A DNA stretch of 35,882 bases from a virus. The position numbers and the translations under genes were made by a program. The DNA is taken from positions 1-35,882 of the IMG/VR virus record IMGVR_UViG_3300042731_005822. One strand, written 5' to 3'. Every line of letters starts with the position of its first letter. The stretch's first letter is position 1. This document shows, in pieces, positions 1 through 35,882 of this stretch. Under the pieces are notes generated by a model, which was not told where the DNA came from, did no database searches, and saw nothing but the letters and a program-made list of their open reading frames with translations.

Positions 1-57
1 CAAGAAACGGTAATGTCAAATCTACATAATCAAAAAAATCTAACATACTTTGTCTTT
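1..57. repeat. Contig-end direct repeat, left copy
   Basis: Bases 1-57 are identical to bases 35826-35882. A tail gene stays in frame when the two ends are joined, so this is best read as the overlap of a circular assembly and not as a biological terminal repeat. Confidence 0.9.
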
Positions 58-622
58 GCGTTTCTGTTATTGTTGGGAAAGTAACACCGCCACCTTTCAA
101 TCTTACTCTTCTATCGCCATAAGCCTGGCCAGACGGCGTCTTTGTCACCTCTGCATTTGATGTATAAGGAACGCTCACCTCTGGGTTTATGCCAGGCATT
201 GTTAGTCCTTCGCCTATAAAAACATAAGCAATTTGGATATAGCCATCTGTGTTCGTAGGATCATCGATATATATTCTCCAATATTTATAACTTTCTGTAG
301 AAGAAAAATTATAATACCAATAATCATAAGTAGAGTCATAAGACATTGCCTGGTCAACTGATGGGCTACCCCAGCTATCAGTTGCATTCCCTTGTATTTT
401 TACAGTTGCTCCGCTTGTAATGTTGTGGTTGCTAATATATACCCAGTCTACATCAACAGCGCTTGCACTTTCAAACATCAGCCATTCGTCATCTACTCCT
501 AGTGTTCGTCCGTATCTTGTTAGTCTAGTATCGTTTAAGGCTGTATCCCATTCATAATACGGGTTCTCGGAAAAACTCGTTATTGTACTGTTCATTGCTA
601 TGTTATCGTATAATATTTTCAT
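1..622 (-). CDS. Tail protein, N-terminal part (gene crosses the contig join)
   Basis: The gene starts at ATG 622 (MKILYDNIAM) and reads through base 1 into 35825, ending at TAA 35692; the joined product is about 251 residues. It lies just after the tape measure gene, the usual place of a distal tail protein that links the tube to the baseplate. It is rich in aromatic residues, with a central part around WVYISNHNI and YWRIYIDD that looks like a beta-sandwich (discoidin-like) fold, and a C-terminal part typical of small tail proteins (LTWTLTLEFEEVR). The stop overlaps the next start as TAATG. The family was not recognised by name; the distal tail role is inferred from position. Confidence is high that it is a real gene. 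Confidence 0.8.
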   Translation of the reverse strand, partial: MKILYDNIAMNSTITSFSENPYYEWDTALNDTRLTRYGRTLGVDDEWLMFESASAVDVDWVYISNHNITSGATVKIQGNATDSWGSPSVDQAMSYDSTYDYWYYNFSSTESYKYWRIYIDDPTNTDGYIQIAYVFIGEGLTMPGINPEVSVPYTSNAEVTKTPSGQAYGDRRVRLKGGGVTFPTITETQRQSMLDFFDYVDLTLPFL

Positions 623-2947
623 TTAGCTTCTTATTAACGCCCTTTCGGGAATTAAGATTTCTCCGTTCTCTATTGCTTGTGTTATTTCTGCAAATGTACT
701 TTCTCTTGTTCCTACTACTCGGTATAAATTATTTACTCCTCTGCCTGCGCCATCTGCAATATTAAATAGCCTTGCTTGTTGCTGGTTGTTTAATACCATT
801 TCCCCACTATTCAGATTGGCCTGAACATTGTCACCAGAAAAGCTACTGCCTGGTACAATACCACCAGTCGCAAAAGATGGCGGTTCTGGTTTCGACTCCA
901 CTACTGCCTTATATTGCAAACCTGCTGTTGCTGCTGCTAATGCTGCGTTAATAGGAGCAAGAATCATATTTAGCGGCCAAGGCGCGCTTAAAGTGGAAAC
1001 ATAAGCACTCAAAGGTGCTTGCACCAATTCTATAGCTGCTATTGCTCTTTTTATTTCCCAACTTGACAGTGCTGCTTCATAATCTATTTTTGCTTTTCTT
1101 TTGGCGTAATCTTCTTCTATTTTTGCTTTCTTAAGTGCGTTTTTAGCAAGTCGTTTTTCTTCATCTGTGCCCTCTCTTTCTGCCCTTGCTAATTCTTGTT
1201 CTGCTTGTTGCACTGCTGTAGCTTCTGCAAGTCCTGCCGCTTCAAGCTCTGCTTGCATTTCTCGATCTAGTGCATTTTTTTTATTATCTGCTCTAACTTG
1301 ATTTAAATTGTCAATTGCGCCGAGCAAATTAACAATTTCTCCTGTTGCTGCTTTATATGTATTTAATACATCTTTTATGTTTTTAGATATTTCCTTAAAA
1401 GACTTATAAGATTCTTTAGATCCTTCCCCGAATGCCTTAGCAAAATCGCTTTGACTATCTATTACTTTTTTATATTCCTTGTCAAGTTCGCTTGCTGCTT
1501 TTGCTGCTTGTTGTTGTTGCTGTACCTGTGATTTGACTGCTTGTTGTTGCGCGGTCAATACACTTTGTACTGTTTTCGAAATATCTTTTTGGCTATCAGA
1601 GAAAGCACTCGAAATACGTTTCGACATTTTTTCTGTGTTCTCTCCAAAATTAGAAACCTCATTATACGCTGTTGAAAATGCTTTCTTAGTATTTTTTATA
1701 ACTCCTTTTCCAAAGGTCTTATATGCGTCACCGGCTAACGATGCTTGTTTTTTAAATTCATCGAAAGATCCTTCTCCAAGCAATGCAGAAAAGAAAGAGC
1801 TGATCACACCTGCCGATTCTTTTATTACTCTTACCATGTTTATTATATTTTCTACTGCTCCACCTATCACAACGGCAAATATTTTAATAAAGCTGCTCGC
1901 GTATTGTATTGCTCCTGCCAAAACAGTCGACGCTATACTTGCACTTGCGCTAGAAGATACTATGTCGGACAACCCGTCTGTAGAATCATCGAGTATGTCT
2001 ATGAACTTCCCTAGCTCGTCAATGATCTCCCCTGCGCCAATAGACAATACTTTCATTGCCCCTGCTATGGATCCAATTATATCGCCTATCTCTCTTGCAC
2101 CTTCTGCGCTCTTCACATAATCAACAAACGCCTCGGCTGCCTTTTGCATAGAACTTGCATTCTCGTTAAAAGTTTTTACTGCGAGAGTTGCAATTGGAAG
2201 AAGTCCTTTTCCTAGTGTCGCCTGCAAGTCTTTTGTCCTTGCTTCTGCTATTCGTGATTGGTTAGCATAGCTGTTTATAGATCTTTGGAAGTCCCCAATC
2301 GCTGAACCAGATTGACTTATTGCAAGCTCTAACCTAAGTGCTGCTTTTTCATTTATTGTCAGTGCCTTAAAAACCTTCCCATGCGCTTCTGCATATTGCC
2401 TAAGCTGAGTTTCTCCAAGAGCCAATCCTAAACTTTTCGCTGCTTCTGTTTCCCCCAAAAGCGCAGAGGTAAGAGCGCGACTTGCTCCTTCTACACCACC
2501 CTGGTAGTTGGTGAAAGAAACTAAATCAGCAGCTAAAGAATTTACTTGATAAGATAAATCAAGGGCGGTGTCTTTAGCAGTTCCAAACCCGACCAATAAA
2601 TCTCCGGTTGAAGCAAGTAGTCTTTGCGATTCCTCTGAAGCTAATCCATACTGATCCTGCAAAGATCTGGCTAAGCCATTTGCATCGTCTATAACAGAAT
2701 CGAAAACAACACCGAACTTATTTGCTGTCTCTTCGGCATCGCTCGCAGCATTTATAAGAGACTTTCCAAAACGAACAACAGCAGCTACACCAACAACGGC
2801 GAAAGCAGTCTTGAGCAATTTCCCTACTCCGGACGCAGATTTCCCAACCCCAGAAATTTTTTTATCTGTTTCGCCAAGTTTCTTCTTTATGTCTTCTGTA
2901 TTACCTGTTATCTTCCAAACAAGCTCTCCAAGATCATACGCAGCCAT
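623..2947 (-). CDS. Tape measure protein
   Basis: At 774 residues this is the longest product. It sits right after the tail chaperone frame and before the distal tail gene, as tape measures do, and sets tail length inside the tube. The N-terminal 270 residues are of the usual tape-measure type (SLINAASDAEETANKFGVVF, then an Ala/Leu/Ser-rich helical part). There are hydrophobic stretches near residues 45-60 and 330-380, a Gln-rich coiled part (SQVQQQQQAAKAASE), a long charged helix (ELARAEREGTDEEKRLAKNA), and the common C-terminal signature FATGGIVPGSSFSGDN. At about 1.5 angstrom per residue it would give a tail near 115 nm. No lysozyme or peptidase domain was seen. Start ATG 2947 lies one base after the frameshift-extension stop. 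Confidence 0.9.
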   Translation of the reverse strand: MAAYDLGELVWKITGNTEDIKKKLGETDKKISGVGKSASGVGKLLKTAFAVVGVAAVVRFGKSLINAASDAEETANKFGVVFDSVIDDANGLARSLQDQYGLASEESQRLLASTGDLLVGFGTAKDTALDLSYQVNSLAADLVSFTNYQGGVEGASRALTSALLGETEAAKSLGLALGETQLRQYAEAHGKVFKALTINEKAALRLELAISQSGSAIGDFQRSINSYANQSRIAEARTKDLQATLGKGLLPIATLAVKTFNENASSMQKAAEAFVDYVKSAEGAREIGDIIGSIAGAMKVLSIGAGEIIDELGKFIDILDDSTDGLSDIVSSSASASIASTVLAGAIQYASSFIKIFAVVIGGAVENIINMVRVIKESAGVISSFFSALLGEGSFDEFKKQASLAGDAYKTFGKGVIKNTKKAFSTAYNEVSNFGENTEKMSKRISSAFSDSQKDISKTVQSVLTAQQQAVKSQVQQQQQAAKAASELDKEYKKVIDSQSDFAKAFGEGSKESYKSFKEISKNIKDVLNTYKAATGEIVNLLGAIDNLNQVRADNKKNALDREMQAELEAAGLAEATAVQQAEQELARAEREGTDEEKRLAKNALKKAKIEEDYAKRKAKIDYEAALSSWEIKRAIAAIELVQAPLSAYVSTLSAPWPLNMILAPINAALAAATAGLQYKAVVESKPEPPSFATGGIVPGSSFSGDNVQANLNSGEMVLNNQQQARLFNIADGAGRGVNNLYRVVGTRESTFAEITQAIENGEILIPERALIRS

Positions 2948-2948
2948 A

Positions 2949-3613
2949 TTACTCCCAAACCATTGTCATTGGCTTTCTGTCTTTTTCCCAGATCCAATCT
3001 TCTATTTCCTTACTGAACCCAGAGACATTAACCATTGCTTGTATCTCTTTTATTCCGCAATCATTCCAGTATTCGTCTCTTGTTATTTTTATCCCTACTT
3101 TGTTTAGCGCAGCTATTAAACGTTCGGGATAAAATTTTTTTATTTTTTCTCCTCCTGTTTTTTTTTTGGTACATCTTTGTCTATAATCTCATCTATTAGT
3201 TTTATCATTGTCTGCATGTTAACATTGTTGTCCCAAAAATCATAGGAGAAAAATTTTTCTTCTGTTACTCCATTTTTTTCTAATATTTCTTTAGCAAGCT
3301 CATATCTCGCATTAAAAAATTCTTCCGTCCCTACACCACGAATTTTTTTTGCGAGTTCTCCATTCTCTGTGGATAATTCGTCTATTTCCTGTTTAAGTTT
3401 TTCCTTATCTGCTTCTTTGTTTTCTCTAAGAATATTTTTCTTAGCTGCGATAGACGCATAATTTTCCTGCATTTTGTCCCAACTGATTTTCACATCGGTT
3501 GCTTTTTCGATAATGCTATCTCTTTTTCGTCTCATCGCGTTGCTAATAAACTCTATATTAAATGTTTTTATTTTGTGCTCGCCATCTTCAAAGTATTCTA
3601 AATCAAAGTTCAT
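2949..3613 (-). CDS. Tail assembly chaperone, frameshifted long form (GT-type)
   Basis: If ribosomes slip back one base on the A10 run (3158-3167), the shorter chaperone is extended past its TAA at 3140 into an open frame ending at TAA 2949, giving about 221 residues. The extension reads KFYPERLIAALNKVGI, then EYWNDCGIKEIQAMVN, and ends KPMTMVWE; it has the length and place of the T domain of lambda gpGT-like pairs. It fills exactly the gap between the short form and the tape measure gene and has no start codon of its own with a ribosome site. Two-product frameshifting here is well known for long-tailed phages; the use of this site is inferred. Confidence 0.75.
3140..3613 (-). CDS. Tail assembly chaperone, short form (G-type)
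   Basis: This 157-residue protein starts at MNFDLEYFEDG (ATG 3613, overlapping the major tail protein stop as TAATG); an upstream in-frame ATG at 3640 lies inside the tail protein gene and is less likely. It is charged and helical with a coiled-coil middle (ENKEADKEKLKQEIDELSTE). It ends in KDVPKKKQEEKK, encoded by the A-rich slippery stretch. Position between the major tail protein and the tape measure, together with the out-of-frame extension, makes it a tape-measure chaperone. It is not part of the virion in known systems. Confidence 0.8.
   Translation of the reverse strand: MNFDLEYFEDGEHKIKTFNIEFISNAMRRKRDSIIEKATDVKISWDKMQENYASIAAKKNILRENKEADKEKLKQEIDELSTENGELAKKIRGVGTEEFFNARYELAKEILEKNGVTEEKFFSYDFWDNNVNMQTMIKLIDEIIDKDVPKKKQEEKK
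3158..3167 (-). promoter_or_regulatory. Slippery site for -1 frameshift
   Basis: Ten A residues on the minus strand (CCA AAA AAA AAA CAG in the zero frame) lie 9 codons before the short-form stop. A -1 slip here opens the tail-chaperone extension. A second A-run in the last codons before the stop (GAG AAA AAA TAA) could also slip. Confidence 0.65.
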
Positions 3614-4479
3614 TATGCTGCTCCGTCTTCTACTACCCAAGACAATAGTTGTCTACCGCTTGTTAAGCTTGTATCTGGTTTACCAGTAAAAGATACAGCC
3701 ATTTCCTCGATTCCATCTTCATTTGCACCTTTAAAATTAAATGCAAGACCGCCACTGTCAATATCCGCAGAATTTAAAGTAAGTCTTCTAATTAAACTAT
3801 CGTCGTCAGTATGCGTAATCTGTATCGCAACTGCATCCATGACAATAGTAGAAGCTCCGGCGTATAAGGTGCTAGAAGCAATTGGCGTATTAGACCCATA
3901 GTCTACAACAATTTCGTATGTAGTCGGGGAGACTGTGGACATATTTGCCGAGATGAATTGTATAGACCAGCCACTTGGTGAGTGTGTATCCTCTACAACT
4001 ACATACTCAGAATCCTCCACGAGCACCTCTGGTGTTCCTGTCGGATCTAATGTCACACTTGTCAGTGTAGGTTGTGCTGTTGTTCGAACCACAGTTGAGT
4101 CCGAACTTGATACAACCATTGTAAGCGGGTATAAAGTATTATCAGACCAATCTGCAGCAATTTCATAGTCAGGTATTGTTGCAATTGGTGTACCTGCTGT
4201 ATCTACCTTTTCAATAATCCCTCCCGAAAATCTTTCTATCGATGCTGGCTCTAAATTACCTAACGTAAACGATAGAGCAGCCGTCATATTTCTTACTTGC
4301 CTATCTAACTTATCTGCATTAGCCGTGTTTACTTCGTTTATGTCGTAATTAAGCGTAACATTTATTGCGGACATGATGACTCCCACATCCGTGAAAACAC
4401 TTTCCCCACTAGCTTTGACAGCTAGCACCGCGCCATCTGGATAATATATATTTCCTTTTTTTGTTGTTTGTACTGGCAT
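3613..4479 (-). CDS. Major tail (tube) protein
   Basis: A 288-residue protein (MPVQTTKKGNIYYPDG) in the classic tube place between the tail terminator and the chaperones. It is beta-rich with few Cys. A segment near residues 120-190 (TSVTLDPTGTPEVLVEDSEY ... WSIQFISA) looks like an inserted Ig-like or decoration loop, after which the tube fold resumes (IVMDAVAIQITHTDDDSLIRR). The C-terminus (GRQLLSWVVEDGAA) is short. Role comes from place and composition; the exact family was not identified. Confidence 0.8.
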   Translation of the reverse strand: MPVQTTKKGNIYYPDGAVLAVKASGESVFTDVGVIMSAINVTLNYDINEVNTANADKLDRQVRNMTAALSFTLGNLEPASIERFSGGIIEKVDTAGTPIATIPDYEIAADWSDNTLYPLTMVVSSSDSTVVRTTAQPTLTSVTLDPTGTPEVLVEDSEYVVVEDTHSPSGWSIQFISANMSTVSPTTYEIVVDYGSNTPIASSTLYAGASTIVMDAVAIQITHTDDDSLIRRLTLNSADIDSGGLAFNFKGANEDGIEEMAVSFTGKPDTSLTSGRQLLSWVVEDGAA

Positions 4480-4488
4480 ATTGCCTCC

Positions 4489-4866
4489 TTATTTTCCCTT
4501 TATTCTCGCCTCTACTGGCGTATTATAATTATCTGTGTCGTCTTGTGGTGGGATAGTACCCAAAATACTAACCACCATAAAGCTGTTTGCATATTTAGAT
4601 CTGTTTATCTCGTCTTTAACTGCTTCTGCAATAGTTCTGCTTTCATTGTACGTACTTGCTCTGCAATTTATTGTATATCTATAATCATTGTATTCCATAG
4701 AACAATTAAAAGGAGAAGTCATGTAAAAGTTAATGCTTTTATCTCCTGTAAAGCTTTGTGGTATTAAGTTATCGCTAAACAGTGCTTTACCAGTTCCAAA
4801 GCTATCTAGTAAATCTGTAATATTTGTTACATTCAGAGCTGTATATAATATATCAGAGCCAAACAT
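4489..4866 (-). CDS. Probable tail terminator protein
   Basis: A 125-residue protein (MFGSDILYTALNV) directly before the tube protein and overlapping the HK97 gp10-like gene by one base. Size and order (connector, closure, gp10-like, terminator, tube) match the protein that caps the tail tube and joins it to the head. The core (YNDYRYTINCRAST ... IAEAVKDEINR) fits the terminator pattern of a beta sheet followed by a helix. Assignment rests mainly on gene order. Confidence 0.65.
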   Translation of the reverse strand: MFGSDILYTALNVTNITDLLDSFGTGKALFSDNLIPQSFTGDKSINFYMTSPFNCSMEYNDYRYTINCRASTYNESRTIAEAVKDEINRSKYANSFMVVSILGTIPPQDDTDNYNTPVEARIKGK

Positions 4867-5309
4867 TAAAATACCACCCTACTAACACCTTTTTTTAAAG
4901 CTCCTTTCATTTCTTCTTCTTGTACTTTTTTAATAACTTTTTTCACATTTTGTCCTTTTACAACTATAGCAATAGCGGGTCTGATATGTGGTTGTGGCGC
5001 CATTTTCCTTGTACCGAACTCTTGATATATAGCATAATCTAAAGCTGAACCGACATAAGCCTGAAATTTAGAAGGATTTAGACTTATTTTTCTTCTTGCC
5101 TGCCCTCCACTGGAATCGTTGAAGCCACCCTCTTCTCTACTTGTTCTCCACATATAAGAATTTCTTAGGGTTCCGCCAAACCTCTGCGCAACCGGTGCTA
5201 AAACTTTTGTTTGTGCAGTTACTTTTGCAGCAATAACAGCATTTCCTTCTATAATTCCGTTCTCTATTGCATTCAAAGGATTCCCGAATTTTTTGATTGT
5301 AACTGGCAT
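4866..5309 (-). CDS. HK97 gp10-like neck/tail-completion protein
   Basis: This 147-residue protein (MPVTIKKFGNPLNAIENGII) shows the gp10-like pattern: an N-terminal helix with repeated Ala (AVIAAKVTAQTKVLAPV), a GTLRNSYMW strand, then YAIYQEFGTRKMAPQPHIRPAI, which is the family hallmark (E-x-G-T-x-x-M-x-x-x-P-x-x-R-P). Such proteins act in joining the head and tail. Start and stop overlap the neighbours by one base. Confidence 0.85.
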   Translation of the reverse strand: MPVTIKKFGNPLNAIENGIIEGNAVIAAKVTAQTKVLAPVAQRFGGTLRNSYMWRTSREEGGFNDSSGGQARRKISLNPSKFQAYVGSALDYAIYQEFGTRKMAPQPHIRPAIAIVVKGQNVKKVIKKVQEEEMKGALKKGVSRVVF

Positions 5310-5653
5310 TACGAAAACCTCTTCACAGGAATTTGTATCACTTCGTTTTGTTCGGCTATATTATCTACATATATTACGCTATAGTCTTTGCTATTTATCG
5401 TAACCTTTGCGTTTTCATTTATGGTTGTTGTGTAATCGCTATAATCCATTACAACAACCCCCGCAATATCTGCCCTTAATTTTTCGCTTACTACTTTATC
5501 AGCTGCAGAACCAACCCAAAATAAAGCCTCAACAGATAAATCAGCGTTTGTAGAATATGTTTTTGTCACAACACCATTGATTACGGTCGTTGTTACATTT
5601 CTAAATTCTGCCGTTACAGTTTTATTTCTATTATACATATCTCTAACAAACAT
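5309..5653 (-). CDS. Probable head closure protein
   Basis: A 114-residue protein (MFVRDMYNRNKTVTAEFRNV) between the adaptor and the gp10-like gene. It is predicted to be mostly beta strand, ending in a short hairpin (KDYSVIYVDNIAEQNEVIQI), the pattern of small head-closure (SPP1 gp16-like) proteins. The role is inferred from size and gene order. Its start overlaps the adaptor stop by one base. Confidence 0.6.
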   Translation of the reverse strand: MFVRDMYNRNKTVTAEFRNVTTTVINGVVTKTYSTNADLSVEALFWVGSAADKVVSEKLRADIAGVVVMDYSDYTTTINENAKVTINSKDYSVIYVDNIAEQNEVIQIPVKRFS

Positions 5654-7245
5654 TAGTTTACCCTTATCAATTTATTTCCTTGCAAGATAAGCCATTTTAA
5701 CATTTTATCTACTGCAATATATTGTTTCGCGCTCGATGTTTTAGAATATGTTTTAGAAACAGGACCGTAACTTTCAGATTTAATTCCATTGTCAACTACG
5801 TTAAGATTTTCTTGTTTCTGTTGTGCAGCTAAATAACAAGTAGCGTCTATAATTTGTTGTGGTATCTCATTACTATCTATTGTGTTACTGCTCATATATC
5901 CAGCGGAATAGTTAAATCTATCTGTTACTCCATAGCGAGGCCATTCAAGAGCCTGGTTTATATCTGTTTTTTCCCCTTCAAAAATATAGCTTATATCTAT
6001 ATATTCAGTTGCAGCATTTAACCATTGCTTTATATCAATAGTACTTTCGCTAGAATAATCAGCTCCTTTGCTAAGCCAATATTGAACAAATTGTGCTTCT
6101 GTTGCATAGCTTGTTGCATCTGTTTTACTTGTGCCATCCTCTACGACAAAATTCAAAATAAAATATCCTATTTCAAAACTTGTTAAAACTGGAGTTGTCA
6201 AGCCATTGTCACTGTGTAGGAATCCTTTCATATAATATTCGTTTTCGTCATCATTGTTTATGCTCGAAATATTTGTACTTATTTCTATTGCAGTATTACT
6301 TTGCGAATATGTTTCATCACTTGTAATCCATGCCGAGCCATCCCAATACAAGTAGTTATCATCTCTTTTTATTATATATTTTATTTCATCGTTTCCTGTT
6401 TTTGTAGAGTTTTCTACAAAAGATATTATCTCATCTGCTGTCAAAGAATTGTTAGTTACAAAAGATGGATTAGTTATAACATATGGCGTTTGTGCAATAG
6501 TTTCACCAGGCGTATAGTCTGCAGTATGCTGCATCTCCGTAAATACTATAGTGTCCTTTACTTCAAAATCTGAGGCATATGCACCATCGCTACCAGAGCC
6601 AATCCTAACAAGAGAAATATTATTATCTCTTGTGCCAGTTCCACTCAGAGTACCTCCAAATTGCACACCATCTATAAAAAGTCTTTGTATTCCGGCGTCA
6701 AGATCATAGTTAAATTCGATTTCGTATTCTGTTCCGGCTACAGGAGACCACACTCCAAGACCTTGATTTATAATTATATTGCCTTGATAGTCTCTAATCT
6801 GAACAGACAATTGCCCAGTAGCATTGTGAAATACTGCAAGCAGATTACGGTTGTCCCCATGTGCACGCGTAGTCATGAAGGCTACTTTTATAGAAGAAGG
6901 AGAACCAGAATAATTGGATTTAAACACCATTCGACCCGCACCATTTTGTGGATCAGCTATTGTACCTGGCGCAATAGCATAGTCAAGATATTGCACAGTG
7001 TCACCTTTGAGGTCAAGCCATCCGCCAGAAATTGAAGCGCCACCAGTTGGAACACCTGTCAAGTTGTATCCATCTATAAAAGTCCAGGTCGTATCTATAG
7101 TAGAAGAAAATGCAGAATAAAAAATGGAGTTAGCTGGTCTTTTATCACCTAATTTCAGACCTGAGTCAAATGCAATATCAGATCCATAAGTAAAATCTGA
7201 ATCTTGATTATATATAACAGAATTAGCAAAATCGGCTCTTGCCAT
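5653..7245 (-). CDS. LamG-like domain fused to head-tail adaptor
   Basis: This 530-residue protein has three parts. Residues 40-235 form a concanavalin/LamG-like jelly roll (GAGRMVFKSNYSG, YEIEFNYDLDAGIQRLFIDG, DFEVKDTIVF). Residues 245-360 are a beta domain with YLYWDGSAWITSD. Residues 366-530 are a head-tail adaptor of the type often labelled DnaT-like (ATEAQFVQYW, WLNAATEYIDISYIFEGEKT, QALEWPRYGV at 431-440, IPQQIIDATCYLA). The adaptor family usually stands alone at about 150-180 residues, so the long N-terminal addition is unusual and could project from the neck as a sugar-binding decoration. Start ATG overlaps the previous stop as TAATG. Confidence 0.8.
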   Translation of the reverse strand: MARADFANSVIYNQDSDFTYGSDIAFDSGLKLGDKRPANSIFYSAFSSTIDTTWTFIDGYNLTGVPTGGASISGGWLDLKGDTVQYLDYAIAPGTIADPQNGAGRMVFKSNYSGSPSSIKVAFMTTRAHGDNRNLLAVFHNATGQLSVQIRDYQGNIIINQGLGVWSPVAGTEYEIEFNYDLDAGIQRLFIDGVQFGGTLSGTGTRDNNISLVRIGSGSDGAYASDFEVKDTIVFTEMQHTADYTPGETIAQTPYVITNPSFVTNNSLTADEIISFVENSTKTGNDEIKYIIKRDDNYLYWDGSAWITSDETYSQSNTAIEISTNISSINNDDENEYYMKGFLHSDNGLTTPVLTSFEIGYFILNFVVEDGTSKTDATSYATEAQFVQYWLSKGADYSSESTIDIKQWLNAATEYIDISYIFEGEKTDINQALEWPRYGVTDRFNYSAGYMSSNTIDSNEIPQQIIDATCYLAAQQKQENLNVVDNGIKSESYGPVSKTYSKTSSAKQYIAVDKMLKWLILQGNKLIRVN

Positions 7246-7373
7246 TATTTATTACCTTTTTTCTTTTTTATTATACCAGATTTAAGCTGAGCTGTACAAA
7301 TAGCGTATGCGCTTTCTTTATTCTTTCCTTGCTTCATTATTTCTTTAACGCATCTTTCCAATTTTTTAGGCAT
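7245..7373 (-). CDS. Small conserved phage protein (AYAICTA motif)
   Basis: A 42-residue protein (MPKKLERCVKEIMKQGKNK) with the motif ESAYAICTAQLKSG and a lysine-rich tail. The pattern Cys-Val-x6-Gly-x5-Ser-Ala-Tyr-Ala-Ile-Cys recurs in small phage proteins and some capsid-region proteins, from memory; its function is not known. It overlaps the fibre gene end and the fusion-adaptor start, so it is translated within the late operon. Confidence 0.65.
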   Translation of the reverse strand: MPKKLERCVKEIMKQGKNKESAYAICTAQLKSGIIKKKKGNK

Positions 7374-8505
7374 TTTTTCGCTCCAACTCTTTTATTCTCT
7401 TATTTAATTTTTGTATTTCATTTGTGAGATAAGGAACCAGGTCACTTTTATTATACCCTATAACGTTGTTGTCTTTATCCACATATGTAATGCCGTCTAT
7501 CCCAGCATTATTTTTGTGTATGTGCACTTCTTCCGCAATAAAGCCATCTTCATTAAATTTCTTATCTACTCTATCATAGTTTTTAAGGTTTAATTTGTAA
7601 ATCCATTCCGATCTATCAGAATCTTTTATATTTTCTTTATATTGTTTTGAAGATGTATCATAAAACAATTCTCCAGTTCCACTATTCCACCGTAAATCAG
7701 CCCCCCCGGTTGATCCGGTTATGCCTGTCATGGTCACTGAGCCGCCATTCAGAAAACTCGCCCCTGATGAATGCAATCTAACTGTAGTTGTATCTGTAGA
7801 ATCTTGCAGCTGGAAAACTCCATGGTCTGTACTTGTTATATACCAATATCCACGCGAAACACTATTGTAGTTATTTACTCTTACGCCATCTGCTGACCCA
7901 TTTCCGCCATCTGTTTCAACCGTTAATTTCTCCGCAGGGACAGCGTTTATTCCTATATTTCCGTTTGCCCCATCTATAAATAATGCATTTGCGTCTGTAG
8001 AAGATTCGACACGGAAATCCCTGTCATTTCCACTTTCATTCACCGTTACTGATCCATTTAAATACGTACTACCTGTCACGTATAAAGACGAACCGTCGAA
8101 AGACAGATTATTCTCACCTTGTATAGTATTCGCATCAGAAAAAGTCGCTATCTGATTATTCGCAGGTGATCCACTTTTTAATGCGATTATTCCATTTGCA
8201 TCTGGCGCAGTTAAAGTTCTTGTAGTGCCCGTAGAGATGAAGGATAATTCAAACTGCAATTCTTTAGAAGTATCGGAGTTGTCAACAAATTTCGATTCAT
8301 TGTCCTGAACTTGGAAAGTTGCATTTGAGACTCTGTTCCATGTCCCAGAGTCTCTATATAGCCCAGCCCTACGATTCCATAGAAAACCAGAAGATTGTTG
8401 AACTAGATATATTTTCCCGCTTCCTGTTGCGGAAGGTAAATTCGCGTATGTAGCTACAGTGCCGTCCCAACCTATTCCTGCTGCTGTTTTTTTCCCCCAA
8501 CCCAT
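7366..8505 (-). CDS. Fibre protein with S74 self-cleaving chaperone domain (probable head fibre)
   Basis: This 379-residue protein begins MGWGKKTAAGIGWDGTVATY, followed by repeated beta motifs (TGSTYLNGSVTV, NGNIGINAVPAEKLTVET) typical of trimeric fibres. The last 95 residues are an intramolecular chaperone/peptidase S74 domain: SSKQYKENI at 285-293 with likely Ser286/Lys290 dyad, GFIAEEVHIH, and a C-terminal coiled coil (NEIQKLNKRIKELERKNA). In known fibres this domain helps trimer folding and then cuts itself off. Its place between coat protein and adaptor, and not with the tail fibres, argues for a fibre on the head. Confidence 0.82.
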   Translation of the reverse strand: MGWGKKTAAGIGWDGTVATYANLPSATGSGKIYLVQQSSGFLWNRRAGLYRDSGTWNRVSNATFQVQDNESKFVDNSDTSKELQFELSFISTGTTRTLTAPDANGIIALKSGSPANNQIATFSDANTIQGENNLSFDGSSLYVTGSTYLNGSVTVNESGNDRDFRVESSTDANALFIDGANGNIGINAVPAEKLTVETDGGNGSADGVRVNNYNSVSRGYWYITSTDHGVFQLQDSTDTTTVRLHSSGASFLNGGSVTMTGITGSTGGADLRWNSGTGELFYDTSSKQYKENIKDSDRSEWIYKLNLKNYDRVDKKFNEDGFIAEEVHIHKNNAGIDGITYVDKDNNVIGYNKSDLVPYLTNEIQKLNKRIKELERKNA

Positions 8506-8774
8506 TATACACCTCGCAACTCAATGTAGAAGGTATCTCCAGACGTAACATTTATGATGTTAAATTCAGAAAAATCTCCCTCGTAGGTTTCCCCGGCAGG
8601 GATTGGAATTGTAATGCTATCCGGTTTTGTATTTAGTGTAATAGAAATTGCTACAGACCCAGTAGAATTCACGGATATACCTTCTAGCATATAGGGTGAA
8701 GTATAAGGAAAACTATCTATCTCGCTTAGTATCTTCTTTGTATATTCTTTTCTTATAGTTGTCTTTGATCCCAT
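8505..8774 (-). CDS. Unknown small beta-rich protein of the head-fibre block
   Basis: An 89-residue protein (MGSKTTIRKEYTKKILSEID) with an N-terminal helix and a beta C-terminal half (SVAISITLNTKPDSITIPIP). It lies between the 61-residue virion-type protein and the S74 fibre and overlaps the fibre start by one base. It could be a head decoration or a fibre base, but this is guessed from position. Confidence 0.6.
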   Translation of the reverse strand: MGSKTTIRKEYTKKILSEIDSFPYTSPYMLEGISVNSTGSVAISITLNTKPDSITIPIPAGETYEGDFSEFNIINVTSGDTFYIELRGV

Positions 8775-8793
8775 ACTACACCCACTTTATATT

Positions 8794-8812
8794 ATAGAGG
8801 AAATACCTCTAT
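8794..8812 (-). terminator. Hairpin after the coat-protein genes
   Basis: ATAGAGG-5 nt-CCTCTAT forms a 7-bp stem directly after the stop at 8815. No U-run follows on the minus strand, so it may be an RNA-stability or partial-stop element. Confidence 0.4.
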
Positions 8813-8814
8813 TA

Positions 8815-9000
8815 TCAACCTGCGCTAACTTTCACTGTCCCAGAGTCGCTCCATAGATAACCGGCAACCCCAGGATCGGAAGTCGGCAAAGTAAAACCAA
8901 CACCAACTTGCATGTTTTGAATCTCGGTTCCTAATTGAGTTTGTTGCAAATTGGGCAACCCCTGATTTATTATCTCGGCTTTTGTAGAATCAATGCTCAT
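8815..9000 (-). CDS. Short virion-associated protein
   Basis: A 61-residue protein just after the coat gene. The C-terminal half (LPTSDPGVAGYLWSDSGTVK) matches a motif seen at the ends of many phage head-fibre, decoration and tail proteins, with the common ending VSAG. The N-terminal half (MSIDSTKAEIINQGLPNLQQ) is helical. It may be the attachment part of a head fibre. Function is not established. Confidence 0.65.
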   Translation of the reverse strand: MSIDSTKAEIINQGLPNLQQTQLGTEIQNMQVGVGFTLPTSDPGVAGYLWSDSGTVKVSAG

Positions 9001-9010
9001 ATCGCCCCCC

Positions 9011-10174
9011 TTATCCTAGTAAGACTGCAACAAATTCAGGTTTAATTACTTTTACTCCCCAAAGTAGTTGTATCTCTAATTTGTTTCTCATGTATTGTGG
9101 GTATTTAGCGAGTCTAAAAGAAATACCAGTTAATGGATCTGTTATAATCATTTCGTCTACTGCTGCGTCTCCACCTTTTGGTTGTCTTGTTGCAAGCACT
9201 ATAGCGTTTCTATGGAAAGCCATATTTGCAGTATAAGAATTACCTATTGTCCATTCGTCTGCTACAGTTGTAGCAAGTCTAAGACCTGGATTATTCAAAA
9301 TAAAATTACCAGAGGCATTTCCTGTCAATGTAGATCCTGAATAAACAATATATTTATTTCCATCTACTGCACTACCACCCTCATTACCTCTTGTTACGAC
9401 ATCACCTGCAAGCACTGTTCCAGAATCAGAACCGTCGCATGCAATAGTGGTTTCACCAACTGGTTCTATTGCTGTACAGTCAAAGCCTGTTGCTGTACCT
9501 TTTGTATGTGTTTGTATCTGCGCAGACTCTTTAATGTCAAAATTCATCAGCGGGAGTAATGTACCCTGTCTTAATGTTGCATCCGTACCTGCTGCATAAT
9601 TAGCTGTTAAATTTGCTAGTGTTCGCATATTTGCTCCAGCAGTTGTATCACACACTAAAGAACGACCAGAACTAGGACAGCCATTATCATCTAATATTTT
9701 CTTCATTTGTGCAGCTGCGGATAAGTCACTTGCAAATGGAGTTGTACCAGCCGTCCCATATGCACGACAACCATACTTGTAAAGCTCTGCCAAGTCCGTT
9801 TCTATAGCGTTACTGAAAGCCCTGAAGCCTTGTTCAAATTGCTGTTGTAATATTCCCTGGTATTGTCCACCTAAAGACAACTCCTCTTCGCTTTCATATC
9901 TGATCGGGTAGGCCTTGTACTGATCCATCGTAATATCTGTATAAGTCATTACGTTATCGCCAGAATCAGCCGGGGTTGGACCAGGAGTGATCGTCTCCAA
10001 TTCATCTGCTGGTGCGATAGGTATTCTCACAGTCTGGTCTTTTGCTGCTGTTGTTATTCCGTTTAGATCTGCTGTATTGCCTTGTACAGCTGGTATCATA
10101 CCCACCAATTCTCTTTGTACAACGTTAAGAGCTTTGTAAATAGTAGGGATAAGTCCTGTTAATGTATTACTCAT
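9011..10174 (-). CDS. Major capsid protein, P22 coat-like
   Basis: A 387-residue coat protein (MSNTLTGLIPTIYKALNVVQ). It has the P22 gp5-family pattern: N-terminal ALNVVQRELVGMIPAV, then TVRIPIAPADE, a long helix with FRAFSNAIETDLAEL, an inserted beta domain around residues 230-300, and the end NKLEIQLLWGVKVIKPEFVAVLLG. It follows the scaffold gene by 12 bases, the usual order. It would form the icosahedral shell around the DNA. Confidence 0.9.
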   Translation of the reverse strand: MSNTLTGLIPTIYKALNVVQRELVGMIPAVQGNTADLNGITTAAKDQTVRIPIAPADELETITPGPTPADSGDNVMTYTDITMDQYKAYPIRYESEEELSLGGQYQGILQQQFEQGFRAFSNAIETDLAELYKYGCRAYGTAGTTPFASDLSAAAQMKKILDDNGCPSSGRSLVCDTTAGANMRTLANLTANYAAGTDATLRQGTLLPLMNFDIKESAQIQTHTKGTATGFDCTAIEPVGETTIACDGSDSGTVLAGDVVTRGNEGGSAVDGNKYIVYSGSTLTGNASGNFILNNPGLRLATTVADEWTIGNSYTANMAFHRNAIVLATRQPKGGDAAVDEMIITDPLTGISFRLAKYPQYMRNKLEIQLLWGVKVIKPEFVAVLLG

Positions 10175-10186
10175 ATTATGTCTCCT

Positions 10187-10879
10187 TTAGTCTATAGGCT
10201 TTACGCCTTTGTTGATAAGGGACATCTGCTCAGTTGCTGGTAGTTTTTGGAACTCAGACCTTTTGATTGTATCCTGGCTACCGTGACTAAAAGAGCTATT
10301 GCCGCCCCCTCTTTGTTCTGCTTGTTTAAGATATGTTTTACCATTATCAGTAGTAATCCATTTCTTGAAAAAGTCATCAGTAGGTAGTCTTAGACCGCCT
10401 TCGTCTTCGATAGAAACTAGAAAATTGTCTCCGTCCTGCTCGACTAAGGCTTTGCCATTAAAGGCCGAGGTTAAAATCTTTTTGTGTCGTGGGTCAATTC
10501 CATTTTCTTCCATTGCTTTAGAAATGTTAATTTCTTTAAGTATAGAAAAAAACTTAGACTCTAATTTTGTATATTTGTCTTTCTCTTCCGTAAGCTTTGT
10601 TTCTAACTTAGTTAGATTATAATCTTTTTGCTTACCATCTTTTTCATCTTTTGATGAGACATATTCCTTATAGCCTTCATAATCAAAATTGTCAAGTTTT
10701 TTTTCTATTTCTATGCGCTTATCCTTCTCTTTTCTAAGTTCGCCTAATAGCTCGTTTTTCTTATTCTCTAATCCCGTAATATCTTCCTGAGACTTAAAAC
10801 CTAACTGTCCTATAAGACTATAAAACTCTGTTTTATTATTTTCGTCTTTCATAAACTCTCTGAGTTCGTCAAATGTCAT
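10187..10879 (-). CDS. Capsid scaffold protein
   Basis: A 230-residue, highly charged helical protein (MTFDELREFMKDENNKTEFY) with a long coiled coil (ENKKNELLGELRKEKDKRIE) and a Gly/Ser-rich stretch before a basic C-terminus (GGGNSSFSHGS). Placed directly before the coat gene, as scaffolds are. The N-terminus with FYSLIGQLGFKSQEDI resembles minor structural GP20-type scaffolds. It helps the coat assemble and leaves or is degraded before DNA packaging. Confidence 0.8.
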   Translation of the reverse strand: MTFDELREFMKDENNKTEFYSLIGQLGFKSQEDITGLENKKNELLGELRKEKDKRIEIEKKLDNFDYEGYKEYVSSKDEKDGKQKDYNLTKLETKLTEEKDKYTKLESKFFSILKEINISKAMEENGIDPRHKKILTSAFNGKALVEQDGDNFLVSIEDEGGLRLPTDDFFKKWITTDNGKTYLKQAEQRGGGNSSFSHGSQDTIKRSEFQKLPATEQMSLINKGVKPID

Positions 10880-10892
10880 TTTATTGCTCCTT

Positions 10893-11960
10893 TTATTTTA
10901 GTATATATTCGCCATAGACATTTTTTGTTAAACCATTCTCTTTTGCCCATGTATCGAATCCTTTATATTCAAATACTTCATTCTTTCCAGTTTTCGGGTT
11001 ACGCCCTCGTCTAATAGATGGCGACTCGCCGTTTATAATATCAATTACAGTTTCCCTGTCGTTTATATCATATTTAGCTACTCCAGTTGTACCAGGTGTC
11101 ATCGCTCTAACTCCACCAGGATATTTAAAAGGCTCGTTTACTCCAACCCTTTGCCCGTCCATACGTGCGCTTTGTCCTCTAGTTCTATTATCAAGGACGG
11201 CTTGTAATTGTCGTTTAACATCAACACCGTCTGTTTCAAGGCTTTGCGAGGCTGCAAAACTAGCAGAATTCATTATTCTATTACTCTCTGTCCTAATTAT
11301 ACGAAGTGCATTTGCTTTAGAGCCTGTATATTTTATTATTTTTCCTTGTTTATATTCTCGTCCGATTAAATCCCTAATACTAGATACGGATTGTGTATAA
11401 GACTTTCCTTGTATAAGGTTTTGCGTTATTGCGTTTTGAATTGATCTTAATTCTTTAGCACGATTATATGCTAGAAGATTTTTTAACGTTCCTGATCTTG
11501 GTAGGTATAATGTTTTATCTCCAAATCTATTTACCATGCTTTTGGATATGTTCTTCCATGCTTCATTTGTTCCGTATACTGTTAGCTCTATTAGCTTTTC
11601 TGGAAGTATTGCAAATACTGGCTTTTTAGACAGCCAGTTTGCTGCATAATATTTTCGATAAAATGTATTAGAGAAAAAAAGTCTTAAAAGTTTCTGTATA
11701 ATTGTTTCATTTTTTTTAGAATATAATGTATAATCATACTTAACTTGTTTTAGTAAATTATCAAGCCTATTATGTTTTATCATTTCATTATAATAATTTT
11801 TTGGATTTATTCCTGTCAATATTTTTGCATATTGATTTTTTAAATTAAAATCTATAGTCTTTATTGCCTGTCTATAATTAGACAATACAATATTTCTTAA
11901 TTTATTAGCTTCTTTCTTTGTAAGATTAAAAGCGTCTTCTTGAAACTTTTCCCAACTCAT
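10893..11960 (-). CDS. Minor head protein, Mu F/SPP1 gp7-like
   Basis: A 355-residue protein directly after the portal, overlapping it by four bases. Its C-terminal part has the Mu F-like pattern: NALRIIRTESNRIMNSASF, DGVDVKRQLQAVLDNRTRGQ, RMDGQRV and a proline-rich part (FKYPGGVRAMTPGTTG). The N-terminal half is long, Lys- and Tyr-rich and helical. Such proteins take part in head assembly and can be ejected with DNA. Confidence 0.82.
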   Translation of the reverse strand: MSWEKFQEDAFNLTKKEANKLRNIVLSNYRQAIKTIDFNLKNQYAKILTGINPKNYYNEMIKHNRLDNLLKQVKYDYTLYSKKNETIIQKLLRLFFSNTFYRKYYAANWLSKKPVFAILPEKLIELTVYGTNEAWKNISKSMVNRFGDKTLYLPRSGTLKNLLAYNRAKELRSIQNAITQNLIQGKSYTQSVSSIRDLIGREYKQGKIIKYTGSKANALRIIRTESNRIMNSASFAASQSLETDGVDVKRQLQAVLDNRTRGQSARMDGQRVGVNEPFKYPGGVRAMTPGTTGVAKYDINDRETVIDIINGESPSIRRGRNPKTGKNEVFEYKGFDTWAKENGLTKNVYGEYILK

Positions 11961-13324
11961 TCATCCTCTTTATTATCTTCATTAGGCATAACTGGTTCTT
12001 CAATTTCTTCTTGCCCTTCTTCAATGGCTTTTTTTTCGCTTTCAATTGTCCAGTCTTGCGGATATAATTCTTTATTTTTCATGTTATAAAAGAATGTCTC
12101 CCAGGACATATAACCGGACTGCACAGCTCCCATATATGCAGTTAACATATTGGGGTCAATTTCAGAAAGTTCGAAATCAGTATTATAAGTTATCGTTATA
12201 TTTTTACTATCTTTGCCATGCCATTCCACTAATTCTTTCATAATTTCGGTCATACAAGTAGACAAAGATTTGGATAAATCGGATAGGGTTGCATATTCCC
12301 CTTGAGAGTTTATTCTGCTAGTTTCTGCGCTAGCAACATAACGTCCTTGACTAGAGATCAAAGATGCGCCCATGGCTGCCATCTGTTCTTTTTTCTTGTC
12401 CATTTCTACATTAAGACCTGAATCACTGGACGCCTCTAAATAAAATGCATCTCCATCTGTCGGTAAATCAAAGGAACCTCCAATAGGCACAGGCTTATCA
12501 TCTCCGAAACCTTTTGTTACAAGTGTCTTTGCTGCTGTCCAATGCAGCATGTTTTCTAGGTCTGCACTATTTATATAATGTCCCAAATTAACATTCACAA
12601 ATCCATACATGACGCTTTTCTGGATATTAGTATTTATCCCGTTAGAAGTCAGGAAATAAAAAGGAATATAATCAAACGGGTTCCCGTTTTTAATTGGAAT
12701 CTTGTCTTCTTCTATTTTAATAAATCTTTCTTCGTTTATTTGCTTATCTGTATTTTCTGCGTATACACTTACTGTATATACGCCATCATTAATCCACAAA
12801 ACACGATATATTTTTTGATTTTCTGCCTCGAACATATCGTTTTCTTTTTGTACTTTTATATATCCTTCTAATACCACAAAAGAAAGTTTATTATTTTGAA
12901 ATCCCCAATTTATTATTTCGAATGTATTGTATTTTACAATATATGGTCTTTTTTCTTTCTCTGAATAATCAACCAGGATACCGCATCTATTATACTTCAT
13001 AACGTCTTCTGCCACATCTCTGGAAAAATAATACAAGGACTGTTTGCTAAGATTTATATTATTCGTTATCTCTTCATCAACATCGATAACAACAGGATTC
13101 TTCCTGAACAATTGCCCTAGTGCAATGTTTAAAGTTCTCGCTGAAAAATCTGTAAATTGTGCCCTTTGCAAATATTTGTTATATGCGTATTCATCTTGTC
13201 CGTTCAATTTAGGCAAATATATTTCTCGTCCTTCTTTTACAGCGTCTTGTCCATCAATACAATCTTTTATTCTCTGCCAAATTGATCTCCATTTTATATA
13301 TTCGGTGTGTAACGTATCTACCAT
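11957..13324 (-). CDS. Portal protein, DUF4055 type
   Basis: A 455-residue protein that starts MVDTLHTEYIKWRSIWQRIK and then shows GREIYLPKLNGQ, AYNKYLQRAQF and GQLFRKNPVV, the N-terminal signature of DUF4055 portal proteins. The central part has DYIPFYFLTSNG and DLENMLHWTAAKTLV; the end is an acidic tail (EEIEEPVMPNEDNKEDE). It forms the 12-fold ring through which DNA enters and leaves, and lies between large terminase and the minor head protein, as usual. Confidence 0.88.
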   Translation of the reverse strand: MVDTLHTEYIKWRSIWQRIKDCIDGQDAVKEGREIYLPKLNGQDEYAYNKYLQRAQFTDFSARTLNIALGQLFRKNPVVIDVDEEITNNINLSKQSLYYFSRDVAEDVMKYNRCGILVDYSEKEKRPYIVKYNTFEIINWGFQNNKLSFVVLEGYIKVQKENDMFEAENQKIYRVLWINDGVYTVSVYAENTDKQINEERFIKIEEDKIPIKNGNPFDYIPFYFLTSNGINTNIQKSVMYGFVNVNLGHYINSADLENMLHWTAAKTLVTKGFGDDKPVPIGGSFDLPTDGDAFYLEASSDSGLNVEMDKKKEQMAAMGASLISSQGRYVASAETSRINSQGEYATLSDLSKSLSTCMTEIMKELVEWHGKDSKNITITYNTDFELSEIDPNMLTAYMGAVQSGYMSWETFFYNMKNKELYPQDWTIESEKKAIEEGQEEIEEPVMPNEDNKEDE

Positions 13325-13327
13325 GAT

Positions 13328-14530
13328 TTACCATCCAGTTGTTTTTGTTATTCGCCCTTTGTTCGCTCTCATCCTATCTTCTAAAGCATATCTAAGAGCA
13401 TCTATTATATGATTCTTTTTATCCTCTATCTTATTACTTATTGCTCCAGTTTGAGGGTCTACCTTGTAACTATAGAATCTAAATTCGTCAGCAGTAGCTT
13501 TGCACCTAGGGTGTATTATCACTTTTTCAAAACTTCTTATAAATGCTATTCCATCTTCAATGCTGCCAGCACCTTTCTTAGCCCCTTTTATCTTGTTATA
13601 TCCATGTCTCTTAAGGTAACTTATAGTCTCTGGTCTAGAGCTATCGGCTACAATAGGATATAATCTAGACTCTGGTATTTGGTCAAATTTAGCCGGCAAT
13701 AAGTCAATGTCTATTCCGACTTCATAATAGTCGTAGTCTATGTACAACTTTCTGTCAACAACAAAACATCTTACTAATGTACTAGGGTCTTGACTAAATC
13801 CCCAGTCTGCTCCAAAGTAGAAAAAAGTATTTTCCGGTGCTTCAAACTCTTCGACTACCCATTTCCCATAGAATATTTGTGCTTGAGAATTTTTAGCACA
13901 TTTCCCTTCCCATTTATGAAGATATTTGTCGTAATCAACTTTTCTGTCATACTCTAACTCTTGATTTAATACTTCAGGAAAGAAGGGGTTGTCAATATAG
14001 TTTATTTCTATTTTTAGGCAATCATCTCTTTTAGCTAAAGTATAATCTTCGTGTACCGGGTCATCTTCATTTGTAGGATTATAAGAAAATATTATTTGAC
14101 TGTCTTTTTTTCTAATTGTAGGCGTAAGTATTTCTAATGATTTACGGCTAAGGCTTTGAGCTTCTTCACACCATGCATAATCGATTCCTTCCATAGACTT
14201 AATAACGTCAGGATTATGCCTTAGGCCTGCAAATATAAATTCAGATCCATTCTTGCCCCTAATAGATCTTTCTGTAATAGTAAAAAAAGACTCCAATCCT
14301 AGAGTCTTTATTCTATCACAAAGAAGCTTATGAACCGAGTCTTTTATTGATTTTTGTATTTCTCTCGTACAGAGAATGCGTTTACTAGATTGATAGGACT
14401 GTATAATAAGAAAGTCGGCAATAGTCCATGATTTTGCAGAACCACGCCCTCCATAGATTACAATGTATCTTTTGGTAGTGGTGTATAAAGCTTTTAATTT
14501 CTTGGGAATTTTTAATATTAGCTCACCCAT
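13328..14530 (-). CDS. terL: Terminase large subunit
   Basis: A 400-residue packaging motor. The ATPase part has Walker A GGRGSAKS at 27-34 and Walker B-type YAWCEEAQ at 118-125, with an FSYNPTNEDDP coupling segment near 148-158. The nuclease part has FGADWGFSQDPST (Asp242), IVADSSRP (Asp295) and KNHIIDALRYAL near the end, the three-acid RNase H pattern. The family is the PBSX/Terminase_3 type, often linked with headful packaging. Start ATG overlaps the end of the upstream small gene. Confidence 0.93.
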   Translation of the reverse strand: MGELILKIPKKLKALYTTTKRYIVIYGGRGSAKSWTIADFLIIQSYQSSKRILCTREIQKSIKDSVHKLLCDRIKTLGLESFFTITERSIRGKNGSEFIFAGLRHNPDVIKSMEGIDYAWCEEAQSLSRKSLEILTPTIRKKDSQIIFSYNPTNEDDPVHEDYTLAKRDDCLKIEINYIDNPFFPEVLNQELEYDRKVDYDKYLHKWEGKCAKNSQAQIFYGKWVVEEFEAPENTFFYFGADWGFSQDPSTLVRCFVVDRKLYIDYDYYEVGIDIDLLPAKFDQIPESRLYPIVADSSRPETISYLKRHGYNKIKGAKKGAGSIEDGIAFIRSFEKVIIHPRCKATADEFRFYSYKVDPQTGAISNKIEDKKNHIIDALRYALEDRMRANKGRITKTTGW

Positions 14531-14735
14531 TCTTGAAAATAATACTCTTAATTTTGTCCAACATTGTTTTTTTCTCTACTTTAGATAAATTATTTTCTAC
14601 GCATAATTCATCTATTTTTTCTTTTATTGCTTTATATTTGTCATTAAATTTTTTTACTTCTTCTTGATACTCTGTTTGTTCTTTGCATTTAGAGCAATCA
14701 AAAAATGGCTTGAGTAAACAATCTTTACACTTCAA
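14523..14735 (-). CDS. Small zinc-finger-like protein in the terminase block
   Basis: A 70-residue protein with MKCKDCLLKPFFDCSKCKEQ, two CxxC pairs that could bind zinc, then a Lys-rich helix. Overlaps its neighbours on both sides. Function is not known; a DNA-binding helper of packaging is possible but unproven. Confidence 0.7.
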   Translation of the reverse strand: MKCKDCLLKPFFDCSKCKEQTEYQEEVKKFNDKYKAIKEKIDELCVENNLSKVEKKTMLDKIKSIIFKNG

Positions 14736-14977
14736 TGTAATTCTTCCTTATCTATATTAGATAACTTCTTTTCCCTTTCTACTATCTTATTTACAGCAGC
14801 GGTTGCTGCAGATATTGAAGATCGATGGCTTTCAATTATTTTTCTAACAGATTCTATATATTCTTTAGTGGTGTCTATACAGATCGATTGCATTTTTTTT
14901 GCTTGTCTTCGTGTTAAATATAATACAACAACCTGAAAAGCTAAAACTATTATTTCGATAATTATTATATTATTCAT
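14732..14977 (-). CDS. Small membrane-anchored protein in the terminase block
   Basis: An 81-residue protein with one N-terminal membrane segment (IIIIEIIVLAFQVVVLYL) followed by a charged helical tail (RRQAKKMQSICIDTTKEYIE). It sits between small and large terminase genes and overlaps both neighbours. Function unknown; a holin-like or spanin-like part cannot be excluded. Confidence 0.68.
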   Translation of the reverse strand: MNNIIIIEIIVLAFQVVVLYLTRRQAKKMQSICIDTTKEYIESVRKIIESHRSSISAATAAVNKIVEREKKLSNIDKEELH

Positions 14978-15374
14978 TTTCTACTCCTTCTATAACTATC
15001 TTAACAGGTAGCTTTTCTCCGCCTGTTGTTATGTCTATATTCTGCTTGTCCATTCCTAGATACTGAGCTAGTCCTTTTAGTCCTGCTACTTTTATCTTAT
15101 CTGCTTCTTCTTTCATTGCTAGCTTTTTATATTCCTCTACTACCTGAGTAATTAGCTCACCATTTGTCTCTCTTGCCTCTGCGCATAGCTCGTTTATCCT
15201 TTCTTTTATGTGTAGTTTCGTGCAGTTTTGATAACCAATTTCTTTTGCTCTATTTTCACTGTATCCAGCTTTAATGGCGCTTTGAGTTTTGTTCCATCTT
15301 GTCTCTGGGTCGTTTACGTATGCTTGGCAAAAGGCTTCTTCTTTGTCAGTTAGTTTCTTTTTGTTCTTTTCCAT
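14970..15374 (-). CDS. terS: Terminase small subunit
   Basis: A 134-residue protein with LTDKEEAFCQAYVNDPETRW and TQSAIKAGYSENRAKEIG, the Terminase_2 N-terminal DNA-binding pattern, followed by a helical multimer part (EEYKKLAMKEEADKIK). It would recognise the packaging start and activate the large subunit. Start ATG lies inside the end of the upstream zinc-ribbon gene. Confidence 0.9.
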   Translation of the reverse strand: MEKNKKKLTDKEEAFCQAYVNDPETRWNKTQSAIKAGYSENRAKEIGYQNCTKLHIKERINELCAEARETNGELITQVVEEYKKLAMKEEADKIKVAGLKGLAQYLGMDKQNIDITTGGEKLPVKIVIEGVENE

Positions 15375-15516
15375 TGTTGCTCTCTTTTGTGGTGTTGTCT
15401 GCTATTATCCTCATGCTATTGTACACCTGCCCACAGAATGCGCATGCTGTATATACAGAATCTTCGCATTTAATCACTTGCCCGCATTTACAATAAATAT
15501 GTTTATTCTCTTCCAT
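15346..15516 (-). CDS. Small zinc-ribbon protein
   Basis: A 56-residue protein (MEENKHIYCKCGQVIKCED) with CKCG ... C ... CAFCGQVY, a likely four-cysteine zinc ribbon. Its last 29 bases overlap the small terminase gene. The ATG follows directly after a TAG that ends another short frame. Function unknown. Confidence 0.65.
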   Translation of the reverse strand: MEENKHIYCKCGQVIKCEDSVYTACAFCGQVYNSMRIIADNTTKESNNGKEQKETN

Positions 15517-15612
15517 CTATTTCTTTTCTTCCTCTACTCTGAAATATTGTGGGTCTATTCTATGCCTAGTATATTTATTTTTTTTGGTATTTTCATCTCT
15601 ATTTATCTTCAC
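15517..15612 (-). CDS. Possible very short protein with GTG start
   Basis: A 31-codon frame (KINRDENTKKNKYTRHRID then PQYFRVEEEKK) ends in TAG one base before the zinc-ribbon ATG. The only start is GTG at 15612. The compact spacing to both neighbours supports it, but there is no clear ribosome site. Confidence 0.35.
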   Translation of the reverse strand: MKINRDENTKKNKYTRHRIDPQYFRVEEEKK

Positions 15613-15805
15613 CTTTTGTGATTCTACTCTCTGCCAATATATAAAGAAATACTGGGATAAACAATGGCCAAAATGGCACTATAATGACAGATAATATGTT
15701 TATATAGTTTTTTTGTAAAGCTTTATTTTTCTGTCTGCAGGCTGCCCACAAAACAAACTTTCCGACTATAAAATAACCTACAACGACTATTCCTGTATAT
15801 ATCAT
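15599..15805 (-). CDS. Small two-span membrane protein (holin-like candidate)
   Basis: A 68-residue protein with two membrane segments (TGIVVVGYFIVGKFVLWAA and INILSVIIVPFWPLFIPVFL) separated by a basic loop and ending in a charged tail. Size and shape fit a class II holin, but the endolysin is about 6 kb away, so this is only a candidate. Start overlaps the previous stop as TAATG. Confidence 0.6.
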   Translation of the reverse strand: MIYTGIVVVGYFIVGKFVLWAACRQKNKALQKNYINILSVIIVPFWPLFIPVFLYILAESRITKGEDK

Positions 15806-15972
15806 TATGCAACCTCATTTTTTTGTATTTTTATTTTTTCGGTGCGTATTCCATCTTTATATACAATTTCGTATTTATATGCATATTGGTTCTGCAAACA
15901 TGCCATACAAGCTGGTGTACCTGCAAGAGAACAACAGCAAGTTATTGGTGCTGGATAATTATCTGTTATCAT
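15805..15972 (-). CDS. Small cysteine-rich protein
   Basis: A 55-residue protein with ITCCCSLAGTPACMACLQNQ at its start, seven to eight residues of which are Cys or small, then a basic beta-like tail. Ribosome site GGAGG is placed well before ATG 15972. Possible metal binding; family not recognised. Confidence 0.65.
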   Translation of the reverse strand: MITDNYPAPITCCCSLAGTPACMACLQNQYAYKYEIVYKDGIRTEKIKIQKNEVA

Positions 15973-16000
15973 TTTATACCTCCGTAATTATCTTTCATAT

Positions 16001-16519
16001 TTAGAAAATAGAGATGTAGCAGTGGAATCCGAATTGGAAACGACCTCCATACTTGTTTTGTGCTATTTCAACCCCTTTTATAAAATCTTCTATTTTAGAA
16101 AATTGTATCTCACATTGAAAATTAGTATCTAAATGTATTTTATAAAATTTGTGTTGGATAATATTCCATATTTCTTCATCGTCTATATAGTCTTTTTCAA
16201 AAGCACATTTAAAATCAAATGTATTTTTTTCTATATTTATTGTAATTCTGCCCTCTTCCCATTTTCTTGTCTGTTCCATTTTTTTGGGATCGACATCAAT
16301 AAGCCCTGCACTTCTGTCTTTACCTGGGTAACTAGCTCCAGTAGCTTCCAATAATTCTATAGCTCCCTTTTCATTTGGCAACACTTTATTTTCATTAAAA
16401 TAGTTAATTATTTTTTCTGTCAACTCCAAAGAAGATAAAGTATACCCACCCCAATGATAATAACAATTTGCTAATGTTTTTTTATTATTACATATTTCGA
16501 TATTTAATCTTTGTCCCAT
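16001..16519 (-). CDS. Conserved phage protein of unknown function (MGQRLNIEI type)
   Basis: A 172-residue protein. The start MGQRLNIEICNNKKTLANC was chosen because AGGTG lies eight bases before ATG 16519; the alternative upstream codon is GTG. The N-terminal pattern with LANCYYHWGGYTLSSLELTE is common in phages of low-GC bacteria, from memory, without a known role. The C-terminal half is beta-rich and ends in FGFHCYISIF. It stands in the small-gene run before the late operon. Confidence 0.75.
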   Translation of the reverse strand: MGQRLNIEICNNKKTLANCYYHWGGYTLSSLELTEKIINYFNENKVLPNEKGAIELLEATGASYPGKDRSAGLIDVDPKKMEQTRKWEEGRITINIEKNTFDFKCAFEKDYIDDEEIWNIIQHKFYKIHLDTNFQCEIQFSKIEDFIKGVEIAQNKYGGRFQFGFHCYISIF

Positions 16520-16535
16520 TGTTTTCACCTTTGTT

Positions 16536-16700
16536 TTATTGTTCTAAATTTGTGGCAATCCATTTGCCGTCTTTTTTATAAATTTCTATTTCTATTTTAT
16601 TTTCAAACATATTCGGATATAATTTTTCATATATTTCGTTTTCCAACAATTGTCTGATATATTCATCTTTAAATTCTATTTCTATATTTTTTAATTCCAT
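16536..16700 (-). CDS. Small acidic protein, unknown
   Basis: A 54-residue protein (MELKNIEIEFKDEYIRQLLE) with ribosome site GAGGTGA before ATG 16700. Acidic, Ile-rich, no cysteines, ends DGKWIATNLEQ. Not recognised. Confidence 0.6.
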   Translation of the reverse strand: MELKNIEIEFKDEYIRQLLENEIYEKLYPNMFENKIEIEIYKKDGKWIATNLEQ

Positions 16701-16703
16701 AAA

Positions 16704-16949
16704 TCACCTCTCATTTTTTTTAATAAGTTTTTCTTTTAAACCCTTTCTTTTTACCCTGTATCTATCACTATCAAACTTTATTTTCCCTTCTGCTTTTGCT
16801 TCCGAGATTTGATATTCAAGAGACTCAATTATTTTTTCAAATTTTTTTATCCTTGATTTTATATATTCAAAATCTTTATAAAGTCTTTTATTATACCATT
16901 TCATATTTTTTAAATTTTCTTCATGCTCTTCTACACTAAATACTCTCAT
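16704..16949 (-). CDS. Small coiled-coil protein, unknown
   Basis: An 81-residue, Lys/Glu-rich protein starting MRVFSVEEHEENLKNMKWYN; a GAGGT ribosome site supports ATG 16949. Most of it would be helical coiled coil (YIKSRIKKFEKIIESLEYQI), ending in a very basic tail (KRKGLKEKLIKKNER). Not recognised; a nucleic-acid contact is possible from charge. Confidence 0.62.
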   Translation of the reverse strand: MRVFSVEEHEENLKNMKWYNKRLYKDFEYIKSRIKKFEKIIESLEYQISEAKAEGKIKFDSDRYRVKRKGLKEKLIKKNER

Positions 16950-17029
16950 TTTATACCTCGTCAATACGTTTTCCTTTAAGGTTGAATATCTTTAAAATAC
17001 CCTTCGTTCCAAACCTCTTTATCTTCTTT

Positions 17030-17317
17030 TTAATATTCTCCTTCAATATTTTCACAAAAAAATATTTTAGTTTTTTTATAATAAAAATTTGGTAATGGTT
17101 TCTTAAAAAATTTTATTGGAAAATCTAAAACTAAAGATATTTGATTCATTCTTATTTTAGAAGGGATAATTTTACCAGACAAATAAGCTTTTAGCATATA
17201 TTTACAAATATTTAATTCTTTACTTAGTTTATTTATATCTAATCCTCTAACTTCATAAGCTATTTTTAAACGTTCTGGAACAAAGTTTTTAAATTTAATA
17301 TCTTTTATATTTTTCAT
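17030..17317 (-). CDS. XRE-type helix-turn-helix DNA-binding protein
   Basis: A 95-residue protein; the start MKNIKDIKFKNFVPERLKIA follows GAGGTGA. It has the XRE pattern FVPERLKIAYEVRGLDINKL, then LSKELNICKYMLKAYLSGKI and ISLVLDFPIKFFKKPLP. This matches the N-terminal half of XRE/ImmA-type regulators, but no metallopeptidase part follows. A regulator of phage or host promoters is likely. No integrase was found, so it need not be a lysogeny repressor. Confidence 0.72.
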   Translation of the reverse strand: MKNIKDIKFKNFVPERLKIAYEVRGLDINKLSKELNICKYMLKAYLSGKIIPSKIRMNQISLVLDFPIKFFKKPLPNFYYKKTKIFFCENIEGEY

Positions 17318-17350
17318 AATTTTCACCTCATTTTTATGTATTTTCATAAA

Positions 17351-17719
17351 TCATTTAGTATTTTTTTTAATTACATCTCCAACCTCTTTATTTAAAATAT
17401 CTTCTATTTTTTCGCCTGTTAATTTTTCTATTATTTTTATTGATTTTTTTACAATTGTAAATTCTTTTCGCGTCCAATTAAGTTTCATGTTATCAATTAA
17501 AGCTTCAAGCATTTCTTCTGCTAATGCATGGGGATACCATTCTTTTATATCATTTTTTGAATCTATCAAAATATGATTTTCGTCGCCTTTCCACTCCTGC
17601 CAACCTGAACATGGATAAGAAAGAGGCTCTCCATCTACACACTCATGACAATTCATTTTTGTACAATATGCATCCAGAAAAGCGTCTATGTCATGATAAT
17701 ATTTTTTTAATTTGCTCAT
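17351..17719 (-). CDS. Unknown protein with conserved cysteines
   Basis: A 122-residue protein starting MSKLKKYYHDIDAFLDAYC after AGAAGG. Cys residues in CTKMNCHEC and SYPCSGWQEW suggest a metal site in the first half. The second half is helical (EEMLEALIDNMKLNWTRKEF). Not recognised. Confidence 0.65.
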   Translation of the reverse strand: MSKLKKYYHDIDAFLDAYCTKMNCHECVDGEPLSYPCSGWQEWKGDENHILIDSKNDIKEWYPHALAEEMLEALIDNMKLNWTRKEFTIVKKSIKIIEKLTGEKIEDILNKEVGDVIKKNTK

Positions 17720-17723
17720 CCTT

Positions 17724-18008
17724 CTAACTCCTTTTATTCCACCGTTTATAATCAAATTCCCCTTCTTTGTTTTTATAAACAATTATCGACGGGTTAGGGC
17801 ATAAAATACTTTTTTTGCTACATCCAACTACTTGAAACTCTTCCATTTCATATATTATTGTAGCATCGGCCCCACAAAAAGGACACGGTTTTAATTTAAT
17901 ATTAGAAATATTTTTTTGGTATTGTTCTGCCTTTATCCCTTCAGCATATCCCTTATCATATCCATCATAGAACGCTTCTTGTATTTCAGTTAATTTTTTC
18001 GTTTTCAT
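17724..18008 (-). CDS. Lar-like restriction alleviation family protein
   Basis: A 94-residue protein with LKPCPFCGADATIIYE at the middle and VVGCSKKSILCPNPS, ending FDYKRWNKRS. This is the Lar-type zinc-ribbon pattern (KPCPFCG followed by paired Cys and a W-N terminal motif). In E. coli Rac prophage, Lar eases type I restriction; most phage relatives are untested. The N-terminal helix (IQEAFYDGYDKGYAEGI) is an extension. Confidence 0.72.
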   Translation of the reverse strand: MKTKKLTEIQEAFYDGYDKGYAEGIKAEQYQKNISNIKLKPCPFCGADATIIYEMEEFQVVGCSKKSILCPNPSIIVYKNKEGEFDYKRWNKRS

Positions 18009-18009
18009 T

Positions 18010-18489
18010 TCATCTCTCTAACTCCTTTACTTTTTTTTCAAGTTCATTAATGTAATCAACTATATCTTCATGGATCGAACCCCCTGTATCCGATAGATAT
18101 TTTTTTAAATGTTCGTAAATCTCTCTCGCCTTTTCTAATGGTGATTGTTTTATGTAGCCATGCTGTTTTGTCATTCCTATTACAAAATTCATATCGATTT
18201 TATCATAATCGTTTAATCTTATTACAGATTTATAATATTTTATTGCTTCTTCTTCATTCTCAAAAAGATGTTTATTCTTGACATTGTATTTTACATAACC
18301 AGATGATAATCCTGTTGGTTCTTCTATTTTTTTAAATATAAAATTGCATTCTCTGTATGTCCTTGTAAGATAACAGTCTCCGTTTTCGACCTCGCATTTA
18401 TAACAACTATCCTTAAAGACTTCTTTACATGCTTTATACCTATTATCACCTATTGTTATTATGTCACCTATTTTTATTTCAGATTTCAT
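18010..18489 (-). CDS. Unknown protein, operon partner of repeat protein copy 1
   Basis: A 159-residue protein whose ATG overlaps the stop of repeat protein copy 1 (ATGA). The first part is beta with Cys residues (KACKEVFKDSCYKCEVENGD), the second helical (LEKAREIYEHLKKYLSD). It ends in a coiled coil (INELEKKVKELER). Not recognised. Confidence 0.65.
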   Translation of the reverse strand: MKSEIKIGDIITIGDNRYKACKEVFKDSCYKCEVENGDCYLTRTYRECNFIFKKIEEPTGLSSGYVKYNVKNKHLFENEEEAIKYYKSVIRLNDYDKIDMNFVIGMTKQHGYIKQSPLEKAREIYEHLKKYLSDTGGSIHEDIVDYINELEKKVKELER

Positions 18490-19118
18490 TTTATCGCCTC
18501 TTTTTCTAATAAACTTATTATTTGCTTAATTTGCCATTTTTGCTCTTTTTTATATGCTGATGAGTTTGATGCTGAGTATGATGCTGACCATGATGCTGAA
18601 TCTGATGCTAAGTATGCTGAATCTGCTGCTGATCTTGCCGCTGAGCATGCTACTGAGTATGTTGATGAATATGTTGCTGATCTTGCTGCCGACCATGCTG
18701 CTGAGTATACTGCTGAGTATGCCGCTGACCATGCTGCTGAATCTGCTGCTGATATTGCTGCTGATTCTGATTCTGACAACTCTTTATCAGTTGCTTTGCC
18801 AGCTAACCATTTCTTTTTCACCTCAATTGCTTTCCAACTGTCGGGGTGTGGCTCGCGACCTGCTTTGCGCTCTCGCTTTAGTGCTCTCGTTGCAAAAATA
18901 ATCGATAGCTCGTGAAGTATCTTTTCTTCAATAAATTCAGGGCGTAGAACTAACCACAATATATCATCTGCTTTCAAACCGCTTTTTAGAATTTCTAGAA
19001 CGCTTGCTCTTTTTCCAAGATTGTTTTTTTTGCGTAGCTCTTCTAATTCTTCTTCCGAATAGCACGGATCTAGTTCTAGCACTTTTTCTATTGTTATTAT
19101 TTTTTTATTGTAGTTCAT
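18486..19118 (-). CDS. SAAx tetrapeptide-repeat protein, copy 1
   Basis: A 210-residue member of a four-gene family in this genome. Residues 1-112 form a conserved domain (LELDPCYSEEELEELRKKNN, ILWLVLRPEFIEEKILHELS, ATRALKRERKAGREPHPDSW, KKWLAGKATDKEL). Residues about 113-185 are some 17 units of four residues, mostly Ser-Ala-Ala plus a variable residue (Trp, Tyr, Asp, Arg). The tail is KKEQKWQIKQIISLLEKEA. Start MNYNKK follows AGGTGAT; an upstream GTG was rejected. The family resembles the Ala-repeat phage proteins sometimes labelled immunity-like, from memory only; function is unknown. The next gene overlaps by ATGA. Confidence 0.82.
   Translation of the reverse strand: MNYNKKIITIEKVLELDPCYSEEELEELRKKNNLGKRASVLEILKSGLKADDILWLVLRPEFIEEKILHELSIIFATRALKRERKAGREPHPDSWKAIEVKKKWLAGKATDKELSESESAAISAADSAAWSAAYSAVYSAAWSAARSATYSSTYSVACSAARSAADSAYLASDSASWSASYSASNSSAYKKEQKWQIKQIISLLEKEAIK
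18551..18775 (-). repeat. 12-bp imperfect coding repeat array, copy 1
   Basis: Units of about 12 bp rich in GCTGA encode Ser-Ala-Ala-x. One irregular unit set (SAYLASD) breaks the register. The 3'-end part is shared with copy 4. Confidence 0.85.
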
Positions 19119-19205
19119 TTTTATCACCTTTTTTTTGAGTGATCGAGTTTTATAGATGATTCGACCAACATCTTGACTAAGTTACTACTTTCCTTTTGTC
19201 AAACT

Positions 19206-19595
19206 TTAATTTCTAAAATCAACTTTTGGGAGAATCGCTTTGGGCTTGAAAATAACTCTGTAATGATACACATTGACATCTTTTGAGTCTAATTGTTCAG
19301 CGAAATAAGTGACGTTATCTGACAACCCAAGGTAATGTTTTTTATATTCATTTTTCCCTGTTTTACATGTGAGCTCTAGTTGATTATCGTATTTATCGAC
19401 TTCTATAGAACAACGTCCCTCTACACACAAGATGTATTCTCCAGTAATCCCGTTATAGAAAACAACTCTTCTGTTTATCTCAAACATATCGGCTGCTTGA
19501 GACAAGTTCCGAGACGCCACGCTTGAATCAGTACTACACCCTACCCCTACACAAATTATAAACAACAACACCATCAAAATTAATATTTTTTTCAT
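19206..19595 (-). CDS. Phage beta-sandwich lipoprotein
   Basis: A 129-residue protein with a signal peptide (MKKILILMVLLFIICVGVGC) and a Cys at residue 20 as probable lipid site; the lipobox VGVGC is weak but usable. The body has SRNLSQAADMFEINRRVVFY, NGITGEYILCVEGRCSIEV, KKHYLGLSDNVTYFAEQL and YHYRVIFKPKAILP, matching the conserved phage beta-sandwich lipoprotein family, from memory. Other phage lipoproteins block superinfection at the cell surface; that role is possible here but not shown. It lies between copy 1 of the repeat family and a tRNA-like element. Confidence 0.78.
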   Translation of the reverse strand: MKKILILMVLLFIICVGVGCSTDSSVASRNLSQAADMFEINRRVVFYNGITGEYILCVEGRCSIEVDKYDNQLELTCKTGKNEYKKHYLGLSDNVTYFAEQLDSKDVNVYHYRVIFKPKAILPKVDFRN

Positions 19596-19620
19596 ATTTT
19601 CTCCTTTTATTTTTTAAACT

Positions 19621-19736
19621 TGGCAAAGGTAGGATTCGAACCTGCACGAGACATTAAGTTCACTTCTCCACCCATCATGCGACCCACTGCCGGTCTTTTT
19701 TCGGGGTTAGGGTTTAACCAATTCCCCCACCTTTCC
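19621..19736 (-). tRNA. tRNA-like element with abnormal body
   Basis: A T-arm (GCAGG-TTCGAAT-CCTAC, one mismatch) is followed by CTTTGCC and A. At the 5' end GGAAAGG leads into a Leu/Ser-type D arm (GGG-GAATTGGTTAAA-CCC). The two ends pair AAAGG/CCTTT with one base missing for a full acceptor stem. The element is 116 nt, too long for a normal tRNA. No anticodon loop with U33 is visible; AACCC and GGGT could form an anticodon stem around a roughly 30-nt insert holding a GACC/GGTC hairpin. It begins one base after the lipase stop. It may be a decayed tRNA, an intron-bearing tRNA or a processing signal. Confidence 0.35.
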
Positions 19737-20642
19737 TTAATCTTCATACAAATTCATAAGCCTACAAATCTCATGTTTTGCATACCCAGATTCTCCATTG
19801 ATAAAACATTCCTGGCATTGGTATCTTGTTAATTCTTTATGTTTTTTTCTGCACCTATAAATAACATTCTCATTTATATATTTTTCTAAACTATCAGTGT
19901 AGTCTTTCGGATTATGGTCTACATCTTTTTTAATCCATTTAAAATAATTACAAGGCAGATAAAGCCTCCATCCTCTTTTTTTCCCAAGTTGCAATTTATT
20001 ACCTACATGTCTATAAACCCAAAACAGAGTTTTCCGAAATGGTAATCTTGTAACAGGATCGTTTCGATAAACTATTCTAACATTGTTTTTGGAAAAATAA
20101 TGGAAAGCTTTTATAAATGCTTTATTCCCACTTCTTGGTGCACCTTCTGTTATGTGAATATCTATATTTTTTTGAAAGATATATCCTATATATACTACTA
20201 GTATTTGAGCGACACCACCACCCGAACTATGTCCACCAATAACAATATTTTTCTTGGTGGTTTTTATCTCTTCATATATTGCCTCGAATAATATTTTTGT
20301 TTGACAATTATGCCCTTCATGTACTTCTATTTTTTTTAATAAATCTAATATATGTTTAGTATGTTTTTCATGTACTCCTTCGTCAAAATGATTTTCTAAT
20401 AATGTTTGTGGGAAATCCAAATTATCCCACCAATCCTGACCATGATCTTGATCAGATCTCGACCCCTGAATACAAATATAAAAATTATTTCTGTCTTCGC
20501 AGGTATACCATTGTACAGCATCTATATTATACCATTTTTGTTGCATACCTATTTCATAATTTCCGTATTGCCCCTTGTATGTCATTGCTATCATTTTTGA
20601 TATTTTCAAAAGTCTTTCTGCGTTTATATTATATATTCTCAT
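19737..20642 (-). CDS. Class 3 lipase-like alpha/beta hydrolase
   Basis: A 301-residue protein with the nucleophile elbow GGHSSGGGVAQI (Ser139), then EGAPRSGNKAFIKAF, RNDPVTRLP (Asp195) and YRHVGNKLQLG (His212), which together are the Lipase_3 signature. An oxyanion-side segment YICIQGSRSDQDHGQDWWDN precedes. There is no signal peptide or membrane span, so it would act in the cytoplasm unless released by lysis. The C-terminus is a Cys/His-rich tail (YRCRKKHKELTRYQCQECF, then KHEIC) that may bind metal. A lipase in a phage early region is uncommon. The only SD-like site is far from ATG 20642. Confidence 0.82.
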   Translation of the reverse strand: MRIYNINAERLLKISKMIAMTYKGQYGNYEIGMQQKWYNIDAVQWYTCEDRNNFYICIQGSRSDQDHGQDWWDNLDFPQTLLENHFDEGVHEKHTKHILDLLKKIEVHEGHNCQTKILFEAIYEEIKTTKKNIVIGGHSSGGGVAQILVVYIGYIFQKNIDIHITEGAPRSGNKAFIKAFHYFSKNNVRIVYRNDPVTRLPFRKTLFWVYRHVGNKLQLGKKRGWRLYLPCNYFKWIKKDVDHNPKDYTDSLEKYINENVIYRCRKKHKELTRYQCQECFINGESGYAKHEICRLMNLYED

Positions 20643-20655
20643 CTTGTATATATAA

Positions 20656-20790
20656 TCATTCCTTTATTTTATAGTTATATAAATCCAGCCATTTTTCAAA
20701 AGGTATAGGACTCCTATTAAAAAAAGTCAAACAATAACAACTCTCTTTGTATTCTTTTTCCAGCTCTTCTTTTGTCATTTCTTTATACAT
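20656..20790 (-). CDS. Small protein, unknown
   Basis: A 44-residue protein (MYKEMTKEELEKEYKESCYC) that starts inside the end of the upstream gene and ends 14 bases before the lipase start. C-terminal IPFEKWLDLYNYKIKE is aromatic. Overlap with its neighbour suggests coupled translation. Not recognised. Confidence 0.55.
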   Translation of the reverse strand: MYKEMTKEELEKEYKESCYCLTFFNRSPIPFEKWLDLYNYKIKE

Positions 20791-21046
20791 TTTTCTTTCC
20801 ATCAATCTGCTTATTGCAATTTTTTTCTAAGTAATAAATATATTCAGAAAGCTCTGTCAAATTATTAAAAGAATTTATAAAAGGCTTATTCACATATTTT
20901 TTTTCGTGTATGTAATAACTTTCTCCACGTGCCTTCTCATCATCAAAAAATGTCACGAAAAAATAAACCTGAGCAAAATTCCTTTCATAGTCGTTGTTTA
21001 ATGTTGGAAACAACTTGTTTTCCTTACAAAATTTTTGTACATTCAT
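20783..21046 (-). CDS. Unknown 87-residue protein
   Basis: Start MNVQKFCKENKLFPTLNNDY was chosen because AGGTGG lies before ATG 21046; the longer frame runs into a tRNA gene and was rejected. Aromatic-rich middle (AQVYFFVTFFDDEKARGESY). First protein after the tRNA-Phe gene. Not recognised. Confidence 0.65.
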   Translation of the reverse strand: MNVQKFCKENKLFPTLNNDYERNFAQVYFFVTFFDDEKARGESYYIHEKKYVNKPFINSFNNLTELSEYIYYLEKNCNKQIDGKKNV

Positions 21047-21072
21047 GATATACCACCTTTTATTCATAAAAT

Positions 21073-21141
21073 TTGAGCGGGTGGGTTTCGAACCCACGCC
21101 AGGTATTTTCAATACCCGCCCTACCACTAGGCTACCGCTCC
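21073..21141 (-). tRNA. tRNA-Phe (GAA)
   Basis: Cloverleaf on the minus strand: acceptor GGAGCGG/CCGCTCA (first pair G-A unmatched), D arm GCC-TAGTGGTAG-GGC, anticodon arm GGGTA-TTGAAAA-TACCT giving anticodon GAA, short variable region GGC, T arm GTGGG-TTCGAAA-CCCAC. CCA is not encoded. It lies 37 bases after a strong promoter and is the first product of that transcript. The short variable region and weak acceptor end are slightly unusual. Confidence 0.8.
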
Positions 21142-21177
21142 GCTTCTGAACAACTAGGCTAATTCTTAATTGCCTTA

Positions 21178-21206
21178 AATATATCAAGTATCTTGCGATC
21201 TGTCAA
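21178..21206 (-). promoter_or_regulatory. Sigma70-type early promoter before tRNA-Phe
   Basis: TTGACA (21201-21206), 17-base spacer, TATATT (21178-21183). Six bases after TTGACA the spacer holds AAGATAC, a box shared with three other early promoters. It would drive the tRNA, the 87-residue gene and the lipase block. Confidence 0.72.
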
Positions 21207-21276
21207 ATGTTTTATTTTGTTTTCTTAAAAAAATGCCCTTTTTTTTAAGTTGTAGGGCTTCAACTTCTTTTTCTTC

Positions 21277-21305
21277 AAAAAGTAGAACTCCCATAACTAC
21301 TTTTT
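21277..21305 (-). terminator. Hairpin terminator after the endolysin operon
   Basis: AAAAAGTAG-11 nt-CTACTTTTT, a 9-bp stem whose 3' arm ends in five T on either strand, 50 bases after the endolysin stop. On the plus strand it is also followed by ATTTTTT, so it may work both ways. A second 6-bp stem (AAGTTG/CAACTT) lies at 21246-21265. Confidence 0.6.
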
Positions 21306-21355
21306 ATTTTTTCGAATCCTCCTTTAAATATATTATAAAACATAATAGTTTTATT

Positions 21356-21802
21356 TCACAGTTTAAAATTCAATAAACCAGTTTGAAAAGATTCATTTCT
21401 GTTTTTTCTTTTTGTTGTATATGATATATGAACCCACTCCACTATTTCACCATTTTTCTGTCTTCTTTCGTAAATAAGCTGGTCATAATCCAATTTCAAA
21501 CCCATGGCAATGTAATAGATCATTTCTGCACTCAAATTTGTACAAGAAACAATATCCGCGGCCTCTCCTTCCATATGCTGAGAATTTTTTGATCCTCCTA
21601 TAAGTGCATTCAACTCCGGAGTCCTATACCCAGACGTAACCAGCAAAGCGCCGTGATATTCTCTTATTGGCTCAAGAATATTGATACAAAGTTCGCGAAT
21701 ATTTCCGATTAAATTTGATGGCACAGCATTATCTATATTATTTTTTATAGCGGTTTCGGAGTTTTCAAATTCGCTTAGTTGGAAATGTTTTGAAAGATTC
21801 AT
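21356..21802 (-). CDS. Endolysin, M15-type peptidase
   Basis: A 148-residue peptidase with LVTSGYRTPELNALIGGSK, SQHMEGEAADI (His76, Asp83) and EWVHISY (His125), the zinc-ligand and catalytic pattern of the M15_3 D-Ala-D-Ala/L-Ala-D-Glu peptidases used as phage lysins. No signal peptide or separate wall-binding domain. It lies in the recombination operon, far from the structural genes, which is unusual for a lysis gene. It overlaps the upstream gene by four bases and is followed by a terminator. Confidence 0.88.
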   Translation of the reverse strand: MNLSKHFQLSEFENSETAIKNNIDNAVPSNLIGNIRELCINILEPIREYHGALLVTSGYRTPELNALIGGSKNSQHMEGEAADIVSCTNLSAEMIYYIAMGLKLDYDQLIYERRQKNGEIVEWVHISYTTKRKNRNESFQTGLLNFKL

Positions 21803-22119
21803 TGAATACCTCTTGCCTCATATGCAAGCACCATGTTAACGTAATCGTTAAAGTTTCTATGCAGAATATCAAGAACAACTTGTATTCTCTCCCATTGTTC
21901 CTTTTTGATTTCTAGACTTGTTGAACTTGTCCCAAGTCTTCCTATCTCTGTTGAAGACACATCAAGTTTTTTGTACTCCCCATTTACGATATTTTCCATT
22001 ATTAGCTCGACGATATATCTTTTGTAGTACATTACTTCACCTTGGTTTTTCTCCTGGTGCATTTTCTTGTATATTTTTTCCTTAATTTTTTTGCTAGTCT
22101 TAAAACTTTTCTGAACCAT
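21799..22119 (-). CDS. Unknown basic helical protein
   Basis: A 106-residue protein (MVQKSFKTSKKIKEKIYKKM). Strongly basic N-terminus, helical centre (YYKRYIVELIMENIVNGEYK), and C-terminus with IQVVLDILHRNFNDYVNMVL. Charge suggests nucleic-acid contact. Lies between an ERF partner gene and the endolysin. Not recognised. Confidence 0.65.
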   Translation of the reverse strand: MVQKSFKTSKKIKEKIYKKMHQEKNQGEVMYYKRYIVELIMENIVNGEYKKLDVSSTEIGRLGTSSTSLEIKKEQWERIQVVLDILHRNFNDYVNMVLAYEARGIQ

Positions 22120-22129
22120 ATTCGCTCCT

Positions 22130-22582
22130 TTATTTTATTTCTAAATCTGGATTTCCTTCTATAAAAATTTTGTCAATTACTTCTTGTTTTTTTCCACCAA
22201 CTTTTCTAGCTTCTTTTGCCTTTGACCATAAAGGTCTATATATTTTTTCTCCTATTTCAGAAGAATCAAATCCCGCATTCTCGTATACCTCATCTGCATT
22301 TTTTACAACACACTTTGTTGTTCCTTTTTTAAGAGTTACAGTCCTCTTCTCCCCTTTAATATCCTTGAAAAAACTTTTCGTTGCTCCATCTCTTTTCATG
22401 GTAATTATTATGTTTTCCTTTAAATTTCTTTTATGTGCAGAGATTTGATTGCTCATTTTGCTTAGAACGTCATATACTGCATTTTTAATTTCTTCTGGAT
22501 ATTTGTCCGGATTTTCGGCAACGTCAAAAACATTTATCCTCCCTATTCCAAAATCTATATCCTCTTTTATTATTTCACTCAT
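22130..22582 (-). CDS. Unknown protein paired with ERF annealase
   Basis: A 150-residue protein starting MSEIIKEDIDFGIGRINVFD; its ATG overlaps the ERF stop (ATGA), so the two are made together. Lys-rich, with RDGATKSFFKDIKGEKRTVT and RPLWSKAKEARKVGGKKQEV. A recombination or nuclease-protection role is possible by neighbourhood only. Confidence 0.68.
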   Translation of the reverse strand: MSEIIKEDIDFGIGRINVFDVAENPDKYPEEIKNAVYDVLSKMSNQISAHKRNLKENIIITMKRDGATKSFFKDIKGEKRTVTLKKGTTKCVVKNADEVYENAGFDSSEIGEKIYRPLWSKAKEARKVGGKKQEVIDKIFIEGNPDLEIK

Positions 22583-23217
22583 ACTATTTCCCCATTTAGT
22601 AAGACAGTATCGCAATTTTCAAGTTCTAGTAATTCATATTTATCGTCGAACTTTTTATCGATTGTTTCTTTTTGTCTAGGCGATAGACTTTGATCATATA
22701 ATGCTTTTTTATAATTGTCTACTCTTTCTACAGAGTCTAATTCAGCAAGGATTCTATCTATTTCTTTAAAGTCTGTGCTTAATTTTTTTGTTGTACTCGT
22801 TTTTTTCTTCTCTTTAACTAAACTATTACCGTCGTCATCTTCTTCAGTTGCAATATTAAAAATAGCGCTGATTAACCCTCTTCGTCCATATTTCAATGCG
22901 CCAATAAAAGTTTGCGCATCGCTTCTATTTCCGTTATAAGTTGGTATAGACAATCTTCGTTCTATCCATTGCCCAGACACGTGCATTATAAGTGCTCTTA
23001 TTTGCATCATTCCTTGTTCAGACAAGAACCCGTCACATATTACAACTATACCATTTTTTTGTAAAATTGGTCTTAGTTCATCTAACAATGTTGCTAATCT
23101 TGTATATTTAGAATTATAGTAAGGGTTATTGGCATCAGGACTTGGATTTTTTATTTCCTTATTACATTCGTTTAGTGCTATTATTAACTCTTTAATGTTC
23201 TCACTTTTTTTCATCAT
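22579..23217 (-). CDS. erf: ERF-family single-strand annealing recombinase
   Basis: A 212-residue protein with the ERF pattern: IALNECNKEIKNPSPDANNP, NPYYNSKYTRLATLLDELRP (31-50), ILQKNGIVVI, LIMHVSGQWIERRLSIP, and QTFIGALKYGRRGLISAIF with IATEEDDDGNS. ERF proteins anneal complementary single strands and help circularise phage DNA or repair forks. The gene overlaps repeat-protein copy 2. Such an annealase could act on the near-identical tracts shared by the repeat gene copies. ATG 23217 or the next codon may be the start. Confidence 0.9.
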   Translation of the reverse strand: MMKKSENIKELIIALNECNKEIKNPSPDANNPYYNSKYTRLATLLDELRPILQKNGIVVICDGFLSEQGMMQIRALIMHVSGQWIERRLSIPTYNGNRSDAQTFIGALKYGRRGLISAIFNIATEEDDDGNSLVKEKKKTSTTKKLSTDFKEIDRILAELDSVERVDNYKKALYDQSLSPRQKETIDKKFDDKYELLELENCDTVLLNGEIV

Positions 23218-23861
23218 TTTCCTACCTCTAATAATCTTATAATTTGCTTAATTTGCCATTTTTGCTCTTTTCTTTTTGCTAATATCTCTATTGTTAATTT
23301 TGGTGACGATATTGATGCTGACTCTAATGCTGACTCTGATGCTGAAACTGCCGCAAACCATGCTGACTCGACTGCTGACCGGTATGCTGACCGTGATGCT
23401 GAGTATGATGCTGAAACTGCTGCTGCTCTTACGGCCGAGGTTGATGCTGACCATAATGATTCCCATGCCACCTCTGATGCCAACTTTTCTGCCGACCATG
23501 CTGCTGATTCTGCTGCTCGCAATTCCTCATCTGTTGCTTTGCCTGCCAACCATTTCTTCTTCATCTTAATCGCTTTCCAGCTGTCGGGGTGGGGCTCGCG
23601 GCCAGCTTTGCGCTCTTGCTTCAATGCTCTCGTTGCGAAAATTATTGATAACTCGTGCAATATTTTTTCTTCGATAAAGTCTGGGCAAAAAACTAACCAC
23701 AGGATATCTGATGTTGGGATTTTGCTTTTTAATATTTCTAGAACACTTACTTTTTTTCCAAGATTGTTTTTTTTGCGCAGCTCCTCTAATTCACTTTCTG
23801 AATAGCACGGTTTAAGTTCTAGTACCTTTTTTATCGTTATTATTTTCTTATTGTAGTTCAT
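23214..23861 (-). CDS. SAAx tetrapeptide-repeat protein, copy 2
   Basis: A 215-residue family member starting MNYNKKIITIKKVLELKPCY after GGTGATAAA. The N-terminal domain is kept (VSVLEILKSKIPTSDILWLV, ATRALKQERKAGREPHPDSW, KKWLAGKATDEEL). The repeat region is the most degraded of the four (WSAEKLASEVAWESLWSAS ... VSASESALESASISS) and is followed by an extra stretch PKLTIEILAKR before KEQKWQIKQIIRLL. Its stop overlaps the ERF start. First gene after a promoter with a palindrome. Confidence 0.82.
   Translation of the reverse strand: MNYNKKIITIKKVLELKPCYSESELEELRKKNNLGKKVSVLEILKSKIPTSDILWLVFCPDFIEEKILHELSIIFATRALKQERKAGREPHPDSWKAIKMKKKWLAGKATDEELRAAESAAWSAEKLASEVAWESLWSASTSAVRAAAVSASYSASRSAYRSAVESAWFAAVSASESALESASISSPKLTIEILAKRKEQKWQIKQIIRLLEVGK
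23290..23525 (-). repeat. 12-bp imperfect coding repeat array, copy 2
   Basis: Degenerate GCTGA-rich units. The flanking 60 bases at 23511-23570 are identical to 30421-30480 in copy 4. Confidence 0.8.
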
Positions 23862-23888
23862 TTTATCACCTTTTTTTTTCAACATGTC

Positions 23889-23917
23889 AATGTGTCAAAT
23901 ATCTTTTATTTTGTCAA
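23889..23917 (-). promoter_or_regulatory. Probable early promoter before repeat copy 2 and ERF
   Basis: TTGACA (23912-23917) with the shared upstream AAACAC and spacer AAGATAT at the same offset as in three stronger promoters; the -10 candidate CACATT is poor. Other TTGACA-like words lie just downstream. Confidence 0.4.
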
Positions 23918-23929
23918 GTGTTTTGACAA
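23911..23929. promoter_or_regulatory. Palindrome over the -35 box (possible operator)
   Basis: TTGTCAA-5 nt-TTGACAA, perfect 7-bp arms, covering the -35 of the promoter for repeat copy 2. Just after the HNH gene stop. Confidence 0.4.
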
Positions 23930-24178
23930 TCATTTTCCCCTTATATTTTGCATTTTTTGTATTCCGCTTTTACTCCGAGGCTCTATTCCAAAATTTTCAC
24001 AAAATTGTAGTTCGCTCCACTTTGGAACGCCTTTCCACAAATGACATTCTTCACAGACATTTATTATGTTGTCACTATGATGTATATATTCTTTGTATAT
24101 TTTTTTATATAATTTTGTTTGACTTAATAAGTGATGTTTTTGTGTTGCTTTATTTTTGTTGCAAATCTCGCAAATCAT
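23930..24178 (-). CDS. HNH endonuclease, small
   Basis: An 82-residue protein with CEICNKNKATQKHH (two Cys, then His-His at 15-16), NIINVCEECHLWKG (Asn, two Cys, His46), the zinc-bound HNH fold. It is short and lacks extra DNA-recognition domains, as in homing or packaging-linked nucleases, but it is far from terminase. ATG directly follows the upstream TAA. Confidence 0.82.
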   Translation of the reverse strand: MICEICNKNKATQKHHLLSQTKLYKKIYKEYIHHSDNIINVCEECHLWKGVPKWSELQFCENFGIEPRSKSGIQKMQNIRGK

Positions 24179-24334
24179 TTAACACCTCCTATCTAAAGGA
24201 TACCACACTTTACACCATTCGTAAAAAGTCTGTGGTTGTTCAGAATTATATCTCATCTGCTCTTTGTAGTAGTTATAGTTATTTCTTAGCTTTTGTAATA
24301 ACTTCATAGATAATACTTTATAATATCTAGTCAT
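24179..24334 (-). CDS. Small basic protein, unknown
   Basis: A 51-residue protein (MTRYYKVLSMKLLQKLRNNY) rich in Tyr and Lys, ending in EWCKVWYPLDRRC. AAAGGA before ATG 24334. Its TAA touches the HNH ATG. Confidence 0.6.
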   Translation of the reverse strand: MTRYYKVLSMKLLQKLRNNYNYYKEQMRYNSEQPQTFYEWCKVWYPLDRRC

Positions 24335-24345
24335 ATCTTTTTCCT

Positions 24346-24837
24346 TTATTTAAATATTTCTTTTCTTATTTTTTCGTAATTGTCTTTTATATGTCCTTGC
24401 ACTTCCGCTGCTTTGTATTCGCAGTATTGGATAAATCCTTTTGCTAATTCCTGTTTTATATGTGCCATACTAGGCACATATCCTTTAAGCTTCCCATCTA
24501 TTATTACTAACTGCTTTCTTGTTATGTTTTCTGGAATATCTTCTATTTTTTCGCATTTTATACCCATATATTCCCATTTAACCCATTTATGAATTCTTGC
24601 TCTATTTTCTTTGTCCTGGACTTCTCCCATGCCTTCCATTATTGCTGGCAACAAATGTCCTCTATATGCCTGGTGTATCCAATATTTTATCCCTTCAATA
24701 ATTTCTATAGTTGTTTCTATCTTTTTCCCTTCGTTTTTTTGCATAAACCTTGTATATTTTATTTCTCCATCTTTAGAGCTTTTTGTATATACTAGCTTTC
24801 CGCCTTTTATCAAACCAATCATTCTTAATTTTTTCAT
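24346..24837 (-). CDS. Possible NinB-like recombination protein
   Basis: A 163-residue protein starting MKKLRMIGLIKGGKLVYTKS, overlapping the upstream stop as ATGA. Pattern IKYWIHQAYRGHLLPAIMEG, RARIHKWVKWEYMGIKCEK, SMAHIKQELAKGFIQYCEY then KAAEVQG recalls NinB/Orf-type phage recombination proteins in order and spacing, but similarity is weak. An unnamed phage family is an equally good reading. Confidence 0.6.
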   Translation of the reverse strand: MKKLRMIGLIKGGKLVYTKSSKDGEIKYTRFMQKNEGKKIETTIEIIEGIKYWIHQAYRGHLLPAIMEGMGEVQDKENRARIHKWVKWEYMGIKCEKIEDIPENITRKQLVIIDGKLKGYVPSMAHIKQELAKGFIQYCEYKAAEVQGHIKDNYEKIRKEIFK

Positions 24838-24989
24838 AGTATACCTACAATATAATCTTTTATCATGCAATAAATTGCTGCTTCTATTTCTTTATTATAA
24901 AGCAATGGATCATTTTCTAATTTTTTTTCTAACTCTTTAATTTCAAAATCTGCTAATTCAATTTTTATTTGTGTTATTTTTTCTTTCAT
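24834..24989 (-). CDS. Small acidic protein, unknown
   Basis: A 51-residue protein (MKEKITQIKIELADFEIKEL) with a helical centre and YNKEIEAAIYCMIKDYIVGI at the end. No clear ribosome site; translation is likely coupled to the upstream gene 10 bases away. ATGA overlap with the next gene. Confidence 0.6.
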   Translation of the reverse strand: MKEKITQIKIELADFEIKELEKKLENDPLLYNKEIEAAIYCMIKDYIVGIL

Positions 24990-24999
24990 TTTAATATTT

Positions 25000-25170
25000 T
25001 TATTTATTTAAAAATTTTCCATATTTATTATATTCTCTTTGTGCTTGCATATATCCTTCATTTACACCAAAATCATATCCTAAATTATAATATATTTCAA
25101 TCATATTCATTAGCTGTTTTTTATTTTCTTCCAGTCTTTCTTCAATAAATTTTTTAACTTTTTTATCCAT
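25000..25170 (-). CDS. Small helical protein, unknown
   Basis: A 56-residue protein (MDKKVKKFIEERLEENKKQL) with GGAGGTG before ATG 25170. Second half: YNLGYDFGVNEGYMQAQREY. Not recognised. Confidence 0.6.
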   Translation of the reverse strand: MDKKVKKFIEERLEENKKQLMNMIEIYYNLGYDFGVNEGYMQAQREYNKYGKFLNK

Positions 25171-25171
25171 T

Positions 25172-25369
25172 TTACACCTCCTCAAATATTTCTTTATATT
25201 CGTTTATTATTTGATCTGCATCTGACCAGTCCGTATCCGCAACATGATACAATAGATCTATGTTTTTTTCTTTTTCTATTTCTGCCATATACCAATTCAA
25301 AACTTTTTGTCTCATAATTTTTGTGTCTATATACATCTGTTTTTTAAAATAATCTGGATGCTCTTTCAT
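25172..25369 (-). CDS. Small protein, operon partner of repeat copy 3
   Basis: A 65-residue protein starting MKEHPDYFKKQMYIDTKIMR; its ATG overlaps the stop of repeat copy 3 (ATGA). Acidic, with DLLYHVADTDWSDADQIINE near the end. Not recognised. Confidence 0.65.
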   Translation of the reverse strand: MKEHPDYFKKQMYIDTKIMRQKVLNWYMAEIEKEKNIDLLYHVADTDWSDADQIINEYKEIFEEV

Positions 25370-25989
25370 TTCATCGCCTCTTTTTCTAGTAAATTGATTA
25401 TTTTCTTTATTTGCCACCTTTTTTCTTTTATATATGCAGCTGACCATGCTGCTGCTGGATATGCTGATGAATATGCTGCTGAATATGCTGCTGAGACTGA
25501 TGCTGAGTCTGCTGCCGATATTGCTGCTGATATTGCCGCTGATATTGCTGATGAATATGCTGCTGATCTTGCTGCTGAGACTGATGCTGAGACTGATGCT
25601 GAGTCTGCTGCTGATATTGCTGAGAATGCTGCTGATTCTGATGCTGACAACTCTTTATCAGTTGCTTTGCCTTTCAACCATTTCTTTTTCATCTCAATTG
25701 CTTTCCAGCTGTAGGGGTGAGGCTCGCGACCAGCTTTGCGCTCTCGCTTCAATGCTCTCGTTGCGAAAATTATTGATAACTCGTGCAATATTTTTTCTTC
25801 GATGAAGTCTGGGCGCAAAACTAACCATAATATATCTTCTGACGGAATCTTACTTCTTAAAATCTCTAAAACACTTACTCTTTTCTCAAGATTGTTTTTT
25901 TTGCGTAGAAGTTGTAATTCTTCTTCCGAATAGCACGGATCTAGTTCTAGTACCTTTTTTATCGTTATTGTCTTTTTTTCGTAGTTCAT
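25366..25989 (-). CDS. SAAx tetrapeptide-repeat protein, copy 3
   Basis: A 207-residue family member (MNYEKKTITIKKVLELDPCY). N-terminal domain as in the others (LRPDFIEEKILHELSIIFA, ATRALKRERKAGREPHPYSW). The array is the most regular: units such as DSASVSASVSAARSAAYSSA, then ISAA three times, then DSASVSAAYSAAYSSAY. Tail KEKRWQIKKIINLLEKEA. It is locked in an operon by ATGA overlaps on both sides, unlike copies 1, 2 and 4, which have their own leader. Confidence 0.82.
   Translation of the reverse strand: MNYEKKTITIKKVLELDPCYSEEELQLLRKKNNLEKRVSVLEILRSKIPSEDILWLVLRPDFIEEKILHELSIIFATRALKRERKAGREPHPYSWKAIEMKKKWLKGKATDKELSASESAAFSAISAADSASVSASVSAARSAAYSSAISAAISAAISAADSASVSAAYSAAYSSAYPAAAWSAAYIKEKRWQIKKIINLLEKEAMK
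25430..25645 (-). repeat. 12-bp imperfect coding repeat array, copy 3
   Basis: GCTGA-rich units; internally the most uniform array, with several near-identical neighbouring units, which suggests recent unit duplication. Confidence 0.85.
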
Positions 25990-26339
25990 TTTATCCTCTC
26001 AAAATCTACACTCTCTGAATAATACCCGTTTGACCCACCATACCATCTTATAGTGACGCTTCCTTTGCAAGAATTTATGTTGTAAAAAGTCCATGTTCCA
26101 CTCATAGATGCTTCTTCATCATTATGGCATGTTTCATAAGCATCTAATATTTTGTTTCCTATTATGTCACCAAGGTCACCGCAAATATCTTCAATTCTAA
26201 CGTCTTCACAACAATCTTGATAGTGATACATTTTGTATTTTTCATTTGTTTCTACAGTGAAGATTATTTCGTCTTTGTCCTTTGATATTTTTATATCTTT
26301 TATAATTTTTCCCTTTAATTTTTCTATCCCACTACTCAT
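25986..26339 (-). CDS. DUF7448-type phage protein
   Basis: A 117-residue protein with YKMYHYQDCCEDVRIEDICG, DLGDIIGNKILDAYET, SGTWTFYNINSCKGSVTIRW and YGGSNGYYSESVDFERI. This is a well-kept family found in many phages, which I recall as DUF7448; function unknown. Overlaps both neighbours (ATGA), so it is made with repeat copy 3. Confidence 0.78.
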   Translation of the reverse strand: MSSGIEKLKGKIIKDIKISKDKDEIIFTVETNEKYKMYHYQDCCEDVRIEDICGDLGDIIGNKILDAYETCHNDEEASMSGTWTFYNINSCKGSVTIRWYGGSNGYYSESVDFERIK

Positions 26340-26488
26340 ATTATTTCACCTCTTTTTAGTTCAAATTCTATGTCAAAAATAATTTTCATTAAATTTGAAA
26401 CATTTACACTTTTTGCTCTTTCATTTCGTAAGTAATTTTTTAAGCATTTCCATGCGAGGTAAGATTGATATTCAGTTAATTCATTCAT
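26336..26488 (-). CDS. Small protein, unknown
   Basis: A 50-residue protein (MNELTEYQSYLAWKCLKNYL) with a strong GGAGG before ATG 26488 and an ATGA overlap with the DUF7448 gene. First gene after the structured intergenic block, so probably the start of a transcript segment. Confidence 0.65.
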   Translation of the reverse strand: MNELTEYQSYLAWKCLKNYLRNERAKSVNVSNLMKIIFDIEFELKRGEII

Positions 26489-26511
26489 ATCCTTCCTCCT
26501 TTTTAAGGAAA

Positions 26512-26540
26512 CCCCTTGTAGGCTGTGCGTCTACAAGGGG
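26512..26540 (-). terminator. GC-rich hairpin before the DUF7448 operon
   Basis: CCCCTTGTAG-9 nt-CTACAAGGGG, perfect 10-bp stem, followed on the minus strand by TTTCCTT and then the ribosome site of the next gene. Likely a terminator or attenuator. Confidence 0.55.
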
Positions 26541-26546
26541 CGGTGT

Positions 26547-26562
26547 AATTATGACCAGCTTA
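26547..26562 (-). repeat. 16-bp repeat R, copy 1
   Basis: TAAGCTGGTCATAATT on the minus strand, identical to 27002-27017. In both places a strong hairpin and a new gene start follow. Confidence 0.7.
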
Positions 26563-26603
26563 AGGAGTGACCTTAAGATTGCATTTTTTCATCTGGCGCA
26601 ATC
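26559..26603. other. Tandem hairpins in a gene-free stretch
   Basis: CTTAAGG-5-CCTTAAG (26559-26577) is followed by GATTGC-15-GCAATC (26577-26603). The whole interval 26489-26708 carries no convincing gene; it holds these stems, repeat R, the 26512 hairpin and a tRNA-like arm. Confidence 0.5.
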
Positions 26604-26644
26604 AAAAGCGGCGTTACTGCAGAATACCACTTCGGCTCTCTCTT

Positions 26645-26687
26645 CGCAACATGCGGATTCGAACCGCATAGCCCTTATGCTGTTGCT
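26645..26687 (-). ncRNA. tRNA-like minihelix (T arm plus acceptor stem, no body)
   Basis: AGCAACA, 12 nt, then a canonical T arm TGCGG-TTCGAAT-CCGCA, then TGTTGCG-A. The outer seven bases pair with one mismatch. The D and anticodon arms are absent, so it is not a working tRNA. It may be a deletion remnant, or an RNA-processing or tRNA-mimic site. Confidence 0.4.
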
Positions 26688-26708
26688 GTAAAAACTAGTT
26701 AATTTCTG

Positions 26709-26939
26709 TTATACTTCTTCATCTTCTTCAACATGAAATATCGCACAATTTTCATAATTATAAAAACTTGCAACACTTTTGTCAAATTCAACGAAATAAG
26801 CGTTTTCAAGTTCCTCATAATTTAGTTCGTCTGTTGCTTCTTCTTCTGTAAAATCTTCATCACTTAAAATGTAAATCGAACCATCATAATATTTTTTTAT
26901 TAATTCTTTTCCGTTTTCTGTTAATGTTGTCACAACCAC
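26709..26939 (-). CDS. Small acidic protein, unknown
   Basis: A 76-residue very acidic protein (MVVTTLTENGKELIKKYYDG) with LSDEDFTEEEATDELNYEEL and the end IFHVEEDEEV. Acidic small proteins of phages often mimic DNA or bind host enzymes, but nothing specific is visible here. Ribosome site AAGGAG lies before the ATG; a hairpin precedes it. Confidence 0.68.
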   Translation of the reverse strand: MVVTTLTENGKELIKKYYDGSIYILSDEDFTEEEATDELNYEELENAYFVEFDKSVASFYNYENCAIFHVEEDEEV

Positions 26940-26959
26940 TTTCTCCTTTTTTAAATTTA

Positions 26960-26987
26960 CCGTCCGATCATGTGCCAGGCCGGACGG
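26960..26987 (-). other. Hairpin in the leader of the 76-residue gene
   Basis: CCGTCCG-14 nt-CGGACGG, perfect 7-bp stem with GC-rich arms, between repeat R copy 2 and the ribosome site. Followed by TAAATTTAAAA, so a stop signal is less likely than a leader element. Confidence 0.5.
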
Positions 26988-27001
26988 ATTGTGGTGGCAG
27001 A

Positions 27002-27017
27002 AATTATGACCAGCTTA
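27002..27017 (-). repeat. 16-bp repeat R, copy 2
   Basis: Identical to 26547-26562. Here it contains the last codons and the stop of the 99-residue gene (AGC TGG TCA TAA). Confidence 0.7.
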
Positions 27018-27303
27018 CACCACAACATTCATATACTTCATTAGTACCAACATCAGGATCTGCCAAAATTTCTTCTTTTGCGGAATTAAATTCGCTAATT
27101 GGAAAATATTCGCACTCTTCTGTTTCTACCCATTGTGAGATGTCTTCGTCGAAATATCTATATGAAGATACATACTCTTCTTTTGTTTCAATATTGTATT
27201 CCAATGTAGCCCTTGCGTCTAAGTCTTGTCCTGTTTCTTTACAATTATAAATTGTTTCAATTGTTATTTCGTAGTCGTTTCCGTTTCTTACTATTTCAGT
27301 CAT
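27004..27303 (-). CDS. Acidic protein, unknown
   Basis: A 99-residue protein starting MTEIVRNGNDYEITIETIYN; GGTGG precedes ATG 27303. Beta-rich with many Glu/Asp (RYFDEDISQWVETEECEYFP) and Cys near the end (YECCGVSWS). Not recognised. Confidence 0.68.
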   Translation of the reverse strand: MTEIVRNGNDYEITIETIYNCKETGQDLDARATLEYNIETKEEYVSSYRYFDEDISQWVETEECEYFPISEFNSAKEEILADPDVGTNEVYECCGVSWS

Positions 27304-27345
27304 AATTTCCACCATTTCCTTTTCTTAATTATAATTTAAAATTCT

Positions 27346-27630
27346 TTAGAATTTTATTTTAAATATGTCATCTGAAACTGAGTCGTTAATTCTTTTCACA
27401 TATTTTCTCATTCCTCTAAAATCCATATCCCGATTTTTTATTAAAAATTCCGCTGAGGATATTGATTTTGCAAATTCCAGATCATTGGCAATTTCAGATT
27501 TTTCAATATTTGCTTTTTCGTTGGTTTTTAAATCAACAATTTTTTTCCATGCCAACAATTCTTCTATTTTTTCGTTAAAAATGTCTTTTGCCCATTTTAT
27601 CTGTTTTTCTGTTCCTTTTAATTCATTCAT
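27346..27630 (-). CDS. Small protein with TEKQIKWA motif
   Basis: A 94-residue protein starting MNELKGTEKQIKWAKDIFNE after GGTGATAAT. The opening G-T-x-K-Q-x-x-W-A is frequent in phage and plasmid proteins of unknown role. Rest is helical and charged. First gene after a good promoter at 27666-27694. Confidence 0.68.
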   Translation of the reverse strand: MNELKGTEKQIKWAKDIFNEKIEELLAWKKIVDLKTNEKANIEKSEIANDLEFAKSISSAEFLIKNRDMDFRGMRKYVKRINDSVSDDIFKIKF

Positions 27631-27665
27631 AATTATCACCTTTTCCTTTTCTTAATTACTTATAT

Positions 27666-27694
27666 AATATACATAGTATCTTTTGTTTTGTCAA
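27666..27694 (-). promoter_or_regulatory. Sigma70-type early promoter
   Basis: AAACAC then TTGACA (27689-27694), 17-base spacer with AAGATAC six bases after TTGACA, TATATT (27666-27671). Confidence 0.68.
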
Positions 27695-27721
27695 GTGTTT
27701 TTTTAAAAAAAAGAGAAAAAA

Positions 27722-28213
27722 TTAAAGTTTTTTTGTAATTCCCGGGAATCTTTTCTTTGTTCCGTGAATACCATTTTTAGCTAGTACTATTAGTTGTTCT
27801 TTAGATATATAGTCAGATTTTAAGTACATAGACATAAACATTTCTATATGTAATATGATAAGCTGATTTACTTTATAAGGTATTCTTAGGTTAATAGCGT
27901 AATAAGCTTGATTATTTGGATGGTTATCATTAAATCTTTTTAGCTCTCTTACTTGGTGATATTCTGTCCAATATAATTTTTCTTTTCTTTCACTACTACT
28001 TTCAAAAAATTTATAATGTATTGGCTCTACTTTTTTTATCAGTTTGCACTCTATTAAAATAGGTCTTCCGTTTACAGTTGCGCTATAATCTGCGCATTTT
28101 TCAGGGATAAAGCGTGATCCTTTAAACCGTGGCATATCTGGGAACTTTTCACACCATCCACCTTCATCTTCAATAGTCTTCTTTAGTTCGTATTGAAATA
28201 CAGATTCTTTCAT
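27722..28213 (-). CDS. PD-(D/E)XK nuclease, resolvase-like
   Basis: A 163-residue protein with KCADYSATVNGRPILIECKL: Asp42, Glu55 and Lys57 form the D-(x)n-E-x-K nuclease centre. N-terminal Glu9 (FQYELKKTIEDEGGW) may be the first acidic ligand. The layout is like RecU/VRR-type Holliday-junction or recombination nucleases. ATG overlaps the small membrane gene stop. Likely acts on recombination or replication intermediates in the cytoplasm. Confidence 0.75.
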   Translation of the reverse strand: MKESVFQYELKKTIEDEGGWCEKFPDMPRFKGSRFIPEKCADYSATVNGRPILIECKLIKKVEPIHYKFFESSSERKEKLYWTEYHQVRELKRFNDNHPNNQAYYAINLRIPYKVNQLIILHIEMFMSMYLKSDYISKEQLIVLAKNGIHGTKKRFPGITKKL

Positions 28214-28317
28214 ATAGCATTAAAAATTGCGATTATTATAAGCATACATAAAGATGTTATGCTTATTCCTATCAAAAACATTGCAAGTGCTTCTTTTATT
28301 TTCCCTGGTTTTTCCAT
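28210..28317 (-). CDS. Tiny membrane protein
   Basis: A 35-residue protein (MEKPGKIKEALAMFLIGISI) with one membrane span to residue 33 and AAAGGAAG before ATG 28317; stop overlaps the nuclease start. Too small to assign; too regular (promoter, ribosome site, overlap) to ignore. Confidence 0.6.
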   Translation of the reverse strand: MEKPGKIKEALAMFLIGISITSLCMLIIIAIFNAI

Positions 28318-28346
28318 TTTTAAACTTCCTTTATTCTATTTTTTTC

Positions 28347-28375
28347 ATCGTAATATTTTTTCTTACGTTTGTCAA
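28347..28375 (-). promoter_or_regulatory. Possible promoter before the tiny membrane gene
   Basis: TTGACA (28370-28375), 17-base spacer, TACGAT (28347-28352). Lacks the shared spacer box. Confidence 0.4.
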
Positions 28376-28998
28376 GCTGTTTTAATTATTTTACCTTGTT
28401 CTACACCTTTAAACATTTCTTTAATAATTTTCAAGTCTTCTAATGTCGGGACAGGCTCTCTCTCTATTTCTATTTTTTGATCTTGCATAAGTTGCGACAA
28501 TTCATATTCTGTTTTTGTTCTGTTGTTTTCTCCTTTTATATTTTTTGCTTTTCTTGCCCTATAGTTATTTATAAGATCGCTAAATATATATAAGAAGTAA
28601 TTTTCGTAAGTATTCATTTCGTGCTGATTTATTTTTTTTGTTTCGTATATTTTGTAAAACTTGATAATATCTTCTATGCACATATTCTGCTGATCGCAGA
28701 CATAACAAACAAAAGCCTGGGGATAATATATATCATTTGTCTTCTCCCTGTGATGATCAACAAGATGTTTTTGACCTGAAATAATTGAATACCCTTTCTC
28801 ATACATATCTTTAATGTCTTTGACTGTTGGAAAAGATGTTTTCCCGTAGTTTTCTTGTACAAGAAGGTCTATAGTATCAAGTTGTGTTTCTGTTATTTTT
28901 GTCCTTTCTATATATCCCTCTATATCCTCCAAACGTATGTCTGTAGCACCAGAAGGATAACGCATTGTCAAATTTTTTATAAACTTATCTACATTCAT
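28372..28998 (-). CDS. Probable replication partner of the initiator (helicase loader-like place)
   Basis: A 208-residue helical protein (MNVDKFIKNLTMRYPSGATD). It has YPQAFVCYVCDQQNMCIEDI with a Cys pair and a C-terminal acidic helix. It follows the O-like initiator with a four-base overlap, the normal place of a helicase loader or replisome organiser, but no Walker motif is present, so it is not an AAA+ loader. Function stays open. Confidence 0.6.
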   Translation of the reverse strand: MNVDKFIKNLTMRYPSGATDIRLEDIEGYIERTKITETQLDTIDLLVQENYGKTSFPTVKDIKDMYEKGYSIISGQKHLVDHHREKTNDIYYPQAFVCYVCDQQNMCIEDIIKFYKIYETKKINQHEMNTYENYFLYIFSDLINNYRARKAKNIKGENNRTKTEYELSQLMQDQKIEIEREPVPTLEDLKIIKEMFKGVEQGKIIKTA

Positions 28999-29708
28999 TT
29001 TAACCCACCTTTTCTTTTTTTTCTCTCTTCTAATAGCTTTATAACTCTTTCCTGTTCTTTTTCATAGAATCCTTTACTTTCAGTAACCCTATTAAACTCT
29101 TTTGATTCCCACGTCCTAAAAGCTGCTTTCCAATCTTTCATTTTATTTTTTCCAATCATCCAGCCTTTCGATTCGTAATAATCAAAAAATTGGTTAGATG
29201 AAAATGATATACTTTTTTGTTGTTGTCGTTGTTGTTTGTATTCTTCTATTTGTTCTACAGTTGGTTTTATAAACCTTTTTTTTCTTTCTATATCTATATC
29301 TATCTCTTTATTAGTATTTGTTTTCTTTAGTAATTTATTATTATTAGTACTTAGTAGTGTTGGCTTTTCCGAATACGCTTTTACCGTATCGGCTGAACCG
29401 TTTCGGATAACCCGACGCGGTTGTTCATAAACAGTATAGTTATATCCTATAAACTTACCTTTTTCTTTTAATTGCTCTCTTTTGATATAACCATTGTCAA
29501 TTAGCTCTTTTATCCCGCCTGCTGTTGAATCTCGTCCGTCTTTTGATCTATTCTTTAGATCAGATAAGTAGATTTGCCAATCATCAGGCAAATGTAATAA
29601 ATAAGTTAATAATCCTTTTGCTTTCCATGAAAGATCAGAATCTCTTATACCTGTGTTATCTATTATAGTAAAATTGTTTGTTTTTTTTTCTATAGTTATT
29701 TTATTCAT
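28995..29708 (-). CDS. Winged-helix replication initiator-like protein
   Basis: A 237-residue protein. Residues 10-95 make a winged helix: NTGIRDSDLSWKAKGLLTYL, LPDDWQIYLSDLKNRSKDGR, and IKELIDNGYIKREQLKEKGK. This domain is common in O-like/DnaD-like phage initiators. A low-complexity linker (KTNTNKEIDIDIERKKRF) leads to a C-terminal part with FFDYYESKGWMIGKNKMKDW, usual in such proteins. It should bind the replication origin; no iteron set was seen within the gene. Confidence 0.82.
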   Translation of the reverse strand: MNKITIEKKTNNFTIIDNTGIRDSDLSWKAKGLLTYLLHLPDDWQIYLSDLKNRSKDGRDSTAGGIKELIDNGYIKREQLKEKGKFIGYNYTVYEQPRRVIRNGSADTVKAYSEKPTLLSTNNNKLLKKTNTNKEIDIDIERKKRFIKPTVEQIEEYKQQRQQQKSISFSSNQFFDYYESKGWMIGKNKMKDWKAAFRTWESKEFNRVTESKGFYEKEQERVIKLLEERKKRKGGLK

Positions 29709-29998
29709 TTATTACACCATTTACTTTTATTATATTCTATATTTTTCATATATTTAACTACTCTTTTTATATTTTCATCAATCAAGAACCATTCACCATA
29801 AGCTCTATTCTTATTAAAATATCTATGCAATTCTTTTTCTATTGTAAAATAGTCATCATAAAATATGGCCACTAGTAAATTTATCTTATATGGATTACCA
29901 GTTTGTAATTCTTTTATTCGTGACCACGGATTTTTACTTACTCCAAATTTCACATGGTCTTTTGATTGCATCACATAAACATACTTTTCTTGCCCCAT
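29705..29998 (-). CDS. T5orf172 / GIY-YIG-like protein
   Basis: A 97-residue protein with YVYVMQSKDHVKFGVSKNPW (tyrosines near 7-9 and VKFGVS replacing GIYYIG), SRIKELQTGNPYKINLLVAI, ELHRYFNKNRAYGEWFLID. This is the T5orf172/MUG113 family. It keeps the Glu of the fold (EWFL) and the K-x-G-V core, so nuclease activity is possible, but family function is not settled. Directly after the structured leader RNA, with GGAGG before ATG 29998. Confidence 0.82.
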   Translation of the reverse strand: MGQEKYVYVMQSKDHVKFGVSKNPWSRIKELQTGNPYKINLLVAIFYDDYFTIEKELHRYFNKNRAYGEWFLIDENIKRVVKYMKNIEYNKSKWCNK

Positions 29999-30014
29999 TT
30001 CATCCTCCTAATAA

Positions 30015-30114
30015 AAAAGAGAACCCCACAAATACCGGTTTCCCGTCGCTACGTATTTGCAAGATTCTCTTTTAGTTTAGTTTTATCTAAACAGGCGAAA
30101 GTAGCGATATTTCG
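30015..30114 (-). ncRNA. Structured leader RNA with kissing pair (attenuator or riboswitch candidate)
   Basis: On the minus strand, 5' to 3': hairpin CGAAA/TTTCG with a 9-nt loop (30096-30114); hairpin GTTTAG/CTAAAC (30075-30092); long stem AAAAGAGAA/TTCTCTTTT (30065-30073 with 30015-30023) enclosing CAAATAC/GTATTTG (30053-30059 with 30029-30035), which encloses CGG-GAAA-CCG. A 7-nt bulge GTAGCGA (30046-30052) in the inner stem is fully complementary to TCGCTAC in the loop of the first hairpin. The 3' arm runs into TTTTTT and then the ribosome site. It may control the T5orf172 and replication genes. Confidence 0.6.
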
Positions 30115-30201
30115 TCTATATAGATTGTAAGACATTTTTAAATTATTTTTCCATTTTGTCAAGTATTTTCTATTTTCTATATATTGTGTCTGTTGTTCCA
30201 T
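30049..30201 (-). CDS. Possible 50-residue leader protein
   Basis: An open frame from ATG 30201 (MEQQTQYIENRKYLTKWKNN) to TAG 30049. It runs through the first hairpin and stops inside the kissing bulge. It has no good ribosome site and overlaps a TTGACA word (30157-30162). Either a leader peptide tied to the RNA switch or a chance frame. Confidence 0.3.
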   Translation of the reverse strand: MEQQTQYIENRKYLTKWKNNLKMSYNLYRRNIATFACLDKTKLKENLANT

Positions 30202-30207
30202 AAGGAA

Positions 30208-30771
30208 TCATTTCATCACCTCTTTTTCTAGTAAACTTATTATTTGTTTAATTTGCCATTTTTGCTCTTTTTTATATGCTGATGAGTTTGATGCTGAGTA
30301 TGATGCTGACCATGATGCTGAGTATGCTACTGAGTATGTTGATGAATACGCTGCTGATCTTGCTGCCGACCACGATGCTGAGTATGCTACTGACCATGAT
30401 GCCGACCTTGCTGCCGACCTTGCTGCTCGCAATTCCTCATCTGTTGCTTTGCCTGCCAACCATTTCTTCTTCATCTTAATTGCTTTCCAGCTATCTGGAT
30501 GAGGCTCGCGGCCAGCTTTGCGCTCTCGTTTTAGCGCTCTTGTTGCAAAAATAATTGATAGCTCGTGAAGTATCTTTTCTTCGATAAATTCAGAACGCAA
30601 AGCTAACCACAAAATATCTGATGTTGGGATTTTGCTTTTTAAAATCTCTAGAACACTTACTTTTTTTCCTAGATTGTTTTTTTTGCGTAGCTCTTCTAAT
30701 TCACTTTCTGAATAGCATGGATCTAGTTCTAGTATTTTTTTTATTGTTATTATTTTTTTATTGTAGTTCAT
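30208..30771 (-). CDS. SAAx tetrapeptide-repeat protein, copy 4
   Basis: A 187-residue, shortest family member (MNYNKKIITIKKILELDPCY), start supported by GAGGTGA. N-terminal domain like copy 2 (VSVLEILKSKIPTSDILWLA), array start identical to copy 2 (KKKWLAGKATDEELRAA), array end and tail identical to copy 1 (YSASWSASYSASNSSAYKKE). Relative to copy 1 a 45-base segment of the array is missing, in frame. So this copy is a mosaic. It is a single-gene unit between a palindromic control region and the leader RNA. Confidence 0.82.
   Translation of the reverse strand: MNYNKKIITIKKILELDPCYSESELEELRKKNNLGKKVSVLEILKSKIPTSDILWLALRSEFIEEKILHELSIIFATRALKRERKAGREPHPDSWKAIKMKKKWLAGKATDEELRAARSAARSASWSVAYSASWSAARSAAYSSTYSVAYSASWSASYSASNSSAYKKEQKWQIKQIISLLEKEVMK
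30275..30430 (-). repeat. 12-bp imperfect coding repeat array, copy 4
   Basis: Shortest array of the family. Bases about 30248-30320 are identical to about 18527-18599 in copy 1; bases 30421-30480 are identical to 23511-23570 in copy 2. Confidence 0.85.
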
Positions 30772-30799
30772 TTTTTCACCTCTTTTTTAAATAAAATAC

Positions 30800-30827
30800 T
30801 TGACTTATTATCGCGCTACGATAATAT
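30800..30827 (+). promoter_or_regulatory. Plus-strand promoter with palindromic operator
   Basis: TTGACT (30800-30805), 16-base spacer, TAATAT (30822-30827). The palindrome TATTATCG-CGCTA-CGATAATA (30806-30826) fills the spacer and covers the -10 box, a typical repressor site. All protein genes point the other way. Confidence 0.45.
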
Positions 30828-30833
30828 ACATAT

Positions 30834-30906
30834 TATTTATTAGTACCTCATTTTCATCGTACACTTTTTTCTGGGGGGGGCTCCAAAACCCCCCCAGTTT
30901 TTTTTT
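30834..30906 (+). ncRNA. Candidate plus-strand small RNA
   Basis: Between the plus promoter and a strong plus terminator lies about 73 bases with no reading frame. It would be the only plus-strand transcript seen. Its 3' end overlaps the stop codon of the SSB-like gene on the other strand, so it could act as antisense to that mRNA. Confidence 0.42.
30871..30906 (+). terminator. Strong plus-strand intrinsic terminator
   Basis: CTGGGGGGG (30871-30879) pairs with CCCCCCCAG (30889-30897), 9 bp, followed by nine T (30898-30906). On the minus strand the stem is followed by A residues, so it is directional for plus-strand RNA. Confidence 0.75.
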
Positions 30907-31117
30907 AGAATGGAATATCATCCTCGATGTTCTCGCCTTTATTTTTTTTGCCACGACTTTGGACAATGTTATAGTCCGGATGTGAATCTTTTTCCTTTTT
31001 ATCATTTCTAAACATTGCCAGGTTAATTTGTCCATGCAAAGTGTCAATGCTGATAGAGATCCATTCTCTACCGTCTTGTGTTTTTTTTATCCATGCCGCG
31101 CCTATTTTTTTACTCAT
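30905..31117 (-). CDS. DUF736/SSB-like small protein
   Basis: A 70-residue protein (MSKKIGAAWIKKTQDGREWI) with SISIDTLHGQINLAMFRNDK and KEKDSHPDYNIVQSRGKK, ending in ENIEDDIPF. The body matches the DUF736-like beta-barrel pattern (K-D-G ... F-x-N-D-K-K ... H-P-D-Y). The last residues DDIPF copy the acidic tip of bacterial SSB, which binds partner replication proteins. So a small single-strand-binding or SSB-mimic protein is a fair reading. ATGA overlap with the upstream membrane gene. Confidence 0.75.
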   Translation of the reverse strand: MSKKIGAAWIKKTQDGREWISISIDTLHGQINLAMFRNDKKEKDSHPDYNIVQSRGKKNKGENIEDDIPF

Positions 31118-31296
31118 TTTTTCTCCTTCGTAATACAGGTTTTATTATTTTTTTTAGTCATCTCAGCCTCCTCATACCTTCTTCGGTCTTCATCTTCCGA
31201 TAATCTATTTAAGCAAAATGCACAAAATAAAAATACTATAAAAAATAAAAGCATTACTACAACAGCTATCCACATTGCAGTTATAAAAATAGTCAT
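31114..31296 (-). CDS. Small membrane protein, first gene of the early operon
   Basis: A 60-residue protein starting MTIFITAMWIAVVVMLLFFI; GGAGG before ATG 31296 decides the start over an upstream ATG that overlaps the ribosome site. One long membrane span to about residue 30, then a charged tail (SEDEDRRRYEEAEMTKKNNK). First gene after the best promoter. Function unknown; early membrane proteins of phages often alter the host envelope. Confidence 0.7.
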   Translation of the reverse strand: MTIFITAMWIAVVVMLLFFIVFLFCAFCLNRLSEDEDRRRYEEAEMTKKNNKTCITKEKK

Positions 31297-31317
31297 ACTG
31301 CCTCCTTTCCAAATCAC

Positions 31318-31345
31318 ATTATAGATGTATCTTGTATTTTGTCAA
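31318..31345 (-). promoter_or_regulatory. Strong sigma70-type early promoter
   Basis: AAACAC then TTGACA (31340-31345), 16-base spacer, TATAAT (31318-31323), both boxes consensus. Spacer contains AAGATAC six bases after TTGACA. Followed by GGAGG and the first early gene. Confidence 0.8.
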
Positions 31346-31366
31346 GTGTTTCACTATTATTGATTT

Positions 31367-31388
31367 ATGGCCTCAGTGTCGAGGCCAT
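31367..31388 (-). terminator. Hairpin closing the late operon
   Basis: ATGGCCTC-6 nt-GAGGCCAT, perfect 8-bp stem, five bases after the stop of the last late gene and just before the early promoter. U-run is weak on the minus strand. Confidence 0.55.
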
Positions 31389-31393
31389 TTATC

Positions 31394-31798
31394 TTATCTG
31401 TGGCTTATGAATGCTTTGTACACTTCTTCGTTATATATTGTCTCTTTTATCTTTTTTTTCGCATATTCGCTTCTCAGGACAATATTCATCGCCACAATTT
31501 GAGCGTTCCAATTGTTGTCTTTCCAGAACTTTACCTTCTTATCCATTGCCGTTGGTGTTCTTACGTTTTTCGTCTCCATCTGCATCAACTGTAGGCTGTA
31601 GTCTACTTTTGCCTCTCTAAGACTTTTTTGAATAGATTGCGTGATAACATGTTCTATCATCGAATTAACATTATCATTGAAAAGGTAACTTATCAGGTCT
31701 CGTGATGGGTTCCACAACGAGCCAAAAGCAGTTATAAACAATAATATCAACGCCCCTTTTGTAATGTTTTCCCTAAAAAATTTTGTTAGTTTTTCCAT
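31394..31798 (-). CDS. Membrane-anchored protein at the end of the late operon
   Basis: A 134-residue protein with one N-terminal membrane span (KGALILLFITAFGSLW, residues 14-29) and a helical, mixed-charge body (IEHVITQSIQKSLREAKVDY, KVKFWKDNNWNAQIVAMNIV). It follows the fibre gene, the common place of holin or lysis-control genes. A holin, spanin-like or host-membrane protein is possible; the endolysin is elsewhere, so no firm call. Confidence 0.62.
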   Translation of the reverse strand: MEKLTKFFRENITKGALILLFITAFGSLWNPSRDLISYLFNDNVNSMIEHVITQSIQKSLREAKVDYSLQLMQMETKNVRTPTAMDKKVKFWKDNNWNAQIVAMNIVLRSEYAKKKIKETIYNEEVYKAFISHR

Positions 31799-31829
31799 TT
31801 GTATATCCTTTTATATTTGTATTTGTTAT

Positions 31830-32735
31830 TTAATTTCCGATGTATGTCGCTATAAAATTACACCATGCAGCTGTGTCAGGAGAGTTCCCATTCGTGTGCG
31901 CTCTGATAATATCGTTTTTCGCTAAAAATAAAGACACAGAAACTGATGCTGACGTTCCCCCTGCTGCATAATCAATAGCAAGTCTGTCACTAGCTGCGAT
32001 TGTAATGACAGAGGTTGTCAACTGGGTAGAATTTAGAGAAATTGCAACTGGGTCAGGTGATCCCGCCCTAGAAGATAATGAAAATTCAAAGGAATATTTC
32101 CCTGGTTTATTTGCAATAATTTCTAAACCTTCCGTATTCCCATTATATCCAGTGGAATGATTTTCACCGAACATGTTCCCATAATTTTCACGGCTATTTG
32201 TAAATCTCATTATTTTCGTATCCGTTGAACCGTATCCAGCGTAAGTGTCAAGTCGCAATTGACAACTAATTCTCTCCTCTAATATTGCCCATTCTACTGT
32301 CGTCCCCAATATAGTCATTCTATCATATTGTTTTGGTAGTTCTATTTCTGTCATCCCGTCGATTGTCTCTGCTCCCTCTCCGTCTATAGTAAGAAGCCCG
32401 CCACCCACCTGATGAATAAATTCTAAATTCCTTGCTTGATTATCTGCAAGAGTTGGAAGTATAATATCTATATCGCCACCGCTTGTATCGCAGATAAAAG
32501 TGGTATAGCCGTCACTATCAGTTATCGTAAACGGAGAATCGGTATTTGTTAGATATTTTACACTTCGAGCTGCAAAACTTAAATTGTTTTGCATGTATGA
32601 AAGCATATTTGAAAGTGCAGATTTTTTTAACTTTTTATCAGAGCCTGAAAGATCTTCTGAGTCACCAATCAAAAATATATCTGCTCCAACCAGTGTTGTC
32701 TTTGCTGTTTTGTCATCTATTTTGAATGTTCCCAT
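31830..32735 (-). CDS. Tail fibre with C1q-like receptor-binding head
   Basis: A 301-residue protein. The N-terminus (MGTFKIDDKTAKTTLVGADI) attaches to the tail; residues 60-135 form a beta region often seen in phage fibres (TITDSDGYTTFICDTSGGDI, IDGEGAETIDGMTEIELP). Residues 165-301 look like a C1q/TNF jelly roll (KPGKYSFEFSLSSRAG, LFLAKNDIIRAHTNGNS, WCNFIATYIGN). It is the last large tail gene and the best candidate for host binding. Confidence 0.75.
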   Translation of the reverse strand: MGTFKIDDKTAKTTLVGADIFLIGDSEDLSGSDKKLKKSALSNMLSYMQNNLSFAARSVKYLTNTDSPFTITDSDGYTTFICDTSGGDIDIILPTLADNQARNLEFIHQVGGGLLTIDGEGAETIDGMTEIELPKQYDRMTILGTTVEWAILEERISCQLRLDTYAGYGSTDTKIMRFTNSRENYGNMFGENHSTGYNGNTEGLEIIANKPGKYSFEFSLSSRAGSPDPVAISLNSTQLTTSVITIAASDRLAIDYAAGGTSASVSVSLFLAKNDIIRAHTNGNSPDTAAWCNFIATYIGN

Positions 32736-32744
32736 TTTTCTCTC

Positions 32745-34559
32745 CTATAATATTATTTCTTCTATCCAATAATCGCCATTTTCATCTGTAAAATAATCGC
32801 CATTTTCATCTACAAAAACATTTATTTCTGTTTCTATAGGCGTGTATGCTTTTACAAATCTCATTTTTAATTTTACTGTAAAATTTTCTAAGCTTTTTGT
32901 AACATTTAGAATTTCATAAATGCCCCAATTATCTACAGTAGAACTTACCCGGTCTGTTGGATTGGCAATTATAAAATCCGTTGGCTCTATATCTGCATAT
33001 GCCCAATGCGTTGTTCGTTCTACTATATCATTTATATTGCTGGATATTTCCATTATCGTTTCTGATTTGTCTTGTGCATCTGCTAGAGTCGTCAATTCTG
33101 TTTCGTATGTTCTAGTTTTGTAAGATTTATAAATTTTAAAAGTATTGTCCCTATAATCTATATTTTCATAATATAATCTTTCATCGTTGTCTATGTCATG
33201 CTTATAACCGATTCTAACAGAAGTAAGGAACTCACTGCCATTGTTAATTATGCTAGGATCCCCCATCCAGTCATCTTTCTGTATTGTATATGCAGGTGTC
33301 CTATCTGCATCATATATACGTGCAGTGTATTTGCCATTATCCTTCACGAAAAATCTTATATCACAATCTTTGCATATACTTTCTATTGCTTCGGATAGTT
33401 TCAAATCAGAGTCTTCTATATAAAGACTTGTATCCCTACAGTCTATTTCTGCGTCATCTATTTCCGAAATATCGAAAAAAGAACCAAGATAGGGCTTATT
33501 GTCGTAATTTAGCATTAGATCTTTTATAATATTTATTCCATTTTTAGTATTAACAGTAAAATCTATTTTTACTTCGTCAAAATTGTCTCCAACATCCGAG
33601 CTAGATAAAACAAAGGTTCCTGCTGCTAGATCTGTACTGGTCGGTGTTTTTACAACTTTATTTACCCTAATTTCTTCTATAGAAGTAACATTATTATAAG
33701 TAGTATCTGCGAATATAAAGGTATAAGAAGAAGGGCTGCCTGATTCTTCTTCATTTAGGCAATATGTTGGTGCATTTGTTATTACTCCATATGCCACAGG
33801 TTTGGATACATCTACATTAGAATCGCTTAAGTCCGGGTAATCTGTTTGGTTTAATAAGTTTGTCGCAATACCCTGTGTAAGACCTTTGCGGGGATCTTGC
33901 ACAGTTAAAGAAAATTCAGTAAAAGTTTTTTTATCGTTCTCTATAAAACCACTGTATCTTTGCACAAGATCGCTATAAGAATCGCCATAGTCTCCAATTA
34001 AAACACGAGAAGCCATTTTAAACAAATTGCGAGATCGCCAATCGTCGAACTCCCCACCATTATTTATAAAAGTAACTTCCCCGGATTGATATTTCAAAAG
34101 GCCATAGAAAAGCGGATCGATAGATTTTTTTATTGCGAACATCTTAGAGATAAGAGGTTCATAATATTGGTTATTATAGTAACAATCAATATTTTCTTTA
34201 TAGGAATATCCGACCGCAACACCTATGATCATGTTATCTGTAAGTACTGGCTCATAATCCTCCCTTCTTATATATAAATATGTAGTTTCTTCGTCATAAT
34301 AGAAGCTATTTTCTGTCTGCCTACAATCATCAAGACTCGTTGTCCGAGAAAAGAAAATATCATCATATCGAAACGACTTTATATTATAAACCAGGGTATT
34401 TGTCCAATTATAATACCCACTCATTCCATAATTATCTAAAACGGTAACATCGCCTGGAGTTATAGTCCAGAACCAAATACCAGCCTCATAATTAAGCATA
34501 TTTGTCCTGTCAACTGGAATATCGTATTCGAATAACACTATTTTATTGGTAGCCGTCAT
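32745..34559 (-). CDS. Large tail hub/baseplate protein
   Basis: A 604-residue protein (MTATNKIVLFEYDIPVDRTN), overlapping the upstream gene by four bases. Features: GLLKYQSGEVTFINNGGEFD, FSLTVQDPRKGLTQGIATN and SKPVAYGVITNAPTYCLNE, then LKLSEAIESICKDCDIRFFV, patterns of large tail-tip (hub-like) proteins. The C-terminus holds an 8-residue tandem repeat DENGDYFT/DENGDYWI (24-bp DNA repeat near 32770-32816). No lysozyme domain seen. Position fits the central tail tip. Confidence 0.7.
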   Translation of the reverse strand: MTATNKIVLFEYDIPVDRTNMLNYEAGIWFWTITPGDVTVLDNYGMSGYYNWTNTLVYNIKSFRYDDIFFSRTTSLDDCRQTENSFYYDEETTYLYIRREDYEPVLTDNMIIGVAVGYSYKENIDCYYNNQYYEPLISKMFAIKKSIDPLFYGLLKYQSGEVTFINNGGEFDDWRSRNLFKMASRVLIGDYGDSYSDLVQRYSGFIENDKKTFTEFSLTVQDPRKGLTQGIATNLLNQTDYPDLSDSNVDVSKPVAYGVITNAPTYCLNEEESGSPSSYTFIFADTTYNNVTSIEEIRVNKVVKTPTSTDLAAGTFVLSSSDVGDNFDEVKIDFTVNTKNGINIIKDLMLNYDNKPYLGSFFDISEIDDAEIDCRDTSLYIEDSDLKLSEAIESICKDCDIRFFVKDNGKYTARIYDADRTPAYTIQKDDWMGDPSIINNGSEFLTSVRIGYKHDIDNDERLYYENIDYRDNTFKIYKSYKTRTYETELTTLADAQDKSETIMEISSNINDIVERTTHWAYADIEPTDFIIANPTDRVSSTVDNWGIYEILNVTKSLENFTVKLKMRFVKAYTPIETEINVFVDENGDYFTDENGDYWIEEIIL

Positions 34560-35692
34560 GCAACACGCTCTACCTGGAACATTGTTATATTTGTTCCTGT
34601 TGTGTCGCCATATATTCTGCCAGTTCCAGTAGTACTATCATATATATAAGGATATACGGAGTCAGTTGTTTTTAGAAAAATGAGTCTTTCTAAAGATACT
34701 TCCTGTACAACGGCGACACTATCTGAATTATTCAATGTTGATTGCACTATAATACTAGAAGATGTCACAGAGCTAGGGACACCCCCTAAAGCAATTCCTA
34801 TATGAAATATACCAGCGTCCCCCGCTGGGCTCCAACCGATTTGCATGCTTATCCTGTATAATCCCGCCTGTATTGGCTGGAAAAAATCGCTTCCGAGATT
34901 ATATTCGTTTTTTATATCATATATTTTTTGATCGAAATCTATAGAGAAGTAACCGATTGAAGAATATGTGGAGGTAGCACTTTTAGATACAACACAGATT
35001 GACTTGCTAAATAGCTGGTCGTCAACGGCGTATTTGTTATCATAAGTTGTTCCCGATTTAACCATTATATAATTAAGGTATCTATAATTAGCCTGACTTC
35101 CAGTACCATACCAACCTTGTTTCGTATTGCTGAATGTAGGCGGAGTCGCTGTGAAAGATGCTGTTATTGACCCTCCTACCATATTTATGCCAGTCGCACT
35201 AGAAGGTATCGCCTGTTTTAAACCTGGAGACTCTAATGTAATAGTTCCCCCGTTAGATACGTCTGCATCCCCTGAGGCTACCGTATATAGATTGGTATCT
35301 CCTGCAAATCTTATATTGTCCCCTGTCAAGATGTCGCCAGTTCCTGCACTTGCTAGCGTTATTGATGTCGCCCCTATAGAATAACCACTAGCGTCTGTAG
35401 TAGCCCCCGAAGCGGTGCCCGAATCAGGAATTAGGCATATATAAACCGTTCCATCTGCAACCGTACTGCTCGTAACTGGATCTGTAGTTGATATTGTTTC
35501 ATTACTATCAAATTTGTATAAAGCGCCATTATTATCTATCCAACTACCTGCTTCTATCACGGGTTGAGTAGTTGTATTTAATTCAGATATAGTTAATGAG
35601 CATTTTCCCTTGTATGCTTTGTCAATGGTGAGCTGCATTTCTTCAATGTTCTCATCCCCTATAGCGTAATTGCTAACTTTAGTTCCTGCCAT
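34556..35692 (-). CDS. Tail tip/fibre-like protein
   Basis: A 378-residue protein (MAGTKVSNYAIGDENIEEMQ). Residues 80-185 are Gly/Ala/Ser/Thr-rich beta (DASGYSIGATSITLASAGTG), a type of repeat common in phage fibres; the C-terminal half is beta with GLYRISMQIGWSPAGDAGIF and could be a jelly roll. It lies between the distal tail gene and the hub gene, overlapping both. Probably a baseplate-attached fibre or adaptor. Family not recognised. Confidence 0.68.
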   Translation of the reverse strand: MAGTKVSNYAIGDENIEEMQLTIDKAYKGKCSLTISELNTTTQPVIEAGSWIDNNGALYKFDSNETISTTDPVTSSTVADGTVYICLIPDSGTASGATTDASGYSIGATSITLASAGTGDILTGDNIRFAGDTNLYTVASGDADVSNGGTITLESPGLKQAIPSSATGINMVGGSITASFTATPPTFSNTKQGWYGTGSQANYRYLNYIMVKSGTTYDNKYAVDDQLFSKSICVVSKSATSTYSSIGYFSIDFDQKIYDIKNEYNLGSDFFQPIQAGLYRISMQIGWSPAGDAGIFHIGIALGGVPSSVTSSSIIVQSTLNNSDSVAVVQEVSLERLIFLKTTDSVYPYIYDSTTGTGRIYGDTTGTNITMFQVERVA

Positions 35693-35882
35693 TATCTCAC
35701 CTCTTCAAATTCTAATGTTAATGTCCAGGTTAATCCTGCCTGGTTATTTTTTGTTATTTCTAAACTATTTGTTAATTGCGCATATAAAGGCGGCTCTACA
35801 TCAAGATCATTTTCCCAAAACAAAACAAGAAACGGTAATGTCAAATCTACATAATCAAAAAAATCTAACATACTTTGTCTTT
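35692..35882 (-). CDS. Tail protein, C-terminal part (gene crosses the contig join)
   Basis: Continuation of the gene that starts at 622. From 35825 the frame reads LFWENDLDVEPPLYAQLTNS and ends LTLEFEEVR with TAA at 35692-35694. Bases 35826-35882 repeat the contig start. The unbroken frame across the join supports the circular map. Confidence 0.8.
   Translation of the reverse strand, partial: RQSMLDFFDYVDLTLPFLVLFWENDLDVEPPLYAQLTNSLEITKNNQAGLTWTLTLEFEEVR
35826..35882. repeat. Contig-end direct repeat, right copy
   Basis: Identical to bases 1-57; see the left copy. Removing one copy gives the closed genome. Confidence 0.9.

Follow-up and report, generated by a model that had tools for sequence, protein, structure and literature searches.

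The window analysed here, that is, the whole 35,882-nucleotide stretch of the virus record IMGVR_UViG_3300042731_005822, carries a 57-bp terminal repeat indicating a circularly closed phage genome. In the first-pass annotation four dispersed paralogues, making up over 2.4 kb, had been noticed, and this was borne out. Copies A (18486–19118), B (23214–23861), C (25366–25989) and D (30208–30771) are all open reading frames, lie on the minus strand, which had not been stated, and amount to about 2.47 kb, or 6.9% of the genome; a profile search of the whole genome yielded exactly four copies. The proteins are 71–84% identical to each other and form a single clade (support 99/97) in the tree against all relatives. 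Thus, the copies arose by duplication inside this lineage or near it.

All four proteins share one layout: a conserved domain of approximately 117 residues, an array of (S/A)-A-A-x units spanning approximately 49–72 residues, and, at the end, a short basic tail in which WQIK is present in A, B, C and D, as annotated. The sequence motif that had been listed as common to the four copies (RALKRERKAGREPHPDSW) is exact in A and D, but B has RALKQERKAG and C has PHPYSW. In copy A, the conserved domain (residues 1–117) occupies 18768–19118, with a possible upstream GTG start at 19127, the array 18552–18767, and the KWQIK tail helix with the stop codon 18486–18551, the final ATGA overlapping the start of the gene at 18010–18489. 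In copy B, for which an upstream ATG at 23885 is possible, the domain lies at 23511–23861, a degenerate array at 23307–23510, and the KWQIK tail with the stop codon at 23214–23273, its final ATGA overlapping the start of the ERF recombinase gene (22579–23217). Copy C comprises the domain at 25639–25989, whose start overlaps by 4 bp the end of a DUF7448 gene (25986–26339, minus strand), the array at 25432–25638, and an RWQIK tail with the stop codon at 25366–25431, the final ATGA overlapping the start of the next open reading frame at 25369. Copy D has the shortest of the four arrays (30274–30420), set between the domain at 30421–30771 and the KWQIK tail helix with the stop codon at 30208–30273; its final ATGA starts a remnant open reading frame of 13 codons.

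Thus, all four genes end in ATGA, and A, B and C each share these last bases with the start of a downstream gene, a different one in each case. An intergenic gap precedes A, B and D, and these copies could be operon heads. A recognisable purine-rich start signal is seen in three of the four copies, and a like motif stands just before each ATGA; a ribosome-binding/start motif at both gene ends brings to mind a mobile cassette, although it may be no more than an ordinary start signal. Upstream of copy B there is a small CxxC/HH/CxxC open reading frame resembling an HNH nuclease (23930–24178, minus strand), and downstream of copy D one of the GIY-YIG type (MUG113/T5orf172; 29705–29998, minus strand); such putative homing nucleases could help the copies spread. 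Between copy D and the GIY-YIG gene, a long stable hairpin with a T-run end (30005–30130, minus strand; −40 kcal/mol, z −6.4) looks like a strong terminator or a structured leader, and had no match in Rfam. Two genes downstream of copy A there is an anti-restriction neighbour, a Lar-like restriction alleviation protein (17724–18008, minus strand; PF14354, E 4e-4, below the cut-off).

The arrays were examined for periodicity by counting coincidences of non-Ala/Ser residues at lag 4. The counts were 24, 21, 17 and 13 in A, B, C and D, against shuffled means of 13.3, 12.7, 5.9 and 6.5, respectively. Copies A, C and D exceed all 2000 shuffles; the value for B falls one short of the highest shuffled count (22), approximately 4 sd above the mean. 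The four-residue periodicity is beyond chance. In the conserved domain, dN/dS between the copies is 0.06–0.20 at dS 0.49–0.83; thus, the domain is under purifying selection, and the copies are old and have all been kept functional.

In the pooled arrays of A–D, GCA accounts for 87 of the 94 Ala codons and TCA for 79 of the 88 Ser codons, compared to 54% and only 15%, respectively, in the other genes of the same genome. Arrays in other phages use other codons (GCC, GCG, AGC), which are mostly near-uniform at each repeat position within one array, and one relative (L046) contains an exact duplicate of TDEELSAAYSAAYSAASS. As the Ala and Ser codons are near-uniform and unlike those of the genome, the arrays are rebuilt and grown within each lineage by duplication of 12-nt DNA units. 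Variation in the x codon falls at positions 1 and 2, where it changes the amino acid. Over 20 arrays from this phage and its relatives, the mean diversity is 0.097 at the third positions of the two Ala codons, taken as the synonymous measure, versus 0.55 at the first and 0.30 at the second position of the x codon; averaged together, these two exceed the synonymous value in 17 arrays. Since the sites of a unit have a common history, this excess of amino-acid change points to diversifying selection on the x residue, although selection or conversion could fix the Ala and Ser codons for another reason. The earlier idea of a family built for diversification would hence apply to the array, where the length differs and x outpaces synonymous sites, but not to the conserved domain of approximately 110 residues.

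Repeats of TAL effectors are near-identical DNA units of approximately 34 residues, with one or two hypervariable residues in each. The phage arrays resemble them in both respects, but this is an analogy only: the unit has four residues, there is no DNA-reading geometry, and no homology is claimed.

Relatives were collected by IMG/VR scans, and copies were counted in 78 phage records, some of them near-duplicates and many of them fragments, with adjacent partial hits in one open reading frame taken as one copy. There is one copy in 65 records, two in eight, three in four, and five in one (IMGVR_UViG_3300044210_000025), where the copies lie within approximately 6 kb and the arrays that were read are again unequal in length. 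Thus, the supposed rarity of four copies agrees with the prevalence of single-copy records, but three or five copies do occur; and of the two features that would have spoken against the annotated reading, single-copy state and invariance in relatives, the former is usual and the latter is not seen in the arrays. Two N-terminal arrangements exist in the family: the short one of copies A–D, and DUF7666 (PF24703) preceding the same core, array and tail (10 aligned members), where A–D carry a different segment. In the relatives L026, L037 and L021 the array is almost absent. In L154 (MT344104.1), a DUF7666-like region is found in a gene which the depositors annotate as a putative ADP-ribosyltransferase.

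The family gene, with an N-terminal domain approximately 60% identical between A–D and G001, the nearest relative record, is better conserved than any other of the few genes common to both phages; as G001 shares little else, the gene probably moves between phages. In G001, a DUF7448 homologue lies less than 1 kb from the family gene. Many of the sampled neighbours in the relatives are replication, recombination or DNA-modification genes, which is consistent with early expression and would fit an accessory protein too, and there is no recurrent partner, in particular no recurrent toxin or defence gene; nor was a toxin or defence partner found next to copies A–D among their neighbours in the window. 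Searches of INPHARED and plasmid proteins with whole copies or the core as a query gave no relatives, genome scans by a few exact peptide patterns gave no cellular ones, and the portal-based search gave no close relatives of this phage.

Copies A–D match phrog_18326 (E 1e-9 to 1e-13; over profile positions approximately 5–190 of 203, E 6e-9 to 3e-13), as do 28 of the 32 aligned family members, across both core and array; by profile, this is the same family. It has no function or array analysis attached, and most of its member records are single-copy. In Pfam, no model matched A–D, including Imm5_like (PF21805) and Imm5 (PF14423). Among the relatives, Imm5_like matches seven of the 32 aligned members (best E 3e-12), and L045 (47 bits) and L039 (27.3 bits) pass its curated cut-off of 25 bits, the match spanning core and array; A–D, with their SAAx arrays and N-terminal domain, differ from this model. 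For Imm5 itself, mostly helical like the phage proteins, there are weak overlaps with L039 (best, 19.8 bits) and L033, below the curated cut-off everywhere. Thus, the Imm5-like link proposed in the first-pass annotation is recovered through the relatives, but not for A–D directly. Imm5, which Zhang et al. linked to DYW deaminases, has been described as providing immunity to DYW deaminase and CdiAC toxins, and also occurs in polyimmunity proteins, in operons usually without toxins (PMC3482391). Whereas Imm5 is found with toxins, the phage genes have no toxin neighbour. The fusion of DUF7666 to an Imm5-like core might be an enzyme–inhibitor fusion.

The AlphaFold models of copies A and D are mostly helical, with the first 117 residues and the tail predicted confidently (mostly pLDDT 85–97; in copy D, approximately 85–97 for the domain and 92–96 for the tail helix), and the array residues at pLDDT of approximately 43–71. 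In the model of copy A the array is a clean hairpin of two helices of similar length, which returns the tail to the core; in that of copy D it forms several short low-confidence helices (pLDDT below 50), and the clean hairpin is not reproduced. A hairpin arm is hence a possible geometry, suggested by one of the two models. Against PDB, the copy D model gave 7jtu_B (TM 0.47/0.46 over 188 columns, probability 0.66, but a weak, non-significant E of 1.7); of the 50 matches listed, no other had TM above 0.4. For copy A, the model gave no comparable match. We take chain B of 7JTU to be SsdAI, the immunity protein of a deaminase toxin; if so, SsdAI, which is all-helical as is the copy D model, is the best fold match to copy D by TM-score among these 50. 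In the SsdA/SsdAI complex (7JTU), according to the relevant passages of PMC7901873, SsdAI blocks the deaminase toxin SsdA by pushing a helical protrusion into its active site; these passages describe no tetrapeptide array in SsdAI, unlike the phage proteins. A structure search of viral models gave one match named Imm-5-like domain-containing protein. The match to 7jtu_B may be regarded as a lead agreeing with the sequence link to Imm5, not as proof.

Several other readings were discarded. A cognate toxin–immunity pair was rejected, as no toxin adjoins any copy or recurs near the relatives. So was a virion structural protein: the copies are outside the head block, and the structural profile search gave no significant match (a weak one to a head protease, E 0.31). 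The overlaps with phrog_3416 and phrog_8332 are array-only and due to Ala/Ser composition; the type I specificity subunit matched in PADLOC (E 1e-5 to 5e-3) aligns with the array only, and low complexity was judged to be the cause; the array likewise accounts for weak matches to SurE, ExpZ, CARD8 and others of this kind.

We tentatively favour, as quite possible, the reading of A–D as orphan Imm5-like phage proteins of the phrog_18326 family, in which the array would serve as a binding arm against host or rival-phage enzymes. The N-terminal domain and the C-terminal WQIK helix would together make up the conserved all-helical core; the (S/A)-A-A-x units that separate them would form a helical arm rich in Ala and Ser, whose length changes as 12-nt DNA units are duplicated or lost and whose x residues are altered by selection. 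If the arm is the contact surface, as the protrusion of SsdAI is in the toxin active site, the proteins would bind and block host or rival-phage enzymes during infection, and several copies would provide several specificities or doses. An early-acting protein without a cognate toxin fits the neighbour genes. It is a distinctly less probable extension that the minisatellite-encoded arm sets the target choice of this inhibitor family, which would be resized as DNA units duplicate; strong selection would rewrite one or two residues in each unit, and several differing copies would make up a small repertoire of evolvable enzyme blockers.

If the family were instead a host-takeover or replication accessory protein, the core would have a single, constant binding partner from phage or host, with the array acting just as a spacer or an oligomerising stalk. 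This somewhat unlikely explanation agrees with the core and tail being conserved and confidently folded when the array is not, with the relatives almost devoid of an array, and with gene positions, both among replication and recombination functions in the relatives and in the coupling of copy B to the ERF gene. A spacer alone leaves unexplained why the x codons outpace synonymous sites, and a recurrent neighbour is lacking. We consider it unlikely that the gene is a mostly selfish mobile moron, spreading between phages and within the genome, with arrays that are slippage products of little functional meaning. The similarity to G001 in an otherwise little-shared gene set, the same ribosome-binding/start motif at the beginning and the end of the copies, and the uniform array codons, a mark of recent DNA-unit duplication, would all be expected then; but all four cores remain under purifying selection at the observed dS, and neutral slippage predicts equal diversity at synonymous and x sites.

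Immunity directed not at host defence but at toxins of competing phages, either cognate or orphan, would agree with the Imm5 family link, and MuF polymorphic toxins are known in temperate phages (PMC5576092). It is improbable here: the MuF-type head protein of this phage (10893–11960) matches head profiles over its full length and has no toxin tail, and no toxin gene was found near A–D.

The scaffold has already been named; for its DNA-unit turnover, hypervariable x and multi-copy state, no description was found in the literature searched. Should the preferred reading as orphan inhibitors hold, an immunity-protein scaffold would have become, in a large unstudied phage family, an inhibitor able to evolve rapidly, its variable residues would point to the contact surface, and a repeat-driven route of diversification would be added to phage counter-defence. 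The combination of the constant core, uniform repeat codons and hypervariable x allows for a direct test of target-binding residues. Even if the array were no more than a stalk, the family would clearly exemplify the turnover of DNA units in a compact genome.

Elsewhere in the window, this 36-kb phage has a class 3 lipase gene (19737–20642, minus strand; PF01764, E 9e-14), adjoining a small lipoprotein gene, and a tRNA-Phe gene (21073–21141, minus strand), which is overlapped by a predicted open reading frame at 20783–21187.
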